Shown here: positions 1-64,000 of the stretch, piece after piece
Numbering within the stretch: position 1 is the first letter of the stretch
Layout of the letters: each line of letters starts with the position of its first letter
Notes under the pieces: model-generated
What the model was told of the DNA's origin: nothing
Database searches by the model: none
The model's input: the letters and a program-made list of their open reading frames with translations, nothing else
Position numbers and translations under genes: made by a program
From: Catellatospora citrea
GTDB taxonomy: Bacteria > Actinomycetota > Actinomycetes > Mycobacteriales > Micromonosporaceae
Assembly (NCBI RefSeq): GCF_003610235.1
Contig: NZ_RAPR01000001.1
Span: forward strand, 7,378,001 to 7,442,000
Length of the DNA stretch: 64,000 bases
Direction: 5' to 3'

Positions 1-48
1 TTCACCCAGCTCACAGCGCCGGGAGTCGAAGACCTCCACGTCCGACAT
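1..48 (-). CDS. 5' end of SMP-30/gluconolactonase-like protein (partial)
   Basis: Only the first 16 codons are inside the window; the gene runs off the left edge. The reading MSDVEVFDSRRCELGE matches the usual opening of SMP-30/gluconolactonase/LRE beta-propeller lactonases, where a C-E-L-G-E-G-P segment carries a metal-binding Glu. An AGGAGG box about nine bases upstream of the ATG supports the start. The family hydrolyses sugar lactones or related esters with a divalent metal. The fragment is too short to fix the substrate, and the family call rests on this short motif alone. Confidence 0.5.
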   Translation of the reverse strand, partial: MSDVEVFDSRRCELGE

Positions 49-129
49 CGGGTCGACCCTCCTGCCGTCCGAGGCCCGCCGGCGCAGCCGACGGTCCTCA
101 CGATCCACCATAGGGCCGCCGAGTGCCGG

Positions 130-1905
130 TCAGGCGGCTGTCGCCCACATCGCCAGATTCTGGAAACGCACCTGCCAGGGTGCCGTGCCCACCCGCTCCT
201 CCGTCGAGACCCCGATGACGACCCGGCCCTCGGTGAACACGGTGTTGTCGACCGGGGCGGCGATCTCCCGGCCACCGATGAAGAAGCGGAACCTGGACTG
301 CGCGCCGGACACGGCGACACGGGTCTTCCGGTTCAGCACCACCGGCCTGGTCAGCGGGATCTCCCGCAACGGCAGGCCGGCCTGCGGGTCGTCCTTGGCG
401 TGCCGGAGCACGTAGGCGACGTTCTGGCAGACCCGCAGCTCGTAGCCGTACAACCCGCGCTTGCGGTACCAGAGCCCCGCGCAGGAACCCTCGGTCAGCA
501 GCGTCACGTCGACCTCCAGCCGGAAGTCCTGCAGCGCGTCGGCGGGGCCGCCGCACTGGTAACTCCAGTCCTTCAAGGTGGTCGCGACGTAGGCGCCATC
601 GGTGAAGAGGCAGGTGGCTCCGTTGGGATCGGTGTCGAGGTCTTCCCAGTAGAGCCCCTTCGCCAGCGGGTCCTTGAGATACGGCTGTGGCGCGGGGGAC
701 CGGCTGGGCGAACGGGAGGGGGACGGGGATGGTGAGGCCGACGGCGACGGGGAGGCGCTAGGTGTCGGTGTCGGCGTCGGCGTGGGGGAGACGCTGGTGG
801 ACACGCTCGGGGAGGGCGACGGCCCGGTGCCCGCGGCGAACCCGGCCGGCAGCGCGCCGGTCAGCAGGGCCACCGTGAGACCCCCCAGCAGCAGCGTGGT
901 GGCGCCGAGCCCGGCGGCCGCCGGCTTGGCCCAGCGGGAGTCGCGCAACCGCGGCGCGGCGGCCTCCGGCTGCAGGTTGGTCGGATCGGCGTCGACCACC
1001 GCGAACCTGCTGCCCGCCTCGGCCGCGGCGGCCGCCTGCCGGGGCAGCTCGCCGGAGCTCAGCGCCCGGTCCGGCCCGCGCGTGAGCAGCCGGTCCAGCA
1101 GGTCGCGGGCGGTCGGCCGGTCGGCGGGGTCCTTGGCCAGGGCGGCCTCGACCAGCTCGCGCAGCGGCCCGGTCAGGCCGTCGAGGTCGGGTTCGGCGGT
1201 CATGATGCGCACCGCGACCGCGGGCATCGAGTCGGCGGCGAAGGTGATCCTGCCGGTGCCCGCGAAGGCGACCACCGCGCCCCAGGCGAACACGTCCGCC
1301 GCCGGGGTCAGCGCCTTGCGCGCCTTGGTGTCCAGCCGCTCCGGCGCCATGTACGCCACCGTGCCGATGAGCTGGTCGGTGCGGGTGTTGCCGGGCTGCC
1401 CCTCGACGGCGCGGGCGATGCCGAAGTCGATGACCTTCGGGGTGCCCGGCGCCAGCAGCACGTTGCTGGGCTTGAGGTCGCGGTGGATGACGCCCGCGCC
1501 GTGGATCGCGGTCAGCGCGGTGGCCACGCCGATGGCCAGGCCGTGCAGGTTGGCCGGGGTCAGCGGCCCGCGCTGCTGCACCACGCTGGACAGGCTGGGG
1601 CCGTCCACGTACTCGACCACCAGGTAGGGGGATTCGTGGTCGGGGTCGGCGTCGAGCACCTCGGCGGTGCAGAACGGCGGCACCTGCTTGGCCCGCTCCA
1701 CCTCGCTGCGGAAACGCTGCCGGAACTCGGGCTCCCCGGCCAGGTCGGTCCGGATGACCTTGACCGCGACGAGGCTGTCCTTCGGATCGCGGGCCAGGTA
1801 GACACTGCCCATGCCGCCCTCGCCCAGGCGTCCCAGGAGCGTATAGCCGCCCAGCTCACGTGGGTCCGTGGGCCGCAGCGGCCGCGAAGCGTCGGCGCCG
1901 ACCAT
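130..1905 (-). CDS. Membrane serine/threonine protein kinase with extracellular domain
   Basis: A 591-residue eukaryotic-like (Pkn-type) kinase. The cytoplasmic catalytic domain shows the glycine loop (about 27-35), ATP-binding Lys49, catalytic loop HRDLKPSN (141-148), DFG (160-162) and APE (187-189). A single membrane helix lies at about 329-352, followed by a Pro/Ser/Thr linker (about 361-407). The outer domain of about 180 residues has several cysteines and no PASTA repeats; it looks like a beta-rich, concanavalin-like sensor domain, which is inference. The protein should sense an envelope signal and phosphorylate cytoplasmic targets. A GGGAG box precedes the ATG. It follows the PH-domain gene on the same strand with a terminator-like hairpin between them, so it probably has its own promoter. 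Confidence 0.93.
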   Translation of the reverse strand: MVGADASRPLRPTDPRELGGYTLLGRLGEGGMGSVYLARDPKDSLVAVKVIRTDLAGEPEFRQRFRSEVERAKQVPPFCTAEVLDADPDHESPYLVVEYVDGPSLSSVVQQRGPLTPANLHGLAIGVATALTAIHGAGVIHRDLKPSNVLLAPGTPKVIDFGIARAVEGQPGNTRTDQLIGTVAYMAPERLDTKARKALTPAADVFAWGAVVAFAGTGRITFAADSMPAVAVRIMTAEPDLDGLTGPLRELVEAALAKDPADRPTARDLLDRLLTRGPDRALSSGELPRQAAAAAEAGSRFAVVDADPTNLQPEAAAPRLRDSRWAKPAAAGLGATTLLLGGLTVALLTGALPAGFAAGTGPSPSPSVSTSVSPTPTPTPTPSASPSPSASPSPSPSRSPSRSPAPQPYLKDPLAKGLYWEDLDTDPNGATCLFTDGAYVATTLKDWSYQCGGPADALQDFRLEVDVTLLTEGSCAGLWYRKRGLYGYELRVCQNVAYVLRHAKDDPQAGLPLREIPLTRPVVLNRKTRVAVSGAQSRFRFFIGGREIAAPVDNTVFTEGRVVIGVSTEERVGTAPWQVRFQNLAMWATAA

Positions 1906-1939
1906 GATGGACTCGATCTCCCGTTCTCGATGCCCGCCG

Positions 1940-1966
1940 AGGCCGCGGCTGCAAACGCCGCGGCCT
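1940..1966 (-). terminator. Hairpin downstream of PH-domain gene
   Basis: Perfect 10-bp arms AGGCCGCGGC/GCCGCGGCCT with a 7-base loop. It lies just past the stop of the PH-domain gene and 35 bp before the kinase start, so it probably ends transcription of the former. There is no U-tract, as is common in actinomycetes. Confidence 0.5.
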
Positions 1967-2067
1967 TACGGACCGTCCCCGCTGAGTCACGCGACATCCT
2001 GCCATTTGCGGGCGCTCGCCGTAACCCTGCCGCGTCACCAGACGCCTGACGGGGGCCGGGAGGTTGC

Positions 2068-2436
2068 TCAGCTGGTGATGCGGTGCAGGATCAGATCGTG
2101 GACATGGTGCGACTTCTCGTCACCGCGGAACTCCATCTCGTACACGTGCGTGCCGACGTTGATGGCGATCGCGCCCGTGGAGAAGAACTGCCCGGCCCAG
2201 GACTTGTTGCTGACCACGCTGACGCTGGTGATCTTCGGGTAAGGGATGCTGGTGATCGCGGTCTTCTTGCCCACAAAGGACTTGTCCTGAATGATCACGC
2301 GGCGGTCGGTGAGTCCGATGAAACCCGTGCCGGCCCCGATGGCGTCGTACACGGCGATCACCTGCTCGCCGGGCAGCAGCCCGCTCTGGATCTGCTGGAG
2401 CTGCTCCTTGCGGTCGTACACGATGCTCGTCGTCAT
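2068..2436 (-). CDS. Bacterial PH-domain protein
   Basis: A 122-residue soluble protein filled by one bacterial pleckstrin-homology-like domain. The pattern L-x-P-G-E-x-V near residue 20, followed by G-L-T-D-R-R-V-I-I and a run of alternating beta strands, is typical of the bPH family (DUF1696-like). Such domains act as small oligomeric scaffolds, and their ligands are mostly unknown. There is no signal peptide or membrane segment. It is a single gene between two hairpins, so probably monocistronic. Confidence 0.8.
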   Translation of the reverse strand: MTTSIVYDRKEQLQQIQSGLLPGEQVIAVYDAIGAGTGFIGLTDRRVIIQDKSFVGKKTAITSIPYPKITSVSVVSNKSWAGQFFSTGAIAINVGTHVYEMEFRGDEKSHHVHDLILHRITS

Positions 2437-2480
2437 GCCCCGACGCTAACCGCGCGCCGCAACCTCAGCAGAGTCATGCG

Positions 2481-2506
2481 GAGCCCGCTCCGCGGCCGAC
2501 GGGCTC
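2481..2506 (-). terminator. Hairpin downstream of CoA-transferase gene
   Basis: Arms GAGCCCG/CGGGCTC (7 bp) with a GC-rich 12-base loop, starting 4 bp past the CoA-transferase stop codon. Probable terminator for the gene to its right. Confidence 0.4.
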
Positions 2507-2510
2507 CTGA

Positions 2511-3596
2511 TCACCCGCACCAGTCGGCCAGGACCTGCGCGGTGTGCTCACCCGGCAGCGCCGGAGGACGGCCCGGCTCGGCCGGGGTGCCCGAGAAGCG
2601 GGGCGCGGGCGCGGGTTGGACGACCCCGTCGCGCACCAGGTAGGTGCCGCGCGCGGCCAGCTGCGGATCGGTCGGCGCCTGCGCCAGCGACAGCACCGGG
2701 GCCACGCACCCGTCGGTGTCGGCGAACAGCTGCGCCCAGTGCGACTGCGGCCGCGCCGCGAACCGCTGCGCCAGCAGCTCGCGCAGCTCGGGCCAGGCCG
2801 CCCGGTCGTACTGCGGGGTGTCGGCGGGCAGGTCCAGCCGGGCCAACAGCTCGGTGAAGAACTGCGGTTCCAGCGCGGCCACCGCGACGTGGCGGCCGTC
2901 GGCGGTGGCGTACACGTCGTAGAACGGCGCGCCGCCGTCGAGCAGGTTCACGCCGCGCTCGTCGAGCCAGGTGCCGCCCGCGTACATGCCCCACTGCATC
3001 GCCATCAGGTGCGCCGCGCCGTCCACGATCGCCGCGTCGACGACCTGGCCCGGCCCGCCGCCGCGCACCCGCCACAGCGCGGCGAGCAGGCCTGACACCA
3101 GGTACATCGCGCCGCCCGCGAAGTCGCCGAGCAGGTTGAGCGGGATCTGCGGCGGCCCGCCGGCCCGGCCGATCGCGTGCAGCGCGCCGGTCACCGCGAC
3201 ATAGGTGAGGTCGTGCCCGGCGGTGCGGGCCCGCGGGCCGTCCTGGCCCCAGCCGGTGATCCGGCCGTACACCAGCTGCGGGCGGCGGTGCAGGCACACG
3301 TCGGGCCCGAAGCCCAGCCGCTCGGCGACGCCCGGCCGGAAGCCCTCGATCAGCACGTCGGCCCGATCGACCAGGCGCAGCAGCAGCGCGACGCCGTCCG
3401 GGTCCTTCAGGTCGACGGCGACCGCGCGCTTGCCGCGCTGCAGCAGGTCGAACCGCGGGTCCACGGCGGTGACGCCGCCGCCCGGCCGGTCCACCCGCAC
3501 CACGTCCGCGCCCAGGTCGGCCAGGTACATGCCGCAGAACGGACCGGGGCCGATGCCGCCGACCTCCAGCACCTTCAAGCCGTCCAGCGGACCCAT
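2511..3596 (-). CDS. CaiB/BaiF family CoA-transferase (alpha-methylacyl-CoA racemase-like)
   Basis: 361 residues from an ATG at 3596. The frame is open further upstream but would run into the neighbouring gene, and the family N-terminus (MGPLDGLKVLEVGGIGPGPF) begins here. The G-P-x-x-G-M-x-L-A-D-L-G-A-D-V-V-x-V segment and the conserved nucleophile-region Asp of class III CoA-transferases are present. The G-H-D-L-x-Y-x-x-x-x-G stretch resembles alpha-methylacyl-CoA racemases such as mycobacterial Mcr. The likely reaction is C2 epimerisation of branched acyl-CoA, or CoA transfer between carboxylic acids. The stop of the upstream gene lies only 17 bp away, so co-transcription with the 704-residue membrane protein is possible. 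Confidence 0.85.
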   Translation of the reverse strand: MGPLDGLKVLEVGGIGPGPFCGMYLADLGADVVRVDRPGGGVTAVDPRFDLLQRGKRAVAVDLKDPDGVALLLRLVDRADVLIEGFRPGVAERLGFGPDVCLHRRPQLVYGRITGWGQDGPRARTAGHDLTYVAVTGALHAIGRAGGPPQIPLNLLGDFAGGAMYLVSGLLAALWRVRGGGPGQVVDAAIVDGAAHLMAMQWGMYAGGTWLDERGVNLLDGGAPFYDVYATADGRHVAVAALEPQFFTELLARLDLPADTPQYDRAAWPELRELLAQRFAARPQSHWAQLFADTDGCVAPVLSLAQAPTDPQLAARGTYLVRDGVVQPAPAPRFSGTPAEPGRPPALPGEHTAQVLADWCG

Positions 3597-3613
3597 GCGG
3601 TGATGGTACGCAG

Positions 3614-5728
3614 TCACTCCCGGCTGAAGGTCCACACCCCGTTGGTGTCGATCACGACCACGACCGTGCCGCGGGGCAGCATGGTCTCGCCGGTGAAGTC
3701 GCCCTCCTGGCTGATCAGCGTGGCGCTGTCCGAGCCGATCGCCTGCACGGTGAACTTGCCGGTGCCCCGGTGGTCGAACGCGACCTTGACCGACTCCGCC
3801 GCGGTGCGCGGGATCAGCAGCACGTCCGCACCCACCCCGGACGCGGTGCCGCTGAAGGTCTGCGCGGACGCCAGCGGCCGCACCACCATGCGCCAGCCGC
3901 CGTCGGCCTGGATGCTCACCGCGTCGGGCCGGATCTCGCCCAGGTCCAGCGGGCGTACGCCCTCGTAGCTCTCCGCGGCGCTGACCAGCGTCTGGATCTC
4001 CTGGCCGTCGGCCTTGACGGTGCGTACCACGAACGGGCCCGTGCCGGCGTAGGTGAGCGCGACGGTGTGGAAGGTGCTGCCCAGCTCCACGGGCACCACC
4101 TGCGGCCCGACCCCCTCGAAGACCTGGTCCTGGGGCAGGGCCTCGGTGGCCCGCCGGCTCGGGGTCGGGATCGGCCGGCCCTGCGCCTCCTGGGTCGGCT
4201 CCGCACCGGGCCGGCCGACCGCGGTCGCGCTCGGGTCGGCGACCGCGGCCGGCGACCCGTCACCCCAGCGCACGGCGAGGAATCCGCCCACGCCCACCAC
4301 GGCGCACAGCATCAGCCCGGCCGCGCCGGCCAGCCCCCAGACCCACCAGGGCCGGCGTGACGGCGGTGCGGCGTGCGCGGGCACGTGCCCCGCCGCATGG
4401 GCGGGCGTGTGCGCGGCGTCGGGCGAGAGCACGGCCGGGTCGGCCGCCGGCCCAGCCGGTTCGGCCGCCGGCCCGGCGGCGAACGCCATGACCGGCACGC
4501 CTGCGAGCGGCACACCTGCGGTCGGCATACCCGCGGACGGCAGGTCCGCGCCCGGCACGCCGGCAATCGGTGCGGGGTCCTCCGGGGATGACGTCTCCAC
4601 CGGCGACGGCCACGCGATGCCCGAGGTCAGTGGTGCGCTGACCACGGGTTCGGGCGCGAGCGGGCCGGGGTCGGCAGCCGGGACGGTCGCCGGTTCCCGC
4701 TCAGGTCCCGCGATCGAGGCCACCGCCGGTTCGGGCTCAGGCCGCGCCCACATCGGCGCCGGTTCGGGCTCGGGCGGCCCCCACGTCGCCGCCGGTTCGG
4801 GCTCGGGTGGCGCCCACGTCGCCGCCGGTTCGGGCTCGGGTCGCGCCCACGTCGCCGCCGCCACCGGCTCGGCCGACCCTTCCACCGGCTCGGGTGCCAG
4901 GGCCGCGGAGATGTCGACGGGCGCGGGCTCCGCGGGCGTTCCGGCGACCGGCGGTGACGCGGTCTCGGCCGTCGCGGCGGCGAGCGCCGCTGCCCCGAGC
5001 GGATCGCGGGCAGGGGCCGCGCTGTCGCCCTCGGCCGGCTGCGCCCAGGCCGGTTCGGCCGACATCGCGGGTTCGGCGGCCCAGGCCGGCGCGGCCCGCT
5101 CGTCGGTCCAGGCCGGCGGCGGCTCGTCGGTCAGCACCGGTTCGGGCGCGGGCTCGGCGATCCAGGCGGGCTCCGCCGACATCGCGGGATCGACCGGCCA
5201 CGCGGGCCGCGGCCGCTCGTCGGACCACACCGCGTCCGGAGCCGCGGCCGCGTCCATCGCCATGGCCGTCTGCGCGGCCAGGGCCGGTACGGGGTCCGGT
5301 GCCGTGGCCGCCGGCGCGGCGGCCACGGGCGGAGCCTGTGCGGAAGTCCCCGGCTCGCCCGCCTCCATGGCGGTGACCAGCACGGTCTCCGGCTGCGCTG
5401 CCGGGTCCACGTCGGTCGGGGCGGGTTCGACGGCCGCGTCTCCGGCCGACCAGGCCGGCACCGCGTCCGGCACCGGGTCGGACAGCGGCACCCCGGCAAC
5501 GGGCCGGTCGCGGTCCGTCGGGTTGCCGATGAGCTCGTCGAGGCTGGTGAACGGCTCGTCGTCGGGCAGCTCGAACATCAGCGTGGGGTCGTCGGCCCCG
5601 TCGCTGACCCAGAACTGCCAGTCGTCGGGCGCGGGCGGCCAGGCGGGGTCCGGCCGCCAGCCCGCAGGAGGAGTCCAGTCCTCCGGAGGCTCCGGCCATC
5701 CCGGTGGTGAGTGGTACTTCCAGCCCAT
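3614..5728 (-). CDS. Large Pro/Ala/Glu-rich single-pass membrane protein, function unknown
   Basis: 704 residues from an ATG at 5728. The N-terminus repeats tryptophan/proline motifs (P-P-G-W-P, P-P-A-G-W, P-A-W-P-P) within about 35 residues. A long low-complexity region of roughly 400 residues rich in Ala, Pro, Glu and Trp follows, with near-identical PEPEPAATWAPPEPEPA units. Then come one membrane helix (WWVWGLAGAAGLMLCAVVGV) and an outer beta-rich domain of about 200 residues ending in VWTFSRE. The layout suggests a disordered cytoplasmic arm tethered to a surface domain. I do not recognise the outer domain, and the function is unknown. The repetitive tract could vary in length between strains. 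Confidence 0.8.
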   Translation of the reverse strand: MGWKYHSPPGWPEPPEDWTPPAGWRPDPAWPPAPDDWQFWVSDGADDPTLMFELPDDEPFTSLDELIGNPTDRDRPVAGVPLSDPVPDAVPAWSAGDAAVEPAPTDVDPAAQPETVLVTAMEAGEPGTSAQAPPVAAAPAATAPDPVPALAAQTAMAMDAAAAPDAVWSDERPRPAWPVDPAMSAEPAWIAEPAPEPVLTDEPPPAWTDERAAPAWAAEPAMSAEPAWAQPAEGDSAAPARDPLGAAALAAATAETASPPVAGTPAEPAPVDISAALAPEPVEGSAEPVAAATWARPEPEPAATWAPPEPEPAATWGPPEPEPAPMWARPEPEPAVASIAGPEREPATVPAADPGPLAPEPVVSAPLTSGIAWPSPVETSSPEDPAPIAGVPGADLPSAGMPTAGVPLAGVPVMAFAAGPAAEPAGPAADPAVLSPDAAHTPAHAAGHVPAHAAPPSRRPWWVWGLAGAAGLMLCAVVGVGGFLAVRWGDGSPAAVADPSATAVGRPGAEPTQEAQGRPIPTPSRRATEALPQDQVFEGVGPQVVPVELGSTFHTVALTYAGTGPFVVRTVKADGQEIQTLVSAAESYEGVRPLDLGEIRPDAVSIQADGGWRMVVRPLASAQTFSGTASGVGADVLLIPRTAAESVKVAFDHRGTGKFTVQAIGSDSATLISQEGDFTGETMLPRGTVVVVIDTNGVWTFSRE

Positions 5729-5776
5729 CGCCCTACCCCCGTCGTACTTGCCGCAGCACAACTGACGTGCACTGCC

Positions 5777-5791
5777 GTCACCGGGGGTGAC
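5777..5791. promoter_or_regulatory. Inverted repeat and -10-like box in the 3614-5728 / YihY promoter region
   Basis: GTCACC-GGG-GGTGAC is a perfect 6-bp inverted repeat. On the minus strand it directly follows a TATTAT box (5794-5799), placing it around the probable transcription start of the 704-residue membrane protein gene. This position suits a repressor site. No regulator is assigned. Confidence 0.35.
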
Positions 5792-5922
5792 CTGATAATA
5801 CGTGCCGGGCGCGGTTCGCGTGCGTGATCCACAGACGACGCCGTGCCCGTGCCGTGCTTGTCGCGTGCTGCTCACTCTGATGTCATACGGGGGTATCGAT
5901 CAGGTCGGTGGCGGAGGCAGCG

Positions 5923-6990
5923 GTGGCGCGTACGAGGGAACCGGGCCGGGCACACCGGGAGCGGCTGCTCCACATCCTGAGCCGCGGTCCGGAGCGGCCG
6001 TCGGAGCTGGGCTTTCGGGCCTGGCTGGGGGTGGCCCGCCGGACCGTGGTGGAGTTGCTCAACGACGAGCTGGCGGACCGGGCCGCGGCGCTGACCTACT
6101 ACAGCGTGACGTCGATCCTGCCGGGCATGCTGGTGCTGGTCGCCGGGGTGGGCCTGTTCGGGCGGCCGACCAGCGACGCGGTCGCGGAGAACCTGAGCGA
6201 GCTGACGCCGCCGCCGGCCCGGCACGCGGTGCTGGAGATCATCGACAACCTGCGCTACGACCAGCGGGCGGCGGGGGTGGCCCTGGCGGTCGGTCTGGCC
6301 ATCGCGTTCTGGTCGGCCACCAGCTACATCGGCGGGTTCATGCGGGCCGCGAACGTGATCTACGACGTGCCGGAGGGCCGTCCGCTGTGGAAGACGGTCC
6401 CGGTGCAGCTGTTCGTCACCGCGGTGACCGGGGTGTCGCTGGCCGCGAGCGCGCTGGCGGTGGTGCTCAGCGGCCGGGTGGCCACCAGCGTCGGGCGGGC
6501 GTTCGGCGTCGAGGACGCCACCGTGAAGGTGCTCGACGTGGTGAAGTGGCCGGTCCTGGTGGTGGTGATAAACCTGCTGCTGGCGCTGCTCTACTGGGCC
6601 GCGCCGAACGCCCGGCTGGGCGGGTTCCGCTGGATCACCCCGGGCACCATGGTGGCGATGGGCACCTGGATCACGGTGTCGGGCGGCTTCGCGTACTACA
6701 TCGCGACCTTCGACTCGTACAACCGCACCTACGGCGCGCTCGGCGGCGTCATCGTGTTCCTGGTGTGGCTCTGGCTGACCAACGTCGCGGTGCTGCTCGG
6801 CGCGAAGTTCGACGCCGAGCTGGGCCGGGCGCGGGCGATCGCGGCGGGCATGCCGCCCGACGCCGAGCCGTACCTTCCCCTGCGCGACGTGCCCAAGCAG
6901 GAGCCCCGCAACGGGCTGCCCGCCCTGGAAGCGGCTCCCGCGGACCGGCCGGCGGACGAGGAGGTACGGCCCGACGAGGGCCGGTCGTGA
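5923..6990 (+). CDS. YihY/BrkB family inner-membrane protein
   Basis: About 355 residues with six hydrophobic segments and the family hallmark D-x-x-A-x-x-A-A-A-L-T-Y-Y near the first membrane helix. Later YihY motifs are also present (S-Y-N-x-x-Y-G-x-L-G-x-x-I-x-x-L-x-W-L-W). The family was once misnamed ribonuclease BN; it is a widespread integral membrane family of unclear transport or virulence role. I chose the GTG at 5923 because GGAGG lies five bases upstream; an in-frame GTG at 5908 would add five residues. The tail is acidic and cytoplasmic. The stop TGA directly abuts the stop of the convergent glutathione peroxidase gene. Confidence 0.9.
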   Translation: MARTREPGRAHRERLLHILSRGPERPSELGFRAWLGVARRTVVELLNDELADRAAALTYYSVTSILPGMLVLVAGVGLFGRPTSDAVAENLSELTPPPARHAVLEIIDNLRYDQRAAGVALAVGLAIAFWSATSYIGGFMRAANVIYDVPEGRPLWKTVPVQLFVTAVTGVSLAASALAVVLSGRVATSVGRAFGVEDATVKVLDVVKWPVLVVVINLLLALLYWAAPNARLGGFRWITPGTMVAMGTWITVSGGFAYYIATFDSYNRTYGALGGVIVFLVWLWLTNVAVLLGAKFDAELGRARAIAAGMPPDAEPYLPLRDVPKQEPRNGLPALEAAPADRPADEEVRPDEGRS

Positions 6991-7476
6991 TCAGGCCAGC
7001 GCGCGCTCGACGGTGCCGACCAGTTCGGGCGACTCCGGGGTGACCTGCGGGCGCAGCCGGGCGACGACCGCGCCGGACCGGTCGACCACGAACTTCTCGA
7101 AGTTCCACTTGACGTCGCCCGCCTCGCCGTCGGCGTCGGCGGTCTGCGTGAGCAGGTCGTACAGCGGGTGCCGGGCGGGGCCGTTGACGTCGATCTTCTC
7201 CGTCAGCGGGAAGGTGACGCCGTAGTTGACGTCACAGAACTCGGCGATCTCCTCGGCGCTGCCCGGCTCCTGCCCGGCGAACTGGTTGCACGGCACGCCG
7301 AGCACGACCAGCCCCTGGTCGGCGTAGGCCTCGGCGAGCTTCTGCAGGCCGGTGTACTGCGGGGTGAGTCCGCAGCGGGAGGCGACGTTGACGACGAGCA
7401 CGGCCTTGCCGCGGTACTGGGAGAGGTCGGCGTCGGCGCCCTGCAGGGTCTTGATCGGTACGTCGTAAAGGCTCAT
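6991..7476 (-). CDS. Glutathione peroxidase family thiol peroxidase
   Basis: 161 residues from an ATG at 7476; a TTG nine bases upstream is in frame but less likely. The peroxidatic Cys35 sits in N-V-A-S-R-C-G-L-T, followed by the Gln motif (CNQFAGQEPG) and the Trp motif (VKWNFEKF), giving the Cys/Gln/Trp/Asn tetrad of this family. Cys replaces the selenocysteine of the animal enzymes. It reduces H2O2 or lipid hydroperoxides, in bacteria usually with thioredoxin or mycothiol-linked reductants. There is no signal peptide, so it is cytoplasmic. It converges on the YihY gene. Confidence 0.93.
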   Translation of the reverse strand: MSLYDVPIKTLQGADADLSQYRGKAVLVVNVASRCGLTPQYTGLQKLAEAYADQGLVVLGVPCNQFAGQEPGSAEEIAEFCDVNYGVTFPLTEKIDVNGPARHPLYDLLTQTADADGEAGDVKWNFEKFVVDRSGAVVARLRPQVTPESPELVGTVERALA

Positions 7477-7524
7477 GGGGGCCAACCATAGCGCTGGTGC
7501 CCGCAGGCACTCCGGTCTGCCACG

Positions 7525-7992
7525 ATGTCGGTCATGACAAGCATCGAGCCCGCCACCGGCGTGAGTCCGGCGGCCCGCGCCGCCCGCGCCGCGGGGTGCG
7601 CCTTCGTGTCCCTGGCCGTGTGGATGGGCCTGGCCTACGCGGTGATCCAGCTGCGGGGCTGCGTCGGCGGCATGGAGTGCCTGGGGGACGCGATCGGCAT
7701 CATCTTCGGCTGCCTGCTCGGTGCGGCGCTGTCGATGTGGGGGCTGCTGCGGCTGGCCCGGGTGCGCCCGGCGTGGCAGGTCGCGCTGGCCGGGCCCGGG
7801 GTGTTCCTGCTGCTGGTGTTCGGCCTGGTGGGACGGTTCTTCCTCGGCGTGCCGCAGCTGTGGGTGATCGCCATCATGGCCGCGTACGCGCTCGCCGCGG
7901 TGCTGGTCGATCCGCGGGTGTCCGCCCGGGTGCGCTGGATCACGCTCGGCGTGCTGGTCGCCCTGCTGGTGGCGGGGCTGGCCCGGTTCTGA
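7525..7992 (+). CDS. Small integral membrane protein, unknown function
   Basis: 155 residues with four to five hydrophobic helices (for example about 25-45, 52-72, 85-106, 108-125 and 133-150) and short polar loops. A cysteine pair lies between the first two helices (R-G-C-V-G-G-M-E-C). An alternative ATG three codons in (7534) is equally plausible because no ribosome binding site is clear for either. I recognise no family. It is divergent from the peroxidase gene and upstream of the thiolase, with no sign of a shared function. Confidence 0.7.
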   Translation: MSVMTSIEPATGVSPAARAARAAGCAFVSLAVWMGLAYAVIQLRGCVGGMECLGDAIGIIFGCLLGAALSMWGLLRLARVRPAWQVALAGPGVFLLLVFGLVGRFFLGVPQLWVIAIMAAYALAAVLVDPRVSARVRWITLGVLVALLVAGLARF

Positions 7993-8014
7993 GCACGGAC
8001 CGCCCCGGACCTGA

Positions 8015-8044
8015 GTGACCGTTCAGGTTACTTCGCAGTAGGCT
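8015..8044 (+). promoter_or_regulatory. Leaderless promoter and operator-like repeat of the thiolase gene
   Basis: A TGACCG -35-like hexamer (8016-8021) and a TAGGCT -10 box (8039-8044) are 17 bp apart, and the ATG follows the -10 after six bases, so the mRNA should start at or next to the ATG. No Shine-Dalgarno sequence is visible. GTGACC-N5-GGTTAC, a nearly perfect inverted repeat at 8015-8031, overlaps the -35 and could be a repressor site. Confidence 0.45.
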
Positions 8045-8050
8045 GCTGTC

Positions 8051-9211
8051 ATGCGTGATGCGGTGATCATCGGAGCGGTCCGTACCCCCGTCGGCCGGCG
8101 CAACGGCGGCCTGTCCGGCGTGCACCCCGTCGACCTGGCCGGGCAGATCCTGCAGGACCTCGGCGACCGCACCGGGTTCGACCCGGCCGACGTCGAGGAC
8201 GTCATCCTCGGCTGCGTCTCGCAGACCGGCGAGCAGTCCTGGAACATCGGCCGCAACGCGGTGCTCGCCGCCGGCTGGCCGGAGACCGTGCCCGGCACCA
8301 CCCTGGACCGCCAGTGCGGCTCCAGCCAGCAGGCCGTGCACTTCGCCGCCGCGACCGTGCTGTCCGGGCAGGCAGACTTCGTGGTGGCCGCGGGCGTCGA
8401 GTCGATGAGCCGGGTGCCGATGGGCTCGTCGGTCGGCGAACTCGGCTTCCCGTACGGACCCGAGGTGCGCAGCCGCTACGCCGGGGTCGAGGGCTTCGCC
8501 GGGGACGCCCCGGTGCCGTTCAACCAGGGCGTCGGCGCGGAGATGATCGCCGCGCGCTGGGGCTTCGGCCGGGCGCAGCTCGACGAGTACGCGCTGGCCA
8601 GCCACCACAAGGCCGCGGCCGCCTCGGACGGCGGCCTGTTCGCCGCGGAGATCGCCCCGGTCGGCGACGTGTACGCCGACGAGGGCATCCGGCGCGAGAC
8701 GTCGCTGGAGAAGCTGGGCCAGCTGGCGACCCCGTTCAAGGCCGACGGCGTGGTCACCGCGGGCACCGCGTCGCAGATCTCCGACGGCGCGGCCGCGATC
8801 GCGGTCACCACGTCGGCGTGGGCGGCCGAGCACGGCTTCACCCCGCTCGCCCGCATCCACACCGCGGTGGTGGCCGCCGACGATCCCGTGATCATGCTCA
8901 CCGCGCCGATCCCGGCCACGGCCAAGGCGCTCCAGCGGGCCGGGCTGTCCATCGGCGACATCGGCGCGTACGAGGTCAACGAGGCGTTCGCGCCGGTGCC
9001 GCTGGCCTGGCTGGCCGAGACCGGCGCCGACCCGGCCCGGCTCAACCCGCGCGGCGGCGCGATCGCGCTCGGGCACCCGCTGGGCGCCAGCGGCGCGCGG
9101 CTGATGACGACGCTGCTGCACCACATGCGCGACAACGGCATCCGCTACGGGCTGCAGACGATGTGCGAGGGCGGCGGCATGGCCAACGCCACCATCATCG
9201 AGCTGCTGTGA
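8051..9211 (+). CDS. Acetyl-CoA C-acyltransferase (thiolase)
   Basis: 386 residues, full length for a thiolase. The acyl-enzyme Cys89 is in D-R-Q-C-G-S-S-Q-Q-A, the catalytic His342 in G-H-P-L-G-A-S-G, and the second catalytic Cys372 in C-E-G-G-G-M-A. The Q-C-G-S-S-Q-Q variant is closest to steroid or long-chain FadA-type thiolases. It cleaves 3-ketoacyl-CoA with CoA, or runs the reverse condensation, in the cytoplasm. It stands alone without a FadB partner here. Its 3' end overlaps the convergent SARP gene by 17 bp. Expression appears leaderless. Confidence 0.93.
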   Translation: MRDAVIIGAVRTPVGRRNGGLSGVHPVDLAGQILQDLGDRTGFDPADVEDVILGCVSQTGEQSWNIGRNAVLAAGWPETVPGTTLDRQCGSSQQAVHFAAATVLSGQADFVVAAGVESMSRVPMGSSVGELGFPYGPEVRSRYAGVEGFAGDAPVPFNQGVGAEMIAARWGFGRAQLDEYALASHHKAAAASDGGLFAAEIAPVGDVYADEGIRRETSLEKLGQLATPFKADGVVTAGTASQISDGAAAIAVTTSAWAAEHGFTPLARIHTAVVAADDPVIMLTAPIPATAKALQRAGLSIGDIGAYEVNEAFAPVPLAWLAETGADPARLNPRGGAIALGHPLGASGARLMTTLLHHMRDNGIRYGLQTMCEGGGMANATIIELL

Positions 9212-12032
9212 CTCCGCCGCGCAGCTTCTCGCGTACCGTGGCGGCCTCGGCGTGGCCCAGCTCCTCGAAGATCTCCAGGGCCCGCGCCCAGTGGGACGCG
9301 GCGGCCGCCGGATCGCCGACGGCGTGGTGGCTGTCGCCGAGGTGGGCGTTGGTCTCCGCCTCGCCGAACCGGTCGCCGAAGTCGCGGTACAGCGCGAGGG
9401 TCTGCTCGTAGCAGGCGATGGCCTGCTGGTGGTCGCCGAGCTGGGCGTGGGCGTAGCCGAGGCTGTCCAGCGTGTGCGCCTGCCCGTTGCGGTCGCCCAG
9501 CTCGCTGAACAGGGCCAGCGCCCGCCCGCAGTGGTCGAGCGCGGCCCGGTGGTCCCCGGCCAGCGCCCGGTACCAGCCGATCCCGTTGAGGGCCCGCGCC
9601 TGGCCCGGTAGGTAACCGGCGGTGATGTAGAGCGCCAGCGCCTGTTCGGTGTGGTGCAGGGCCTGCTCGGTGCGGCCCTGCATCTCCAGCGCCACGCCGA
9701 GGTTGTGGTGGGTGTGGCCCTGCCCGGCGTGGTCGTCCACCGCCCGGTACTGCTCCAGCGCCGCGTGGAAGCTGGCCAGCGCGTCGTCGTGGCGGCCCAG
9801 CCGCACCTGCGTACGGGCCACGTGCCGGTGCAGGTGGGCCTGGGCGGGCCGGTCGCCGAGCCGGGCCGTCGCACCGAGCGCGGCGGTCAGCACGGTGATC
9901 AGGTCGGACCAGTGGCCGCGCCGGTCCAGATAGGTCGTCAGCTGCCAGGACAGCTGCCACGCCCGCAGGTCCCAGCCCGCCGCCGCGGCCCGGTTCACCG
10001 CCGCGACCAGGCAGGCGTGCTCGGCGGTGAACCAGGCCACCGCGGCCGTCGCGTCACCCGGGTCGTCGACCATCGCGCCGTCGGCGGGCGGGTCGATCGC
10101 CAGCGGCTGGCGGACGGCCTCCAGCCGCCGATCGGCCTGCTGGGCGGTGTGCAGGTAGTGGTCGAGCAACCGGCCGAGGGCGGCGAACCGCTCGGCTTCG
10201 GGTTCCGCGCTCTCGGCCAGCTCGGCGGCGTACCGGTGCAGCAGGTCGTGGCACTGGTAGCGCCCGGGGACGTGCTCGGTGACCAGGTGCGCCCGAACCA
10301 GCTCGGCGAGCGCGGACCGCGCCGCCGCGAGCGGGACCCCGGCCAGGCTCGCCGCGGCAGGCACCGCCAGGTCCGGACCGGGATGCAGGCCGAGCAGGCG
10401 GAACATCCGGGCGGCCGGGGTGCTCAGCGCGCGATAGGACCAGGAGAAGACGGCCCGCACATCGGTCGCGGCGTCCCAGCCGGTGAACGCGTCCAGGCCC
10501 GCGCCCTCGGCGCGCAGCCGGTCGGCCAGCTCGCGCAGCGGCACGTCGGCCGAGATCGCGGCGCGGGCGGCGACGATGGCCAGCGCCAGCGGCAGGCCGC
10601 CGCACATCCGCACGATCTGCTCGACCGCGTCCGGTTCGGCGGCGACCCGGTCGGGGCCGATGCGGCGGCTGAGCAGTTCCCGCGCCTCGGCGTCGGCCAG
10701 CAGGCCCAGCGCCAGCGGGCGCGCGCCCTCGGTCGCCACCAGGGCGGGCAGCTGGTTGCGGCTGGTCACCAGCACCAGGCAGGTCGGTGAGCCGGGCAGC
10801 AGCGGGCGTACGTGCTCGGCGTCGCGCACGTTGTCGAGCACCACCAGCACCCGCTTGCCCGCCAGCAGGCTGCGGTACAGGCCGAGGCTGCCGTCCAGGG
10901 TGGCCGGGATGCGCCCGGGCGGCACCGCGAACGCGTCCAGTAGGCTGCGCACCGCCTCGGCCGGCCCCATCGCGGTGCCGTCCGGGTCGAAGCCGCGCAG
11001 GTTGAGGTAGAGCTGTCCGTCGGGGAAGCGGTCGGCGATACGGTGCGCCCAGTGCACGGCCAGCGTCGTCTTGCCCACCCCGGCGGTGCCGGAGATCGCG
11101 GAGATCACCACGGTGGTCAGGCCCCGGTCGCCGGGCAGCAGCCCGGCCAGCTTCTCGAGTTCGGCGGCGCGGCCGCTGAAGACGGGCGTGTCGGCGGGCA
11201 ACTGCGCGGGCACCGTGCCTGCCGGTGCCGCGGCGGCGGCTTCGGTGAGGGTGTCCAGGTCGGACACGGCGACGCGGTCCAGACGGGGATCGTCGCGCAG
11301 CACCGCGGCGTGCAGGCGGCGCAGCGCCGCACCGGCGTCGATGCCCAGCTCGTCGGCGAGCCGGGCGCGGGCCGCCCGGAACACCTCCAGCGCGTCGGCG
11401 CGCCGCCCGGCCCGGTAGTGGGCCAGCATCAGCAGTGCGAGCAGGCTCTCGCGGAACGGGTGGGCGGCGGCCAGCGCGGCCAGTTCGGGACCCGCCTCTG
11501 CGTGGCCGCCCAGGTCCAGTCGCAGCCCGAGGCTCTCCTCACGGGCCCGCAGGTGCTCCTCCGACAGCCGCTGCGCCTCGTCGGCCAGCAGCGCGTCGGC
11601 GGGCAGGTCGGCGTAGGGCTCGGCGCGCCACAGCCGCAGCGCCTGGTCGAACAGGTCCGCGGCGCCGGCGTCGTCCCCGGCGCGGCGGGCGGCCCGGGCC
11701 TGCGCGAGCAGCTCGGCGAAGGCGAGGCTGTCCAGCTCGGCGGCGGTCGCGGCGATCCGGTAACCGCCCGGACCGTGGCCGACCCGGGCCGGGTCGCCGA
11801 GCGCGGTGCGCAGGCGGTGCACATACACCTGCAGGGTCTTGCGGGCGGTCGCGGGCGGGCTGCCGTCCCACAGCGTGTCGGCCAGCCGGTCCGCGGAGAT
11901 CGGCTGGTTGGCCCGGCTGAGCAGCACGGCGAGCAGGCGGCGCAGCATCGCGGCCGGCAGCTCGACCGGTGCACCGTCGCGGTGCACCGCGAGCGGCCCC
12001 AGCACGCCGAATGTGATCACGCTTGCTCCCAT
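9195..12032 (-). CDS. AfsR/SARP family transcriptional regulator (SARP-NB-ARC-TPR)
   Basis: 945 residues from an ATG at 12032. A GTG at 12020 with GGGAG six bases upstream is a good alternative and would start at the fold's first strand. The order is an OmpR-type winged helix (about 5-95), bacterial transcriptional activation domain (about 100-245), NB-ARC ATPase with Walker A GTAGVGKT (315-322) and a V-V-L-D-N Walker B, then C-terminal TPR repeats. This is the AfsR layout (about 990 residues in Streptomyces). SARPs activate secondary-metabolite or global genes by binding short direct repeats, and the ATPase/TPR part gates activity. No biosynthetic cluster is visible nearby, so the target is open. 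A tandem 11-bp repeat upstream may be its own site. Confidence 0.93.
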   Translation of the reverse strand: MGASVITFGVLGPLAVHRDGAPVELPAAMLRRLLAVLLSRANQPISADRLADTLWDGSPPATARKTLQVYVHRLRTALGDPARVGHGPGGYRIAATAAELDSLAFAELLAQARAARRAGDDAGAADLFDQALRLWRAEPYADLPADALLADEAQRLSEEHLRAREESLGLRLDLGGHAEAGPELAALAAAHPFRESLLALLMLAHYRAGRRADALEVFRAARARLADELGIDAGAALRRLHAAVLRDDPRLDRVAVSDLDTLTEAAAAAPAGTVPAQLPADTPVFSGRAAELEKLAGLLPGDRGLTTVVISAISGTAGVGKTTLAVHWAHRIADRFPDGQLYLNLRGFDPDGTAMGPAEAVRSLLDAFAVPPGRIPATLDGSLGLYRSLLAGKRVLVVLDNVRDAEHVRPLLPGSPTCLVLVTSRNQLPALVATEGARPLALGLLADAEARELLSRRIGPDRVAAEPDAVEQIVRMCGGLPLALAIVAARAAISADVPLRELADRLRAEGAGLDAFTGWDAATDVRAVFSWSYRALSTPAARMFRLLGLHPGPDLAVPAAASLAGVPLAAARSALAELVRAHLVTEHVPGRYQCHDLLHRYAAELAESAEPEAERFAALGRLLDHYLHTAQQADRRLEAVRQPLAIDPPADGAMVDDPGDATAAVAWFTAEHACLVAAVNRAAAAGWDLRAWQLSWQLTTYLDRRGHWSDLITVLTAALGATARLGDRPAQAHLHRHVARTQVRLGRHDDALASFHAALEQYRAVDDHAGQGHTHHNLGVALEMQGRTEQALHHTEQALALYITAGYLPGQARALNGIGWYRALAGDHRAALDHCGRALALFSELGDRNGQAHTLDSLGYAHAQLGDHQQAIACYEQTLALYRDFGDRFGEAETNAHLGDSHHAVGDPAAAASHWARALEIFEELGHAEAATVREKLRGGVTAAR

Positions 12033-12076
12033 GTCCCGCCCAGGGTGTCCGACCTTCAGGTAGATGGTCAAGTCAG

Positions 12077-12098
12077 CGCGCAACCGCCGCGCAACCGC
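12077..12098. promoter_or_regulatory. Tandem 11-bp direct repeat, candidate SARP operator
   Basis: CGCGCAACCGC occurs twice with no gap (12077-12087 and 12088-12098), 45-66 bp upstream of the SARP start and in the interval shared with the divergent GNAT gene. SARP proteins bind direct repeats with an 11- or 22-bp period next to the -10 region, so autoregulation or control of the GNAT gene is plausible. Confidence 0.5.
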
Positions 12099-12247
12099 CC
12101 GCCCGGAGGATGGTCTGCAACACGATGGGGCCGTGGCGATGCGGCCTGTCGGTCTGTCAACGGGGGCGGGCCGCCGGGCCGCCCTTGCCCGTGCCCGTGC
12201 CGCAAAGCCGATGGCGTGAACCGGCTTCGACGCGCTACAACACCGAT

Positions 12248-13222
12248 ATGACTGTGACTCCGTTCGATCCGCGGCTGGGTCTGCGCGAGCAGCTTGCCTG
12301 CTGGCACGAGGTGGCGTCAGCCGCGGACCGCCACGACGACCCGGGGCGGACGCCGTTGCCGGCCGCAGCGCACGCCGCGGTGCTGCGCGCACCCCGCCCG
12401 GACGGCACGGTGCGGCGCTGGCTGGGCTGCGCCGACGGTGCGGTGGTGGGTCTGGGCGAGCTGTTCCTGTCCGACCGGGAGAACCTCGGCTGGGGATTCG
12501 CGGAGGTGACCGTGCATCCGCGGCACCGCCGGTCGGGGCACGGCACCGCGCTGCTGGCCGCGCTGCGCACCGCCGCCGGCGACGCGGGCCGGGACACGCT
12601 GGTGCTGAGCGCGGTCCAGGGCACCCCGGGGCCGGACTGGGCCGCGGCGCAGGGCGCGCGCAAGGCGCAGGAGCTGTGGGAGTCCGAGGCGGACCTGGGC
12701 GCGCTCGACCCGGCGGCGCTCGGCGACCGGCCCGCGCCGGGATACCGGCTGGTGTGCTGGTCCGACGAGGTCCCCGGCGAGCTGCTGGCGTCGTATGCCG
12801 CGGCCGTGGACGCGATGGCCGACTCGCCCGACGGCGGGCTCGGCTACCGGTCCGCGCCGAACTCGCCGGAGCTGGTGCGGGCCAGGGAGCGCTGCGCACG
12901 GGCGGCCGGGCTGCAGCGGCGGGTGGTCGCCGCGGTGCACGAGGCCAGCGGCGCGGTGGCCGGGCTGACCGTGCTGGAGATCCCGCTGCTGGCCCCGGAA
13001 CTGGCCCATCAGGACGACACCGTGGTGGTGCCGACGCACCGCGGGCACGGGCTCGGCCTGTGGGTGAAGGCGGAGATGGTGCGGCGGCTGGCCGCCGACG
13101 GCGGGGTGGTGCGCCGGGTGCGCACCACCACCGACCCGTCGAACAGGCACATGCTGGCGATCAACGAGCGGCTGGGGTTCCGCCGGATCGGCGTGCGCGA
13201 GCAGTGGAAGCTGTCCGTCTGA
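12248..13222 (+). CDS. GNAT acetyltransferase with two GNAT domains
   Basis: 324 residues from an ATG at 12248; the frame is open upstream but the homologous part begins here. The first GNAT domain shows V-T-V-H-P-R-H-R-R-S-G-H-G-T-A-L (about residues 87-102), the acetyl-CoA pyrophosphate loop. The second shows V-V-V-P-T-H-R-G-H-G-L-G-L-W-V-K (about 260-275) and the closing N-x-x-M-L-x-x-N-x-x-L-G-F of the fold. Duplicated GNATs of this type resemble mycothiol synthase (MshD) in layout, but the sequence looks like the generic tandem-GNAT group, so the substrate is unknown. It is divergent from the SARP gene, and its stop abuts that of the VOC gene. Confidence 0.87.
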   Translation: MTVTPFDPRLGLREQLACWHEVASAADRHDDPGRTPLPAAAHAAVLRAPRPDGTVRRWLGCADGAVVGLGELFLSDRENLGWGFAEVTVHPRHRRSGHGTALLAALRTAAGDAGRDTLVLSAVQGTPGPDWAAAQGARKAQELWESEADLGALDPAALGDRPAPGYRLVCWSDEVPGELLASYAAAVDAMADSPDGGLGYRSAPNSPELVRARERCARAAGLQRRVVAAVHEASGAVAGLTVLEIPLLAPELAHQDDTVVVPTHRGHGLGLWVKAEMVRRLAADGGVVRRVRTTTDPSNRHMLAINERLGFRRIGVREQWKLSV

Positions 13223-13672
13223 TCACTGCACGCAGAACTCGTTGCCCTCGGGGTCGGCCAGCACCACGTGGTGGCTGCCCGGCTCCTGCACCTCGCGCAG
13301 GATCGTGGCGCCGAGGTCTTCGAGGCGCTTGACCTCGCCGTCGCGGCGTTCCGGCCCGGCGTGCAGGTCCAGGTGCAGCCGGTTCTTGCCCTGCTTCGGC
13401 TCCGGCACCCGCTGGAACAGCAGGCGGCGGCCGAGGCCGACCCCGCTGACCGGCTGCACCGGGTCGTCGGGGTGGCGCACCGCGACCAGGTCGCGGAAGG
13501 CCTTGCGGCCGTCGACCTCCAGGTAGAGGTCCTCGCCGAGCACACCTTGCCCGATCAGCTGCTCGATCAGCACGGAGTTGTCCTCGACCTGGTAACCCAG
13601 GGCCTGGGCCCAGAACGCGGTCTGCGCGTGCGGGTCGGCGCAGTCGATGACGACCTTCCAGTCCAGTGCCAT
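13223..13672 (-). CDS. VOC (glyoxalase/bleomycin-resistance fold) protein
   Basis: 149 residues from an ATG at 13672 with GAGGAG upstream. Two beta-alpha-beta-beta-beta units are visible, ending in H-H-V-V-L-A-D-P-E-G-N-E-F-C-V, the usual C-terminal motif of glyoxalase-like domain proteins. The K-N-R-L-H-L-D-L-H-A centre carries probable metal-ligand histidines. The exact substrate cannot be read. It shares its promoter interval with the CGNR regulator gene, whose palindrome covers both promoters, so it is a likely target of that regulator. Confidence 0.85.
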   Translation of the reverse strand: MALDWKVVIDCADPHAQTAFWAQALGYQVEDNSVLIEQLIGQGVLGEDLYLEVDGRKAFRDLVAVRHPDDPVQPVSGVGLGRRLLFQRVPEPKQGKNRLHLDLHAGPERRDGEVKRLEDLGATILREVQEPGSHHVVLADPEGNEFCVQ

Positions 13673-13705
13673 GACGCTCTCCTCTCGTCCGGTCTGTACC
13701 ACCGC

Positions 13706-13732
13706 CATGTAACCACATATAGTGGTTACATG
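13706..13732. promoter_or_regulatory. Perfect 27-bp palindrome over the CGNR gene start
   Basis: CATGTAACCAC-N5-GTGGTTACATG has two perfect 11-bp arms around ATATA. It covers a TATAGT -10 box (13718-13723) and ends on the ATG of the CGNR gene, which follows the box after six bases (a leaderless layout). It also lies 34 bp upstream of the divergent VOC gene. This is a strong candidate operator for autoregulation. Confidence 0.75.
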
Positions 13733-14335
13733 GAACCGGGCTTCGTACTGCGTCCACCGTCGGGTGGGGTGTTCCGGTTCGATCCCGGCACGCTCTGGCT
13801 GGACCTGCTGGTCTCCGGCGGTCCGGGCGAGCTGGCGGTGTTCGAGACGCTGCACACGCCGGCGGATGCGGCCACCTGGTCGGGGCTGTGCCGGCTGCGC
13901 CTGGACCCGGCGCGGGTGCACGTCACCGCGGGCGAGCTGACGGCCCTGGTGCGGCTGCGCGACGGCCTGTGGGAGCTGGCGTGGGCGCTGACCCGCGGCG
14001 ACCCGGTCCCGCCGGGGATCGCGGCCCTGGTCGACCGCGCGGCCGCGCCGCCGCCGCCGGCCCCCCGGCTGCGGGTCACGGGGGCCGGCTTCGCTCGGGA
14101 GTGGACGCTGCCCGCCACCGGCACGCACCTGCTGTCGGCCGTCGCGCGCGACGTCGTCGACGTGCTGACCGGCCCGCACGCCGACCGGGTGCGCGAGTGC
14201 GGCGGGCACCGGTGCGGGCTGGTCTTCCTGGACACCTCGCGGCCGGGCAGCCGCCGCTGGTGCTCGATGGAACGCTGCGGCAACCGCAGCAAGGTGCGCG
14301 CCCTGCGGGAGCGGCGCGCACCTGATGCCGGTTAG
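13730..14335 (+). CDS. CGNR zinc-finger / ABATE-domain regulator
   Basis: 201 residues from an ATG at 13730. The N-terminal two thirds match the ABATE stress-related domain (F-D-P-G-T-L-W-L-D-L-L early on). The C-terminus holds the CGNR zinc finger: C-G-G-H-R-C, then a linker, then W-C-S-M-E-R-C-G-N-R-S-K-V-R. These proteins are thought to be DNA-binding regulators of stress or detoxification genes. The start codon lies inside a 27-bp palindrome, and a matching half-site precedes the DUF4236 gene downstream, which suggests a small local regulon. It ends one base before the convergent DUF4236 stop codon. Confidence 0.88.
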   Translation: MEPGFVLRPPSGGVFRFDPGTLWLDLLVSGGPGELAVFETLHTPADAATWSGLCRLRLDPARVHVTAGELTALVRLRDGLWELAWALTRGDPVPPGIAALVDRAAAPPPPAPRLRVTGAGFAREWTLPATGTHLLSAVARDVVDVLTGPHADRVRECGGHRCGLVFLDTSRPGSRRWCSMERCGNRSKVRALRERRAPDAG

Positions 14336-14336
14336 C

Positions 14337-14525
14337 TCAGCTCTTGTCGCCGCCGCCCTTGTTCTGCTTCCAGGACCAGGGGCCAGGCAGATCCACCCGG
14401 TGCGCCCGGGTGCGGGAGTTCCACGACCAGCGGCCGATGCGGAGACTCCATGAGGACAGGCCGCCCTGGGTGAAGTTCAGGCGCAGGGGGCCGAGTTTCC
14501 AGGTCTTGCGGAACAGCAGGCTCAT
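14337..14525 (-). CDS. Small DUF4236 family protein
   Basis: 62 residues from an ATG at 14525. The sequence opens M-S-L-L-F-R-K-T-W-K-L-G-P-L-R-L-N-F-T and continues with short glycine/tryptophan beta strands ending in a lysine-rich tail. This is the DUF4236 pattern (F-R-K-x-x-x-L-G-P-x-x-R-L-N-x-S). The function of the family is unknown. A longer overlapping frame exists but has no family resemblance. A half-site of the CGNR palindrome lies 7 bp upstream of the start. Confidence 0.75.
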   Translation of the reverse strand: MSLLFRKTWKLGPLRLNFTQGGLSSWSLRIGRWSWNSRTRAHRVDLPGPWSWKQNKGGGDKS

Positions 14526-14531
14526 GCACCC

Positions 14532-14545
14532 CATGTAACCGCACA
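14532..14545. promoter_or_regulatory. Half-site of the CGNR palindrome
   Basis: CATGTAACC at 14532-14540 repeats one arm of the 13706-13732 palindrome and the following bases agree partly (CATGTAACCGCACA against CATGTAACCACATA). It sits directly upstream of the DUF4236 start, between that gene and the PfkB gene end. Confidence 0.4.
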
Positions 14546-14553
14546 CGCACCAC

Positions 14554-15471
14554 TCAAAACATGGCGGCGCGTGCCAGAAGCGCGGACCGGTCCAACGGGT
14601 CCACTTCGGTCGCCGCGACGGTGCACGCGTGCGCTCCGGTAATCGCACCGTACGCCGCGCACCGCTCCACCGGCAAACCGGTGAGCAGTCCATACAGGAA
14701 CCCGGCGGCGAACGCGTCACCCGCGCCGTTCGAGTCCACGACCGGCCGCGGCGGGGCCACCGCGGCGAACCGGCGCACGGTGCCGTCGTCGCGGGTGAGC
14801 AGGAGACCGCCCCGGTCGCCGTCGGTGGCGACCGCGATCCGCGCCCGGCCCAGCGCCAGCACCCGGCGCAGCGCCGCCTCGGGGTCGGCCAGCGCGGTCG
14901 CCGAGACGAAGACCACGTCGGCGGCTGCGGCGAACTGCTCGTGGTAAGTGTTCTCGCCGTCCCAGTTGTGCAGGTCCGTGGAGACGGTCACGGCCAGGTC
15001 CGCGAGCCGCGCCAGGGCGTACGCCCCCGGATGGGTGATGCACACGTGCACGTGCCGGCACCCCGCGGCCAGTTCCGCCAGCAGCGGCTCGGGGAAGCGG
15101 TCGTGCTCGCCGCCGCGACTGACGTCGTACAGCGACAGCCGCCGCCCGGCCGGGTCGACCAGGTTGACCGCACGCTTGGTGCCGGTGCTGCTCGGCAGCT
15201 CGGTGAACGCGATGCCCGACTTCTCGTGCAGGGCCCGCACCAGCGCGCCCTCCGGGTCGTCGCCGAGCACGTCGACGTGGTGGACGGGCAGGCCCAGCGC
15301 CTGCAGCCCGAGCGCCAGGAAGTCCCCGGTCTGCCCGGCCCGTGTGGTGATCGCCGGGACCAGGTGACTGTCCGCATAGGGCAGCGGCAGCTGCGGGACC
15401 TGCACGATCGTGTCCACGCCCGCGCCGCCGAGCACCAGCACGCCGAGTTCAGGGTGATGAGGAACACGCAT
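14554..15471 (-). CDS. PfkB-family carbohydrate kinase
   Basis: 305 residues from an ATG at 15471. The first family signature appears as G-G-A-G-V-D-T and the substrate-closing A-G-Q-T-G-D-F. The second signature is D-S-N-G-A-G-D-A-F-A-A-G-F near residue 245, with the catalytic Asp and anion hole. It should phosphorylate a sugar, nucleoside or related alcohol with ATP in the cytoplasm. The ribokinase-like sequence does not fix the substrate. It is monocistronic, with 28 bp to the DUF4236 start downstream. Confidence 0.87.
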   Translation of the reverse strand: MRVPHHPELGVLVLGGAGVDTIVQVPQLPLPYADSHLVPAITTRAGQTGDFLALGLQALGLPVHHVDVLGDDPEGALVRALHEKSGIAFTELPSSTGTKRAVNLVDPAGRRLSLYDVSRGGEHDRFPEPLLAELAAGCRHVHVCITHPGAYALARLADLAVTVSTDLHNWDGENTYHEQFAAAADVVFVSATALADPEAALRRVLALGRARIAVATDGDRGGLLLTRDDGTVRRFAAVAPPRPVVDSNGAGDAFAAGFLYGLLTGLPVERCAAYGAITGAHACTVAATEVDPLDRSALLARAAMF

Positions 15472-15698
15472 GGTGTGTCGCCTTCCGTCGATGGGTAGTC
15501 GACGTTTCAGCCCGTACGGTCCGCAGCCGAGGTCATGCGGTGTCCGCCGAGGTCGCGACAGGTGCGGTCGATCATCACGGATGCCGGGCGGCCGCGTCAA
15601 GGCTGTGCTGTCCCGAGAGGCGACCATGGCGGAGCCTGACTAGGCTCCTGGAGCTGTGCCCCGGGACCGTATCCGGGCACCGATGGGGAGGGAACCAC

Positions 15699-16478
15699 GT
15701 GAAGACACGACGTTTCGGTGTGGCGGCAGTAGGCCTGATCGCGCTCGCCACCCTGGCGACCGGCTGCAGCAAGGCGGCCGACAAGCCGGGCGCGACCGCG
15801 TCCGCGAGCACGTCGGCGGCGGCGTCCGCGCCGGCGGCGGCGCAGGGCTCGGCGTCCGACGCGCTCGCCGCGGCGGCCGCCAAGTTCAAGGACACCACCG
15901 CCAAGATGACGATGAGCATGTCCGGTGGAGGCGCGGCCGTGAAGATCACGGGCCAGCTCGACGGCCCGGGCAAGAAGTCCGCCTCGGTGATGGACGTGCT
16001 GACCCTCAAGATGGAGGTCGTCCAGCTCGCCGACCAGGTGTACATGAAGGCCGACGGGGTGCCCGGCATGCCGAAGGGCTGGATGCACATCGACGTCGCG
16101 AAGCTCGGCCCGCAGAGCTCGCTGCGCAAGTCGATCGAGGACCCGTCGTACAGCGCGAAGATGCTGACCACGGCCGCGCAGGTGCAGTGGGACGGGAGCG
16201 GCAAGGTCAAGGGCGTGCTCGACCTGACCCAGTCGCCGTCGATGAACCCGGCCCTGGTCGGCACGCTCGGTGACAAGATCAAGGCCGTGCCGTTCACCGC
16301 GAGCATCGACGGCCAGGGCCGGCTGACCACGATGACGGTCGCCCTCGGCGCACTGGCGCCGACTGCGGGCGTGGGCGACATGACCATCGCCTACAGCGAC
16401 TTCGGGGCTCCGGTGACCATCGAGAAGCCGACCGGCGAGATCGTCGAGGCCCCGGCCGCGCTGCTGGCCACGCTCTGA
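15699..16478 (+). CDS. Secreted lipoprotein (LppX/LprG-like)
   Basis: 259 residues from a GTG at 15699 preceded by GGGGAGGG. The signal peptide V-K-T-R-R-F-G-V-A-A-V-G-L-I-A-L-A-T-L ends in a lipobox-like A-T-G-C with Cys23 as the lipidation site. An Ala/Ser-rich spacer follows. The mature domain, with many beta strands and V-Q-L-A-D-Q-V-Y-M-K, resembles the LppX_LprAFG half-barrel that carries lipids in mycobacteria. It should be anchored to the outer face of the membrane. Lipid binding is inference from the fold. It is monocistronic and closed by a strong hairpin. Confidence 0.85.
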   Translation: MKTRRFGVAAVGLIALATLATGCSKAADKPGATASASTSAAASAPAAAQGSASDALAAAAAKFKDTTAKMTMSMSGGGAAVKITGQLDGPGKKSASVMDVLTLKMEVVQLADQVYMKADGVPGMPKGWMHIDVAKLGPQSSLRKSIEDPSYSAKMLTTAAQVQWDGSGKVKGVLDLTQSPSMNPALVGTLGDKIKAVPFTASIDGQGRLTTMTVALGALAPTAGVGDMTIAYSDFGAPVTIEKPTGEIVEAPAALLATL

Positions 16479-16511
16479 CACCGCGCCGAGGATGACACCG
16501 CCACGGCGGTG

Positions 16512-16547
16512 ACGCCGCCCGCACCCGGGACCGGGTGCGGGCGGCGT
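16512..16547 (+). terminator. Strong GC-rich hairpin after lipoprotein gene
   Basis: ACGCCGCCCGCACCCGG pairs perfectly with CCGGGTGCGGGCGGCGT (17-bp arms, two-base centre) and is followed by TTTC. It lies 34 bp past the lipoprotein stop codon. Confidence 0.75.
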
Positions 16548-16636
16548 TTCGCATACGGCCGCCCGGGTAGGGGTGGCGACGTGATCATTGGAACGGTGAA
16601 GGGTGACGCCGTGCCGACCTGCCCCGGGGCCCGCTG

Positions 16637-17686
16637 ATGGACGCCGAGCGCCTGCTGCGTGCCGTGGTCGTGGTGACCGCGGCGCTGCTGGCGGCCATGG
16701 TCGCCGGCTGGCTGTCCGCGCTGGTCGTGCGCCGGATCGGCCGCCGCCGCTACCGCCGGTTCATGGAGCAGCTCAGCCAGGCCTGCCGCCGCCCGTGGCG
16801 GGCGATGCTCGTGGTGGTCGCCCTGCTGGTCGCGCTGCCGTTCACCGAACTCGCCGGGTCGGCCCGGGAGATGGTGCACCACGCCCTGGTCATCGCCCTG
16901 ATCGGGGCGTCGGCGTGGCTGGCGGTGCGGGTGCTGTTCGTGCTGGAGGACGCCGCGTTCCGGCGGCTGCCGGTGGACGTGGCCGACAACCGGCGCTACC
17001 GGCGGGCCCGCACCCGCATCGGTATGCTGCGCCGGCTCACCGCGGTCACCGTCACCGTGCTGGCCGTCGCGTCGATCCTGATGACGTTCGCGCCGCTGCG
17101 CACCCTCGGCGCGTCCCTGCTGGCGTCGGCCGGACTGGCCGGAGTGGTGGCGGCGCTGGCGGCCCATGCCACGCTGGCGCACATCTTCGCCGGGCTGCAG
17201 CTGGCCTTCACCGACGAGCTGCGCCTCGACGACGTGGTGGTGGTCGAGGGGGAGTGGGGCCGCATCGAGGAGCTGCGCCTGACCTACGTCGTGGTGCGGC
17301 TGTGGGACGAGCGGCGGCTGGTGCTGCCCACCACGTACTTCACCACCACGCCGTTCCAGCACTGGACCCGCAACGACTCCCGGGTGCTCGGCGCGTCGAT
17401 CCTCTACCTGGACCACCGCATGCCGGTCGACGCGCTGCGCGAGCAGGCGCAGCGCGTCGTGGAGGCGTCCCCGCTGTGGGACCGCCGGGACTGGGTGCTG
17501 CAGGTCGTCGACACCACCGAGACCGCGATGGTGGTCCGCGTGCTGGCCTCGGCCGACGACGCGGCGAAGGCCTACGACCTGCGCTGTGAGATCCGGGAGA
17601 AGCTCATCGCGTACGTGCGCGAGCACCACCCGGAGGGCCTGCCGCAGACCCGGATCGCCGTCGTCGCGCCACCCGAGCAGCCGTGA
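16637..17686 (+). CDS. MscS-family mechanosensitive ion channel
   Basis: 349 residues. Four hydrophobic helices occupy about 1-30, 50-75, 82-105 and 128-170. The pore helix and beta domain follow (S-A-G-L-A-G-V-V-A-A-L-A-A-H-A-T-L-A-H-I-F-A-G), matching the glycine/alanine-packed TM3 of MscS. The cytoplasmic beta domain has D-D-V-V-V-V-E-G-E-W-G-R-I-E-E. The channel opens on membrane tension to release solutes during hypo-osmotic shock. The start is an ATG with no obvious ribosome binding site. It converges on the S66 peptidase gene. Confidence 0.92.
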   Translation: MDAERLLRAVVVVTAALLAAMVAGWLSALVVRRIGRRRYRRFMEQLSQACRRPWRAMLVVVALLVALPFTELAGSAREMVHHALVIALIGASAWLAVRVLFVLEDAAFRRLPVDVADNRRYRRARTRIGMLRRLTAVTVTVLAVASILMTFAPLRTLGASLLASAGLAGVVAALAAHATLAHIFAGLQLAFTDELRLDDVVVVEGEWGRIEELRLTYVVVRLWDERRLVLPTTYFTTTPFQHWTRNDSRVLGASILYLDHRMPVDALREQAQRVVEASPLWDRRDWVLQVVDTTETAMVVRVLASADDAAKAYDLRCEIREKLIAYVREHHPEGLPQTRIAVVAPPEQP

Positions 17687-17695
17687 CCCGGCCGG

Positions 17696-18736
17696 TCAGT
17701 AGCGCACGCTGATCCGCCGCGCGACCCCGTCGACGCGGGCGTCGCCGCCGATCGGCAGGATCTGCTGCGGGTCGGTGTGCCCGATGTCCAGGTCGAAGAC
17801 GAGCACCGCGTCCGGCGCGTATGCCGCCACGGCCCGCCGGATCGCGGCGCGCTGCTCGGCCCGGTACGCCGCCTTCTGCTCGGCCGTGTTGCGCCGGTCG
17901 AAGTTCCAGGCCTTCGCCCGCCCGACCAGCACCGCGGCGAACCGGCCAAGCATGCCGCGCTCACCCATGCTGCGCAGGGTGTAGTAGACGTCGGCGGCGC
18001 TCGGCATGTCCTCGGAGGTCTCCAGGACCAGCACGTGCCCGTCGAAGCGCTCCGGCGGCGCGACGAGGCCCGCCTGCAGCAGCCAGGACAGGATCTCCAG
18101 GCAGCCGCCCCACAGCGGGCCCGCAACGACCCGCTGCGGACCCTCCCAGGTCCAGCCGTCGGCCGGCGACATCGGCGGCGGCACGGCGCGCAGCGCGGCG
18201 TCCGCCCAGTCGTTCGGCTCGTCGCCGAAGTCGGCCGACGCGGTCAGCTCGTGCCAGCCCGGCGTGAAGAGGGCCGCGCGCAGGCTGCTCGCCGACAGCG
18301 GGTGCATCGCGCCGCCCCGGGCCAGCGAGGTCATCACCGCGCCGCCGTGGAAGGCGACCACACCGAGCCCGAACAGGTGGTTGAGCAGGTTGGTGTTGTC
18401 GGAGAAGCCGAAGAACGGCTTGGGGTTGGCCCGGATCACGTCGTCGTCCAGGTGGCGCAGCACGGTGATCTGGTCGTCGCCGCCGATGCTGGCCATGACC
18501 GCGCTGATCGACGGGTCGGCGAAGGCCGCGGTGATGTCCTGGGCGCGCTCACGCGCGGAGGCGGCGGCCGCGCGGGTGGTCGGGAACTCCACCGGCGTCA
18601 GTCCGAACTCGTCGCGCAGCCGGGACAGGCCCAACTCGTACACGTCCGGGAAGACCGCGGGCAGCCCCGCGCTGGGGGACAGGATCGCGATGCGGTCACC
18701 GGGGCGGGGCTTGGGCGGGTAGATCATGTCGGCCAT
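17696..18736 (-). CDS. S66 family peptidase, MccF-like
   Basis: 346 residues. The nucleophile region G-F-S-D-N-T-N-L carries the catalytic Ser, the Glu sits in V-L-E-T-S-E, and the His in the C-terminal G-H-T-D-P-Q. The G-G-D-D-Q block before the nucleophile and the length (LdcA enzymes are nearer 300) point to the MccF side of the family. MccF cleaves the acyl bond of microcin C and related aminoacyl sulfamoyl adenylates, giving immunity; LD-carboxypeptidases instead trim murein tetrapeptides. Which applies here is inference. There is no signal peptide, consistent with a cytoplasmic MccF-type role. An Imm51-like gene follows upstream on the same strand. Confidence 0.85.
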   Translation of the reverse strand: MADMIYPPKPRPGDRIAILSPSAGLPAVFPDVYELGLSRLRDEFGLTPVEFPTTRAAAASARERAQDITAAFADPSISAVMASIGGDDQITVLRHLDDDVIRANPKPFFGFSDNTNLLNHLFGLGVVAFHGGAVMTSLARGGAMHPLSASSLRAALFTPGWHELTASADFGDEPNDWADAALRAVPPPMSPADGWTWEGPQRVVAGPLWGGCLEILSWLLQAGLVAPPERFDGHVLVLETSEDMPSAADVYYTLRSMGERGMLGRFAAVLVGRAKAWNFDRRNTAEQKAAYRAEQRAAIRRAVAAYAPDAVLVFDLDIGHTDPQQILPIGGDARVDGVARRISVRY

Positions 18737-18777
18737 CTGCGGAACCTAACCGATCGGCCCGGCCCGAGCATCCGATA

Positions 18778-19125
18778 TCAGTCGAGCAGGCCCTGTTCCT
18801 CGGCGCGGGTGATGGCGTCGGCCAGCACGTCGAGGTCGACGACCGCGTCGCGGATGGTCGCGGCGACCTCGAGCAGCGGCTCGGTGTCGGCGGCGCGCAC
18901 GGAGAACAGGTCGGCCTCGGAGTCGAACTCGACCAGGTCGAGCACCTCCGGCGTGCGTTCGGCCAGCAGCACCTGCACCACGCCCTCCCAGGCGTAGCCG
19001 TTGCCGAGCCAGCCCTGCTCGTCGAAGATGTCCACATAGTCGTCGAAGTCGTCGAAGGTCAGGCTGAACTCACCGGAGTCGTGCTCGACCAGCCTGCAGG
19101 GGTCGAAGTCGGGGTCACGTGCCAT
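18778..19125 (-). CDS. Imm51-like immunity protein
   Basis: 115 residues from an ATG at 19125. It is acidic and compact, and its core G-N-G-Y-A-W-E-G-V-V-Q-V-L-L with E-F-S-L-T-F-D-D-F-D-D-Y before it is characteristic of the Imm51 family of polymorphic-toxin immunity proteins. Such proteins neutralise a cognate toxin delivered between cells. No toxin gene is visible in the window, so it is an orphan immunity gene or has another job. It lies 41 bp upstream of the MccF-like gene on the same strand and could be co-transcribed with it. Confidence 0.7.
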   Translation of the reverse strand: MARDPDFDPCRLVEHDSGEFSLTFDDFDDYVDIFDEQGWLGNGYAWEGVVQVLLAERTPEVLDLVEFDSEADLFSVRAADTEPLLEVAATIRDAVVDLDVLADAITRAEEQGLLD

Positions 19126-19375
19126 GACCGCGAGCATAGGCCGTGGCACATGTCATTGCGGTTTCGTCGAAAGGCTGACTTCGCCTCCTCCGAACCGGTG
19201 AAATCCGCGCGGTCAACCCGCTGTTCGCCACGGGGCCACCCGCGGGGCACCCGACACGGGGGAGTCCCGCTGAAGCTAATTCCGCCAGGTGTGAGCAGGA
19301 AGAAGCGCTCTGAGTGGCGAATCAGCGGTTCGACCATCTGTGCGACCGCGCGAGAACATGGCAGGCTTTCTCATC

Positions 19376-19804
19376 GTGACGATGGTCAGGCAGTGGCAGC
19401 GGGTCTCGGCGTACGGGTTGGCGCGCGAGGGCGACACCGTGCTGCTCGTGCAGATCGGCCGCAGCGCCCACGGGGACCTGGGCAAGTGGATGCCGCCCGG
19501 CGGCACCATCGAGCACGGCGAGCACCCGGCCGAGACGGTGGTGCGCGAGTTCGCCGAGACCACCGGCCTGGAGGTGCGGGTCGACGGGCTGCTGGAGGTC
19601 GGTTCGGACCACCGGCAGCTGACCGGCGGCATCGACTTCCACGGCGTGTTCATGCTCTACGGCGTGACCGTGCTCGGCGGCGACCTGCGTCCCCAGCCCG
19701 ACGGCATCATGGTGGAGCCCAGCTGGCACAGTGCCTCCGAACTGGACTCCATCCCCATGCTCGACGCGGTGCGCGACGTGCTGCGCACCGCCGTCAAGAA
19801 GTAG
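19376..19804 (+). CDS. Nudix hydrolase
   Basis: About 142 residues from a GTG at 19376; ATGs at 19358 and 19382 are in-frame alternatives. The Nudix box reads G-T-I-E-H-G-E then seven residues then R-E-F-A-E-T-T-G-L. It fits the consensus G-x5-E-x7-R-E-U-x-E-E-x-G-U except that Thr replaces the second Glu of the E-E pair, which may weaken metal binding. These enzymes hydrolyse nucleoside diphosphates linked to another moiety. Its last 11 bases overlap the 3' end of the convergent helicase gene. Confidence 0.85.
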   Translation: MTMVRQWQRVSAYGLAREGDTVLLVQIGRSAHGDLGKWMPPGGTIEHGEHPAETVVREFAETTGLEVRVDGLLEVGSDHRQLTGGIDFHGVFMLYGVTVLGGDLRPQPDGIMVEPSWHSASELDSIPMLDAVRDVLRTAVKK

Positions 19805-22800
19805 GCTCGGCGCCCACCGCCTCGCGCCGGGCCTGGCGCAGCGCCTCGGTGATGCGCGGGCCGCGGCGGGTGAAGCCCAGCTGCGTGGTGGCCTCGGCGA
19901 CGACCTCGTCCTCGGTGCGGTTGAGGCCGTCGCTCTCGATCCAGCGGATCAGGTCCACCAGCGTCTGCCGCGGCACCTCGGTGATCTGCGTGGCCGGCGG
20001 CAGCTCGGGCTTCGGGGCGCGGCGCGCGGTCGCCGACGGCAGCCGCAGGGTGACGCCCTCGGCCACGGTGTCGACCGGCAGCCCGGCCGACTCCGACACC
20101 GCGAGGTCGTACACGGCCCGCGCCTTGGCGATCTCCACCTCGCGCTGGCGCATCCAGTCGGTGGACCAGATTCGGTGGAAGCGCCAGCCCAGCCGCTCCA
20201 GGTGCTGCTGGCGCAGCCGGTCGCGGTCGCGCACGGTCGGCGAGGCGTGGTACGACGCACCGTCGGCCTCGATCGCCAGCACCAGCCGCTCCGGGTCGTC
20301 CGGGTGGGTGGCGGCGAAGTCGATGCGGTGCCCGCCGACGCCGTGCTGCACCACCAGCGGAATGCCCGCCGCGGTGAGCTTGGCCAGCACGTCGGCCTCG
20401 AACGGGTTCAGCGCGGGTGCGGTGACGGCGGCCAGGGACTCGCGGCGGCCGCCGGAGGAGGCGTACGCCAGGAAGTCGCGCAGCATCACCGCGCCCTCGG
20501 CCCGCAGCCGCTGCGGGTCCATGTCCAGGTGGGTGAACGAGCTGACCACGGTCATCCGGCGGCGGGCCCGCGTGATCGCCACGTTGAGCCGCCGGTGGCC
20601 GCCCTTGGTGTTCAGTGGCCCGAACCGGTACAGCATCCGCCCGTCCAGGCCCTTCGGGTAGCCGACCGTCAGGATCACCGCGTCGCGCTCGTCGCCCTGC
20701 ACCCGCTCGATGTTCTTCACGAAGAACGGCTCGTGCCCGTGCTCGGAGAAGTACGGCTCCAGCTCCGGGCGGGTGGCCAGCGCGCGGCGCAGCGCGGCGT
20801 CGACCCGCTCGGCGTGGGTGATGCCCATGGTGATGACGCCGAGCGACTCGGCGGGCCGCTGTGCGGCGTGGGCGAGGATCAGGTCCACCACCCGGCGCAC
20901 CTCGGCACTGCCGCTCTCGGCCGACGCGTCCGGGTCGGCCTCGCCGGTGACCAGCACGTGGCTGATGCAGTCCCCGGCGTCCGCGCCCGGGAACGTGGTC
21001 AGCGCGTTGCCGTTCGGGCTGTACACGTGCCGGTCGGAGAACGCGATGAGCCGCTCGTCGCGGCTGCGGTAGTGCCAGGCCAGGTGCCGCACCTGCGGCA
21101 GCGGCAGGGTGTGCGCGAACGCCTGCAGCAGCGACTCGACGTCGTCGCCGAGCGCGGTGCCGTCGTCGGGGGTGTCGGCGTCGCCGTCGGCGCGCTGGAA
21201 GAAGTTGGTCGGCGGCAGCTGGTGCTCGTCGCCGGCCACCACGACCTGGCGGCCGCGCATGATGGCGGGCACGCCGTCGACCGGCTCGACCTGGCTGGCC
21301 TCGTCGAAGATGACCACGTCGAACAGCACCCGGGCCGGCAGCACCTGGCTGACCAGCAGCGGGCTCATCGCCCAGCACGGCTTGAGCGCGGTCAGCGCGT
21401 CCGGCGCCTGCTCGAACAGCCGCCGCACCGGCAGGTGCCGGGCCTTCTTCGCGGCCTCGCGGCGCACCAGCTGCTGCTGCTCGGGGAACTCGTCCAGCAC
21501 CGCCATCAGGTTGCGGGCGGCCAGGTGCCGCACCCGCTGCGCGGCCGCGGTGATGTGCGCGGCGTCGGCGGTGTGGAACTCGGTCACCGCCGCGTGCAGG
21601 GCCGCGCCGTGGAACGTCGACAGGTGCTCGTCGGTGAAGCGCACGTGCTCCAGCACCGAGCTGAGCCACGCGTGGTCGAACGCGGCCCCGGCCCTGGTGG
21701 TGTCGCCGCCGACGCCGCGGGCCGCCAGTTCGTCGAGCAGCCGCCGGGCCCGCCATTGGACCAGGGACGCGGCCAGCTCGTTGCGACGCGCGGTGCGCAG
21801 CAGGTCGGCCTGGTCGCCGGCGAGCCGGTCCAGCTCCGGCTGCAGCAGCCCCAGGTCGTCGTTGTCGATCGGCACGTACCCGCGCAGCGCCTCCAGCGCT
21901 CCGGTGAACTCGGCGAACACCGCCAGCGAGGCGGCGGCCGACGGACTGGTGCGCGGCGGCTGCCCGTCGCGGCTCACCACGCGCCAGCGGGCCAGCTGGT
22001 CGGCCGCGGCGACGGCGACCTCGTGCAACTCGACGGTGCTCGGCCGGCCTGGCGCGAGCCAGTGCTCCCGGATCTGCTTGAGCACCTTGCGGCGCTGCCA
22101 GAAGCCCATGGTGCCGCGCTCGGGGCCGGTCGCCGACGCGGTCGCCCAGGCGGCGAGGTCGGCGCCGTACGCCTCCGGCCGCAGCCGGCGCAGCGTGGCG
22201 TCGACCTCGGCCAGCAGCACGGCCATCTTCTGCGCCGAACCCAGCGTGCCCGGCACGGACAGGCCCAGTTGCGCGGCCAGCGCGGTGAGCTGCCGGCGGG
22301 CCGGGGCCAGCGTGGTCGCGGCCTGCCCGGCCAGCGCGTACGCCGACTGCGCGGCCGCGCGATCGGGGATCGTCGAGCGCACCCACGGCCCCGGGCCGGG
22401 CTCGGCGTCGAACGCGCCGAGCTGCGCCAGCTCCGTCACCGCGGCGCGCAGGCGCGCCGCGGTCGGCGCGTCGAGGCGGGCCAGGTCGTCGCCGGACCAG
22501 CGCTGCGGGGTCATGTCCGCGGGACTGATGCCCAGCAGCCGCGACTGCAGCTCGAACATGGACAGGCCCCACGGATCGTGCTTCGTGTGCAGGGCGGCGT
22601 GGTGGGCCGACAGCGCGGCGCGCGCGTCGACCAGGCTGCGGTCGGTGTCCTCGGTGGTCGGCCGGGTCTCGTGGCGCGCCCGCTGCAGCCGCGAGTCCAG
22701 CGCTCGCGCCAGCTCCCGGCGGCTGCTCTGGTCGCCGTGCAGGTTCTGCACGAGGTCGTCGAGGCCGACCTGGTGCAACCGGTCCAGCACCGCGTCGATG

Positions 22801-23780
22801 GCGGCGCGCTTCTCCGCCACGAACAGCGCCGTGCGCCCCCGCGCGGCCAACGCCATGATCATGTTGGCGATGGTCTGGCTCTTGCCCGTCCCCGGCGGAC
22901 CCTTGACCACCAGGTGGTGCCCGGCGACCGCGGCGTTGACCGCGTAGCTCTGCGACGAATCGGCGTCCAGCACCAGGAACTCGTCAGCCGGGGGCAGCCG
23001 GTCCGGCGCGTCGGCCTCGACCGGCGCGGTGGCGTACAGCTCGCTCAGCGCCCGCGGGTCGCCCGCCAGCGCGGCGATGACCTCGCTGCTCTCCAGCAGC
23101 TCGCCGTGCTCGGTGATGTCGGCGACCATGGGCAGCTTCTCGTAGAGGAACGTGCCCACCAGCAGCTCGGGGCTGACCGTGAAGCCGCGCACGTCCTGCG
23201 CCGCCTTGGCCAGCTGCTCGAACAGCGGCGCGGGATCGTAAGGGCCCTCCGGCAGCGCGTCGAGCAGCGTCTCCGGGTCGAGGTCGAGCCGGTGCTCCTT
23301 GAACAGTTTGAACAGCAGCACCGGGTTGACCGTCGGCTCCGGATCGAGCGTCAGCGCGAAGTCGGTCTCCGCGGCCGACGTGGTGCGCACGGTCAGCCGG
23401 TGCAGCAGCACGGGCGAGCGCGGCGTGCGGTCGGCCTCCCACCAGCTCGCGATCCCGCTCGCCAGGTAACCGACGTCGACCCCGCGCTCCTCGGCCAGCG
23501 TGCGCATCCGGGTCCGGATCGTCCGCGCGCGCCGCATGGCATCGGCATGGGCGACGTCGTCCGGAAACAACTGACGCAGCGTGACGGTGCGCCCCGCGGT
23601 CAGCACGGTCACCGCCTCCGGCCGCGCCTCGTCGAGCCGCAACGTCCCGGCCCGCAGATCGCGGTAGTACGCCAGCTGGTTCCGCCCCGAGTCGTCCACC
23701 AGCGCATCTGCCCACCGCCTGGTGGCGAGCGCGACATGGGACGGCTGCGGCAACTGCGGGGCACTGTCGGACACGGTCAC
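19794..23780 (-). CDS. Superfamily 1 helicase fused to MTES_1575-type nuclease (DUF4011/Hhe-like, probable antiphage defence)
   Basis: 1328 residues from a GTG at 23780 (GTG at 23774 also possible). The N-terminal about 290 residues resemble the DUF4011-type leader. The helicase has Walker A GPPGTGKS (294-301), Walker B F-D-E-A-S-Q (825-830), motif III G-D-E-H-Q-L-P-P (850-857), R-V-Q-G-D-E-R-D (1026-1033) and N-V-A-I-T-R-A-R (1066-1073). A PD-(D/E)xK nuclease of the REase_MTES_1575 (Vsr/DUF559-like) type spans about 1125-1225, with Asp1154 and Glu1171 in L-A-I-E-A-D-G-A-S-Y-H. A DUF3320-like tail ends the protein. This order resembles, from memory, the one-gene Hhe defence candidate. It probably unwinds and cuts foreign DNA, which is inference. 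No methylase or partner gene is adjacent. Confidence 0.88.
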   Translation of the reverse strand: MTVSDSAPQLPQPSHVALATRRWADALVDDSGRNQLAYYRDLRAGTLRLDEARPEAVTVLTAGRTVTLRQLFPDDVAHADAMRRARTIRTRMRTLAEERGVDVGYLASGIASWWEADRTPRSPVLLHRLTVRTTSAAETDFALTLDPEPTVNPVLLFKLFKEHRLDLDPETLLDALPEGPYDPAPLFEQLAKAAQDVRGFTVSPELLVGTFLYEKLPMVADITEHGELLESSEVIAALAGDPRALSELYATAPVEADAPDRLPPADEFLVLDADSSQSYAVNAAVAGHHLVVKGPPGTGKSQTIANMIMALAARGRTALFVAEKRAAIDAVLDRLHQVGLDDLVQNLHGDQSSRRELARALDSRLQRARHETRPTTEDTDRSLVDARAALSAHHAALHTKHDPWGLSMFELQSRLLGISPADMTPQRWSGDDLARLDAPTAARLRAAVTELAQLGAFDAEPGPGPWVRSTIPDRAAAQSAYALAGQAATTLAPARRQLTALAAQLGLSVPGTLGSAQKMAVLLAEVDATLRRLRPEAYGADLAAWATASATGPERGTMGFWQRRKVLKQIREHWLAPGRPSTVELHEVAVAAADQLARWRVVSRDGQPPRTSPSAAASLAVFAEFTGALEALRGYVPIDNDDLGLLQPELDRLAGDQADLLRTARRNELAASLVQWRARRLLDELAARGVGGDTTRAGAAFDHAWLSSVLEHVRFTDEHLSTFHGAALHAAVTEFHTADAAHITAAAQRVRHLAARNLMAVLDEFPEQQQLVRREAAKKARHLPVRRLFEQAPDALTALKPCWAMSPLLVSQVLPARVLFDVVIFDEASQVEPVDGVPAIMRGRQVVVAGDEHQLPPTNFFQRADGDADTPDDGTALGDDVESLLQAFAHTLPLPQVRHLAWHYRSRDERLIAFSDRHVYSPNGNALTTFPGADAGDCISHVLVTGEADPDASAESGSAEVRRVVDLILAHAAQRPAESLGVITMGITHAERVDAALRRALATRPELEPYFSEHGHEPFFVKNIERVQGDERDAVILTVGYPKGLDGRMLYRFGPLNTKGGHRRLNVAITRARRRMTVVSSFTHLDMDPQRLRAEGAVMLRDFLAYASSGGRRESLAAVTAPALNPFEADVLAKLTAAGIPLVVQHGVGGHRIDFAATHPDDPERLVLAIEADGASYHASPTVRDRDRLRQQHLERLGWRFHRIWSTDWMRQREVEIAKARAVYDLAVSESAGLPVDTVAEGVTLRLPSATARRAPKPELPPATQITEVPRQTLVDLIRWIESDGLNRTEDEVVAEATTQLGFTRRGPRITEALRQARREAVGAEPTS

Positions 23781-23851
23781 GGCCCAACGATGGCAGACTC
23801 CCGCACCCCCGCCAAGCACACCACCGAAAGGAAGGGCGCCGTCGGCTCGCG

Positions 23852-24484
23852 TCAGCGAGCAGAGCGCGTGATGACGTGCAGCAGGTCGTCGAGGCCGGCG
23901 GTGAACTCGGCGTCCCAGTCGGGCGGCTGTGCCAGTACCCCCGAAAGCTCCTGATGCGCGGGCGCGGCGCCGCCCGCGGCGGTGGCCCGTGCGTGCCGGC
24001 GCGGGTCGGCCGGCGCGAAGCGGCCGGTGATCTCGCCGATCGCGTAGCCGAGCACGTAGGTCGAGACCAGCCGCTCCAGCCGCGGCACCTGCGCCGCCGG
24101 CACGCCCGCGTCCAGCAGCGCCCGGTAGAGGGCGTCGACCAGGCGCACCGCGTCGGGCGTGACCGCGGGCCGGGACAGCAGCAGGGGATACGCGGCCGGG
24201 TGCCGGTGGGCGAGCGCGCGACCGGCGTGGGCGATGGCGCGCAGCCGCGCGTCCCACGCGCCGGGAGTGCCCGCCGCGGGCAGCAGTTCGGCCAGCAGCA
24301 GGTCGACCAGTCCGTCGAGCAGCGCGTCCTTGTTGCCGACGTACGGGTACAGCGCCATCGGCGTCACCCCGACCCGGGCCGCGACCGCGCGCATGGACAG
24401 CGCGTCCAGGCCTCGCTCGTCGGCCAGCGCCAGCGCGGCGGTCAGGATCTCCCGCCGCCGGGCCTCGACACCCTGCTCACCCAT
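23852..24484 (-). CDS. TetR-family repressor of adjacent ABC transporter
   Basis: 210 residues. The N-terminal helix-turn-helix reads A-L-S-M-R-A-V-A-A-R-V-G-V-T-P-M-A-L-Y-P-Y-V-G-N-K at about 29-53, the TetR pattern, followed by an all-helical ligand domain. It is transcribed divergently from an ABC exporter pair across a 48-bp gap filled with two operator-like repeats. This is the standard layout for a drug- or metabolite-responsive repressor of its own exporter. The ligand is unknown. Confidence 0.92.
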   Translation of the reverse strand: MGEQGVEARRREILTAALALADERGLDALSMRAVAARVGVTPMALYPYVGNKDALLDGLVDLLLAELLPAAGTPGAWDARLRAIAHAGRALAHRHPAAYPLLLSRPAVTPDAVRLVDALYRALLDAGVPAAQVPRLERLVSTYVLGYAIGEITGRFAPADPRRHARATAAGGAAPAHQELSGVLAQPPDWDAEFTAGLDDLLHVITRSAR

Positions 24485-24486
24485 GT

Positions 24487-24516
24487 TCTACAGTGTAGAT
24501 CTATACAGCGTAGATC
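24487..24516. promoter_or_regulatory. TetR operator-like double repeat
   Basis: TCTACA-G-TGTAGA (24487-24499) is a perfect palindrome. A second copy of TACAGYGTAGATC follows 15 bp on (24489-24501 and 24504-24516, one mismatch). The pair fills the gap between the divergent TetR and ABC genes and leaves room only for the AGGAGG ribosome site (24521-24526). It is very likely the TetR operator, bound as two dimers. Confidence 0.7.
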
Positions 24517-24532
24517 ACAAAGGAGGTGCGGC

Positions 24533-25237
24533 ATGCTGCACGCGTCCGGCCTGCGCAAGGCGTACGGCCCGGTCACCGCCCTGGACGGCTTCGACCTCGC
24601 CGTCGCGCCCGGCGAGATCTGCGGCCTGATCGGCCACAACGGCGCGGGCAAGAGCACCTTCGTGGAGGTCGTCACCGGCCTGACCCGTCCGGACGCAGGC
24701 GTCGTCACCGTCGGCGGCCTGCCACCGGCCCGCGCCCGCCACCTCGTCGGCCTCGCCCCGCAGGAGATCGCGCTCTACCTGTCCGTCACCGTCGAGCACA
24801 ACCTGCGCCTGTTCGGCGCGCTCGCCGGGCTGCGCGGGCGCGGCCTGCGCCACGCGATCGACGACACCGCGCAGGCGCTCGGCCTGACCGACGTGCTCCG
24901 GCGGCCCGTCGGCCTGCTCTCCGGCGGGCAGCGCCGGCGCGCCCAGGCCGCGACCGCGCTGCTGCACCGGCCCGCGCTGCTGGTGCTCGACGAGCCGACC
25001 ACCGGTGCCGACCCCGGCACCCGAGCCGCACTCCTGCACCTGGTGCGGTCCCACGCCGCCGCCGGCGCCGCGGTGCTCTACACCACCCACTACCTGCCCG
25101 AACTGGTCGACCTCGGGGCCACGCTCGCGGTCTGCCGGGCCGGGCGGGTCATCGCCCGCGGCAGCCAGGACGAGCTGCGGGCCGGGCATGACACCCTCGA
25201 CGACCTCTACCACGCCCTGGCGGTCGACCATGCGTAG
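24533..25237 (+). CDS. ABC exporter ATP-binding subunit
   Basis: 234 residues with AGGAGG six bases before the ATG. Walker A G-H-N-G-A-G-K-S is at 34-41, signature L-S-G-G-Q in the middle and Walker B L-L-V-L-D-E-P next, followed by the switch His in Y-T-T-H-Y. It belongs to the ABC-2/DrrA-type class that energises export of drugs, lipids or peptides. The next gene starts inside its last codons, so subunits are made in a fixed ratio. TetR control is likely through the operator directly upstream. Confidence 0.93.
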   Translation: MLHASGLRKAYGPVTALDGFDLAVAPGEICGLIGHNGAGKSTFVEVVTGLTRPDAGVVTVGGLPPARARHLVGLAPQEIALYLSVTVEHNLRLFGALAGLRGRGLRHAIDDTAQALGLTDVLRRPVGLLSGGQRRRAQAATALLHRPALLVLDEPTTGADPGTRAALLHLVRSHAAAGAAVLYTTHYLPELVDLGATLAVCRAGRVIARGSQDELRAGHDTLDDLYHALAVDHA

Positions 25238-25967
25238 CCTCGCCCTCATCCGGCTCAACCTGGCCCTGCTGGCGGCCGAGCCCGGCGCGGTGATCAGCCG
25301 CATCGGCATGCCGCTCGTGATGATCACCGTGTTGCGCCCGCTCTACCGCGCCGCCATCGGCGACCAGGGCACCACCCACGCGGTCACCGGCATGCTGGTG
25401 CTGTTCTCGCTGCTGGGCCTGTCCATCGTCGGCGGCTCGCTGCTCACCGAACGCTCCTGGCACACCCTGGACCGGCTGCGGGCCACCCCCGCGTCGCCGG
25501 GGCAGATCCTGACCGGCAAGGCGGTCGCGCTCGGCGGCGTGCTGCTGGCGCAGCAGGCGGTGGTGCTCGGGTACGGCGTGGTCGCGCTCGGGCTGCGGGT
25601 GGCCCGCCCGGACCTGCTGGCCCTGGCGGCCCTGGCCTGGGCGGTGACGCTCCTGCTGCTCGGCGCTGCCGCGGCGATGACGGTACGCAGCCACAGCGAG
25701 CTCGGCGCCGTCAACGACCTCGGCGCGCTGCTGCTGTCCACGCTCGGCGGCGCGATGGTGCCGCTGTCGCTGCTGCCCGGGTGGGCGCAGACGATCGCGC
25801 CCGCGTCCCCCGGTTACTGGGCGCTGCAGGCGCTCGGCGGCGCGGCGACCGGCGACCCGTCCGCCGTGCTGCACGGCGTCGGCGTGCTGCTGCTCGTCGC
25901 GCTCGCCGCAGGCCTGTACGCCGCCTGGCGCATGAACCGCGGCTGGGGCCGCAGCCGCCTGCTCTGA
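25230..25967 (+). CDS. ABC-2 type exporter permease
   Basis: 245 residues from an ATG at 25230 that overlaps the ATPase stop by 8 bp. Six hydrophobic segments are visible, with the cytoplasmic E-R-S-W-x-T-L-D-R-L-R-A-T-P coupling motif typical of ABC-2 permeases (DrrB-like). It forms the membrane channel of the exporter with the preceding ATPase. A short repeat CTCTGA/TCAGAG joins its stop to that of the convergent ATPase gene. Confidence 0.9.
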   Translation: MRSLALIRLNLALLAAEPGAVISRIGMPLVMITVLRPLYRAAIGDQGTTHAVTGMLVLFSLLGLSIVGGSLLTERSWHTLDRLRATPASPGQILTGKAVALGGVLLAQQAVVLGYGVVALGLRVARPDLLALAALAWAVTLLLLGAAAAMTVRSHSELGAVNDLGALLLSTLGGAMVPLSLLPGWAQTIAPASPGYWALQALGGAATGDPSAVLHGVGVLLLVALAAGLYAAWRMNRGWGRSRLL

Positions 25968-25983
25968 TGCGTGAATCTCAGAG
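25962..25983. terminator. Short convergent hairpin, stop to stop
   Basis: CTCTGA (containing the permease stop) pairs with TCAGAG (containing the stop of the DUF5925 gene) across 10 bases. It is short, so its function as a bidirectional terminator is uncertain. Confidence 0.3.
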
Positions 25984-27060
25984 GTAGCAGCCGGTGGACG
26001 GTTCGGGTGTGAGCTGGACCAGGTCGCGGTCGCCGCGCTGGATGGCGAACAGCTCCGCCAGCGTGGCGCCGGACGAGCTGAGGCCCGCCGTGCTGCCCAG
26101 CCAGGCGCTCGCCTGGGCGAAGGGCAGCGGGCCGACCTCGATCTGGGCCAGGCAGCGGCCCGGGCGCACCACGGCCGGGTGCAGCTTGTTGAGCGGTTCG
26201 TTGGTAGTGAGCCCGACGAGCACGTCACGGCCCTGCGCGAGCAGGCCGTCGGTCAGGTTCAGCAGGCGCGACAGCGCCTGGCCGCTGGACGCCTTCGCGG
26301 CCGAGGAGATCAGCTCGTCGCAGTCCTCGACCAGCAGCAGCCGCCAGCGCCGCTCCTCCTGCTCGTCGTCGCCGATGGCGACCTCCATCAGGTAGCTGGA
26401 GTCGTGGAACAGGTGCTCCGGGTCGAGCACGCAGTCGACCTGGCACCACGACGACCACGCCCGCGCGAGCGCGCGCAGCGCGGTGGTCTTGCCGGTGCCG
26501 GGCACGCCGTGCAGCAGCAGCAGGCGGCCGCTGATCGAGTCGGGCGTGAGCGTCATCAGGCGTTCCAGCGAGCCCGCGACGTCGGCGGAGTAGTTGTCCC
26601 GGATCGCGTCCCACGACGGTGTGGTGATCGGCCGGGTGCTGCGCTGCGCGCCGCGCTTGGCCGAGTGGTGCCAGAAGCCCATCGGCACCGTGTCGGCGCG
26701 CTCGACGTGGTCCTCGCGCGCGTTGCGCGTGGCGGCGTCGAGGATGCGCAGCGCCAGCTCCTCGGTGGTCGCGGTGACGGTGACCTCGGCGACGCCGCCG
26801 CGCCAGCGTGCGGCGCGCAGCGTCCAGCCGTCGCCCGCGGCGAGGTGGCTGCGCAGGCCGTCGTCGGTGGCCACGCGCAGCACCCGCCCCTCCTCCGGCA
26901 GCAGGTTGGCGTCCTTGCGGACGCGGGGCAGGCGGGCGGTGTGGGCGTACGGCTGCTCGCCCGTGCTGAACGGGGCGAGGATCATCGCGTCGACGACGTC
27001 CCGAGGAGTGTCGGAGTCATCAAGGGTGAGGTTGGTCGACAGCTGTGGCAGAGTGCCCAT
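25978..27060 (-). CDS. DUF5925 / AAA ATPase
   Basis: 360 residues from an ATG at 27060. The N-terminal half (L-T-L-D-D-S-D-T-P-R-D-V-V-D-A then S-T-G-E-Q-P-Y) matches the actinomycete DUF5925 domain. The C-terminal half is an AAA module with Walker A GVPGTGKT (185-192), Walker B V-E-D-C-D-E (244-249) and a sensor/arginine-finger segment H-P-A-V-V-R-P-G-R-C. It resembles CbbX-type or proteasomal-type remodelling ATPases, but its client is unknown. It is widely conserved in Streptomyces and relatives, which argues for a housekeeping rather than mobile role. It is a single gene. Confidence 0.85.
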   Translation of the reverse strand: MGTLPQLSTNLTLDDSDTPRDVVDAMILAPFSTGEQPYAHTARLPRVRKDANLLPEEGRVLRVATDDGLRSHLAAGDGWTLRAARWRGGVAEVTVTATTEELALRILDAATRNAREDHVERADTVPMGFWHHSAKRGAQRSTRPITTPSWDAIRDNYSADVAGSLERLMTLTPDSISGRLLLLHGVPGTGKTTALRALARAWSSWCQVDCVLDPEHLFHDSSYLMEVAIGDDEQEERRWRLLLVEDCDELISSAAKASSGQALSRLLNLTDGLLAQGRDVLVGLTTNEPLNKLHPAVVRPGRCLAQIEVGPLPFAQASAWLGSTAGLSSSGATLAELFAIQRGDRDLVQLTPEPSTGCYL

Positions 27061-27138
27061 ACGTCGATGATCTCGCAATTGGACCTGCGCACATAGCAGT
27101 TTTCCGGCCCCGTCGCCCGCGCTGAGCGTGCGCCGCGC

Positions 27139-28602
27139 TCAGATCCCGAGTTTCGCCCACGGCCCCCAGATCGCGAACGTCATCCCGTGTATGGCCAGCA
27201 CGTTCACGAACAGCGTGTGCCCGTCCGGGCTGAACGCGCAGCCGGCGAACTCGTCGGCCTCGCGGGACACCCCGGCGCGGTTGGTGAGCCGGTTGAGCGC
27301 GATGTCGAGCACCTGCCCGTGCCGGGTGAGCCCGCGCACGTAGTTGTTGTTCGCGCCGTCCTCGCACAGGATGAGCGTGCCGTTGGGGCTGGTGGTGATG
27401 TTGTCCGGGAAGTCCAGTCCGTCGACGGCGGGGGCCTGGTAGACCAGCCGGAGCACCTGCTCCGCGCAGTGGTAGGCCCAGATCTGGCCGTGGCCGTTGC
27501 CGTAGCCGCTGTCGAAGGGCCCGTCGTCCTTCTCCGGCCGGCCGCCGCCCTGCGTGGAGGTGAAGAAGACGACGCCCTGCCGGAAGGTCGAGCCCTCCAG
27601 GCGCGAGAACAGCGCCGCCCCGCCGTCGCGGCCCTGGTCGCCCACGTGGCGCAGCGCCTTGTGCTCGCTCGTCGGCGCGGGCACGCCCGCGGTGTACGGG
27701 AAGCTCGGCGCCGGATCGTCGATGTCGACCCAGGTGACCGGGAAGACCGCGCCGGGCTCCTGCGCGCCGGCGAGGTCCAGGCGGGGGCGGCCCTTGACCG
27801 CCAGCGCCTGCAACCGGCCCCCGTCGGCGATGCCGCGCCCGTCGGTGCGCAGCGGGTCCGGCGCCCGCGGCGGCAGGTAGCGGTAGAAGCAGCTGGCGAA
27901 GGCGAAGTTGTCCTCGGTCAGGTAGAGCGCGCCGCCGGCGGGGTCGTACGCCACCGACTCGTGCGCGAAGCGGCCCGCCGCCATGATCGGCCGTGGCTCG
28001 ACGGTGCCCTGCGCGGGCACCTCGAAGATGAAGCCGTGCCGCTCCCGCAGCTGGTAGTTGCCCAGCCCGGCCACGTCCGGGCCGTGCACGGTCTCCTCGC
28101 AGCTGATCCACGTGCCCCACGGCATGCGCCCGCCGCAGCAGTTGGTGTGCGTGCCGCTCAGGCTGGTGTGCGAGCGCACCACCTCGCCGTACCGGGTCAC
28201 CTCGATCGTGGTCGCGCCGCCACCGGCCGCCGGGTCGTACGTGACGTTGCCCGGCCCGAACGCCGACCCGGTGACCTTGACCTCGTGGTTGCGCACCAGG
28301 ATCGTGTTGCCGCCCGGCGCCTGGAACGCGCCCATGCCGTCGTGGCTGCCCGGCAGCCGGGAGCCGTCGTCCAGCACCACCGGCCACTCCGTGTCGTGAA
28401 AGGAGCGGTAGGCGAAGCCCTCGGGCACCCACAGCCGCGCCACACCGTCGCGCAGGTCGGCGGTCGGCGCGAGCTTGATCCGTGACGGCGGCTGCGGCGG
28501 TGCGCTCTGGCGGGCCAGGAAGCCGCTGAAGGGACCGGCGGCGAACAGCCCGCCCGCCACGGCCGCACCGCCGAGCAGCGAACGCCGTTTGATCACCATC
28601 AT
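27139..28602 (-). CDS. PhoX/DUF839 family secreted phosphatase
   Basis: About 487 residues from an ATG at 28602, with GGAAG eight bases upstream; a GTG at 28611 is also in frame. The N-terminus has a Tat signal (K-R-R-S-L-L-G-G-A-A-V-A-G-G). The body shows PhoX blocks: R-N-H-E-V, N-C-C-G-G-R-M-P-W-G-T-W-I-S-C-E-E, V-A-Y-D-P-A-G-G-A-L-Y-L-T-E-D, and S-P-N-G-T-L-I-L-C-E-D near the end. PhoX enzymes are Ca/Fe-dependent alkaline phosphatases releasing phosphate outside the cell. Some DUF839 members have unproven activity, so catalysis is inferred. It is a single gene. Confidence 0.85.
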   Translation of the reverse strand: MMVIKRRSLLGGAAVAGGLFAAGPFSGFLARQSAPPQPPSRIKLAPTADLRDGVARLWVPEGFAYRSFHDTEWPVVLDDGSRLPGSHDGMGAFQAPGGNTILVRNHEVKVTGSAFGPGNVTYDPAAGGGATTIEVTRYGEVVRSHTSLSGTHTNCCGGRMPWGTWISCEETVHGPDVAGLGNYQLRERHGFIFEVPAQGTVEPRPIMAAGRFAHESVAYDPAGGALYLTEDNFAFASCFYRYLPPRAPDPLRTDGRGIADGGRLQALAVKGRPRLDLAGAQEPGAVFPVTWVDIDDPAPSFPYTAGVPAPTSEHKALRHVGDQGRDGGAALFSRLEGSTFRQGVVFFTSTQGGGRPEKDDGPFDSGYGNGHGQIWAYHCAEQVLRLVYQAPAVDGLDFPDNITTSPNGTLILCEDGANNNYVRGLTRHGQVLDIALNRLTNRAGVSREADEFAGCAFSPDGHTLFVNVLAIHGMTFAIWGPWAKLGI

Positions 28603-28663
28603 CGCGCTCACTTCCGTGCGTCGAGGGAGCTACGGAGGTGCAACGAGCGAACCACCCGCATGA

Positions 28664-29005
28664 TCACGCATCGACGACGGCGGAGGTCCCTCCGTGCGCG
28701 GCCATCCGGTCGAGCACCTTGGCGGCCTTGGCCGCCAGCACCTCCGCCGGGTCGAAACCCAGGCTCCGGATCGCCACGAACGACGCCAGCGCCACGTCGG
28801 CGAGCTCGTCGGCGACCTCGCGGGGGGTGTGCGTGACGCCCTTGCGGGGGTTCTGGCCCTGCACGCCGATCCAGGCGCTGGCCGCCTCGCCCGCCTCCTC
28901 GGTCACCTTGAGGATGCGCATGGTCTGCTGCTGCGGTCCGTTGCCGTGGTGCGTGTCCAGCCACCGCACCGCCGCGTCCACCGCCCGCCGGCTCGTCTCG
29001 TCCAC
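28664..29005 (-). CDS. MazG-like nucleotide pyrophosphohydrolase
   Basis: 113 residues from a GTG at 29005 (GTG at 29014 adds three residues). The metal-binding motifs E-E-A-G-E-A and E-L-A-D-V are in the spacing of MazG/RS21-C6 all-alpha NTP pyrophosphohydrolases. These enzymes clear non-canonical or excess NTPs to the monophosphate and may lower ppGpp or damaged nucleotides. There is no Walker motif or second domain. It is single and divergent from the sliding-clamp paralogue. Confidence 0.82.
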   Translation of the reverse strand: MDETSRRAVDAAVRWLDTHHGNGPQQQTMRILKVTEEAGEAASAWIGVQGQNPRKGVTHTPREVADELADVALASFVAIRSLGFDPAEVLAAKAAKVLDRMAAHGGTSAVVDA

Positions 29006-29086
29006 CGGCCGCACGCTACCCGCCCCGCCGCCTCTGGCCGCGGCGGTGCGCTGCGGTGCGGTGCGGTGCGCCGCAAGGTCATCGGA

Positions 29087-29156
29087 CTTGCCAGGCAATC
29101 GTGCGTATCTTGAGCCCGCATTCGCCCACCTGCCAGGCAAATCGAACGATCTTGAG
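29087..29156. repeat. Tandem imperfect 27-bp intergenic repeat
   Basis: TGCCAGGCAA (29089-29098 and 29131-29140) is repeated with a 42-bp period, each copy followed by a near-identical A/T-C-G-N2-C-G then ATCTTGAGC. TGCCAGGCAA is itself nearly palindromic. A related core occurs as a long hairpin at 40255-40313. It lies between the divergent MazG and DnaN-like genes. Confidence 0.5.
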
Positions 29157-29221
29157 CGTGCGCCGCGCCGCGTCGCGTCGCCGCGGGGCGGGATCGGGAC
29201 GACGGTGTCGTACCCGGTGGT

Positions 29222-29227
29222 TAGCGT
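29222..29227 (+). promoter_or_regulatory. -10 box of leaderless DnaN-like gene
   Basis: TAGCGT is followed by seven bases and the ATG. No ribosome binding site is seen. This fits the TANNNT-N6/7-RTG layout of leaderless actinobacterial genes. Confidence 0.4.
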
Positions 29228-29234
29228 GCGGGCC

Positions 29235-30362
29235 ATGTCGTTGGATGTGACGGTCGGGACGGGTCCGCTGGCCGAGGCGGCGGCGCAGTTGCTGCGGCTG
29301 CTGCCGGTGCGGGCGCACCAGCCGGCGCTGGCCGGGGTGCTGCTGCGGGCCGACGCCGAAGGGCTGGAGCTGGCCGCGTCCGACGGCGAGGCGTGGGCGC
29401 GGGTGCGGGTGAACGCCACCGCGCACACCGACGGCGAGGCGGCGGTGTCGCGGCGCGCGCTGGCCGACACCCTGGCCACGCTCGACGCCCCGCAGCTGCG
29501 GCTGTGCACCGAGGGCGCGCGGCTGGCGGTGCGCACCGACCGGGCCCGCTTCGCGCTGCCCCGGCTCGACCTCGACAGCTTCCCCCGGCCGCCGCAGGCG
29601 CCCGCGGCGGTGGGCGTGCTCGCCGGCGCGGACTGGCGGGCCGCCGCCGCGGTGGCCGGCGCCGCCTCCCGCGAGGACGCGCTGCCGCTGTTCACCGCGG
29701 TGCGCATGCGCTCGGCGGGCGCGGTCGTCTCGATGCTGGCCACCGACCGCTTCCGGCTCGCCGCGGCACGGCCGGCCTGGTCGCCGGAGCCCGGGGCGGA
29801 GCTGGACGTGCTGGTCCCGGCGGCGCTGGTGGCCGAGCTGGGCCGCCAGGCGGGCCGGTCGGCCGAGGTGCGGCTGCACGCCGAGGAGGGCCGGTTCGCG
29901 CTGTCCTGGCTCGGCTGGACGGTCGGCACGACCTCTCTGGCGGTGGCCTTCCCCGACCGCCAGCTCGACCAGCTGCTGACGGCGCAGGCAGAGGCGACGG
30001 TCCGAGTGGACGCCGACGAGCTGGCCGCCGCGGTCGGCCGCGCGGCACACTACGCCGGGCCGCGCGGCGCGGTCACCCTCGAACTCGGCGACGGCGAGCT
30101 GTGCGTGCGGGGCAGCGACCCCCTGTCCGGGGAGTCGTCCGAGACGCTCAAGGCCGACCTGCTGGGCGACCGGCTGACCCGGCAGTATCAGGCCCGCTAC
30201 CTGCTCGACGCGCTGCGCCCGTTCGCGGGACGCCAGGCGCGCCTGGAGATCCAGTCCGCACTGCGGCCCACCGCGTTCACCGCCGCGTCACCCGAGCCGG
30301 GCGTCGACCTGCGCTACCTCGTCGTGCCCCTGCGCCCAGCGGACACGACCCACCACGCCTGA
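29235..30362 (+). CDS. Divergent DNA polymerase III beta-clamp (DnaN) paralogue
   Basis: 375 residues, the length of a beta clamp. Three clamp-like domains can be followed: the A-D-A-E-G-L-E-L-A-A-S-D-G-E-A strand pair near 38-52, the middle-domain F-T-A-V-R-M-R-S then M-L-A-T-D-R-F-R-L-A (about 155-178), and the C-terminal Y-Q-A-R-Y-L-L-D-A-L ending in Y-L-V-V-P-L-R. The last motif corresponds to the canonical Y-x-x-M-P-x-R-L tail but is altered. Replication clamps sit beside dnaA, so this is an extra copy, perhaps for a repair polymerase. It is Ala-rich and fast-evolving. No polymerase gene is adjacent. Confidence 0.85.
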   Translation: MSLDVTVGTGPLAEAAAQLLRLLPVRAHQPALAGVLLRADAEGLELAASDGEAWARVRVNATAHTDGEAAVSRRALADTLATLDAPQLRLCTEGARLAVRTDRARFALPRLDLDSFPRPPQAPAAVGVLAGADWRAAAAVAGAASREDALPLFTAVRMRSAGAVVSMLATDRFRLAAARPAWSPEPGAELDVLVPAALVAELGRQAGRSAEVRLHAEEGRFALSWLGWTVGTTSLAVAFPDRQLDQLLTAQAEATVRVDADELAAAVGRAAHYAGPRGAVTLELGDGELCVRGSDPLSGESSETLKADLLGDRLTRQYQARYLLDALRPFAGRQARLEIQSALRPTAFTAASPEPGVDLRYLVVPLRPADTTHHA

Positions 30363-30433
30363 CCGCAGCTCAACCACGCCGACCGCCCGACCCGGCCGCC
30401 GCATCGCCCGAGCGCTGGCGCCATGCGGTTCCT

Positions 30434-30493
30434 GCAGTTTCGGGGAAAATCCATGAATCGACGTCCCCTTACGCGCACTTTCCCCGAAACTGC
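30434..30493. terminator. Convergent 15-bp inverted repeat
   Basis: GCAGTTTCGGGGAAA pairs perfectly with TTTCCCCGAAACTGC over a 30-base loop. It fills the gap between the convergent DnaN-like and Nudix genes and probably ends transcription from both sides. Confidence 0.55.
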
Positions 30494-30506
30494 GGGACCA
30501 GCAGGA

Positions 30507-31055
30507 TCACAGCGGCGGGGCGGTGCCGGCGGCGCGTTGTTCGGTGGCGAGGGTGAGCAGTTCGGGGTACCAGGGGCCGTCGGTGAGGAGGAGGCGGCGG
30601 GCCTCGTCGAGGGGGTGGGCGCGTACCTCCAGGACGGTCTCGCCGTCGTCGGGGTTGTCGGGGGCGCCCTCGATGCTCACCTCGGCGAAGCACCACAGCC
30701 AGGCCTTCTCCGGGTGCGGCTGGTGCGGCCGGTACGGCGCGGGCAGGTCGGACACCGCGTGGTGCGCGCCGATGACGTGCAGCGGGCCGCGCAGCACCGC
30801 GCCGGCCTCCTCACGCAGCTCGCGGGCCGCACACGCGGTGACGCTCTCGTCGGGCTCGCGGGTGCCGCCGGGCAGGAACCACACGTCGCGGGCGTCCCGG
30901 CAGAGCACGATCCGGTCCCCGGCGAAGCCGACGACGTGCACGTTGGTGACGAGTCGGTCCTCGGGCGCGGTGGTGGAGAACCGGCAGTCGACGCCGGCCC
31001 ACTCCCAGCGCTGCGGGGCGAACAGCAGCGGAAAACGGTCATGAGGGGATGCCAC
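30507..31055 (-). CDS. Nudix hydrolase
   Basis: 182 residues from a GTG at 31055. The box G-G-T-R-E-P-D-E-S-V-T-A-C-A-A-R-E-L-R-E-E-A-G-A matches the full Nudix consensus, giving intact Mg-binding Glu residues. It is soluble, with a C-terminal half rich in Trp and Asp. The substrate is a nucleotide derivative but cannot be named. The next Nudix gene upstream ends 24 bp away on the same strand, so the two probably form one transcript with the membrane protein before them. Confidence 0.87.
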   Translation of the reverse strand: MASPHDRFPLLFAPQRWEWAGVDCRFSTTAPEDRLVTNVHVVGFAGDRIVLCRDARDVWFLPGGTREPDESVTACAARELREEAGAVLRGPLHVIGAHHAVSDLPAPYRPHQPHPEKAWLWCFAEVSIEGAPDNPDDGETVLEVRAHPLDEARRLLLTDGPWYPELLTLATEQRAAGTAPPL

Positions 31056-31079
31056 GGCCGGATCGTACCGGCGTGCGGC

Positions 31080-31958
31080 TCAGGACAGGGGGTTCGTGGC
31101 GGGGACGGCGAGCAGGTCGAGGAAGGCGTGCTGGGTGTTGCCGGTGTCGCGCAGCAGCTCGCGGGCCTTGGCCACGGGGATGAAGCGGCAGGTGACGACC
31201 AGGCCGGTGTCCCAGACGCCGGGGTCGCCGATGACGGTGTGCCGCCACTGGGCGCGGTCGTCGTCGGTGCGCAGGTGGAAGTAGACGTTCAGGTACGGCC
31301 GGCGGGTGTCGGCGAACCGGCCGCTCTGCACGCCCACGACGCTGAGCACGGACAGCGCGCCGGACACGCCGGTCTCCTCGTACGTCTCCCGGACCATCGC
31401 GTCGTTGAGCAGCTCGCCCCGCTCGACGCCGCCGCCGGGCAGGTGCGTGCCGGGCGTGTCCGGATACTCGAAGATCAGCACTTCCAGCGCGTCGTTGGCG
31501 CCGCGCGTCACGTAGCCGGTGACGCGCACCCGGGTGGGCCGGTGCGCGCCGATGCCGCTGACCGAGACGAACAGCCCGACCTGCACCAGCGTGACGAGCA
31601 GCGCGCCGACCGCCCACCACAGTGCGAAGTCGCCGAGCACCGACGCGACGACCAGGCCGAGCCCGAGGCCGCCCGCGATGGGCGCGGTGACCTGCCACCA
31701 CAGCGGCGCGGCGGCCAGCCGGCGGCGGTCCCGCCAGATCCACCACCAGGCCAGCGCGGATCCGGCCAGGGCCAGCACCGCGCCGACCGTGTCGAGCAGG
31801 CCGGGGCCGTGCGCGTCGCTGAACGAGATCAGGCGGGGCCCGTCGTCGGGCAGGGCCAGCAGCAGACCGCCCAGCAGGGTGCAGACCGCCCAGGCGGCGA
31901 TGATGTGAGCACGGCGCACCTTGGGCTGCTCCTCCACTGACGACGGTGGTTGCACCAT
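31080..31958 (-). CDS. Membrane-anchored Nudix hydrolase
   Basis: 292 residues from an ATG at 31958. Four hydrophobic helices occupy roughly 18-140 (for example W-A-V-C-T-L-L-G-G-L-L-L-A-L and F-A-L-W-W-A-V-G-A-L-L-V). A Nudix domain follows with G-G-G-V-E-R-G-E-L-L-N-D-A-M-V-R-E-T-Y-E-E-T-G-V, the complete box. A membrane-tethered Nudix domain is unusual and suggests work on a membrane-linked or transported nucleotide compound. It sits 11 bp downstream of the 260-residue membrane protein and 24 bp upstream of a soluble Nudix gene, forming a tight three-gene run divergent from lysX. Confidence 0.85.
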   Translation of the reverse strand: MVQPPSSVEEQPKVRRAHIIAAWAVCTLLGGLLLALPDDGPRLISFSDAHGPGLLDTVGAVLALAGSALAWWWIWRDRRRLAAAPLWWQVTAPIAGGLGLGLVVASVLGDFALWWAVGALLVTLVQVGLFVSVSGIGAHRPTRVRVTGYVTRGANDALEVLIFEYPDTPGTHLPGGGVERGELLNDAMVRETYEETGVSGALSVLSVVGVQSGRFADTRRPYLNVYFHLRTDDDRAQWRHTVIGDPGVWDTGLVVTCRFIPVAKARELLRDTGNTQHAFLDLLAVPATNPLS

Positions 31959-31969
31959 ATCGGCCCGCC

Positions 31970-32752
31970 TCACCGTTGTGGGGGAGCGTCGTGGTGTCCG
32001 GCCAACAGCTCCTGGAACCAGATCTTCGCCTTGATGGCGGGCCGGCGCAGCTGGGTCTCCCGCCAGGTGGACCGGGCCAGCTTCGCCTGGGCCCGCGGGG
32101 TCGGCCGCAGGTAGCGCCAGCGCGCCCAGGGGGAGTGCGGGCGGGCCAGCCGGATCGCACCGACGATCAGCAGCACCGGGACGAACAGGCCGATCAGCCC
32201 GGTCCAGATCTTGCCCTTGACCAGGGTGAGCAGCACCAACCCCAGGTGGGTGGAGGCGATCGCGCCGGCGATCAGCCAGCCGACCCCGCCCGCGGCGGCG
32301 GCGCGCAGCATCAGGGAGTCGATTCCCGCCGGTCGGATGCCCAGCACCAACAACCCGGTCACCGCGACCGCCACGAACACCGCGTCGATCGAGGTGCGGC
32401 CCTTCTCCGACCAGTAGACGTCCTCCAGGTGCAGGATCAGCGCGAACTCGTCGAGCACCAGGGCCGAGCCGATGCCGAACAGGGCGGCGAGCACCGACCG
32501 CCAGAACACGTACTCGTCCGGCACGACCAGCGCGGCCACGCCTGCCACCAGCATGAACACCACGCCGAAGACGACGTGGTGGATGTGCAGGCCGCCGCCG
32601 GGGGTGACGTTGCCGGGCCACCACTTCACCTGTGCCCGGATCATGCGCACCGAGCAGCGGATGAAGACGAACCCGAAGATCACCCCGGCGAAGAAGCAGA
32701 ACAGGGGCAGGCGGCCGGTCTCCACGACCGTGCGGTGGAACCAGTCGGACAA
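31970..32752 (-). CDS. Integral membrane protein, unknown function
   Basis: 260 residues from a TTG at 32752; no ATG or GTG start fits better, so the start is uncertain. Six hydrophobic helices are visible, with a conserved-looking H-I-H-H-V-V-F-G-V near residue 55 and E-D-V-Y-W-S-E-K-G-R loop. The histidine cluster could bind metal or lipid, which is inference. The tail is basic. It is the first gene of the run with two Nudix genes and is divergent from lysX with only 116 bp between, so it may act in the same envelope process. Confidence 0.75.
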   Translation of the reverse strand: MSDWFHRTVVETGRLPLFCFFAGVIFGFVFIRCSVRMIRAQVKWWPGNVTPGGGLHIHHVVFGVVFMLVAGVAALVVPDEYVFWRSVLAALFGIGSALVLDEFALILHLEDVYWSEKGRTSIDAVFVAVAVTGLLVLGIRPAGIDSLMLRAAAAGGVGWLIAGAIASTHLGLVLLTLVKGKIWTGLIGLFVPVLLIVGAIRLARPHSPWARWRYLRPTPRAQAKLARSTWRETQLRRPAIKAKIWFQELLAGHHDAPPQR

Positions 32753-32868
32753 CGTCCCACCCCCGCCTCCATACCTGAGCTTTCATCGTATTTGCTGCGT
32801 TAAGTGTAGTGAGTGCCATATGTTCGTGTTGACGGCCCGGATACTTCGCCGACGAGACGAGGTGGCAC

Positions 32869-35800
32869 GTGGCTCCACCAGCTGCAAACGCGGCGACCCG
32901 CGCGAACGGACGGAACTGGCGCGAGAAGGTGCCCCGCGTCTTCGCCATCCTGATCGCCTGTATCGCCGCGATCAGCGCGCTGGCCGCGGTCGGCGGCGCG
33001 CTGGGGCACAGCACCCAGCCGGTGCGCCGCATTCTCGACGACGTGCTGATCCCGGTTCCGGCGAACCTCGCGTACGCGGCGTTCATGGCGGTGCTCGCCG
33101 CGGCCACCGCCCGGCGCAAGAAGATCGCCTGGTGGACCATGATCGTCTACCTGGTCATCGACGTGGGGTCGAGCGTGCTCGCGCTCGGCGTGATCACGCT
33201 GGTGCCCGAGGGCGAGCTCGTCGACGACGCCGGAGTGCCGCTGTTCAGCGGCTGGGGCCGGGTGGCCACCAGCATCGCCGTGCTCGTCGGCGTCGCGGCG
33301 CTGATCATCCTGTTCCTGGCCCGTGAGCAGTTCTACGCCCGGATCCGCAAGGGCGCCGTGTGGAAGGCCCTGGCCGTCTTCGCGGGCATCGCCGCGGTCG
33401 GCATCGGCCTCGGTTACAGCCTGGTCGCCGCCTTCCCCGGCACCCTCGGCCCGGACGCCGGGGAGCAGCTGGCGTACGCCGCGGAGAAGGTGCTCGGCGG
33501 CGCGTTCGAGTTCGACGTGACCCGCGACGGCGCCGCACCCGGCTGGGTCAACTTCGTCCTCGGCCTGTTCGGCGCGATCGCGGTGTTCGCGGCGCTGTTC
33601 ACGCTGCTGCGCTCGCAGCAGGTCAACGCGGTGCTGGAGCCCGCCGACGAGGTGAAGGTGCGCGGCCTGCTGGACCACTACGGCGAGCGCGATTCGCTGG
33701 GCTACTTCGCCACCCGGCGGGACAAGCTGGTGACCTTCTCGCCGAGCGGCAAGGCCGCCGTCACCTACCGCCCGGTCAACGGGGTGAGCCTGGCCAGCGG
33801 CGACCCCGTCGGCGACCCGGAGGCCTGGGGCCAGGCCATCGACGCGTGGCTGGAGGAGGCCCGCAGTTACGCCTGGACCCCGGCGGCCATGGGCGCCAGC
33901 GAGGAGGGCGCGACGGCGTACCACAAGGCCGGGTTGAAGGTGCTGGAGCTGGGCGACGAGGCGATCCTGCTGACCGACCGGTACTCCCTGGACGGGCGGG
34001 AGATGCGCCAGGTGCGCCAAGCCGTCAACCGGGTCGAGCGCGCCGGGTACACCTCGACGGTGCGCCGGCACGCCGAGATCCCGGCCGACGAGATGAAGGA
34101 GATCGCGGAGCTGGCCACCCGGTGGCGCGACACGGACAGCGAGCGCGGCTTCTCCATGGCGCTGGGCCGCCTCGGCGACCCCAACGACGGGCAGTGCGTG
34201 CTGGTCGAGGCCCGCGACGCCGACGGCATCGTGCGCTCGATGCTGTCGTTCAGCCCCTGGGGCCGGCGCGGCCTGTCGCTGGACCTGATGCGCCGCGACC
34301 ACGAGGCCGAGAACGGCGTCATGGAGTTCATGGTCACCGCGCTCATGAACGCCGCGCCCAAGCTGGGCGTGGAACGGGTGTCGCTGAACTTCGCGGTGTT
34401 CCGGGCGGTGTTCGAGGAGGGCGGCCGCATCGGCGCCGGGCCGGTGCTGCGGCTGTGGCGGCGGGTGCTGATGTTCTTCTCCAAGTGGTGGCAGCTGGAG
34501 CAGCTGTACCGGTCGAACATCAAGTACCAGCCGGAGTGGGTGCCGCGTTTCCTGTGTTTCGGGGAGCGGCGCGACCTGGCCAAGGTCGGTCTGGCCTCGG
34601 CGATCGCGGAGGGCTTCCTGACCGTGCCGGGCACGCCGGTGGCCGCGCTGGACGCGACCGCGGCGCCCGTGCTGGCGGGCCTGCCCGCGCCCGCGGCGCC
34701 GGCCGAGCTGGCCGGTGCGGCGCACGACGAGAGCGTCACCGAGCAGATGGCGGTGCGCCTGGCCAAGCTCGAACGGCTGCGCGCCGCCGGCGTCGACCCG
34801 TACCCGGTGGGCTTCCACCCGACCGCGACCTGCGGGCAGATCCGCGAGCGGCACCCGGAGACGCCCGCCGACACGCGCACCGGCGACCGGGTGTCGGCGG
34901 CCGGCCGGGTGATGCTGCTGCGCGACCACGGCCACATCGCCTTCGCGACCATTCGCGACTGGGACGGCGACCTGCAGCTGATGATCGACCGTGACGTCGC
35001 GGCGTGGACGGACGCGATCGACATCGGCGACCACGTCGGCGTCACCGGCGAGGTCGTCACCACCAAGCGCGGCGAGCTGTCGGTGCACGTGGACACCTGG
35101 GAGATCACCGGAAAGTGCCTGCGCCCGCTGCCGGACAAGCACAGCGGCCTGACCGACCCGGAGGCGAAGGTCCGCCAGCGCTACCTCGACCTGATCACCA
35201 GCAGCACGGCGCGCGAGCTGCTGCGGGCGCGCAGCGCGGCGGTGCACAGCCTGCGCCAGTCGTTCAGCGACCGCGGCTTCATCGAGGTGGAGACGCCGAT
35301 CCTGCAGCGCATCCACGGCGGCGCCAACGCGCGCCCGTTCACCACCCACATCAACGCCTACGACCTGCGCCTCTACCTGCGCATCGCGCCCGAGCTGTAT
35401 CTGAAGCGGCTGGCCGTGGGCGGCGTGGAGAAGGTCTTCGAGCTGGGCCGCACCTTCCGCAACGAGGGCGTGGACTACAAGCACAACCCCGAGTTCTCGA
35501 TGCTGGAGGCCTATCAGGCCTATGCCGACTACGACTCGATGCTGACGCTCACCCGCGAGGTGGTGCAGTCCGCGGCGCGGGCCGCCAACGGCGAGTGCGT
35601 GATCATGCACGACGGCCAGCCGCACGACGTGTCGGGGGACTGGACGGTGCGCACCGTCGACGAGGCGATCTCGTCCGCGCTGGGCGAGGAGATCACCGCC
35701 GACACCGATGTGGAGAAGCTGCGCAAACTCTGCGACGACGCGAAGATCCCGTACGACCCGAAGTGGGGCCGCGGCGCGGTGGTGCTGGAGATGTACGAGC

Positions 35801-36183
35801 GGCTGGTCGAGGAGAAGACCGTCATGCCGACGTTCTACAAGGACTTCCCGACCGACGTGTCCCCGCTGACCCGGCAGAGCCGCGTCGACGCGCGGCTGGC
35901 CGAACGCTGGGACCTGGTCGCCTTCGGCACCGAGCTGGGCACGGCGTACTCCGAGCTCACCGACCCGATCGAGCAGCGCCGCCGGCTCACCGAGCAGTCG
36001 CTGCTGGCCGCGGGCGGCGACCCGGAGGCGATGGAGCTGGACGAGGACTTCCTGCAGGCGCTCGAGTACGCCATGCCGCCCACCGGCGGTCTCGGCATCG
36101 GCGTCGACCGGCTGGTCATGCTGCTCACCGGCCGGTCCATCCGGGAGACCCTGCCGTTCCCGCTGGTTCGCGGAGCGCGCTGA
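32869..36183 (+). CDS. lysX: LysX: lysylphosphatidylglycerol synthase fused to lysyl-tRNA synthetase
   Basis: 1104 residues from a GTG at 32869 with GAGG seven bases before. The N-terminal about 220 residues hold six or more membrane helices, followed by the DUF2156 lysyltransferase domain (about 250-590; R-D-H-E-A-E-N-G-V-M-E-F-M is a family block). The C-terminal part is a class II lysyl-tRNA synthetase: OB fold near 620-720, motif 2 F-R-N-E-G-V-D-Y-K-H-N-P-E-F and motif 3 G-L-G-I-G-V-D-R-L-V-M-L. The protein charges tRNA with lysine and moves it onto phosphatidylglycerol, making the membrane less anionic against cationic peptides. The fused form is the mycobacterial and actinomycete type. 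Confidence 0.95.
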   Translation: MAPPAANAATRANGRNWREKVPRVFAILIACIAAISALAAVGGALGHSTQPVRRILDDVLIPVPANLAYAAFMAVLAAATARRKKIAWWTMIVYLVIDVGSSVLALGVITLVPEGELVDDAGVPLFSGWGRVATSIAVLVGVAALIILFLAREQFYARIRKGAVWKALAVFAGIAAVGIGLGYSLVAAFPGTLGPDAGEQLAYAAEKVLGGAFEFDVTRDGAAPGWVNFVLGLFGAIAVFAALFTLLRSQQVNAVLEPADEVKVRGLLDHYGERDSLGYFATRRDKLVTFSPSGKAAVTYRPVNGVSLASGDPVGDPEAWGQAIDAWLEEARSYAWTPAAMGASEEGATAYHKAGLKVLELGDEAILLTDRYSLDGREMRQVRQAVNRVERAGYTSTVRRHAEIPADEMKEIAELATRWRDTDSERGFSMALGRLGDPNDGQCVLVEARDADGIVRSMLSFSPWGRRGLSLDLMRRDHEAENGVMEFMVTALMNAAPKLGVERVSLNFAVFRAVFEEGGRIGAGPVLRLWRRVLMFFSKWWQLEQLYRSNIKYQPEWVPRFLCFGERRDLAKVGLASAIAEGFLTVPGTPVAALDATAAPVLAGLPAPAAPAELAGAAHDESVTEQMAVRLAKLERLRAAGVDPYPVGFHPTATCGQIRERHPETPADTRTGDRVSAAGRVMLLRDHGHIAFATIRDWDGDLQLMIDRDVAAWTDAIDIGDHVGVTGEVVTTKRGELSVHVDTWEITGKCLRPLPDKHSGLTDPEAKVRQRYLDLITSSTARELLRARSAAVHSLRQSFSDRGFIEVETPILQRIHGGANARPFTTHINAYDLRLYLRIAPELYLKRLAVGGVEKVFELGRTFRNEGVDYKHNPEFSMLEAYQAYADYDSMLTLTREVVQSAARAANGECVIMHDGQPHDVSGDWTVRTVDEAISSALGEEITADTDVEKLRKLCDDAKIPYDPKWGRGAVVLEMYERLVEEKTVMPTFYKDFPTDVSPLTRQSRVDARLAERWDLVAFGTELGTAYSELTDPIEQRRRLTEQSLLAAGGDPEAMELDEDFLQALEYAMPPTGGLGIGVDRLVMLLTGRSIRETLPFPLVRGAR

Positions 36184-36244
36184 AGGCATACGACCTATTT
36201 GGGCATTTTGGTATGGTGCTGGTACGTAGGCCGCAGGAGGAGTC

Positions 36245-37156
36245 ATGCGTGCCGGACCGGCACCCGGGAACCGACGGCGCGCGATCGTCACCGCGCTGGT
36301 GCTGGTCGTCGTCATCCTCGTCGGTGGATTCCTGCTCGGACACCTCGCCGGCAGCCGGTCCCGGTCGGGGCTCGGCGACCGGCCGGACGCCCCGAAGAAC
36401 TCGCGTGACCGGGTCGGCCCGAACGCCCGGCTCGCGCTGCCGCCGCTGCCGCCCCGGCCCCAGCCGATCACCGGGCCCGACCGCCCGCCGCTGCCGGTCG
36501 AGAAGGGCGGCCCGTTCGGCAGCCGGCTGACCACCGGCACCCCCGAGGTCGCGCTGACCTTCGACGACGGCCCGGACGAGGTGTGGACGCCGCAGGTGCT
36601 GGCGCTGCTGCGCGACTACGGCGTACGGGCCACCTTCTGCATGATCGGCGCCAAGGCCGCGAAGTATCCGCAGCTGGTACGCGATGTCGTCGCGGACGGG
36701 CACACGCTGTGCAACCACAGCTGGAGCCACGACGTGTGGCTGGGCCTGCGCGACGAGCCGACGGTGCTCGCCGACCTGAAGCGCACCAGCGCCGCACTGA
36801 CCGCCGCGGCCCCCACGGCGCGGATCTCCTACTACCGCCAGCCGGGCGGCAACTGGACGGCCACCCTGGTGGCCGCCGCGCGGCGGCTGGGCATGACGGC
36901 GCTGCACTGGCGGGTCGACCCGCACGACTGGCGGAACGGGCCGTCGTACCGCATCGCGGCGGACGTCACGGGGCAGGCCGCGCCGGGTTCGATCGTGCTG
37001 CTGCACGACGGCGGCGGCGACCGCGCCCGCACGTTGTCGGCGCTGCGGACCATCCTGGCGAACCTGATCACGCGGTTCCACCTGGCCCCGCTGCCGCCGG
37101 GCATAGAAGAGCCCCGGCCGTCCGGAACCGGTCGGTTCGGACGGCCGGGGCAGTGA
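36245..37156 (+). CDS. Polysaccharide deacetylase (NodB domain)
   Basis: 303 residues, with AGGAGGAG just before the ATG. A single N-terminal helix (13-33) anchors it outside the cell and a Pro-rich linker follows. The NodB domain has TFDDGP (105-110, catalytic Asp and metal Asp) and H-S-W-S-H (158-162, two metal His), then R-Q-P-G-G-N-W and L-L-H-D-G. It removes acetyl groups from peptidoglycan or a surface glycan. The last 15 codons are formed by a terminator hairpin. It follows lysX by 61 bp on the same strand, but an AT-rich stretch upstream could hold its own promoter. Confidence 0.92.
   Translation: MRAGPAPGNRRRAIVTALVLVVVILVGGFLLGHLAGSRSRSGLGDRPDAPKNSRDRVGPNARLALPPLPPRPQPITGPDRPPLPVEKGGPFGSRLTTGTPEVALTFDDGPDEVWTPQVLALLRDYGVRATFCMIGAKAAKYPQLVRDVVADGHTLCNHSWSHDVWLGLRDEPTVLADLKRTSAALTAAAPTARISYYRQPGGNWTATLVAAARRLGMTALHWRVDPHDWRNGPSYRIAADVTGQAAPGSIVLLHDGGGDRARTLSALRTILANLITRFHLAPLPPGIEEPRPSGTGRFGRPGQ
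37111..37151 (+). terminator. Terminator hairpin inside the end of the deacetylase gene
   Basis: GCCCCGGCCGTCCG pairs perfectly with CGGACGGCCGGGGC (14 bp), and inside the loop AACCG pairs with CGGTT. The hairpin lies fully within the coding sequence, ending three bases before the TGA at 37154. Confidence 0.65.
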
Positions 37157-37179
37157 CTCACCGCCGCGGTAGCGGGCGG

Positions 37180-38094
37180 CTATCGGGTCAGGGCGTCCAC
37201 GACTTCCTGGGCACGGGTCTCGTGCTTGGCGTAGTGGTACGGGAAGGCCGACACCTGGACCTCCTGGATGGCCAGCGTCAGCGGCATGTCCTGCCAGCCC
37301 TGGACGTTGGCGAGGGCCTTGTAGAACTGGGTCGCCGCGTACTTGGGCTGCATCAGGTCGCGCACGGTGCCCCAACCGGAGGTCGGGCGCTGCTGGAACA
37401 GGCCGACCGAGTCGTGGTCGGAGCCCTCACCCTGGTTGGTGTAGTCGTACGACTCCGCGTACACGGTGCTGGCCAGGTTGTACAGCTGGCTCTCCTGCAT
37501 CGCGCAGGCGATCGCCGCGACGTAGGCGCGCTTGGGCAGGCCCAGCTGCTGACCGGCCTGCACGATCGCCTGGGCGTTGCGCATCTGGGTCATGTCCAGT
37601 CCGGCGACGGGGCGCAGGACGGGCTGGGGGGCGGCCTTCGGCTTGGCGGCCTTGGGCTTGGCAGCCTTCGGCTTTGCGGCGATCTTGGGCGCTGCCTTCG
37701 GGGCGGCCTTGGGCGCTGCCTTGGGGGCTGCTGCCTTCGGGGCGGCCTGGGGCGCTGCCTTCGGGGCTGCGGCCTCGACCGGCGCCACCGCGGCGGTCGC
37801 GGCGCGGTCCAGCGACCGCGTCGCGGCCTGGTCGGCCACGGCCCGGCTGGCGCTCGCGGTCTGCAGGGTCACCTGGTGCTCGGGTGCGCCGGCGCCGGCC
37901 GCCACTCCGCCGACCGTGGCGGCGCCCAGGGCGCCGACGAGGCCGGTCACTGCCATCAGCTTGCGCGAGTCGGCCGACTTGAGCCGGCTGATCGCCTCCG
38001 CGAGGGACTTGAGGGGACTGGTCAGGGGATTCTGGCGGGTTGCCGCTCGATGACGGCCGACTCCGCGCTGCTCGTGTGCTCCGTTGCCACGCAT
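37180..38094 (-). CDS. Secreted/anchored lysozyme-like (transglycosylase-fold) protein
   Basis: 304 residues from an ATG at 38094. A basic N-terminus precedes one hydrophobic segment (about 47-70), then an Ala/Pro/Lys repeat region (K-A-A-P-K units, about 105-165), the type of linker that crosses the cell wall. The C-terminal domain (about 170-304) has A-I-A-C-A-M-Q-E-S-Q-L-Y-N and D-S-V-G-L-F-Q-Q-R-P-T-S-G-W-G, a lysozyme-like fold common in actinomycetes. The Glu in M-Q-E-S is the candidate catalytic acid. It should act on peptidoglycan, though hydrolysis is not proven for this group. It converges on the deacetylase gene. Confidence 0.82.
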   Translation of the reverse strand: MRGNGAHEQRGVGRHRAATRQNPLTSPLKSLAEAISRLKSADSRKLMAVTGLVGALGAATVGGVAAGAGAPEHQVTLQTASASRAVADQAATRSLDRAATAAVAPVEAAAPKAAPQAAPKAAAPKAAPKAAPKAAPKIAAKPKAAKPKAAKPKAAPQPVLRPVAGLDMTQMRNAQAIVQAGQQLGLPKRAYVAAIACAMQESQLYNLASTVYAESYDYTNQGEGSDHDSVGLFQQRPTSGWGTVRDLMQPKYAATQFYKALANVQGWQDMPLTLAIQEVQVSAFPYHYAKHETRAQEVVDALTR

Positions 38095-38329
38095 TCGCCG
38101 ATCCTAGAAAGGCGATCGACCGCTGCCCACCTGCGAATAGTGGTCGGGACCACTGTTGAGCGCTGCGGAGGCGCAGGTCGAGGCCCTAGTCCATGCATTC
38201 AGGCTGTGTTGATGTAGTACTTTCGGACGATGGGAATACGGACATTTCACGCTGACCTGGTTCATGACCAATCGACCTGAAACGGTTCGAAACCGGATAA
38301 CCTGAGAGCCGGACTCAGGCAGGAGCGCT

Positions 38330-39100
38330 ATGGACTGGAACCTGCTGGCCTGCGCCCGGCACCACCTCACCTACGCCCCGGACGAGCCCGAACTGCGTGA
38401 TCACCTGCGGGTGGACACCGTCGACGGAGCGGCCTGGCGCTGCCTGCGCTGCGGGGACTACGTGCCCGGCCCGCCGCGGGCCGCCGGCCCCGCCGACGAG
38501 GCCCCCGTGCCGCTGCGCGGGCAACTGCTGCGCGACGCCGTGGTGCTGCGGGCCCTGGCGGTCGAACGCGCGATCCGCGGTGGGCTCCTGCTGCTGGGGG
38601 CGTACGCCGTCTGGCGCTTCCGCGGCGCCCAGCCCGCCGTGCAGATCGCGTTCGACCAGGATCTGCCCCTGCTGCAGCCGCTGGCCGACCGGCTGCACTG
38701 GAACCTCGCCGAGTCGCCGCTGGTGCACCTGGTGCGCACCGCGCTGGCCACCCGGCCGCAGACGCTCACCTGGATCGCCGCCGGCCTGGCCTGCTACGGC
38801 CTGCTCCAGCTCGCCGAGGGCACCGGGCTGTGGCTGCTGCGCCGGTGGGGCGAGTACCTGGCCGCGATCGCCACCGCGGCGTTCATCCCGCTGGAGGTGT
38901 ACGAGCTGATCGAGCGCGTCACCTGGGTCCGCGTCACCGCCCTGCTGATCAACATCGGCGCCGTGGTCTTCCTCGTCTACCGCAAGCGCCTGTTCGGCGC
39001 CCGCGGTGGCCGCCCCGCCTACGACGCCGAACGCCACCACGCCAGCCTGATCCAGGTAGCCCGCGCCGCCACCGGCCCACCCACAGCGCACAACCCTTGA
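38330..39100 (+). CDS. DUF2127 family membrane protein
   Basis: 256 residues with AGGAG before the ATG. A cytoplasmic front part has C-A-R-H-H and C-L-R-C-G, a possible small zinc site. Four hydrophobic helices follow, matching DUF2127 with the segment L-E-G-x-G-L-W/Y near the second helix (here L-A-E-G-T-G-L-W-L-L-R-R-W-G-E-Y) and P-L-E-V-Y-E-L. The function of the family is unknown. It is divergent from the lysozyme-like gene. Confidence 0.85.
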   Translation: MDWNLLACARHHLTYAPDEPELRDHLRVDTVDGAAWRCLRCGDYVPGPPRAAGPADEAPVPLRGQLLRDAVVLRALAVERAIRGGLLLLGAYAVWRFRGAQPAVQIAFDQDLPLLQPLADRLHWNLAESPLVHLVRTALATRPQTLTWIAAGLACYGLLQLAEGTGLWLLRRWGEYLAAIATAAFIPLEVYELIERVTWVRVTALLINIGAVVFLVYRKRLFGARGGRPAYDAERHHASLIQVARAATGPPTAHNP

Positions 39101-39153
39101 CTACCCGCGCGCCGCCGGCCCACTCCCGGTGCGCCGCCGGCCCACTCGCGGTT

Positions 39154-39219
39154 GCGCAACTCTTAACGAGTCGCGGCTTGCCGAACCTTCTGATGCCGCG
39201 ACTCCTTAATAGTTGCGGC
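39154..39219 (+). terminator. Imperfect hairpin after DUF2127 gene
   Basis: The arm at 39154-39177 (GCGCAACTCTTAACGAGTCG then CGGC) pairs with 39195-39219 with a few mismatches. It lies 54 bp past the stop of the DUF2127 gene. Just before it a GCGCCGCCGGCCCACTC unit occurs twice. Confidence 0.4.
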
Positions 39220-39221
39220 TC

Positions 39222-39251
39222 GGGTGGCGGGGCGGGGCGGGGCGGGGCGGG
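39222..39251 (+). repeat. G-rich (GGGGC)n tract
   Basis: GGGGC repeats four times and is closed by GGG (39229-39251), with another GGG at 39222. Five G-runs with single-base loops form a textbook G-quadruplex motif on the plus strand. It lies between two convergent genes. Confidence 0.6.
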
Positions 39252-39257
39252 ACGGCG

Positions 39258-39288
39258 AGCGCCCGCCCGGCGGGGCCGGGCGGGCGCT
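39258..39288 (-). terminator. Hairpin after DUF937 gene
   Basis: AGCGCCCGCCCGGC pairs perfectly with GCCGGGCGGGCGCT around GGG. It starts 18 bp beyond the stop of the minus-strand DUF937 gene. Confidence 0.65.
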
Positions 39289-39306
39289 GGTGCAGGTGTT
39301 AAAGGG

Positions 39307-39714
39307 TCACTGGCCGAACAGTTTGCCCATCATCTGCTGGAGTTGCTGCGGGTCGGGCATCTGGCCCTGCGGCGTCGCCTGGTTGACGATCTCCGGCAGC
39401 ACCTTGGCGAGGTCGTCGGCGGCCTGGCGCGGCGTGGTGCCGGCCTCCTGGGCCACGTGCTCGAGCGTGCCGCCGCCCAGTGCCTGCTGCAGCTGCGCGC
39501 CGGTGACGTTCTCGTTCTTGCCGGTGCCGATCCAGGACTGCACCTGGGGGCCTAGGCCCGACTTGCTCAGCTGATCCACCAGACCGCTGAGGTTCGGCTG
39601 ACCGCCACCGCCGCCACCGCCGCCGCCGCTCATCTGGCTGAACAGGCCCTTGAGCAGGTTCTGGATCTGCGGGTCGCTCATCAGCTTCATGATCTGGTTG
39701 AGGTCGACTGCCAT
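39307..39714 (-). CDS. DUF937/YidB-like protein
   Basis: 135 residues with a GGGGG-type ribosome site before the ATG. After an N-terminal helix and a run of nine glycines comes the DUF937 domain: L-V-D-Q-L-S-K-S-G-L-G-P-Q-V-Q-S-W-I-G-T-G-x-N, then A-L-G-G-G-T-L-E-H-V-A. It is soluble and helical. The family (YidB in E. coli) has no firm function. The end is Gln/Pro-rich. It is a single gene divergent from the 132-residue hypothetical. Confidence 0.87.
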   Translation of the reverse strand: MAVDLNQIMKLMSDPQIQNLLKGLFSQMSGGGGGGGGGQPNLSGLVDQLSKSGLGPQVQSWIGTGKNENVTGAQLQQALGGGTLEHVAQEAGTTPRQAADDLAKVLPEIVNQATPQGQMPDPQQLQQMMGKLFGQ

Positions 39715-39838
39715 TTCCCGTTACCCCCGTACTCGGTGCTGGACACTCTTCCTCGACCCTAGAAGGTCAACCGAACGGCTGAGGCAAAAGCGGTGAAATG
39801 CCCTCGGTCATGGGCTTGCTTCGCCCAGAATGTGCCGC

Positions 39839-40237
39839 ATGACGGAATACACCGATCAAGAGCGCCAGACTCTGCGTACCGCGGCCTTCGGCGCAGTCTT
39901 CCTCGTGTCCCATGCGGACCCCGGCTTCTTCGCGAGCTTCAAGGAGAGCATCGCGGGCGCCAAGGCGCTCGCCGGCGCGTCACCCGAGCTGCAGAGCGTG
40001 TTCAAGTCCGGCGGCCTGCCCGAGATCCCCAAGGGCTCGCCGGCCGAACTGGAGTCCGGTGTGCTCACCGCGCTGCAGCAGTCGGCGGGCATCCTGCAGG
40101 CGAAGTCCCCACAGGACCTGACCGAGTTCCGCACGGTCATCACCGCCGCCTGCGACCAGGTCGCCAACGCCTCCGGCGGCGTCAAGGACACCGAGACGGC
40201 CGCCATCGCCAAGGTCAAGTCCGCCATCGGCGCCTGA
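39839..40237 (+). CDS. Hypothetical soluble helical protein
   Basis: 132 residues from an ATG at 39839; an ATG three codons earlier (39830) is possible. It is acidic and mostly helical, with A-F-G-A-V-F-L-V-S-H-A-D-P-G-F-F near the start. I recognise no family and see no signal peptide or cysteine motif. Its composition matches its neighbours, so it looks like an ordinary actinomycete gene rather than a recent arrival. A long hairpin separates it from the convergent IclR gene. Confidence 0.65.
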   Translation: MTEYTDQERQTLRTAAFGAVFLVSHADPGFFASFKESIAGAKALAGASPELQSVFKSGGLPEIPKGSPAELESGVLTALQQSAGILQAKSPQDLTEFRTVITAACDQVANASGGVKDTETAAIAKVKSAIGA

Positions 40238-40254
40238 CCCCTCTCGATCGTCCG

Positions 40255-40313
40255 ACTTGCCTGGCACGTGTGCGTATCCGTGCCCAAGATACGCACAGGT
40301 GCCGGGCAAGTCC
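40255..40313. terminator. Long convergent hairpin related to the 29087 repeat
   Basis: Arms of 25 bp (40255-40279 and 40289-40313) match at 23 positions around a nine-base loop. The arm opens GACTTGCC and ends GTGCGTATC, both shared with the first repeat copy at 29085-29109. It lies between two convergent genes and should act as a bidirectional terminator. Confidence 0.65.
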
Positions 40314-40330
40314 GTTGATCGTGGGACGGG

Positions 40331-41101
40331 TCAGGGGAGGAGATGGGCGGCGGCGCGGAGTTGGGTGGCGTGGCGGTGCAGGTCGGCGACGATCTCGGCG
40401 ACGGTGGTGTCGCGCAGGCGGGCCAGGGGCACCGAGACGCTGATCGCGTCGACGGCGGGGGAGCGCAGCGGCACGGCGACGGCCAGGCACATGATGCCCT
40501 CGGTGTTCTCCTCGCGGTCCTCGGCGTGGCCGGCCTCGCGGATCCGTGCCAGCTCGGCGTGCAGCGCGTCGGGGGTGGTGAGCGTGTGCGGGGTGAGCGC
40601 GGCCAGCGGCCAGTCGAGCAGGCGGTCGACCTCGTCGTCGGCGCGCGCGGCCAGCAGCGCCTTGCCCAGCGCGGTGGCGTGGGCGGGCAGACGGCGGCCG
40701 ATCGCGCTGAACAGGCGTAGCGGATGTGCCGACTCGCGTTTCGCTATGTAAACGACGTTCGGCCCGTCGAGCCGGCCCAGGTGCACGGTCTCGCCGAAGC
40801 GGGCCGACAGCGCGTCCAGGGCGGCGTTGACCAGCCCGATCGCATCGTCGCTGTCCAGGTAGGACGCGCCGACCTGCAGGGCGCGTACGCCGAGGCCGAA
40901 GCGCGTGCCGGCGGCGTCGGTCTCCACCCAGCCGCGCTGGCTCATCGTGCGCAGCAACCCGTGCAGGCTGCTCTTGGGAATGTCCAGCTCCCGGGAGAGT
41001 TCGACGAGCCCACGCGGGCCGCCGGCGGCGAGCGCCTCCAGCAGTTCGAGGGTGCGCTCGGAGGACTTCACCGGCGGGCGGTCGGCCCCCTGCTGGTTCA
41101 T
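40331..41101 (-). CDS. IclR-family regulator (KdgR-like)
   Basis: 256 residues from an ATG at 41101, with AAGGGA seven bases upstream. The N-terminal winged helix (about 15-75) includes L-V-E-L-S-R-E-L-D-I-P-K-S-S-L-H-G-L-L-R. The C-terminal effector domain has the family segment L-P-A-H-A-T-A-L-G-K-A-L-L and E-E-N-T-E-G-I-M-C-L-A-V-A-V-P. It is divergent from a KDPG aldolase/KDG kinase operon, the classic place for a repressor that responds to 2-keto-3-deoxygluconate. The ligand is inferred from context. Confidence 0.9.
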   Translation of the reverse strand: MNQQGADRPPVKSSERTLELLEALAAGGPRGLVELSRELDIPKSSLHGLLRTMSQRGWVETDAAGTRFGLGVRALQVGASYLDSDDAIGLVNAALDALSARFGETVHLGRLDGPNVVYIAKRESAHPLRLFSAIGRRLPAHATALGKALLAARADDEVDRLLDWPLAALTPHTLTTPDALHAELARIREAGHAEDREENTEGIMCLAVAVPLRSPAVDAISVSVPLARLRDTTVAEIVADLHRHATQLRAAAHLLP

Positions 41102-41123
41102 TGCCAATCCCTTCGTCCGCCAC

Positions 41124-41141
41124 TATGGTCACATACGTGAC
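41124..41141 (+). promoter_or_regulatory. Promoter and palindrome of the kdg operon
   Basis: A TATGGT -10 box (41124-41129) lies seven bases before a GTG (41137), a leaderless layout. GTCAC-ATAC-GTGAC (41128-41141) is a perfect 5-bp inverted repeat that overlaps the box and the start codon. It is a candidate site for the divergent IclR protein. Confidence 0.5.
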
Positions 41142-41826
41142 TGCCGTTTACCAACATGAACGCTCATCGGACATCGTCCGGCTGCTCGCCGGCGACCGGC
41201 TGCTGCCGGTGGTCATCCTCCCCGACGCGTCCGCGGCCGAGCCGCTGGCCGCCGCGCTCACCGCGGGCGGCCTCCACTCCATCGAGGTCACCCTGCGCAC
41301 GCCCGCCGCGCTCGACGCGATCAAGCGGCTCGCCGCCTCCTCGGACCTGCTGGTCGGCGCGGGCACCGTGCTGAGCCCGGAGCAGGCCGAGCGGGCCGTC
41401 GACGCGGGCGCCCGCTACGTGGTCTGCCCCGGCTTCAGCGCTGCGGTGGTGCGCCGCTGCCAGGATCTCGGCGTGCCGGTGTTCCCCGGCGTGGCCACCC
41501 CCACCGAGATCCAGATGGCGCTGGAGGCGGGCCTGGAAGCGGTGAAGTTCTTCCCGGCCGAGCAGCTCGGCGGAGCCCCGATGGTCAAGGCGCTGTCGGC
41601 CCCGTTCCCCGGGGTGCGTTTCGTGCCCACGGGCGGGGTGACCACCGCCAACCTCGCGGCCTACCTGGCCGTGCCGGCCGTGCTCGCGGTCGGCGGCACC
41701 TGGATGGTCGCCGCCGACCTGCTGGCCGCCGGGGACTACGCCGAGATCACCCGGCGCACCGCCGCGGCCGTCGCGGCCACCCGCCCGGCCGAGACCGACA
41801 CGAGGGGAGAGTCCGATGCCCGTTGA
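41137..41826 (+). CDS. KDPG/KHG aldolase
   Basis: 229 residues from a GTG at 41137, chosen because the ATG at 41125 lies inside the -10 box. The class I aldolase shows Glu50 in I-E-V-T-L-R-T and the Schiff-base Lys137 in A-V-K-F-F-P-A-E, then P-T-G-G-V near 165. It cleaves 2-keto-3-deoxy-6-phosphogluconate to pyruvate and glyceraldehyde 3-phosphate. The kinase gene starts inside its last codons, so the two enzymes form the final steps of keto-deoxy-gluconate breakdown. Confidence 0.92.
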   Translation: MTAVYQHERSSDIVRLLAGDRLLPVVILPDASAAEPLAAALTAGGLHSIEVTLRTPAALDAIKRLAASSDLLVGAGTVLSPEQAERAVDAGARYVVCPGFSAAVVRRCQDLGVPVFPGVATPTEIQMALEAGLEAVKFFPAEQLGGAPMVKALSAPFPGVRFVPTGGVTTANLAAYLAVPAVLAVGGTWMVAADLLAAGDYAEITRRTAAAVAATRPAETDTRGESDAR

Positions 41827-42913
41827 GGTCCGTCCCGCCGAGGACTGCCGCTACGACCTGGTCTCGCTCGGCGAGGTGATGCTGCGCCTGGATCCCGGCG
41901 AGGGCCGGGTGCGCACCGCGCGCTCGTTCCGCGCCTGGGAGGGCGGCGGCGAGTACAACGTCGCGCGCGGGCTGCGCCGGTGCTTCGGCATGCGCACCGC
42001 GCTGGTCAGCGCCTTCGCCGACAACGAGGTGGGCCGCCTGCTGGAGGACATGATCCTCACCGGCGGTGTGGACACCTCGCTGGTCAGGTGGATGCCGTAC
42101 GACGGCATCGGCCGCACCGTGCGCAACGGCCTCAACTTCACCGAGCGCGGCTTCGGCGTGCGCGGTGCGGTCGGCGTCTCCGACCGCGGGCACACCGCCG
42201 CCGGCCGACTGCGCCCCGAGGACGTCGACTGGGAGCACCTGTTCGGCACGCTGGGCGTGCGCTGGTTCCACACCGGCGGCATCTACGCCGCCCTGTCCGA
42301 CACCACGCCCGACGTGATCGAGGCCGCGATGGCGGCCGCCCGCCGGCACGGCACCGTCATCTCGTACGACCTCAACTACCGCCCGAGCCTGTGGAAGGCC
42401 ATCGGCGGCAAGGCGCGGGCGCAGGAGGTCAACCAGCGGCTGGCCCGCTACGTCGACGTGATGATCGGCAACGAGGAGGACTTCACCGCGAGCCTCGGCT
42501 TCGAGGTGCCCGGCACCTCGGCGGACCTGTCGGACCTGGAAGCCGAGAACTTCGAGAAGATGATCGGCCAGGTCGTGCAGGAGTACGACAACTTCAAGGT
42601 GGTCGCCACGACGCTGCGCACCGTGCGCAGCGCGACGGTCAACGACTGGGGCGCGGTGGCCTGGAGCCGCGACGGCTTCGCGCACGCCACGCACCGCCCC
42701 GGCCTGGAGATCATGGACCGGGTCGGCGGCGGGGACAGCTTCGCCAGCGGCCTGATCTACGGCCTGATCAGCACCGGCGACCTGGGCCGCGCGGTCGAGT
42801 ACGGCGCGGCCCACGGCGCGCTGGCGATGACCACGCCCGGCGACACCTCGATGGCGACCCGCGCCGAGGTCGAGTCCCTGATGGCAGGCGGCGGCGCCCG
42901 CGTCCAGCGCTGA
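41816..42913 (+). CDS. kdgK: 2-keto-3-deoxygluconate kinase (PfkB family)
   Basis: 365 residues, with GGGGAGAG before the ATG, which overlaps the aldolase stop by 11 bp. The N-terminal G-E-V-M-L-R-L-D-P and W-E-G-G-G-E-Y-N-V-A-R-G-L bind sugar; D-L-N-Y-R-P-S-L-W is the usual KdgK central motif; R-V-G-G-G-D-S-F-A-S-G-L is the ATP/anion-hole signature with the catalytic Asp. It phosphorylates KDG to KDPG for the aldolase encoded upstream. The enzyme is somewhat longer than E. coli KdgK (309). Confidence 0.92.
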   Translation: MPVEVRPAEDCRYDLVSLGEVMLRLDPGEGRVRTARSFRAWEGGGEYNVARGLRRCFGMRTALVSAFADNEVGRLLEDMILTGGVDTSLVRWMPYDGIGRTVRNGLNFTERGFGVRGAVGVSDRGHTAAGRLRPEDVDWEHLFGTLGVRWFHTGGIYAALSDTTPDVIEAAMAAARRHGTVISYDLNYRPSLWKAIGGKARAQEVNQRLARYVDVMIGNEEDFTASLGFEVPGTSADLSDLEAENFEKMIGQVVQEYDNFKVVATTLRTVRSATVNDWGAVAWSRDGFAHATHRPGLEIMDRVGGGDSFASGLIYGLISTGDLGRAVEYGAAHGALAMTTPGDTSMATRAEVESLMAGGGARVQR

Positions 42914-42918
42914 CCGAT

Positions 42919-42956
42919 GGTTCCGCCCTGGCCGCCACGACGGCCTGGGCGGAACC
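42919..42956 (+). terminator. Hairpin after kdgK
   Basis: Arms GGTTCCGCCCtGGCCG and CGGCCtGGGCGGAACC pair over 16 positions with one T-T mismatch and a six-base loop, starting six bases past the kdgK stop. Confidence 0.7.
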
Positions 42957-43043
42957 TCGCCTCGGTGCGCAGCAGAGTCGTCACACGCCGGGGCAGGGGT
43001 TCTGCGGCCCGTTGGTGCCCTACGCGGCGGCGGTCACGTGCCA

Positions 43044-43049
43044 TATTGT
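43044..43049 (+). promoter_or_regulatory. -10-like box of the Fic operon
   Basis: TATTGT in a locally AT-richer stretch, 24 bp upstream of the small antitoxin gene. The -35 is unclear. Confidence 0.3.
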
Positions 43050-43073
43050 TGCGGGGGAAGGGTAGGTGCAGTC

Positions 43074-43247
43074 GTGGAGCATCGAGCAGACGGAAAGAAG
43101 CGCACGGTGACCAAGGAAGCCGTCAAGCGCTTCGCTGCCAGGTCCGCGAAGGCCTCGGCACAGTTGGAGCGCCGGGACGTTCCAGCCGGGTACGTACGCT
43201 CCGCGAAGGTCGAGGCGATCCTGGCGGCGCGCTGGGCGCAAGGCTGA
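43074..43247 (+). CDS. Putative antitoxin of Fic toxin
   Basis: 57 residues from a GTG at 43074; a GTG at 43107 is an alternative. It is small, basic and helical, with A-V-K-R-F-A-A-R-S-A-K-A-S-A-Q-L and no recognised DNA-binding domain. Its stop overlaps the ATG of the Fic gene (TGATG), a tight coupling typical of toxin-antitoxin pairs. I do not see the clear S/T-x-x-x-E-G/N inhibitory motif of VbhA-type antitoxins, so its mode of action is open. Antitoxin function is inferred from position and size. Confidence 0.6.
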   Translation: MEHRADGKKRTVTKEAVKRFAARSAKASAQLERRDVPAGYVRSAKVEAILAARWAQG

Positions 43248-43870
43248 TGCCGCTCACCCCGGGATACGGCGAAACCCCGGTTCCTGATGATGAACTGGTG
43301 TGCCTGCTCCCTGGCATCCGGGACGCTCTCGGGGAGCCGGTCGGCAAAGCCGCCATTTACGACCTTGAGCAGGCGGTATATGCCGCCGTGGTGGAACGAC
43401 TGGTGCCGGAGATCATCGAGGGTGACCTCACCCTCGGCGTGCTCCTGAGCGACAACTTCGTTCGCGACCTGCACCGACAGCTCTATGGCGATATCTGGAC
43501 CTGGGCCGGCAGGTACCGCAAGCATGAGGTGACCATCGGCGTCGCGCCGGAGCAGGTGGCCGTCGAGCTTCGGAGTTCGCTGCAGGCGATCCTCCACCGC
43601 TGGGAACACACCGACGACTGGACTACACGCCAGCTCGGTATGGCAGTGCACGCTGAGACCGTCAGAATTCATCCGTTCACGGACGGCAATGGCCGCACCA
43701 CCCGGTTACTTGCGGATTTGGTGTTCCTCGCCTCGCAAGACGGCGAGACGCTCGAAACCTACGACTGGAACCTCGACAAGCCGACGTACATCGAGCTTCT
43801 GCGCCGGTACGACGGGAATCGTGACCCGCGTGATCTTGCCGCCTTCGTCGCAGTGCAGCCGCTCGATTAG
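43247..43870 (+). CDS. Fic/DOC family protein (toxin)
   Basis: 207 residues from the ATG in TGATG. The active loop H-P-F-T-D-G-N-G-R-T-T-R (142-153) fits the H-x-F-x-D/E-G-N-G-R-x-x-R consensus in full, so AMP transfer activity is expected. The upstream Y-G-D-I-W-T-W-A-G-R-Y-R block (80-91) is the usual beta-hairpin flap. The sequence resembles the 'mobile mystery protein B' type of Fic proteins. The target is unknown. Codon use is visibly less GC-biased than in neighbours, which hints at recent transfer. Confidence 0.88.
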   Translation: MPLTPGYGETPVPDDELVCLLPGIRDALGEPVGKAAIYDLEQAVYAAVVERLVPEIIEGDLTLGVLLSDNFVRDLHRQLYGDIWTWAGRYRKHEVTIGVAPEQVAVELRSSLQAILHRWEHTDDWTTRQLGMAVHAETVRIHPFTDGNGRTTRLLADLVFLASQDGETLETYDWNLDKPTYIELLRRYDGNRDPRDLAAFVAVQPLD

Positions 43871-43903
43871 CTGCTGCCGCCGAAGCCACGCCCGTCGGCC
43901 CGC

Positions 43904-44446
43904 TCAGGCGGCGGGCAGCGGGTGGTAGAGGTCGCGGGCGTGGTCGGCGACGGCCGCGCCGACGATGGTCGCCTCCAGGGGCAGCATGTCCAGGCACAGC
44001 CGGATGGCGTCGGTCATGCGCACCAGGGGCACCCGCATGGACAGCGTGCAGTGCGGCACCCAGGCTCCGGGCTGGTAGAACGAACCGGTCTCGATGCCGG
44101 CTGCGGCCAGTCGCCCGTGCACGGCCGCGTGGTGGGCCAGCAGCTCGGCGGTCGGCACCGGGCCGAGCCAGAGCACCCGGCCCAGGAACTGCCCGATGTG
44201 GTCGAACGTCAGCTTGATCGGAGGAGCGATCGCCAGCCCCTGCAGCGCCGCCTCCACAGCGGGACCGTCGAGCACGTCCGCGCTGGTGATGGACAGGTGC
44301 GGCCGGTGCTTGCGGTGGGTGAGGTCGCGCAGGGTGGGCACGCCCTCGGCCTCCAGCGCGTTCCAGAGGGTACGCAGGCGCGCGGTGGCGACGGGGTCGA
44401 GGTAGAGCTCCAGGGCGGCGGCCATGGTGGCAGAGACTACCGCCAT
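43904..44446 (-). CDS. 2'-5' RNA ligase family protein (LigT/2H phosphoesterase)
   Basis: 180 residues from an ATG at 44446 with GGGGA upstream; an ATG at 44425 is also possible. Two H-x-T/S-like motifs (R-P-H-L-S-I-T near 50 and P-H-C-T-L-S near 132) form the 2H active site. The family ligates or hydrolyses 2'-5' or cyclic phosphodiester bonds in RNA or nucleotides; the true bacterial substrate is uncertain. It is a single gene divergent from a small membrane protein. Confidence 0.85.
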   Translation of the reverse strand: MAVVSATMAAALELYLDPVATARLRTLWNALEAEGVPTLRDLTHRKHRPHLSITSADVLDGPAVEAALQGLAIAPPIKLTFDHIGQFLGRVLWLGPVPTAELLAHHAAVHGRLAAAGIETGSFYQPGAWVPHCTLSMRVPLVRMTDAIRLCLDMLPLEATIVGAAVADHARDLYHPLPAA

Positions 44447-44511
44447 GATCGTCCCCGGACGACCGAGTATTGGCGGCCTAAAAGGGGCATTTCGCCGTAC
44501 GATCGGACACC

Positions 44512-45036
44512 GTGGACCTGGACCCGTTCTACGCCGCGGTGGCCGCGATCAACTTCACCCTGCTCGGCCTCTGGCTGGTCGTGGTGACCGACCGCAAGGA
44601 GCTCAGCCGCCACGACGCCGCGTCCCGCCGCATGGCGTACCTGGTCTCCCTGCAGTTCGCCATCCCCGGCACGCTGTCCCTGCTGGCCCAGGTCGCCCCG
44701 ACCGTGGTCCTGCTCTGGCGCACCGCCTTCACCCTGGCCGGCATCGCCGGCGGCGTCGGCGCGATCCTGCTCGCCCGCCAAATCCACCGCCAGACCGGCA
44801 GCCAAGGCATCGCCAACCTGCTCCGCTACGTCGCCGTCCCCGCCTACACCCTGGTCACCCTCATCGCCGTACTCCCCCCGAGCGCCGTGAAGTCCCTAGG
44901 CATCGCCCTGACCCCACTCCAGCTCGAAGCAGTACTCCTGTCCATCCTGGTCTTCCTCGGCGCCCAGGAAGCCTGGGCCGTAGCCATGGCCCCCCGCCCC
45001 ACCGACACCCCCCACCCCGCCGACACCCCCCACTGA
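44512..45036 (+). CDS. Small integral membrane protein, unknown function
   Basis: 174 residues from a GTG at 44512. Four to five hydrophobic helices are visible (about 5-27, 42-65, 68-90, 103-122 and 128-152), ending in a Pro/Thr/His-rich tail with repeated D-T-P-H. A TACGAT box eight bases upstream suggests a nearly leaderless start. I recognise no family. A perfect 21-bp inverted repeat starts within its stop codon. Confidence 0.7.
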   Translation: MDLDPFYAAVAAINFTLLGLWLVVVTDRKELSRHDAASRRMAYLVSLQFAIPGTLSLLAQVAPTVVLLWRTAFTLAGIAGGVGAILLARQIHRQTGSQGIANLLRYVAVPAYTLVTLIAVLPPSAVKSLGIALTPLQLEAVLLSILVFLGAQEAWAVAMAPRPTDTPHPADTPH

Positions 45037-45119
45037 TCACGACGATCTTGCGCGAACGGTGGGTACGACACGCTCACATCGGGCGTATCGGCAACAGCTC
45101 GCGCAAGATCGTCGTGATC
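45035..45119. terminator. Perfect 21-bp inverted repeat spanning a convergent junction
   Basis: Arms at 45035-45055 and 45099-45119 (starting GATCACGACGATCTTGCGCG) pair at all 21 positions around a 43-base loop. The left arm begins inside the stop codon of the membrane protein gene and the right arm ends one base before the sirtuin stop codon. A bidirectional terminator is the simplest role. Confidence 0.7.
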
Positions 45120-45120
45120 T

Positions 45121-45864
45121 TCAGGACGGGTGGGCGGCGATGAGGGCGGCGACCATGCGGGGGAGGGCCTCGCCGATGGGGTCGCGGATTACCTCGTCGG
45201 CCACGACGTCGTAGGGGGTCGGCTGGGCGTTGACGATGGTGGTCTTCGCACCCTCGGTCATGGCGATGGCGCACAGCGACGCTGCCGGCTGGACCTGCAG
45301 TGAGGTGCCGACGGCCCAGAAGATCTGGCATGCCTTGGCGATCGAGCCGGCCTGGTTCAGGGTGTCGGAGTCCAGGTTCTCGCCGAACATGACGGTGCCG
45401 GCCTTGAGGATGCCGCCGCAGGACAGGCAGGCGGGGTCCGGGTCGCCGGCCTCGACGCGGTCCAGGGCGTCGCGCATGGTGCCGTGTTCACCGCAGCCCA
45501 TGCAGCGCACCGTGAACATGGTGCCGTGCAGCTCCAGCACCTTGCGCGGGGTCGAGCCCGCCTTCTGGTGCAGGCCGTCGATGTTCTGCGTGATGATCCG
45601 CACGGGGAAGCCGGCCCGCTCCAGCTCGACCAGTGCGAGGTGCGCCGGGTTGGGCTGGGCGTGCCACGCCGCGTTGTCGGCACGGGCCCGCCACGAGGCG
45701 CGGCGCACGGCCGGATCGGCCATGTAGTACTCGTACGTGAACATCTTCTCCGCGGCCGGATCCCGAGTCCAAATACCATCAGGTCCCCTGAAGTCCGGAA
45801 TGCCGGAATCAGTGGAGATGCCGGCACCGGTCAGGACGGCGATCATCGGCTTGCGTTCGGTCAC
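45121..45864 (-). CDS. Sir2-family NAD-dependent protein deacylase
   Basis: 247 residues from a GTG at 45864. GAGIS (13-17), the Q-N-I-D (93-96) and catalytic His113 (L-E-L-H-G) are present, with zinc ligands Cys121, Cys124, Cys146 and Cys149 in two C-x2-C pairs. It removes acyl groups from lysine using NAD, giving nicotinamide and O-acyl-ADP-ribose, in the cytoplasm. The lysine acylation target is not visible here. It stands alone on the minus strand. Confidence 0.93.
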   Translation of the reverse strand: MTERKPMIAVLTGAGISTDSGIPDFRGPDGIWTRDPAAEKMFTYEYYMADPAVRRASWRARADNAAWHAQPNPAHLALVELERAGFPVRIITQNIDGLHQKAGSTPRKVLELHGTMFTVRCMGCGEHGTMRDALDRVEAGDPDPACLSCGGILKAGTVMFGENLDSDTLNQAGSIAKACQIFWAVGTSLQVQPAASLCAIAMTEGAKTTIVNAQPTPYDVVADEVIRDPIGEALPRMVAALIAAHPS

Positions 45865-45931
45865 AGCTTGATGGTGTCAGGACCGGCAAGCCATATTCGG
45901 TGTCGGCGTGCCACGACGTGGGGGTGCGCGA

Positions 45932-46300
45932 TCAGGTCAGCCGGCAGTTCGTGCCGCACAGCGGGCAGACTGCACGCTTCGCGTTCGACGTCACCGTGCG
46001 GCCACAGCCGGCGCACGTTCCCTCCTCGCAGAGTCCTTGATAGGTGCCGAGACCACCTCCGTAATGGACACGATCCGGCCATGCCACCACCCGCTGTTCA
46101 ACGTCGCCGTCGTCCGGGTCCGTCGATACTTCGACAAGCATCAGGACGTTGCGGAAGGCGGGATCCGCGTCATTGGCGGCCTGCACCGGCAGCACCTGTC
46201 GCATGACATCGAGGAACTCGGCTGTCGGCAGCGCGTTGAGCGCCGCCGCAAGCTCGGCCCGCCACGCCTCGCCGGACCGGTCTTCGTGCTGCGGTGTCAT
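45932..46300 (-). CDS. Hypothetical protein with C-terminal zinc ribbon
   Basis: 122 residues from an ATG at 46300. The first half is helical (W-R-A-E-L-A-A-A-L-N-A-L-P). The end has C-A-G-C-G-R, then C-P-L-C-G-T-N-C, two knuckles of a likely zinc ribbon. I recognise no family. The gene uses less GC-biased codons than its neighbours in places, so recent acquisition is possible. Overlapping frames on the other strand lack any motif. Confidence 0.55.
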   Translation of the reverse strand: MTPQHEDRSGEAWRAELAAALNALPTAEFLDVMRQVLPVQAANDADPAFRNVLMLVEVSTDPDDGDVEQRVVAWPDRVHYGGGLGTYQGLCEEGTCAGCGRTVTSNAKRAVCPLCGTNCRLT

Positions 46301-46365
46301 CGGTCCATGGTGGCAAGGCGGGCAAGCGGTATCGGAGCCGCCAACGCGCAACGATCAGCCGCGCC

Positions 46366-47193
46366 TCACGAGCCGTGGCTCGCCGGCGGTGCGTCTTCGC
46401 GTGGGCGGCGGTGATAGGCAGGGCCGCCCGGCTCGTTCATCTCGCCGCGGTAGATCCCGTTCCGGATCTCGGACTCGTATCCCGCGTACTCGGGCATCCC
46501 CATCTCCCGGGCCACGGCGAGCTCAGCGTCGACGTCGTACGGCACCCGCACGAACTGGATCGAGAACGGTGCTTCGGCATCGGACCCGTACACCCCTTCC
46601 AGGATCACGTACACCGGCGTCGGGTCGTCCATCGAGTTGCCGACGCTGCCGGTGTTGAACAGCGTGCGCCGGGCGCGGTCCACCTCGTAGTACGAGTCGT
46701 GGGTGTCGCCGTACCCGACGACGGTGGGTTCGGGCCCGTCACCGGTCGCCGGCGTGTTGGCGAACATCGACAGGAACTCCGCCTCGTCGTGGTCGAACCG
46801 CACCCGGTGGTGCACCGAGTCCGACGACGCGTGGAACAGCCGCACCCGCCGCCCGCTCATCAGGAAGTCGTGGCTGAACGGCAGTGCCCGCAGCCACTCG
46901 CCCTGCCCTGGTGACAGCTGCGCCAGCCACCACGCGAGCGCCTTCGTCGGGGTGTCGAAGCTCCGGTCGGGGTCGGGCAGGAAGTCGTCCCAGTTGCCGA
47001 GGATGTTGACCTCGCACCGCTCGCGGCACAGGTCGATGACCTCGCGCCCGCGGGGTCCCTTGCCGACGTAGTCGCCGAGATTGAAGATGCGGGTGATCCC
47101 GCGGGCGTCGATGTCGTCGAGCACCGCTGCCAGGGCGGTCAGGTTGCCGTGTACGTCGGAGATCAGGGCGATGCGGTCGAGGGGCTGGCGCAT
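46366..47193 (-). CDS. Calcineurin-like metallophosphoesterase (YfcE-like)
   Basis: 275 residues from an ATG at 47193. The two-metal site is complete: D-V-H-G-N (13-17), G-D-Y-V-G-K-G-P (about 40-47), G-N-W-D (about 66-69), H in L-F-H-A and G-D-T-H. It hydrolyses phosphodiesters or phosphomonoesters; the substrate is unknown. A TAAGAT box six bases before the ATG indicates a leaderless transcript. Confidence 0.9.
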   Translation of the reverse strand: MRQPLDRIALISDVHGNLTALAAVLDDIDARGITRIFNLGDYVGKGPRGREVIDLCRERCEVNILGNWDDFLPDPDRSFDTPTKALAWWLAQLSPGQGEWLRALPFSHDFLMSGRRVRLFHASSDSVHHRVRFDHDEAEFLSMFANTPATGDGPEPTVVGYGDTHDSYYEVDRARRTLFNTGSVGNSMDDPTPVYVILEGVYGSDAEAPFSIQFVRVPYDVDAELAVAREMGMPEYAGYESEIRNGIYRGEMNEPGGPAYHRRPREDAPPASHGS

Positions 47194-47199
47194 TTCATG

Positions 47200-47205
47200 A
47201 TCTTA
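47200..47205 (-). promoter_or_regulatory. -10 box of leaderless metallophosphoesterase gene
   Basis: TAAGAT on the minus strand is followed by six bases and the ATG at 47193. No ribosome binding site is visible. Confidence 0.45.
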
Positions 47206-47248
47206 TTGCCGCTGCCGGCAGGCCGCTGTCCCGTGCCGCGCCGACCGG

Positions 47249-47674
47249 TCAGCGGTCGGTCAGCGGTTTGACCCAGCGCGACCACTGCGGCTGCGGCCGG
47301 TATCCGGCTGCGGTCCAGGCCGTGGCGGCGAGGTCGTTGTCGTCGAGCACCATCGCGTCGGCCCGCCGCCCGCCCAGGGCCGCGAACCGCTGCTCGGCGG
47401 CGTCCAGTAGGGCACGCCCGATGCCCTGGCGGCGGCGATCCGGGCGTACGGCATACCGGTACAGGTGGCTGCGCCACCCGTCCCAGCCGGCGATCAGCGA
47501 ACCGACGATCTCGTCGCCGTCCACGGCCAGCAGCAGCGCCTCGGGGTCGCGGGCGAGCAGCGCGGCCACCGCTTCGGCCGCGTCGTCGCGGTCGGTGTTC
47601 TCGGCGGCGGTCTTCCAGAAGGCGAGCAGCCGCTCGATGTCGGCGGCGTCGGCGGTGCGCAGGGCGAAGGGCAT
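47249..47674 (-). CDS. GNAT N-acetyltransferase
   Basis: 141 residues from an ATG at 47674 with GGGAG nine bases upstream. The fold is complete, with V-R-P-D-R-R-R-Q-G-I-G-R-A-L-L (acetyl-CoA loop) and the terminal W-T-A-A-G-Y strand. It is a single-domain cytoplasmic enzyme with unknown acceptor. It lies 56 bp downstream of a membrane protein... gene order on the same strand as the metallophosphoesterase suggests but does not prove a shared transcript. Confidence 0.87.
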   Translation of the reverse strand: MPFALRTADAADIERLLAFWKTAAENTDRDDAAEAVAALLARDPEALLLAVDGDEIVGSLIAGWDGWRSHLYRYAVRPDRRRQGIGRALLDAAEQRFAALGGRRADAMVLDDNDLAATAWTAAGYRPQPQWSRWVKPLTDR

Positions 47675-47719
47675 GCGGGGATTCTCCCTGCTCTCCCGCA
47701 CGGGCCGTCAGGAACGGGT

Positions 47720-48574
47720 TCAGGTTCCCTGACCCCGACCGGCTGCCGTGTCCGACATCGGGTGAGTGGCCGGGTCCACCCCGTCCGCGCCCTGCCGTAC
47801 TGCCCGGACGGGTCGCCCAGGAGATCCGGGCGGCTGGACGGCGGCATGCGTCCGTACCGCCGCGGCGCCCGCGCAGAGCGCCAGTGCGGCGAACAGGATC
47901 ACTCGCACGGCCTGGTCGCCGATCAGCCGCACCGGGTGCAGGGGCAGCGACGCCAGGCCGAGAGCGAACACCAGGGTCACCACGGACCAGAACAGCGTGG
48001 GCCGTGGCGCGGTCGTCGCCGGTCCCGGCCCGTACCAGCGCCTCAGCAGGCGGGTTCGGCCGATGTGGACCAGCACGGCGATGCCGGCGGCGAAGCCGAC
48101 GAGGTTGGAGGCGGCGGACAGGAGCTCCCACCACGGCATGTCCGGCCATACCTGGCGATGCAGGAAAGGGAATAGGACACGGCCGCCGTCGACGGTGGGA
48201 TGGGTGAACGCGTCCCAGCCGATGTGGCTGGCCGCACCGATGAGCGCCGAGATCACGGTGACCTGCCGGCGGTGACGAGCCAGGCCCAGCGCGCCGTAGT
48301 CGCGCAAGGCTAGCGGGCCGTCCGCGGGCAGGTGCGCCGCGACCGTCGGCGCCGCCCAGCGGACCAGCCGGGTGCCGACGACGGTCAGCGGCAGCGCCCA
48401 CCACAGGGGCGCGTGCCACGCATGGCTGTGGATCGTCACGCCGTATCCGTCGGCGGCGAAGGCGAGGTCGGGCGCGATCGCGCCGATCGTCAACGCGACA
48501 CCGTCGAACCAGCGCGGACGCCACAGCTTGAGCGGAACGACCGCGACGGGATGGGTCGGCAGCGTCAGCGGCAT
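47720..48574 (-). CDS. DUF4184 family membrane protein
   Basis: 284 residues. The opening M-P-L-T-L-P-T-H-P-V-A-V-V-P and I-G-A-I-A-P-D-L are family landmarks, followed by H-S-H-A-W-H and S-H-I-G-W-D-A-F-T-H, histidine motifs lying between membrane helices. This is DUF4184, related to the YdjM-like membrane metal-dependent hydrolases. The activity is not established. The cytoplasmic tail is Gly/Pro/Arg-rich. It is the last gene before the prolyl oligopeptidase on the same strand, 57 bp apart. Confidence 0.87.
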   Translation of the reverse strand: MPLTLPTHPVAVVPLKLWRPRWFDGVALTIGAIAPDLAFAADGYGVTIHSHAWHAPLWWALPLTVVGTRLVRWAAPTVAAHLPADGPLALRDYGALGLARHRRQVTVISALIGAASHIGWDAFTHPTVDGGRVLFPFLHRQVWPDMPWWELLSAASNLVGFAAGIAVLVHIGRTRLLRRWYGPGPATTAPRPTLFWSVVTLVFALGLASLPLHPVRLIGDQAVRVILFAALALCAGAAAVRTHAAVQPPGSPGRPVRAVRQGADGVDPATHPMSDTAAGRGQGT

Positions 48575-48631
48575 GATCCGACTCTAGAGAGAGCCGGATC
48601 ATGCCTCATCCGCCGGGCCAGGCGGGCGGGG

Positions 48632-50719
48632 TCAGGCCCGACGGGTGTACGCGGTCAGGAAGGCCAGCTCGTCCGCGTACAGGTCCAGGGTCCGTGACAC
48701 GGACCGGTTGCCGTGCCCGACGTCGCCCTCGCGGCGCAGCAGCACCGGCCGGGTGCTCGACGTCGCGTGCTGCAGCGTGGCCGCGAGCTTGCGGGCGTGC
48801 AGCGGGTCCACCCGGCTGTCGCCGTCGAACACGGTGAACAGCACGGCCGGATACTCGGCGCCCTCGTGCACGTGGTGGTACGGCGAGTAGGACAGCAGCC
48901 AGCCGAGCTGCTCCGGGTCGGCGGCGGTGCCGTACTCCCCGGCCCAGGTCGAGCCGAGGCCGAACAGCTCGTAGCGGACCATGTCCAGCAGCGGCGCGGA
49001 GCAGACCACGGCGGCGTACGCGTGCGGCCGCTGGGTCAGCGCCGCACCCACGAGCAGGCCGCCGTTGGAGCCGCCCATGATCGCGAGCTGGGCCGGGGTG
49101 GTCGTGCCGGACGCGACCAGCCAGTCCGCGGCGGCGTGGAAGTCGTCGAAGACGTTCTGCTTGTGGGCGAGCATGCCGTCGCGGTGCCACTGCTCGCCCT
49201 CTTCGCCGCCGCCGCGCAGGTTCGCCACCGCCCACACCCCGCCGGCCTCCGCCCAGGCGATGGCCATCGGGGAGTACCAGGGGGTCAGCGAGATGTTGAA
49301 GCCGCCGTACCCGTACAGCAGCGTGGGCCGGGGCCCGGTGGCGGCCGCGGCGGGCGCGACCACGAACATGCGCACGTCGGTGCCGTCGGGCGAGGTGTAG
49401 GTGACCTGCTCGGTCACCACGTCGCCGACGACCACCGCGCCGGGTGGCCGGGCCCACAGGGCGACGGTGTTGTCGCGGGCGTCGAAGCGGTGCACGGTGC
49501 CGGGCGTGGTGTGGTCGCCGTAGCTGAACCAGGCCTCGTGGCCGCCGTCGCGGCGCGACGTCAGCGGGCCGAGGCTGCCGACGCCGGGCAGCGCCACCTT
49601 GGCGACCTCCTCGCCGGTGTGCAGCTCGTGCACGGTCAGCTCGCTGAGCGCGTGTCGGGTGGTGGCCACCAGCAGCACCGGCGACTCCAGCGCCGGGCCG
49701 TCGAGGATCTCGTAGTCGTCGAGCACCGCCCCGGCGTCCTCGGCGATCAGCTCACGCCAGTTCGCGTACGCCGGGTCGGCCGGGTCGGCCACGCACAGCC
49801 GCCACCGCGGCGCGTCGCGGTTGGTCTGCAGGTAGACCAGGTCGCCGTGGAAGTGCGGGTAGGTCATCGCGTCGACGCCCTGCTGCACGGCCCGCAGCGC
49901 GGGCGCCTCCGGCGGGCTCGCCGACAGGTCGGCCAGCCACAGGTCGTTGCGCGGGTCGGTGCCCTGGGTCTCGCTGATGGTGAGCCAGCGGCCGTCCCGG
50001 GACACCCGCGGCATGAAGTAGCGGCCGCGGGGCGAGCCGTCGCCGAGGATCAGCGGGTCGGCCTCCGGGTCGGTGCCGAGCCGGTGCAGGTACACCCGGC
50101 GATGCAGTTTCGGGTCGTCGCCTTCGACCGTGCCCGGCGCCAGGAACCGCGAGTAGTAGAAGGCCTCGCCGCCGGGCAGCCAGGCGATCGCGGTGTGCCG
50201 CAGCCGGTCGATCGGCCCGTCCACGACGTCGCCGGTGGCCACCTCCATGACCCGCAGCAGTGGCTCCTCGGTGCCGCCCACCGACAGCGCGTATGCCAGC
50301 AGGGTGCCTTCCGGCGACGGGTAGTACCAGTCCAGCGTCGTCGCGCCGGTCGGGTCGACGGCGTTGGGGTCGAGCAGCACCCGCTCGGTGCCGTCGGGTT
50401 CGATCACCAGCAGTACCGCGTGGTCCTGCTCGGCCGCCCGCCGCTGGAAGAAGCCGTGCTCGCCGTACCAGACGGGCGCCGTCACCGCGCCGACGGCGAG
50501 CAGCTGCGCCAGCCGTTCGCGCAGCGCGGCGCGGTCGGACCAGCCGGCCCGGTGTTCGGCCAGCAGTTCGTCCTGCGCGCGGGACCAGGCCGCGGTGTCC
50601 GGGTCGGCGGGGTCCTCCAACCAGCGGTAGGGGTCGGCGATCCGGTGCCCGTGGAGCTGCTCCACGAGGTTCAGCCGGGCGGCGGGCGGGTAGGCGGAGG
50701 GGGCGCGGTCCGTGGACAT
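48632..50719 (-). CDS. Prolyl oligopeptidase (S9A)
   Basis: 695 residues, the normal size. The seven-bladed propeller covers about 70-415, and the catalytic alpha/beta-hydrolase domain takes the C-terminal 270 residues. The Ser is in G-G-S-N-G-G, the Asp in G-D-S-R-V-D-P and the His in G-H-G-N-R-S. The N-terminal D-P-Y-R-W-L-E-D is typical. It cleaves peptides after proline in the cytoplasm; there is no signal peptide. It stands alone, divergent from the glucose dehydrogenase gene. Confidence 0.95.
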
Positions 50720-50874
50720 GCAGTAAAGGATGCACTACACGCGGTGTTGTCGCACGTGCGAGCAGTGGCGTCTGACGCTGGCCGGTAGACCCGGCAAGCC
50801 GGGCATCGTGGACATGGCCGGGCCGGCGGGCGAATGCCTGTCGGATGATGACCGACGAGCCTAAGGTGACGGCT

Positions 50875-51918
50875 ATGCGAGGTTTGATCGTCGAGGCGGG
50901 ACGCCCGAACTCGGCCCAGTACGTCGACGACCTGCCCGAACCGGACGCGTCCGAGGGCCAGGTGCTGGTGGCCGCGGTCGCCGTCGGCGTGTGCGGCACC
51001 GACCGCGAGATCGTCGCGGGGGAGTACGGCACCGCGCCCGGCCCGGGCGACCGCCTGGTCATCGGGCACGAGTCGCTGGGCCGCGTGATCTCCGACGACT
51101 CCGGTCGCTGGCAGCCCGGCGACCTGGTGGCCGGCATCGTGCGCCGGCCCGACCCGGTGCCCTGCCTCAACTGCCTGGTCGGCGAGTGGGACATGTGCCG
51201 CAACGGCCAGTACGTGGAGTGCGGCATCAAGCAGCGGCACGGCTTCGCCCGCGAGCGCTGGCGCGTCGAGCCCGACTTCGCGGTCGGCCTGGACGCCTCC
51301 CTGCTCGAGGTGGGCATGCTGCTGGAGCCCACCAGTGTGGTCGCCAAGGCCTGGGAGCACATCGAACGGATCGGCCTGCGCGCCCGGTACGACCCGAGGA
51401 CCGTGCTGGTCACCGGCGCCGGTCCGATCGGCCTGCTGGCCGCGCTGCTGGGCCGCCAGCGCGACCTTCAGGTGCACGTCCTCGACCGGTCCACCGACGG
51501 GCCCAAACCCGAGCTGGTCGCCGGCCTCGGCGCGACCTACCACAGCGGCCAGGTCAGCGACCTGAGCTTCGAGCCGGACCTGGTGCTGGAGTGCACCGGC
51601 GCGCCGCCGGTCATCGCGCAGGTCATCGACCAGGTCGGCCCCAACGGCACGGTGTGCCTGACCGGCGTCTCCAGCGGCGGCCGCAAGCTCGCGCTGGACC
51701 TCGGCGGCCTCAACCGCGACATGGTGCTGGAGAACAACGTGGTCTTCGGCTCGGTCAACGCCAACCTGCGCCACTGGCAGGAAGCCGCCCACGCCCTCCG
51801 GTCCGCCGACCCCGCCTGGCTCTCCGCCCTGATCACCCGCCGCGTTCCCGCCGCCGACTACGCCTCCGCCCTCGAGAACCAACCCGACGACATCAAAGTC
51901 GTCCTCGACTTCACCTGA
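50875..51918 (+). CDS. Glucose 1-dehydrogenase (MDR family)
   Basis: 347 residues from an ATG at 50875; the frame is open upstream but an AAGGTG box precedes this ATG. C-G-T-D-R-E-I and G-H-E-S-L-G carry the catalytic zinc ligands; C-L-N-C-L-V-G-E-W-D-M-C is the structural zinc lobe (three cysteines visible); G-A-G-P-I-G starts the NAD(P) fold. The pattern D-R-E-I-V-x-G-E-Y-G is that of glucose dehydrogenases acting in a non-phosphorylated Entner-Doudoroff route. Gluconate dehydratase is not in the window, so that pathway link is inference. Confidence 0.85.
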   Translation: MRGLIVEAGRPNSAQYVDDLPEPDASEGQVLVAAVAVGVCGTDREIVAGEYGTAPGPGDRLVIGHESLGRVISDDSGRWQPGDLVAGIVRRPDPVPCLNCLVGEWDMCRNGQYVECGIKQRHGFARERWRVEPDFAVGLDASLLEVGMLLEPTSVVAKAWEHIERIGLRARYDPRTVLVTGAGPIGLLAALLGRQRDLQVHVLDRSTDGPKPELVAGLGATYHSGQVSDLSFEPDLVLECTGAPPVIAQVIDQVGPNGTVCLTGVSSGGRKLALDLGGLNRDMVLENNVVFGSVNANLRHWQEAAHALRSADPAWLSALITRRVPAADYASALENQPDDIKVVLDFT

Positions 51919-51978
51919 GCAGAAGGAAGGGCACCTTCTTAACGGACGTCCGTGTAGAAGGTGCCCTTCCTTCTGCTC
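51917..51978. terminator. Perfect 23-bp convergent hairpin, stops embedded
   Basis: Arms at 51917-51939 and 51956-51978 (core GAAGGGCACCTTC/GAAGGTGCCCTTC) pair fully and include the last two bases of the dehydrogenase stop codon and the first two of the hydrolase stop. The loop contains ACGGACGTCCGT, itself a palindrome. One of three such hairpins in the window. Confidence 0.8.
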
Positions 51979-52777
51979 ATGCCGCTGGTGGGGTGCGGCG
52001 GGTGGTGGTGAGGATGACGTCGGCGAGTAGGGCGGGGTTGTCGCTCATCGGGACGTGGCCGCAGCCGGGCAGGGTCACGTGGCGGGCCTGCGGCAGGCGC
52101 TCGCGGGCGATGCCGGCCTGGCGCGGCAGCAGGATCCGGTCACGGTCGCCCCAGGCCACGGTCACCGGCACGGACGGCGCGCCGCGGAACTCGTAGCCCC
52201 GCGCGGCGACCTTCGCGACCGGCCCGAACCCGGCGCCGGTCCGCAGCGCGAGGGCATCGGCGACCGCGCGCTCGGCGTCGATGCGGCCGGGACGGCTCAT
52301 CAGCATCGCGAAGGCCAGGGCCCGGGTGCGGGAGGGCCGCATGTTGGCGCGCACCATCGGCTGGGGCAGCAGCGTGCCCCAGCGCAGCGCGGTGAGCACG
52401 GTCAGCGCGTACCGCACCTGCCAGCGCTTCCAGAAGCCGGCCGGGGCGATCGCGGTCGCCGAGGCGACGAGCCCGGCCGCGGCCAGTTCCAGCGCGATCG
52501 CGCCGCCGAGACTGTTGCCCGCCACGTGCGGGCGGTGCAGGCCCTGCTCGTCGAACCACTGGGCGACGGCGGCGACCGTCTGGGCCATGTCGGCGGGCAT
52601 GCCGTCGGCCGGGACCGGCGATCGGCCGAAGCCGGGCAGGTCGATGGCGATCACGTCGTGGGCCTCGGCCAGCAGGTCGAGCACCGGTTCCCAGGCCCGC
52701 CAGTGATGGCCGATGCCGTGGATCAGCACCAGCGGTTCGCCCGCGCCGCGGCGCTCGTACGCCACCTCGATCGTCAT
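51977..52777 (-). CDS. Alpha/beta hydrolase
   Basis: 266 residues from an ATG at 52777; the frame opens four codons earlier. The oxyanion segment H-G-I-G-H-H, the nucleophile elbow G-N-S-L-G-G, the acid in G-D-R-D-R and the His in G-C-G-H-V-P-M form the catalytic set. It is 25 bp downstream of the SDR gene and is the third gene of a Baeyer-Villiger-type operon, so esterase action on the ester made by the monooxygenase is the likely role, by inference. Confidence 0.87.
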   Translation of the reverse strand: MTIEVAYERRGAGEPLVLIHGIGHHWRAWEPVLDLLAEAHDVIAIDLPGFGRSPVPADGMPADMAQTVAAVAQWFDEQGLHRPHVAGNSLGGAIALELAAAGLVASATAIAPAGFWKRWQVRYALTVLTALRWGTLLPQPMVRANMRPSRTRALAFAMLMSRPGRIDAERAVADALALRTGAGFGPVAKVAARGYEFRGAPSVPVTVAWGDRDRILLPRQAGIARERLPQARHVTLPGCGHVPMSDNPALLADVILTTTRRTPPAA

Positions 52778-52802
52778 GCCCCCACCCACTCCCGTCGCCC
52801 GC

Positions 52803-53705
52803 TCACCGGGTTTCCCCGCGACCCGACTCGGCGCTGTGCACGCCGAACGACCGGCCCAGCGCCGCCACCTCCTGCTCCAGCTGCGGCACCAGCGACCGGG
52901 ACCGCCGTCCGACCAGCCGGTCGGCGAACGCGCTGTTCACCGCGGTGCGCAGCAACTGCACGCCGCCGATGGCACGTGGCACGTACACCCGCCTGCGCCG
53001 CCGCTCCAGCCCGCGCACGAACGCCTGGGCGCACTGCTCGACGGAGCTGGTCGAGCCGACCGGCCAGGGCAGACTGCCGAACGCGGCGCGGAACGACGGC
53101 AGGTCGTCCTTGGCGTCGCGGACCAGGTCGGTGTCGACCCAGCCGGGGTGGGCGGTGCCGACGCCGACGCCGTGGTGGGCCAGCTCCAGCCGCAGCGCGT
53201 TGCCGAAGTGCTCGACCCCGGCCTTCGCCGCGCAGTACGCGGACATGCCGGGCAGCGCGGTGAACGCCGCCGTCGACGACACCAGCAGGTAGTAGCCGCG
53301 GGTGGCGATGACCGGCGCGGCCGTGGCGGCGGCCGTGCGCATGACGCCGATCAGGTTCACCTCGACGGTGCGGGCCAGCGCCTCGACGTCGCCGGTGGCG
53401 ACCGTGCCGAGACCGGCGATCCCGGCGTTGGCGACCACGCGGTCGATGCGTCCGAAGGCCTGCAGCGTCCCGGCGACGGCCTGCTCCAGCGCGGCCGAGT
53501 CGGTGACGTCGGCCTCGAACCAGGCGGCGGTGCCCGCACCGTGGGCGGCGGTGAGCTCCTCGGTCAGCCGGCGCAGCCGGTCCGGTTCGAGCCCGACCAG
53601 GGACAGCCGCGCCCCGCGGGCGGCGGCCAGCCGGGCGGTGTGCGCACCGATGCCCCGGGCCGCGCCGGTGATCAACACCACCTGGTCACGCAGCTCCTGC
53701 CTCAT
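52803..53705 (-). CDS. Short-chain dehydrogenase/reductase
   Basis: 300 residues. The NAD(P) motif T-G-A-A-R-G-I-G-A (13-21), N-A-G-I-A and the catalytic S-S-T with Y-C-A-A-K are complete. It is longer than the 250-residue classical form, having a basic C-terminal extension. The resemblance to SadH-type dehydrogenases fits its place between a flavin monooxygenase and a hydrolase. The upstream monooxygenase gene ends 46 bp before it. Confidence 0.9.
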   Translation of the reverse strand: MRQELRDQVVLITGAARGIGAHTARLAAARGARLSLVGLEPDRLRRLTEELTAAHGAGTAAWFEADVTDSAALEQAVAGTLQAFGRIDRVVANAGIAGLGTVATGDVEALARTVEVNLIGVMRTAAATAAPVIATRGYYLLVSSTAAFTALPGMSAYCAAKAGVEHFGNALRLELAHHGVGVGTAHPGWVDTDLVRDAKDDLPSFRAAFGSLPWPVGSTSSVEQCAQAFVRGLERRRRRVYVPRAIGGVQLLRTAVNSAFADRLVGRRSRSLVPQLEQEVAALGRSFGVHSAESGRGETR

Positions 53706-53751
53706 GCCCGCGCCTCGCTGCGCTCGTCACGGGCAGGGATGATTCGCTCGC

Positions 53752-55251
53752 TCATCGGCGCTCCTCGGCGACGGGAGTGCGGGCCGGCACCGCCCGGTAG
53801 GCGGCGGCGTCGAAGCGGCGTGTGCGCAGCCAGTACGACCAGGTGTAACCGGGCCACAGGGTGGAGTTGCGGCCGCTGGGGTCGAGGTACCAGCTGCGGC
53901 AGCCGCCGCTGGTCCACACCGTGCCGTCCATCGCGCGGTCCAGTGCCGCGTTGTACGCCCGCTGCGCCTCCGGCAGCGGCTCGATCGCGGCGACGCCGGT
54001 GGTGTCGAGGTGGCGCAGCGCGCCGAGCAGGTAGCTGAGCTGGCACTCGATCATGAACACGACGGAGTTGTGGCCGAGTCCGGTGTTCGGGCCGAGCAGC
54101 AGGAACAGGTTCGGGAAGCCGGTGACGGCGGTGCCGCGGTAGGCGTACATGCTGCCCGCCCAGTGCTCGGCCAGGGTGCGCCCGTCGGCGCCCCGGATCG
54201 CCCGCGCCATCGGCAGGTCGGTGACGTGGAAGCCGGTGCCGAACACGAGGGTGTCGACGGGATGCTCCCGCCCGTCGGCGGTGACCACGCCGTCGGGGGT
54301 GACCCGGGTGATCGGCTCGGTGACCACGTCCACGTTGGCGCGTTCCAGCGCGGGGTAGAAGTCGTTCGACAGCAACACCCGCTTGCAACCCATCGTGTAC
54401 GAGGGCGTGAGCCGCTCGCGCAGCACCGGGTCGGCGACCGACCGGCGCAGGTGCCGGCGGGCCATGCCCTGCCCGAGCCGCATCAGCGCCGGGCGCAGGA
54501 ACGCGGTGGCCTGGAACTCCCGTCCCCAGTACACCCCGGCCCGCACCAGCCAATGGGTAAGCGGCGCGGAGCGGAACAGCCGCCGCTCGACGGCGCTGAT
54601 GCGCCGGTCGCGGCGCGGCAGCACCCAGGCCGGGGTGCGCTGGAACAGGGTCAGCGCGGCCACCTGCGGCGCGATCTGCGGCACGAACTGGATCGCCGAC
54701 GCCCCCGTGCCGATCACGGCGACCCGCCGCCCGGTCAGGTCGAGGTCGTGCCGCCAGCGCGCGGAGTGGAACGTCTCGCCGCGGAACGCGGCGAGGCCGG
54801 GCAGCTCGGGGATCGACGGCTCGGTGAGCGGCCCGCCCGCCGCGACCAGGATCTGCGCCGTGTACGCCCCGTGCGAGGTGTCGAGCCGCCACAGCCGCGC
54901 GTCGGCGTCCCAGGCGGCCGCGTGCACCTCGTGCCCGAGCCGCAGGTGGGGGCGCACGCCGTGCTCGTCGGCACAGCGGCGCAGGTAGGCCCAGATCTCC
55001 GGCTGCGGCGAGAAGCTGCGGCTCCAGCCCGGATTGCGCAGGAAGGAGAAGGAGTACAGGTGCGAGGGCACGTCGCAGGCGCAGCCGGGGTAGGAGTTGT
55101 CGCGCCAGGTCCCGCCGACCTCGTCACCGCGGTCGAAGACCAGGAAGTCCCGGTAGCCCGCGCCGCGCAGCCGGATGGCGGTGCCGATCCCGCCGAACCC
55201 GGCGCCGATGATCGCGATGCGGGTATGGCGGTCCGCATTGCCGCTGCTCAC
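53752..55251 (-). CDS. Baeyer-Villiger-type flavin monooxygenase
   Basis: 499 residues from a GTG at 55251, preceded by AGGAGG six bases upstream; an earlier TTG in the same frame is less likely. FAD motif G-A-G-F-G-G (16-21), the BVMO fingerprint F-R-G-E-T-F-H-S-A-R-W (156-166, fitting F-x-G-x3-H-x3-W) and NADPH motif G-T-G-A-S-A (about 178-183) are present. It inserts oxygen next to a ketone, or oxidises a heteroatom, with NADPH and O2. It leads the operon with the SDR and hydrolase. The layout resembles the mycobacterial mymA cluster. Confidence 0.92.
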   Translation of the reverse strand: MSSGNADRHTRIAIIGAGFGGIGTAIRLRGAGYRDFLVFDRGDEVGGTWRDNSYPGCACDVPSHLYSFSFLRNPGWSRSFSPQPEIWAYLRRCADEHGVRPHLRLGHEVHAAAWDADARLWRLDTSHGAYTAQILVAAGGPLTEPSIPELPGLAAFRGETFHSARWRHDLDLTGRRVAVIGTGASAIQFVPQIAPQVAALTLFQRTPAWVLPRRDRRISAVERRLFRSAPLTHWLVRAGVYWGREFQATAFLRPALMRLGQGMARRHLRRSVADPVLRERLTPSYTMGCKRVLLSNDFYPALERANVDVVTEPITRVTPDGVVTADGREHPVDTLVFGTGFHVTDLPMARAIRGADGRTLAEHWAGSMYAYRGTAVTGFPNLFLLLGPNTGLGHNSVVFMIECQLSYLLGALRHLDTTGVAAIEPLPEAQRAYNAALDRAMDGTVWTSGGCRSWYLDPSGRNSTLWPGYTWSYWLRTRRFDAAAYRAVPARTPVAEERR

Positions 55252-55268
55252 GGACGACCTCCTATGTG

Positions 55269-55314
55269 GTACCAATGCGTACCAACTCTTGCCCGAGAAA
55301 TTACCATCGGGTAA
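55269..55314. promoter_or_regulatory. Operator-like repeats between monooxygenase and TetR genes
   Basis: GTACCAA is repeated with a 10-bp period (55269-55275 and 55279-55285), just upstream of the monooxygenase ribosome site. Further on, TTACC-ATCG-GGTAA (55301-55314) is a perfect 5-bp inverted repeat. Either may be the binding site of the divergent TetR protein. Confidence 0.45.
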
Positions 55315-55402
55315 CAGGGCAGGGAAGGCCCGAAATCGTCACGAGCCACCGGTACAGTCTCCACCCAATCGACCCCTGACGCGCCCGACCAGCGGAGGAG
55401 CC

Positions 55403-56020
55403 TTGGCCGCCCCCACCCGGACGCCCGAGTCGGTCCGCCGTGACCTGACCACGGCGCTCGCCGCCTGCGTGGCCGAGAAGGGCTACGCATCGACCACCAT
55501 CGCCGACATCGTGGCGCTGGCGAGGGTTTCCAAGCGCACCTTCTACGAGCACTTCACGGCCAAGGAGGAGTGCCTGACAGCGCTCTACGAGCACGTCTGC
55601 GACCGGCTGATGCTGATCATCCGCGCGGCGGCCTCCGGCGACCAGCCCTGGCCGCAGCGCATCAGTGACGGCGCGGCGGCCTACCTCGGCGCGCTGGAGA
55701 CGATGCCGGCGTTCACCCGGACCATGCTGATCGAGGTGCAGGCGGCCGGGCACCGCGCGTTCATGCTGCGCCAGCTGACCCTGCAGCGCTTCGCGGGCAC
55801 CCTGGTCGACCTGGTGGAGGTGGGCCGGCTCAGCGACCCGGACCTGCGGCCGCTGTCGCAGGCGCAGGCGCTGGCCATCGTCGGCGGCATCAACGAGCTG
55901 CTGCTGCACGCCATCGACCCGTACACCGGGTCGGCCGGCGCGGACGTCGAGGGCCGGTTCGCGGCGCTGCACACCGACGTGGTCCGGTTGATCTCGGCGG
56001 TGCTCAACCACCGCGGCTGA
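55403..56020 (+). CDS. TetR-family regulator of the monooxygenase operon
   Basis: 205 residues from a TTG at 55403 with GGAGG four bases before. A TTG start is unusual but no ATG or GTG fits the ribosome site. The HTH reads S-T-T-I-A-D-I-V-A-L-A-R-V-S-K-R-T-F-Y-E-H-F at about 31-52. The C-terminal ligand domain is helical. It is divergent from the monooxygenase operon across 151 bp with repeats, so it probably represses that operon in the absence of a ketone-type ligand. Confidence 0.88.
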   Translation: MAAPTRTPESVRRDLTTALAACVAEKGYASTTIADIVALARVSKRTFYEHFTAKEECLTALYEHVCDRLMLIIRAAASGDQPWPQRISDGAAAYLGALETMPAFTRTMLIEVQAAGHRAFMLRQLTLQRFAGTLVDLVEVGRLSDPDLRPLSQAQALAIVGGINELLLHAIDPYTGSAGADVEGRFAALHTDVVRLISAVLNHRG

Positions 56021-56322
56021 AACTTTCACCGGCAGGTCAACGCATAGATGACCGGTATTGTGTCGTGCTTGTTTCGTGTGCGACGATGACCGCATTCGCG
56101 TTGGGAGCACACGCGATGTCATCGCCGAGGGCACCCGGTGTCTCACCGGGACGGCGTTGTCACGGACCGCGTTCCGGTCGTCTGCGTTCACCTCAGTTCC
56201 GCCCGCCGGGCCGGGCAATCCGCACCACTCTCGTGGCGCCTCGGCGCGGCCCGCCTCTCGGCCGTGCCTGGTCCACACCGGACCCCTGCCCGGGGCTCCG
56301 GAAACGGCCCAAGGAGAAGGCA
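56021..56322 (+). promoter_or_regulatory. 302-bp leader region of the cellulase gene
   Basis: No gene is supported here. It starts with AT-richer sequence after the TetR stop and includes TGGGAGC (56103-56109), one half of the TGGGAGCGCTCCCA CebR box, but the other half is absent. AAGGAGAAGG ends the region just before the cellulase ATG. Confidence 0.35.
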
Positions 56323-58428
56323 ATGAGATTCCCGATCAGGCTGTCCGGAAGGCGCAAGGTGATCGCGCTGACCGGCGCGAGCGCCCTCGTGGTCGCCGGC
56401 CTCGTCACGATCCCCGCGGCGATCGCGCACGCCGCGCCCGGTTGTGACATCACGTACACCACCAACGACTGGACCGAGGGCGCCGGCACCGGCGGCTTCA
56501 CCGCGTCCATCACCGTCAAGAACACCGGTGACCCGATCACGAGCTGGTCGCTGAAGTTCGCGTTCCCGTCCGGCCAGACCCTGACCGCCCCCGGCTGGTC
56601 GGCCACCTGGTCGCAGTCGGGCGCCAACATCACGGGCAACAGCCTGTCCTACAACGGCACGCTCGGCACCGGCGCGTCGACCAGCATCGGCTTCAACGGC
56701 CGCTGGTCCGGCGTCAACACCAAGCCGACGTCGTTCACGCTGAACAACACCACCTGCACCACCGGTGGGGTGACCCCGAGCCCGAGCACCGGCCCGAGCA
56801 GCAGCCCGAGCCCGAGCACCGGTCCGAGCCCGAGCACCAGCCCGAGCCCGCAGACCCGGTCGATCATCATCACCCCGTCGTCGGTGAGCGTCGCCGAGGG
56901 CAGCAGCTCGTCGGTCACGGTCAAGTTGAGCGCTGCGCCGACCAGCAACGTGACGGTCGCCCTGGCCCGCAGCGGCGACACCAGCATCACCGCCCCGTCG
57001 TCGGTCACGCTGACCCCGTCGAACGCGGTCGCCGGGGTGAGCGTCTCGATCGCGGCCGCCGAGGACAGCGACCAGACCCACGGCACCGCGACGGTGGCGG
57101 CGTCCGCCTCGGGCTACACCGGCGCCTCGCTGGCGGTGACCGAGATCGACAACGACATCACGCAGAGCGGCAAGGTCGACAACCCGTACTCGGGTGCGCG
57201 TGGTTACGTGAACCCGGAGTGGAGCGCGAAGGCGGCGTCGGTGTCCGGTGGTAGCCGGGTGTCGAACCTGTCGACGGCGGTGTGGCTGGACCGGATCGCG
57301 GCGATCGCGGGCACGTCGGGCAGCAGCTCGAACGGTTCGATGGGCCTGGCCGACCACCTCGACGAGGCGCTGCGGCAGGCGAACGCGGGCAGCGGTCCGC
57401 TGACCGTCCAGTTCGTGATCTACAACCTGCCCGGTCGTGACTGCTCGGCGCTGGCGTCCAACGGTGAGCTGGGCGTGGACGAGCTGCCCCGCTACAAGTC
57501 GGAGTACATCGACCCGATCGCGGCGATCATGGGTCAGAGCAAGTACTCCTCGCTGCGGATCGTGGCGATCATCGAGATCGACTCGCTGCCGAACCTGGTG
57601 ACGAACACGAACATCGCCAAGTGCGCGACGATGAACTCCAACGGCGGTTACGTCAAGGGTGTCGGGTACGCGCTGAACAAGCTGGGTGCGATCGGCAACG
57701 TGTACAACTACATCGACTCGGCTCACCACGGCTGGATCGGCTGGGACAGCAACTTCGGCCCGACCGCGCAGAAGTTGAAGGAGGCGGCGGTCGCCGAGGG
57801 CAGCACGGTCAACAACGTGCACGGTTTCATCACCAACACGGCGAACTACTCGGCGTTGGTGGAGCCGTACTTCACGATCAACACGTCGGTGAACGGGACG
57901 TCGGTGCGGCAGAGCAAGTGGGTGGACTGGAACTTCTACGTCGACGAGCAGTCGTTCGCGCAGGCGTTCCGGACCCGGTTGGTGTCGGAGGGCTTCAACT
58001 CCAACATCGGCATGCTGATCGACACGTCCCGTAACGGTTGGGGTGGTTCGGCGCGGCCGACCGCGGCGTCGACGTCGACCAGCGTGGACACGTTCGTCAA
58101 CCAGTCGCGGATCGACCGGCGGATCCATGCCGGCAACTGGTGCAACCAGTCCGGTGCGGGTCTGGGTGAGCGGCCCCGGGCCAACCCGGCGACCGGTATC
58201 GACGCGTACGTGTGGGTCAAGCCTCCGGGTGAGTCCGACGGTTCGTCGTCGCTGATCCCGAACAACGAGGGCAAGGGCTTCGACCGGATGTGCGACCCGA
58301 CGTACACCGGTAACGGCCTCAACGGCAACAACCTGACCGGTGCCCTGGCCAATGCCCCGATCTCGGGCGCGTGGTTCCCGGCCCAGTTCGCCGAACTGAT
58401 GGCCAACGCCTACCCGCCGCTCTCCTGA
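56323..58428 (+). CDS. Secreted GH6 cellulase (CBM2 - Calx-beta-like - GH6)
   Basis: 701 residues with AAGGAG upstream. A signal peptide spans about 1-38 (A-H-A-A-P end). A CBM2 cellulose-binding domain (38-145, Cys41 and Cys145 forming the usual disulfide; W50, W92 and W128 likely cellulose contacts) is followed by a P/S/T linker (about 150-178). Then comes a Calx-beta-like beta sandwich (about 182-277; I-T-P-S-S-V-S-V-A-E-G). The GH6 domain fills the rest, with N-L-P-G-R-D-C-S-A holding the acid Asp and E-I-D-S-L-P-N-L-V. The exoglucanase-type E-I-D motif suggests a cellobiohydrolase acting outside the cell. Confidence 0.93.
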   Translation: MRFPIRLSGRRKVIALTGASALVVAGLVTIPAAIAHAAPGCDITYTTNDWTEGAGTGGFTASITVKNTGDPITSWSLKFAFPSGQTLTAPGWSATWSQSGANITGNSLSYNGTLGTGASTSIGFNGRWSGVNTKPTSFTLNNTTCTTGGVTPSPSTGPSSSPSPSTGPSPSTSPSPQTRSIIITPSSVSVAEGSSSSVTVKLSAAPTSNVTVALARSGDTSITAPSSVTLTPSNAVAGVSVSIAAAEDSDQTHGTATVAASASGYTGASLAVTEIDNDITQSGKVDNPYSGARGYVNPEWSAKAASVSGGSRVSNLSTAVWLDRIAAIAGTSGSSSNGSMGLADHLDEALRQANAGSGPLTVQFVIYNLPGRDCSALASNGELGVDELPRYKSEYIDPIAAIMGQSKYSSLRIVAIIEIDSLPNLVTNTNIAKCATMNSNGGYVKGVGYALNKLGAIGNVYNYIDSAHHGWIGWDSNFGPTAQKLKEAAVAEGSTVNNVHGFITNTANYSALVEPYFTINTSVNGTSVRQSKWVDWNFYVDEQSFAQAFRTRLVSEGFNSNIGMLIDTSRNGWGGSARPTAASTSTSVDTFVNQSRIDRRIHAGNWCNQSGAGLGERPRANPATGIDAYVWVKPPGESDGSSSLIPNNEGKGFDRMCDPTYTGNGLNGNNLTGALANAPISGAWFPAQFAELMANAYPPLS

Positions 58429-58443
58429 CCGGCTAGCACGAAG

Positions 58444-58488
58444 GAAGGGCACCTTCTACAACGCTCCGCGTTGTAGAAGGTGCCCTTC
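58444..58488. terminator. 21-bp convergent hairpin, GAAGGGCACCTTC family
   Basis: Arms at 58444-58464 and 58468-58488 pair fully around TCC and contain the shared core. It lies between the convergent cellulase and PBP genes and is followed by a short T/A stretch. Confidence 0.8.
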
Positions 58489-58535
58489 TTAACTCTCTGT
58501 GGCAGTTGGCCCGCGCCTGCGCAGCAGCGCCGGGG

Positions 58536-60848
58536 TCAGCGGCCCGATCCGGGCAGCTGGTGGCCGCCGCCCTGGCCACCACCACGGCCCGGTCGGCCGT
58601 CGCCGGAACCGCCGCCGCCGTCCGAGCCGTTGTCGCCGCCGGAGCCGTTGTCGTTCCCGCTGTCGCCGTTGTTGTCGTTCCCGCTGTCGCCGCGGCCCGG
58701 ACGGTCCTCGCCGTTGTCCTGGGAGTTGTCCCCGGTGTGGGACTCATCGCGGGGCTTGTCCGACTCGGTGGGCTCCGGGTCGGGCTGGGCCGAGAACGCG
58801 GATTCGCGCAGCGGGGCCGGGAAGTCCTTGACCTCTAGTCCCTGCGAACCGGTCGCCAGCGTCGCCGCGACGGCCCGGTACACCTTCGACAGCACCGCCG
58901 CGCCGACCGCGTCGGTGGGCTTGTCCGGGTTCGCCGCGATGGCGGCCGCGGCCAGCTGCGGCGTGTACGCCACGAACGACTCGGTCATGTTGTCGGTCGA
59001 GCTGCCCGTCTTGCCGGCCACCGCGCGCCCGTCGAGCAGCCCCGACACCGCCGTCGCGGTGCCGCCGTCGCAGCGGCCGAACGCCCCGGACTGCCCGACC
59101 GGGCAGCGCGCCGCGTCGGTGGCCGCCCGCGCGATCTCCGGGCTGATCGCCGGGGCGCACGAGGTGTTCGCCACGTCCAGCTGTCGGCCGGCGCCGTCGG
59201 TGACCGCGGCCACCGGCAGCGGCGCGCAGTACACGCCGTCGGCGGCCAGCGTCGCGTACGCGTTGGCCAGGTCGAGCGGGGTGGTCAGCGAGACGCCCAG
59301 CACGAACGAGCCCCAGCCGGCCGCGTCCGAGGCCGCGTGCGAGGCGTTGTCGGGGTGCCGGAACCGGATGCCCAGCCGCTGCGCCATCTCGATCGTCTTG
59401 TCCGCGCCGACCTGCTGCTCCAGCCAGACGAAGTAGGTGTTCACCGACCGGCCGAAGCCGGTCCACATGTCGCGCTCGCCGTCCATGAACTCCGGGTTGG
59501 CGTTGCGCGGGCACCAGAACCCGTCGCAGCTGGCCGGGCCGGTCGCCTCGGGCCAGGCGGTGGTGAGCTTGGTCGGCGCGTCGAACCCGGTGTCCAGGGT
59601 CTTGCCGGCCTCCAGGGCGGCCAGCATGGTGAACATCTTGAACGTCGAACCGGCCTGGTAGCCGTGGATGCCGGTACCCCCGGCGACGAGCTGGTTCATC
59701 GTGTTGCCCGCACCGGGCGCGGCGCTGTAGTAGCGGTTGACCGCGAGCGCGAGCACCTTGCCGGTGCCGGGCTCGACGACCGCCATCGGCAGGGCGCGCT
59801 TGTCGGTGTACCCGTACACCTTGGTCACCTGGGCCTGCGCCGCGTTCTGGACCTTCGGGTCGAGCGTGGTGACGATGCGGTAGCCGCCCTGGCGCAGCGC
59901 CTGCTCGCGGTCCTCCGCGGTGTCGCCGAACGTGTCCTGGTCGCGCCACCAGCTGCGGAAGTAGTCGCAGAAGAAGCCCCAGCCGGCCCGTGACGCGGTG
60001 CAGTCGTTGGGGCTGGAGCCCTTCTTGACCACCGGGGTGCTCGCCTTGGCCGCCTCGGCCTGCGCGGCGGTGATCGCGCCGGTGCCGGTCATCGCGGTGA
60101 GCACGTAGTCGCGGCGGGCCAGGGCGCGCTCGATGCCGCCGTTGAGCGGGCTGTCCGCCTCGGGTGACTGGAGCAGCCCGGCCAGCAGCGACGCCTCGCT
60201 CAGGCTCAGCTGCGCGGGGTCCTTGGAGAAGTACGTGTGCGAGGCGGCGTAGATGCCGTACGCGCCGGAGCCGAAGTAGGCGATGTTCAGGTAGCGCTCG
60301 AGGATCTGCGCCTTGCTCAGCTCCTTCTCGACCGCCAGGGCGTACCGGGCCTCGCGGATCTTGCGGGCGGGGGTCTGCTCGGTCGCCTCGGCTCGCTGCT
60401 CGGTCGACAGCGAGGGGTCGCTCTTGAGCACGTTGCGCACGTACTGCATGGTCAGCGTGGAGGCGCCCTGCGAGACGCCGCCGCTGGCCCCGTTGGCGAC
60501 CACGGCGCGCAGCACGCCCTTGAGGTCCACCCCGTGGTGGGAGTAGAAGCGGGCGTCCTCGGCGGCGACGACGGCCTGCGGGACGACCGGGGCGACCTCG
60601 GCCAGCGTCACGTCGCGGCGGTTCTCGTCGTAGAAGGTGGTGACGACGGTCTGGCCGTCGTTGGCGTACAGGTAGCTGGCCTGCGCCGTGGTGGGGTGTT
60701 TGAGCACCTCGGGGAGCGTGTCGTAGGCGGGCGCCGACTTCTCCACCGCCCAGTTGGCCAGTGCGGCGGCGGGCATCGCTCCGGCGGCGACCACGGCTCC
60801 CGCGACCACCGCGAGCAGCGTGAGTCGAGTCATCCGGTTGAGCGGCAT
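58536..60848 (-). CDS. Class A penicillin-binding protein
   Basis: 770 residues from an ATG at 60848 with AAGG eight bases upstream; the frame extends 12 codons further. One helix (about 8-32) anchors it. The GT51 domain has E-D-A-R-F-Y-S-H-H-G-V-D with the catalytic Glu, and the transpeptidase has the S-T-F-K (SxxK), S-V-N (SxN) and K-T-G-S-S motifs. It makes glycan strands and cross-links them. The last about 70 residues are Gly/Asp/Asn/Arg-rich and disordered. There is no PASTA domain. It is single, ending 48 bp from the cellulase terminator. Confidence 0.95.
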   Translation of the reverse strand: MPLNRMTRLTLLAVVAGAVVAAGAMPAAALANWAVEKSAPAYDTLPEVLKHPTTAQASYLYANDGQTVVTTFYDENRRDVTLAEVAPVVPQAVVAAEDARFYSHHGVDLKGVLRAVVANGASGGVSQGASTLTMQYVRNVLKSDPSLSTEQRAEATEQTPARKIREARYALAVEKELSKAQILERYLNIAYFGSGAYGIYAASHTYFSKDPAQLSLSEASLLAGLLQSPEADSPLNGGIERALARRDYVLTAMTGTGAITAAQAEAAKASTPVVKKGSSPNDCTASRAGWGFFCDYFRSWWRDQDTFGDTAEDREQALRQGGYRIVTTLDPKVQNAAQAQVTKVYGYTDKRALPMAVVEPGTGKVLALAVNRYYSAAPGAGNTMNQLVAGGTGIHGYQAGSTFKMFTMLAALEAGKTLDTGFDAPTKLTTAWPEATGPASCDGFWCPRNANPEFMDGERDMWTGFGRSVNTYFVWLEQQVGADKTIEMAQRLGIRFRHPDNASHAASDAAGWGSFVLGVSLTTPLDLANAYATLAADGVYCAPLPVAAVTDGAGRQLDVANTSCAPAISPEIARAATDAARCPVGQSGAFGRCDGGTATAVSGLLDGRAVAGKTGSSTDNMTESFVAYTPQLAAAAIAANPDKPTDAVGAAVLSKVYRAVAATLATGSQGLEVKDFPAPLRESAFSAQPDPEPTESDKPRDESHTGDNSQDNGEDRPGRGDSGNDNNGDSGNDNGSGGDNGSDGGGGSGDGRPGRGGGQGGGHQLPGSGR

Positions 60849-61038
60849 CGCGGCACCTTCGGGGGAGAGGGGCGGGATGCTCAAGCCTGCACGGAGTTCC
60901 CCGATGTGCCAGGATTTGTGGCGTGCATCTCATCTGAAATGGGCATATGTCGACCGGCTACGCGGTCTTCCTGTTGATGCACCTGTGGTGGTGACCCGGA
61001 AAACAGCGTGGCGCTGGGAGAAATATCGTTGCGATGCG

Positions 61039-61044
61039 TATAGT
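61039..61044 (+). promoter_or_regulatory. -10-like box of yceI gene
   Basis: TATAGT 45 bp upstream of the ATG, in an AT-richer stretch. A -35 is not obvious. The leader would carry the GGAAGG ribosome site. Confidence 0.4.
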
Positions 61045-61088
61045 TGAACCGTCACGTAAACAGCTTCGACCAAACGGAAGGCACTGAC

Positions 61089-61661
61089 ATGACCACGCTC
61101 AGCACTCGCACCTGGAACGGCCTGACCATCCCGACGCCGGGCACCTACGCCATCGACCCCGCGCACACGCGCGTCGGCTTCGTGGTCAAGCACATGGTGG
61201 TCAGCAAGGTGCGCGGCTCGTTCAAGGACGTGGCCGGCGAGATCGTGATCGCCGAGGACCCGCTGGCCTCGTCGGTGAACGCCGTCGTCCAGACCGCGAG
61301 CATCGACACCGGTGTCGCCGACCGCGACAACCACCTGCGCACGGGCGACTTCCTCGAGGTCGAGAAGTTCCCGGAGCTGACCTTCCGCAGCACCGGCCTG
61401 CGGGCCAAGTCGGGCGAGGACTTCACCCTCGTCGGTGAGCTCACCATCAAGGACGTCACCAAGACGGTGGAGCTCGCGCTCGAGTTCGGCGGCGTGAACA
61501 AGAACCCGTGGGGCCAGGAGATCATCGGCTTCACCGCCACCACGGAGATCGACCGCGAGGACTACAACATCACCTGGAACCAGGCGCTGGAGACCGGCGG
61601 CGTGCTGGTGGGCAAGTCCCTCAAGATCGAGATCGAGGGCGAAGCCACCCGCCAGGCCTGA
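61089..61661 (+). CDS. YceI family protein
   Basis: 190 residues with GGAAGG before the ATG. The lipocalin-like fold begins Y-A-I-D-P-A-H-T-R-V-G-F-V-V-K-H-M, with F-L-E-V-E-K-F-P-E-L-T-F-R-S and R-E-D-Y-N-I-T-W later. It binds long isoprenoid or other hydrophobic molecules in homologues. Unlike E. coli YceI, it has no signal peptide, so it would be cytoplasmic. Such cytoplasmic forms are common in actinomycetes. It is a single gene. Confidence 0.93.
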   Translation: MTTLSTRTWNGLTIPTPGTYAIDPAHTRVGFVVKHMVVSKVRGSFKDVAGEIVIAEDPLASSVNAVVQTASIDTGVADRDNHLRTGDFLEVEKFPELTFRSTGLRAKSGEDFTLVGELTIKDVTKTVELALEFGGVNKNPWGQEIIGFTATTEIDREDYNITWNQALETGGVLVGKSLKIEIEGEATRQA

Positions 61662-61814
61662 GCCCACTCGGGCTCCGCGCGGCCGTGACCGGAGATCCGT
61701 AGACGCCCCGCCCCGTGGTGCTTGGGGGAGCACTTCGGGACCTGCGGGAGGCGTCCGGCCGGTCATCGCCGCGGCGTGCCGGGCGCACACGTGGCCGCGT
61801 GCGGCGCCCGGCGA

Positions 61815-61863
61815 TCGGGGAACCCGCCTGCCTTCCTTCTCCTCGGGGCGGCGGGTTCCCCGA
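61815..61863. terminator. 14-bp hairpin downstream of yceI
   Basis: TCGGGGAACCCGCC pairs perfectly with GGCGGGTTCCCCGA over a 21-base loop. It may end yceI transcription. Its place ahead of a molybdate-type unit also allows a regulatory leader, but no known riboswitch was recognised. Confidence 0.5.
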
Positions 61864-61949
61864 CACGTGCCCGGCGGCGGTCCCGCTGCGGCCGAACTGC
61901 CCGACTCCACCGCAGGGTCGGACCGCGCAGCCGTCGCAGATGCCAGGGG

Positions 61950-61955
61950 TACATT
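61950..61955 (+). promoter_or_regulatory. -10 box of leaderless HTH-TOBE gene
   Basis: TACATT is followed by six bases and the ATG at 61962, with no ribosome site between. Matches the TANNNT-N6-ATG pattern seen at four other genes here. Confidence 0.45.
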
Positions 61956-61961
61956 CGCTGC

Positions 61962-62351
61962 ATGACCGCATTTCGGATCGGTGAGGCCGCGGAGCTGCTC
62001 GGCGTCAGCGCGGACACGGTGCGGCGACTGGTCGACTCGGGCCGGCTGCGGGCGCACCGCGACGAGCACGATCACCGCATGGTTGCCGGGGCAGACCTGG
62101 CGGCGTACGCCCGCAGCCAGGCCGACGATCCCGACGGCCGCGCCGACCGCTCCTCGGCCCGCAACCGGATGCGCGGCATCGTCACCGCCATCGTCAAGGA
62201 CACGGTGATGGCCCAGGTCGACATCCAGGCGGGCCCCTTCCGGGTGGTGTCGCTGATGAGCCGCGAAGCCGTCGAGGAACTCGGTCTCGACGTGGGCAGC
62301 GTCGCCGTCGCCGTCATCAAGTCCACCACCGTCGTGGTCGAACGTGACTGA
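61962..62351 (+). CDS. HTH-TOBE (molybdopterin-binding) regulator
   Basis: 129 residues from an ATG at 61962. The first half is a MerR/excisionase-like helix-turn-helix (R-I-G-E-A-A-E-L-L-G-V-S-A-D-T-V-R-R-L-V-D-S-G-R-L). The second half (about 68-129) is a TOBE/Mop domain (N-R-M-R-G-I-V-T-A-I-V-K-D, V-V-S-L-M-S-R-E-A-V). Such proteins bind molybdate or tungstate and control its uptake genes. Its stop overlaps the GTG of the ATPase gene downstream by 8 bp, so both are on one transcript. Confidence 0.9.
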   Translation: MTAFRIGEAAELLGVSADTVRRLVDSGRLRAHRDEHDHRMVAGADLAAYARSQADDPDGRADRSSARNRMRGIVTAIVKDTVMAQVDIQAGPFRVVSLMSREAVEELGLDVGSVAVAVIKSTTVVVERD

Positions 62352-63459
62352 CCCGCGCACCGCGGTCGGCACGGGGCCGACCGTCGGCGGCTGGCCCGCG
62401 GAGCGGGCGCTGCTGTCCGCGCACCTGGTCGTCGAGCGGCCGGGATTCCGGCTCGACCTGGCGCTGTCCCTCGCCGCCGGCGAGGTCGTGGCGCTGCTGG
62501 GGCCGAACGGCGCGGGCAAGACCACGGCCCTGCGCGCGCTGGCCGGGCTGCTGCCGCTGCACGCCGGGCGGCTCCGGCTGGGCGAGGAGGTCCTCGACGA
62601 CCCCGCCGCCGGGATCTTCATCCCGCCCGAGCGCCGCCGCGTCGGCGTGGTGTTCCAGGACTACCTGCTCTTCCCGCACCTGTCCGCGCTCGACAACGTC
62701 GCCTTCGGCCCGCAGGCGCGGGGCGCGTCGCGCCGGGTCGCGCGCGCCGAGGCGGCCCGCTGGCTGGCCCGCGTCGACCTGACCGCGCTGGCCCGGCAGC
62801 GGCCCCGGCAGCTCTCGGGCGGGCAGGCGCAGCGGGTGGCGCTGGCCCGGGCCATGGCGGTCAGCCCGGATCTGCTGCTGCTCGACGAGCCGCTGGCCGC
62901 CCTGGACGCCCGCACCCGGATGGAGACCCGGGCGCGGCTGCACCACGATCTGCGTACCCATGAGGGCGCGACCCTGCTGGTCACCCACGATCCGCTGGAC
63001 GCGCTGGTGCTGGCCGACCGGCTCGTGATCGTCGAGGACGGCCGGATCGTGCAGGAGGGCGACGCCGCGAGCGTCACCGCGCGACCGCGCACCGAGTACG
63101 TGGCCCGGCTGGTCGGGCTGAACCTGTATCGCGGCCGGGCCGACGGGCACACCGTCACCCTGCCCGGCGGGTTCGCCATGGTCGCCGACGACGAGGTGCG
63201 CGGCGACGCGTTCCTCGCCTTCCCGCCGTCCGCGGTCGCGCTGCATCCGCAGCAGCCCGCGGGCAGCCCGCGCAACACCTGGGCGGCCACCGTCGTCGGC
63301 GTGCTGCCGCACGGCGATCACCTGCGGGTGGAGTTGGACGGCCCGATCCGCGCCGCCGCCGAGATCACCCCCGCGGCCGCCGCCCAGCTCGGCCTGCTGC
63401 CCGGCACCGAGGTCTGGGCCGCCGTGAAGGCCACCGAGACCCGCGCCTACCCGTACTGA
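62344..63459 (+). CDS. modC: ModC-like molybdate ABC transporter ATPase
   Basis: 371 residues from a GTG at 62344. Walker A G-P-N-G-A-G-K-T (53-60), L-S-G-G-Q-A-Q-R and Walker B L-L-L-L-D-E-P are intact. The C-terminal about 100 residues form a TOBE domain (T-W-A-A-T-V-V-G-V-L-P-H-G-D, then V-W-A-A-V-K-A-T-E-T), as in ModC. It would energise molybdate uptake. The partners ModA (binding protein) and ModB (permease) are not found on either side in the window; they would need to be encoded elsewhere. Confidence 0.85.
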   Translation: MTDPRTAVGTGPTVGGWPAERALLSAHLVVERPGFRLDLALSLAAGEVVALLGPNGAGKTTALRALAGLLPLHAGRLRLGEEVLDDPAAGIFIPPERRRVGVVFQDYLLFPHLSALDNVAFGPQARGASRRVARAEAARWLARVDLTALARQRPRQLSGGQAQRVALARAMAVSPDLLLLDEPLAALDARTRMETRARLHHDLRTHEGATLLVTHDPLDALVLADRLVIVEDGRIVQEGDAASVTARPRTEYVARLVGLNLYRGRADGHTVTLPGGFAMVADDEVRGDAFLAFPPSAVALHPQQPAGSPRNTWAATVVGVLPHGDHLRVELDGPIRAAAEITPAAAAQLGLLPGTEVWAAVKATETRAYPY

Positions 63460-63482
63460 CCCCGGCCGCCGCCGGCCCGCGT

Positions 63483-63549
63483 GGAGATCACTGTCTGGTG
63501 CCGGAAACCAGGGTCTGGCACCACTTTCCGACACCAACCAGTGATCTCC
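63483..63549. terminator. Long imperfect hairpin after modC-like gene
   Basis: GGAGATCACTG pairs with CAGTGATCTCC, and inside it GGTG with CACC and GGAAA with TTTCC. It starts 24 bp past the modC-like stop and precedes a second hairpin of the shared family. Confidence 0.6.
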
Positions 63550-63576
63550 TCCCGGACCCCCTCCGGCAGGCGTTAA

Positions 63577-63620
63577 GAAGGGCACCTTCCTCTACCCATG
63601 GCGATGTGAAGGTGCCCTTC
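63577..63620. terminator. 13-bp hairpin of the GAAGGGCACCTTC family
   Basis: GAAGGGCACCTTC pairs with GAAGGTGCCCTTC over an 18-base loop, just past the valS stop on the minus strand. The third copy of the family in the window. Confidence 0.75.
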
Positions 63621-63625
63621 CTTCC

Positions 63626-64000
63626 TCAGACCTGCGCGAGGTAGGTCGGGGCGGGGTGGTGGGTGATGGAGGTGATCACGCCGGCGTTGCGGACGTCCTG
63701 CTCGATGAGGGCGAAGGCGGCGTCCTCGGGGACGGTGAGGGTGCGCAGGGGAGTGCGCATGGACACCTTGGCCTCGGACTTCGCGCGGCGCACCGCCTCG
63801 ATCGCGGCCGTGGCGGCGGCCAGTGGGGCCGGATCGCCCGCCATGGCGTCCAGCTCGGACGGGGTGGGCCAGGCGGCGCGGTGGATCGAGCCGGGCTGCC
63901 ACCACGACCAGGCCTCCTCGGTCACGAACGGGAGCACCGGCGCGAGCAGCCGCAGCAGCACCGACAGCGCGGTGCGCAGGGCGAGCCGGGCCGAGTCCGC
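63626..64000 (-). CDS. valS: Valyl-tRNA synthetase, C-terminal part
   Basis: 125 codons in frame from the right edge; the start lies outside the window. The anticodon-binding helices appear as L-L-R-L-L-A-P-V-L-P-F-V-T-E-E-A-W-S-W-W and the G-S-I-H-R-A-A-W-P segment typical of ValS. Residues after that (V-R-R-A-K-S-E-A-K-V-S-M-R-T-P) match the C-terminal end of actinomycete ValS forms that lack the long coiled coil. It charges tRNA-Val. A shared-family terminator lies directly downstream. Confidence 0.88.
   Translation of the reverse strand, partial: ADSARLALRTALSVLLRLLAPVLPFVTEEAWSWWQPGSIHRAAWPTPSELDAMAGDPAPLAAATAAIEAVRRAKSEAKVSMRTPLRTLTVPEDAAFALIEQDVRNAGVITSITHHPAPTYLAQV

What the first reader, a model, noticed from the sequence alone, without database searches (positions are those of the whole stretch)
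19794..23780. Single-gene helicase-nuclease with the layout of an antiphage defence protein
The sequence shows a large leader domain, a complete superfamily 1 helicase (Walker A 294-301, Walker B 825-830, motifs III-VI) and a C-terminal PD-(D/E)xK nuclease with the E-A-D-G-A-S-Y-H signature of the MTES_1575/Vsr-like group, plus a DUF3320-like tail. From family knowledge, DUF4011-helicase-Vsr fusions were flagged as the single-gene Hhe defence candidate. Actinomycete versions are little studied. No partner gene is adjacent, and the convergent Nudix and nearby Imm51-like and MccF-like genes are other conflict-type proteins.
Basis: partly seen in the sequence, partly recalled or inferred. Interest (0 to 1): 0.75.

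Follow-up and report, generated by a model that had tools for sequence, protein, structure and literature searches.

The report
Core helicase-nuclease, likely phage defence
This gene encodes one large protein joining a nucleic-acid motor to a cutting domain; it belongs to a known family of suspected anti-virus proteins, but in this bacterial genus it is a fixed, ever-present gene rather than part of a mobile defence cluster.

Summary
The gene is real, on the minus strand (23780 to 19794, 1328 aa), in a Catellatospora genome. It has a partial DUF4011 match, a complete UPF1-like SF1 helicase with a long helical insertion, an intact Vsr-like PD-(D/E)xK nuclease and a three-helix tail; DUF3320 was not detected. 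It is not Hhe or ProA: it misses both NCBIfam cut-offs (576 of 2000 bits; 811 of 1500). Its best model is PADLOC's candidate PDC-S37 (849 bits). All 11 held genus genomes carry it next to the same Nudix gene, under purifying selection; no defence island was found in the neighbours scanned. Two of seven outgroup regions have the two flanking genes adjacent without it. Catalytic residues are nearly invariant in 159 relatives. Beyond the finding: in a sister branch (10 loci) a second gene of about 280 aa follows the helicase directly; its predicted C-terminal fold is HEPN-like and no library model reached significance on it. Three of seven such contexts tested lie beside restriction or DISARM genes. 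Best reading: a vertically kept solo anti-phage/anti-plasmid helicase-nuclease from a family that elsewhere works as a two-gene system. A housekeeping repair role is not excluded.

The parts
19794..23780 (-). Whole gene: 1328-aa DUF4011 / SF1 helicase / PD-(D/E)xK nuclease protein
   Evidence: Open frame; 11 of 11 genus orthologues; PDC-S37 849 bits
23304..23558 (-). DUF4011 match, residues 75-159 (only the second half of the profile)
   Evidence: Pfam 32.8 bits, cut-off 22.2
22746..22961 (-). AAA_11 match, residues 274-345, with Walker A GPPGTGKS (294-301) at 22878-22901
   Evidence: Pfam 67.9 bits; K300 in 159 of 159 relatives
21384..22652 (-). Long all-helical insertion between the Walker A and motif II halves of RecA domain 1, residues 377-799
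   Evidence: Secondary structure of the AlphaFold2 model
21291..21314 (-). Motif II VIFDEASQ, residues 823-830
   Evidence: D826 and E827 in 159 of 159
20538..20906 (-). AAA_12 match, second RecA domain, residues 959-1081, with VQGDERD and LNVAITRARRR
   Evidence: Pfam 33.7 bits; Q1028, R1071 in 159 of 159
20121..20402 (-). Vsr-like PD-(D/E)xK nuclease (MTES_1575), residues 1127-1220; D1154 20319-20321, E1171 20268-20270, D1173 20262-20264
   Evidence: Pfam 102 bits; residue conservation; alpha-beta-beta-beta-alpha-beta order in the model
19812..19970 (-). Three-helix C-terminal tail, residues 1271-1323; possible wHTH, not shown to be DUF3320
   Evidence: Model; no Pfam hit
19358..19804 (+). 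Nudix gene, convergent, overlapping the 3' end by 11 bp; left flank of the presumed insertion site
   Evidence: Pfam NUDIX 52.3 bits; beside the helicase in 11 of 11 genus genomes; next to the DUF5925-AAA gene, no helicase, in L094 and L095
25978..26985 (-). DUF5925-AAA gene, right flank of the presumed insertion site
   Evidence: Pfam DUF5925 189.8 bits

Best explanation
It is a solo innate immune enzyme against invading DNA, kept as a core gene. Shown: domain order, intact helicase and nuclease motifs, fixed locus, purifying selection, best match to a candidate defence family. Inferred: the UPF1-like motor loads on single-stranded or forked intermediates of replicating phage or plasmid DNA, the helical insertion and DUF4011 part hold or gate it, translocation brings the C-terminal Vsr-like nuclease to the substrate, and cutting stops the invader. 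The trigger is unknown; by analogy with Hna and Nhi it may be a phage single-strand-binding protein or exposed ssDNA. The gene entered, or moved to, the site between a Nudix and an AAA gene before the Catellatospora species split and has been inherited vertically since.
For: PDC-S37 is the best PADLOC model for the window protein and for 6 of 6 other short forms scanned. Nuclease and helicase residues are nearly invariant in 159 aligned relatives. Median dN/dS 0.268, within the range of 8 neighbours (0.164 to 0.476). Foldseek puts the model with senataxin, IGHMBP2, UPF1, Sen1, Aquarius and Dna2 (77 matches at E <= 0.001). In the sister branch the same enzyme lies beside a type I-like restriction gene (L061), a DrmD-like plus type IIG pair (L064) and DISARM genes DrmA and DrmD (L067); in the solo branch L087 lies beside JetC of Wadjet (964 bits). 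Neighbours of 16 outside contexts match 210 PADLOC families (119 proteins) against 44 in control stretches of mostly the same genomes (128 proteins). Precedent for core defence: widespread systems are often conserved through actinobacterial genera (PMC10482375, passages), and a DUF4011 gene is in every P. aeruginosa isolate beside a defence hotspot (PMC10250203, passages).
Against: In the genus it is in 11 of 11 genomes at one place, unlike most defence genes, and the 5 window neighbours scanned show no defence gene beyond a 32-bit NUDIX match to PDC-S07. PADLOC family counts are inflated by many models per family and by kinases (4 members against 1). Of the 7 solo contexts tested outside the genus, 4 gave no hit, and the SNF2-like (L072) and RecQ-like (L080) hits may be ordinary helicases. 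No experiment on this clade was found.
Confidence: 0.5

Rival explanations
1. A housekeeping DNA-repair or replication helicase-nuclease (Dna2-like or very-short-patch-repair-like) that processes flaps, mismatches or stalled forks, and was recruited to the core genome.
For: Genus-wide conservation at one locus; also in 7 of 7 Dactylosporangium-like genomes; constraint like that of ordinary neighbours; Foldseek relatives include Dna2.
Against: Patchy in the order: 63 of 249 genomes match at all and 13 of these are the short form; different locus in each genus examined; best models are defence candidates; defence neighbours in several relatives.
Confidence: 0.3
2. An RNA-targeting system like CoCoNuT type III-B, where a UPF1-like helicase with a coiled helical insertion is fused to a Vsr-like nuclease.
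For: UPF1, senataxin and IGHMBP2 are the nearest folds; long helical insertion after Walker A as described for CnuH (PMC11090510, passages); the sister branch has a predicted HEPN-like partner, HEPN being a ribonuclease fold.
Against: No McrB-type GTPase or coiled-coil gene among the 10 window neighbours scanned; the nuclease belongs to a DNA-cutting type (recalled); DISARM and restriction neighbours target DNA.
Confidence: 0.15
3. The window gene is a remnant of a two-gene system that lost its HEPN-like partner and no longer defends.
For: The sister branch has the partner in 10 of 10 loci; none in 11 of 11 Catellatospora genomes.
Against: No stop inside any of 11 genus copies, catalytic residues kept, purifying selection. 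Which state is ancestral is not resolved: the tree is midpoint-rooted.
Confidence: 0.05

Closest known systems
PDC-S37 (PADLOC phage defence candidate, single gene)
   Same: Best PADLOC model, 849 bits, for the window protein; also best for the 6 other short forms scanned.
   Different: No difference found in domain order. The candidate itself is not described in the papers searched (0 occurrences of the name).
Hhe (DUF4011 anti-phage protein)
   Same: Shares DUF4011, SF1 helicase and Vsr-like nuclease; 576 bits in NCBIfam, 451 in PADLOC.
   Different: About 1330 aa instead of about 1800-1900; far below the NCBIfam cut-off of 2000 bits.
ProA (NCBIfam NF058533)
   Same: Best NCBIfam model, 811 bits.
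   Different: Cut-off 1500 not met; model length 1903. No paper on it was found.
CoCoNuT type III-B CnuH (PMC11090510, passages)
   Same: UPF1-like SF1 helicase, helical insertion after Walker A, fused Vsr-like nuclease.
   Different: No CnuB/McrB or coiled-coil partner genes seen; CnuH III-B has an N-terminal wHTH and OB fold, not found here (N-terminal 128 residues not modelled).
MTES_1575 architecture (PMC3710099, passages)
   Same: Founding example of the nuclease domain family: SF1 helicase plus Vsr-like nuclease.
   Different: MTES_1575 also carries HEPN, transglutaminase and two wHTH domains overlapping DUF3320 in one chain; the window protein lacks HEPN and a detectable DUF3320.
Hna and Nhi single-gene helicase-nucleases (PMC13381803, abstract; PMC12904381, passages)
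   Same: Works-like comparison: one protein with helicase and nuclease; SSB reported as trigger.
   Different: No family membership tested or claimed.

Membership tests
PDC-S37 | Match to the PADLOC profile as best model | tested here: met
   849.3 bits, E 1.8e-255, best of 12 models; best stretch profile 758-1444 of 1550
PDC-S37 | Shown anti-phage activity | not testable with these tools
   Candidate only; no paper names it
Hhe | NCBIfam NF042953 curated cut-off | tested here: not met
   575.9 bits against 2000
Hhe | DUF4011 + SF1 helicase + Vsr-like nuclease in one chain | tested here: met
   DUF4011 (second half only), AAA_11, AAA_12, MTES_1575
   No hit at E <= 1; three-helix tail in the model
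ProA | NCBIfam NF058533 curated cut-off | tested here: not met
   811.3 bits against 1500
UPF1-like SF1 helicase | SF1 motifs and UPF1/SMUBP2 relatives | tested here: met
   SMUBP-2 and UPF1 by sequence; senataxin, IGHMBP2, UPF1, Dna2 by fold
PD-(D/E)xK Vsr-like nuclease | Core fold and acidic active-site residues | tested here: met
   MTES_1575 102 bits; D1154, E1171, D1173; strand order in the model
CoCoNuT type III-B | Adjacent McrB-type GTPase (CnuB) gene | tested here: not met
   Pfam on 10 window neighbours: NUDIX, Imm51, S66, MscS, PfkB, TetR, DUF5925-AAA, PhoX, glyoxalase, one without a hit
CoCoNuT type III-B | Helical insertion after Walker A | tested here: met
   Residues 377-799 all helical in the model
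Two-gene helicase-nuclease + HEPN-like branch | Partner gene directly downstream or elsewhere in the genome | tested here: not met
   0 of 11 genus genomes at E <= 0.01; the related probe P0127 finds 15 of 249 in the order

The most novel reading that the evidence does not exclude
The short DUF4011 helicase-nucleases form a modular immune family with two modes. One branch is an undescribed two-gene system in which the helicase-nuclease is coupled to a protein with a HEPN-like ribonuclease fold and a possibly Death-fold-like N-terminus, carried in defence islands. The other, with the window gene, is a solo form that became a fixed core guardian of whole genera. If so, helicase-nuclease sensing can be wired either to its own DNA cut or to an added RNA-cutting suicide effector.
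Probability: 0.3. Interest if true: 0.65.

Novelty: new member of a known kind. Interest (0 to 1): 0.42.

Why it matters
It gives a clean case of a defence-type enzyme maintained as a core gene, where most defence genes come and go, so its cost, trigger and benefit can be tested in one genus. The comparison also turns up a candidate two-gene system next door in the tree that no library model used here recognises on its partner.

Full report
What is there. The gene runs on the minus strand from 23780 to 19794 and encodes 1328 aa. Named relatives of 72-98% identity with the same flanks are all Catellatospora (8 loci), so the window is from that genus. Pfam finds DUF4011 (second half of the profile), AAA_11, AAA_12 and MTES_1575, but no DUF3320. 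By sequence the helicase is nearest to SMUBP-2 and UPF1. An AlphaFold2 model of residues 129-1328 (mean pLDDT 81.3, 50 sequences) shows a RecA core, a long helical insertion (377-799), a nuclease domain in the order helix-strand-strand-strand-helix-strand with D1154 on the second strand and E1171 on the third, and three tail helices. Foldseek ranks senataxin, spliceosomal Aquarius, IGHMBP2, Sen1, Dna2 and UPF1 highest (77 matches at E <= 0.001).

Which family. PADLOC's PDC-S37 is best (849 bits), Hhe second (451). NCBIfam gives ProA 811 bits against a cut-off of 1500 and Hhe 576 against 2000, so it is a relative and not a member of either. PDC-S37 is also the best model for 6 of 6 other short forms. 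The protein database holds 5622 relatives at E <= 1e-20 among the 8000 candidates scored.

Is it active. In 159 aligned relatives (the window, 8 named and 30 unnamed loci, 120 database proteins; near-copies included; L065 and L091 dropped because interrupted), K300, D826, E827, R905 and R1071 are invariant; D1154 is D in 151 and E in 8; E1171 is E in 158; D1173 is D in 159.

Core gene of the genus. 11 of 11 genus genomes carry it with no stop inside; the convergent Nudix gene adjoins it in all 11. TetR lies on its other side in 7 of those 11. Pairwise dN/dS has median 0.268 (55 pairs), within the 0.164 to 0.476 of 8 neighbours. The helicase tree shares 5 of 8 splits with the neighbours' tree, including the deep ones. 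Those two genomes have their helicase elsewhere, with other neighbours. So the gene entered or moved to this site before the sampled species split.

Patchy outside. In the order 63 of 249 genomes match; 13, the window's included, are full-length short forms and the others match mainly in the C-terminal half of frames mostly about 1800-2300 codons long. In the family 56 of 150 match.

Defence neighbourhood. The window: 5 neighbours scanned, one weak match (NUDIX to PDC-S07, 32 bits). Sister branch, 10 chosen large neighbours from 7 contexts: strong hits in 3 contexts, L061 (type I-like, 549 bits), L064 (DrmD-like and type IIG) and L067 (DrmD 1488 bits, DrmA 964 bits, on either side of the helicase pair). 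Solo branch outside the genus, 10 chosen neighbours from 7 contexts: L087 beside JetC (964 bits), L072 and L080 beside helicases that may be ordinary, 4 contexts without a hit. Unselected: 210 PADLOC families matched by 119 neighbours against 44 by 128 control proteins; one control genome (G210) stands in for its near relative G190 and one (G326) for G291, and families are not genes.

How it probably works. An SF1 motor of the UPF1 type moves along single strands and carries a Vsr-like nuclease; Hna and Nhi show that such single proteins can defend and can be set off by phage SSB (PMC13381803, abstract; PMC12904381, passages). CoCoNuT III-B has the same helicase-Vsr fusion with predicted RNA targets (PMC11090510, passages), which keeps an RNA role open. 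Core status does not exclude defence: see PMC10482375 and the DUF4011 gene in every P. aeruginosa isolate (PMC10250203).

Verdict. A real, intact member of a known candidate defence family, unusual for being a fixed core gene; the more novel lead is the two-gene sister branch.

Noticed in passing
L061-L069, L089 (helicase 3' end): Gene of about 280 aa directly downstream of the helicase-nuclease in 10 loci; HEPN-like predicted C-terminal half, no significant library hit.
   Followed up: yes
L067 5417-19988: Helicase plus partner lie between DrmD and DrmA genes of a DISARM cluster, in the opposite direction.
   Followed up: partly
L110 1-3777: A remote SF1 helicase-nuclease plus a partner relative, next to what reads like a tyrosine recombinase (by eye, not tested): possibly a mobile version.
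   Followed up: partly
L065, L091: Interrupted helicase copies: one with an in-frame stop (G014), one split between two frames (G338).
   Followed up: no
P0037, P0109: Relatives whose precomputed Pfam list adds PF01272 or PF00929 (recalled as GreA/GreB and a DnaQ-type exonuclease), so fusions exist.
   Followed up: no
window 23852-25967: A TetR and ABC-type gene block between helicase and AAA gene; TetR present in 7 of 11 genus genomes.
   Followed up: partly
L014, L015: Two Catellatospora genomes (G010, G005) hold a further, distant relative of the nuclease or C-terminal half.
   Followed up: no
G281, G322, G360, G365, G367, G369, G371: One genus (g92) has 3-4 matches per genome, mostly in frames of about 1600-2600 codons, at several places in each.
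   Followed up: no
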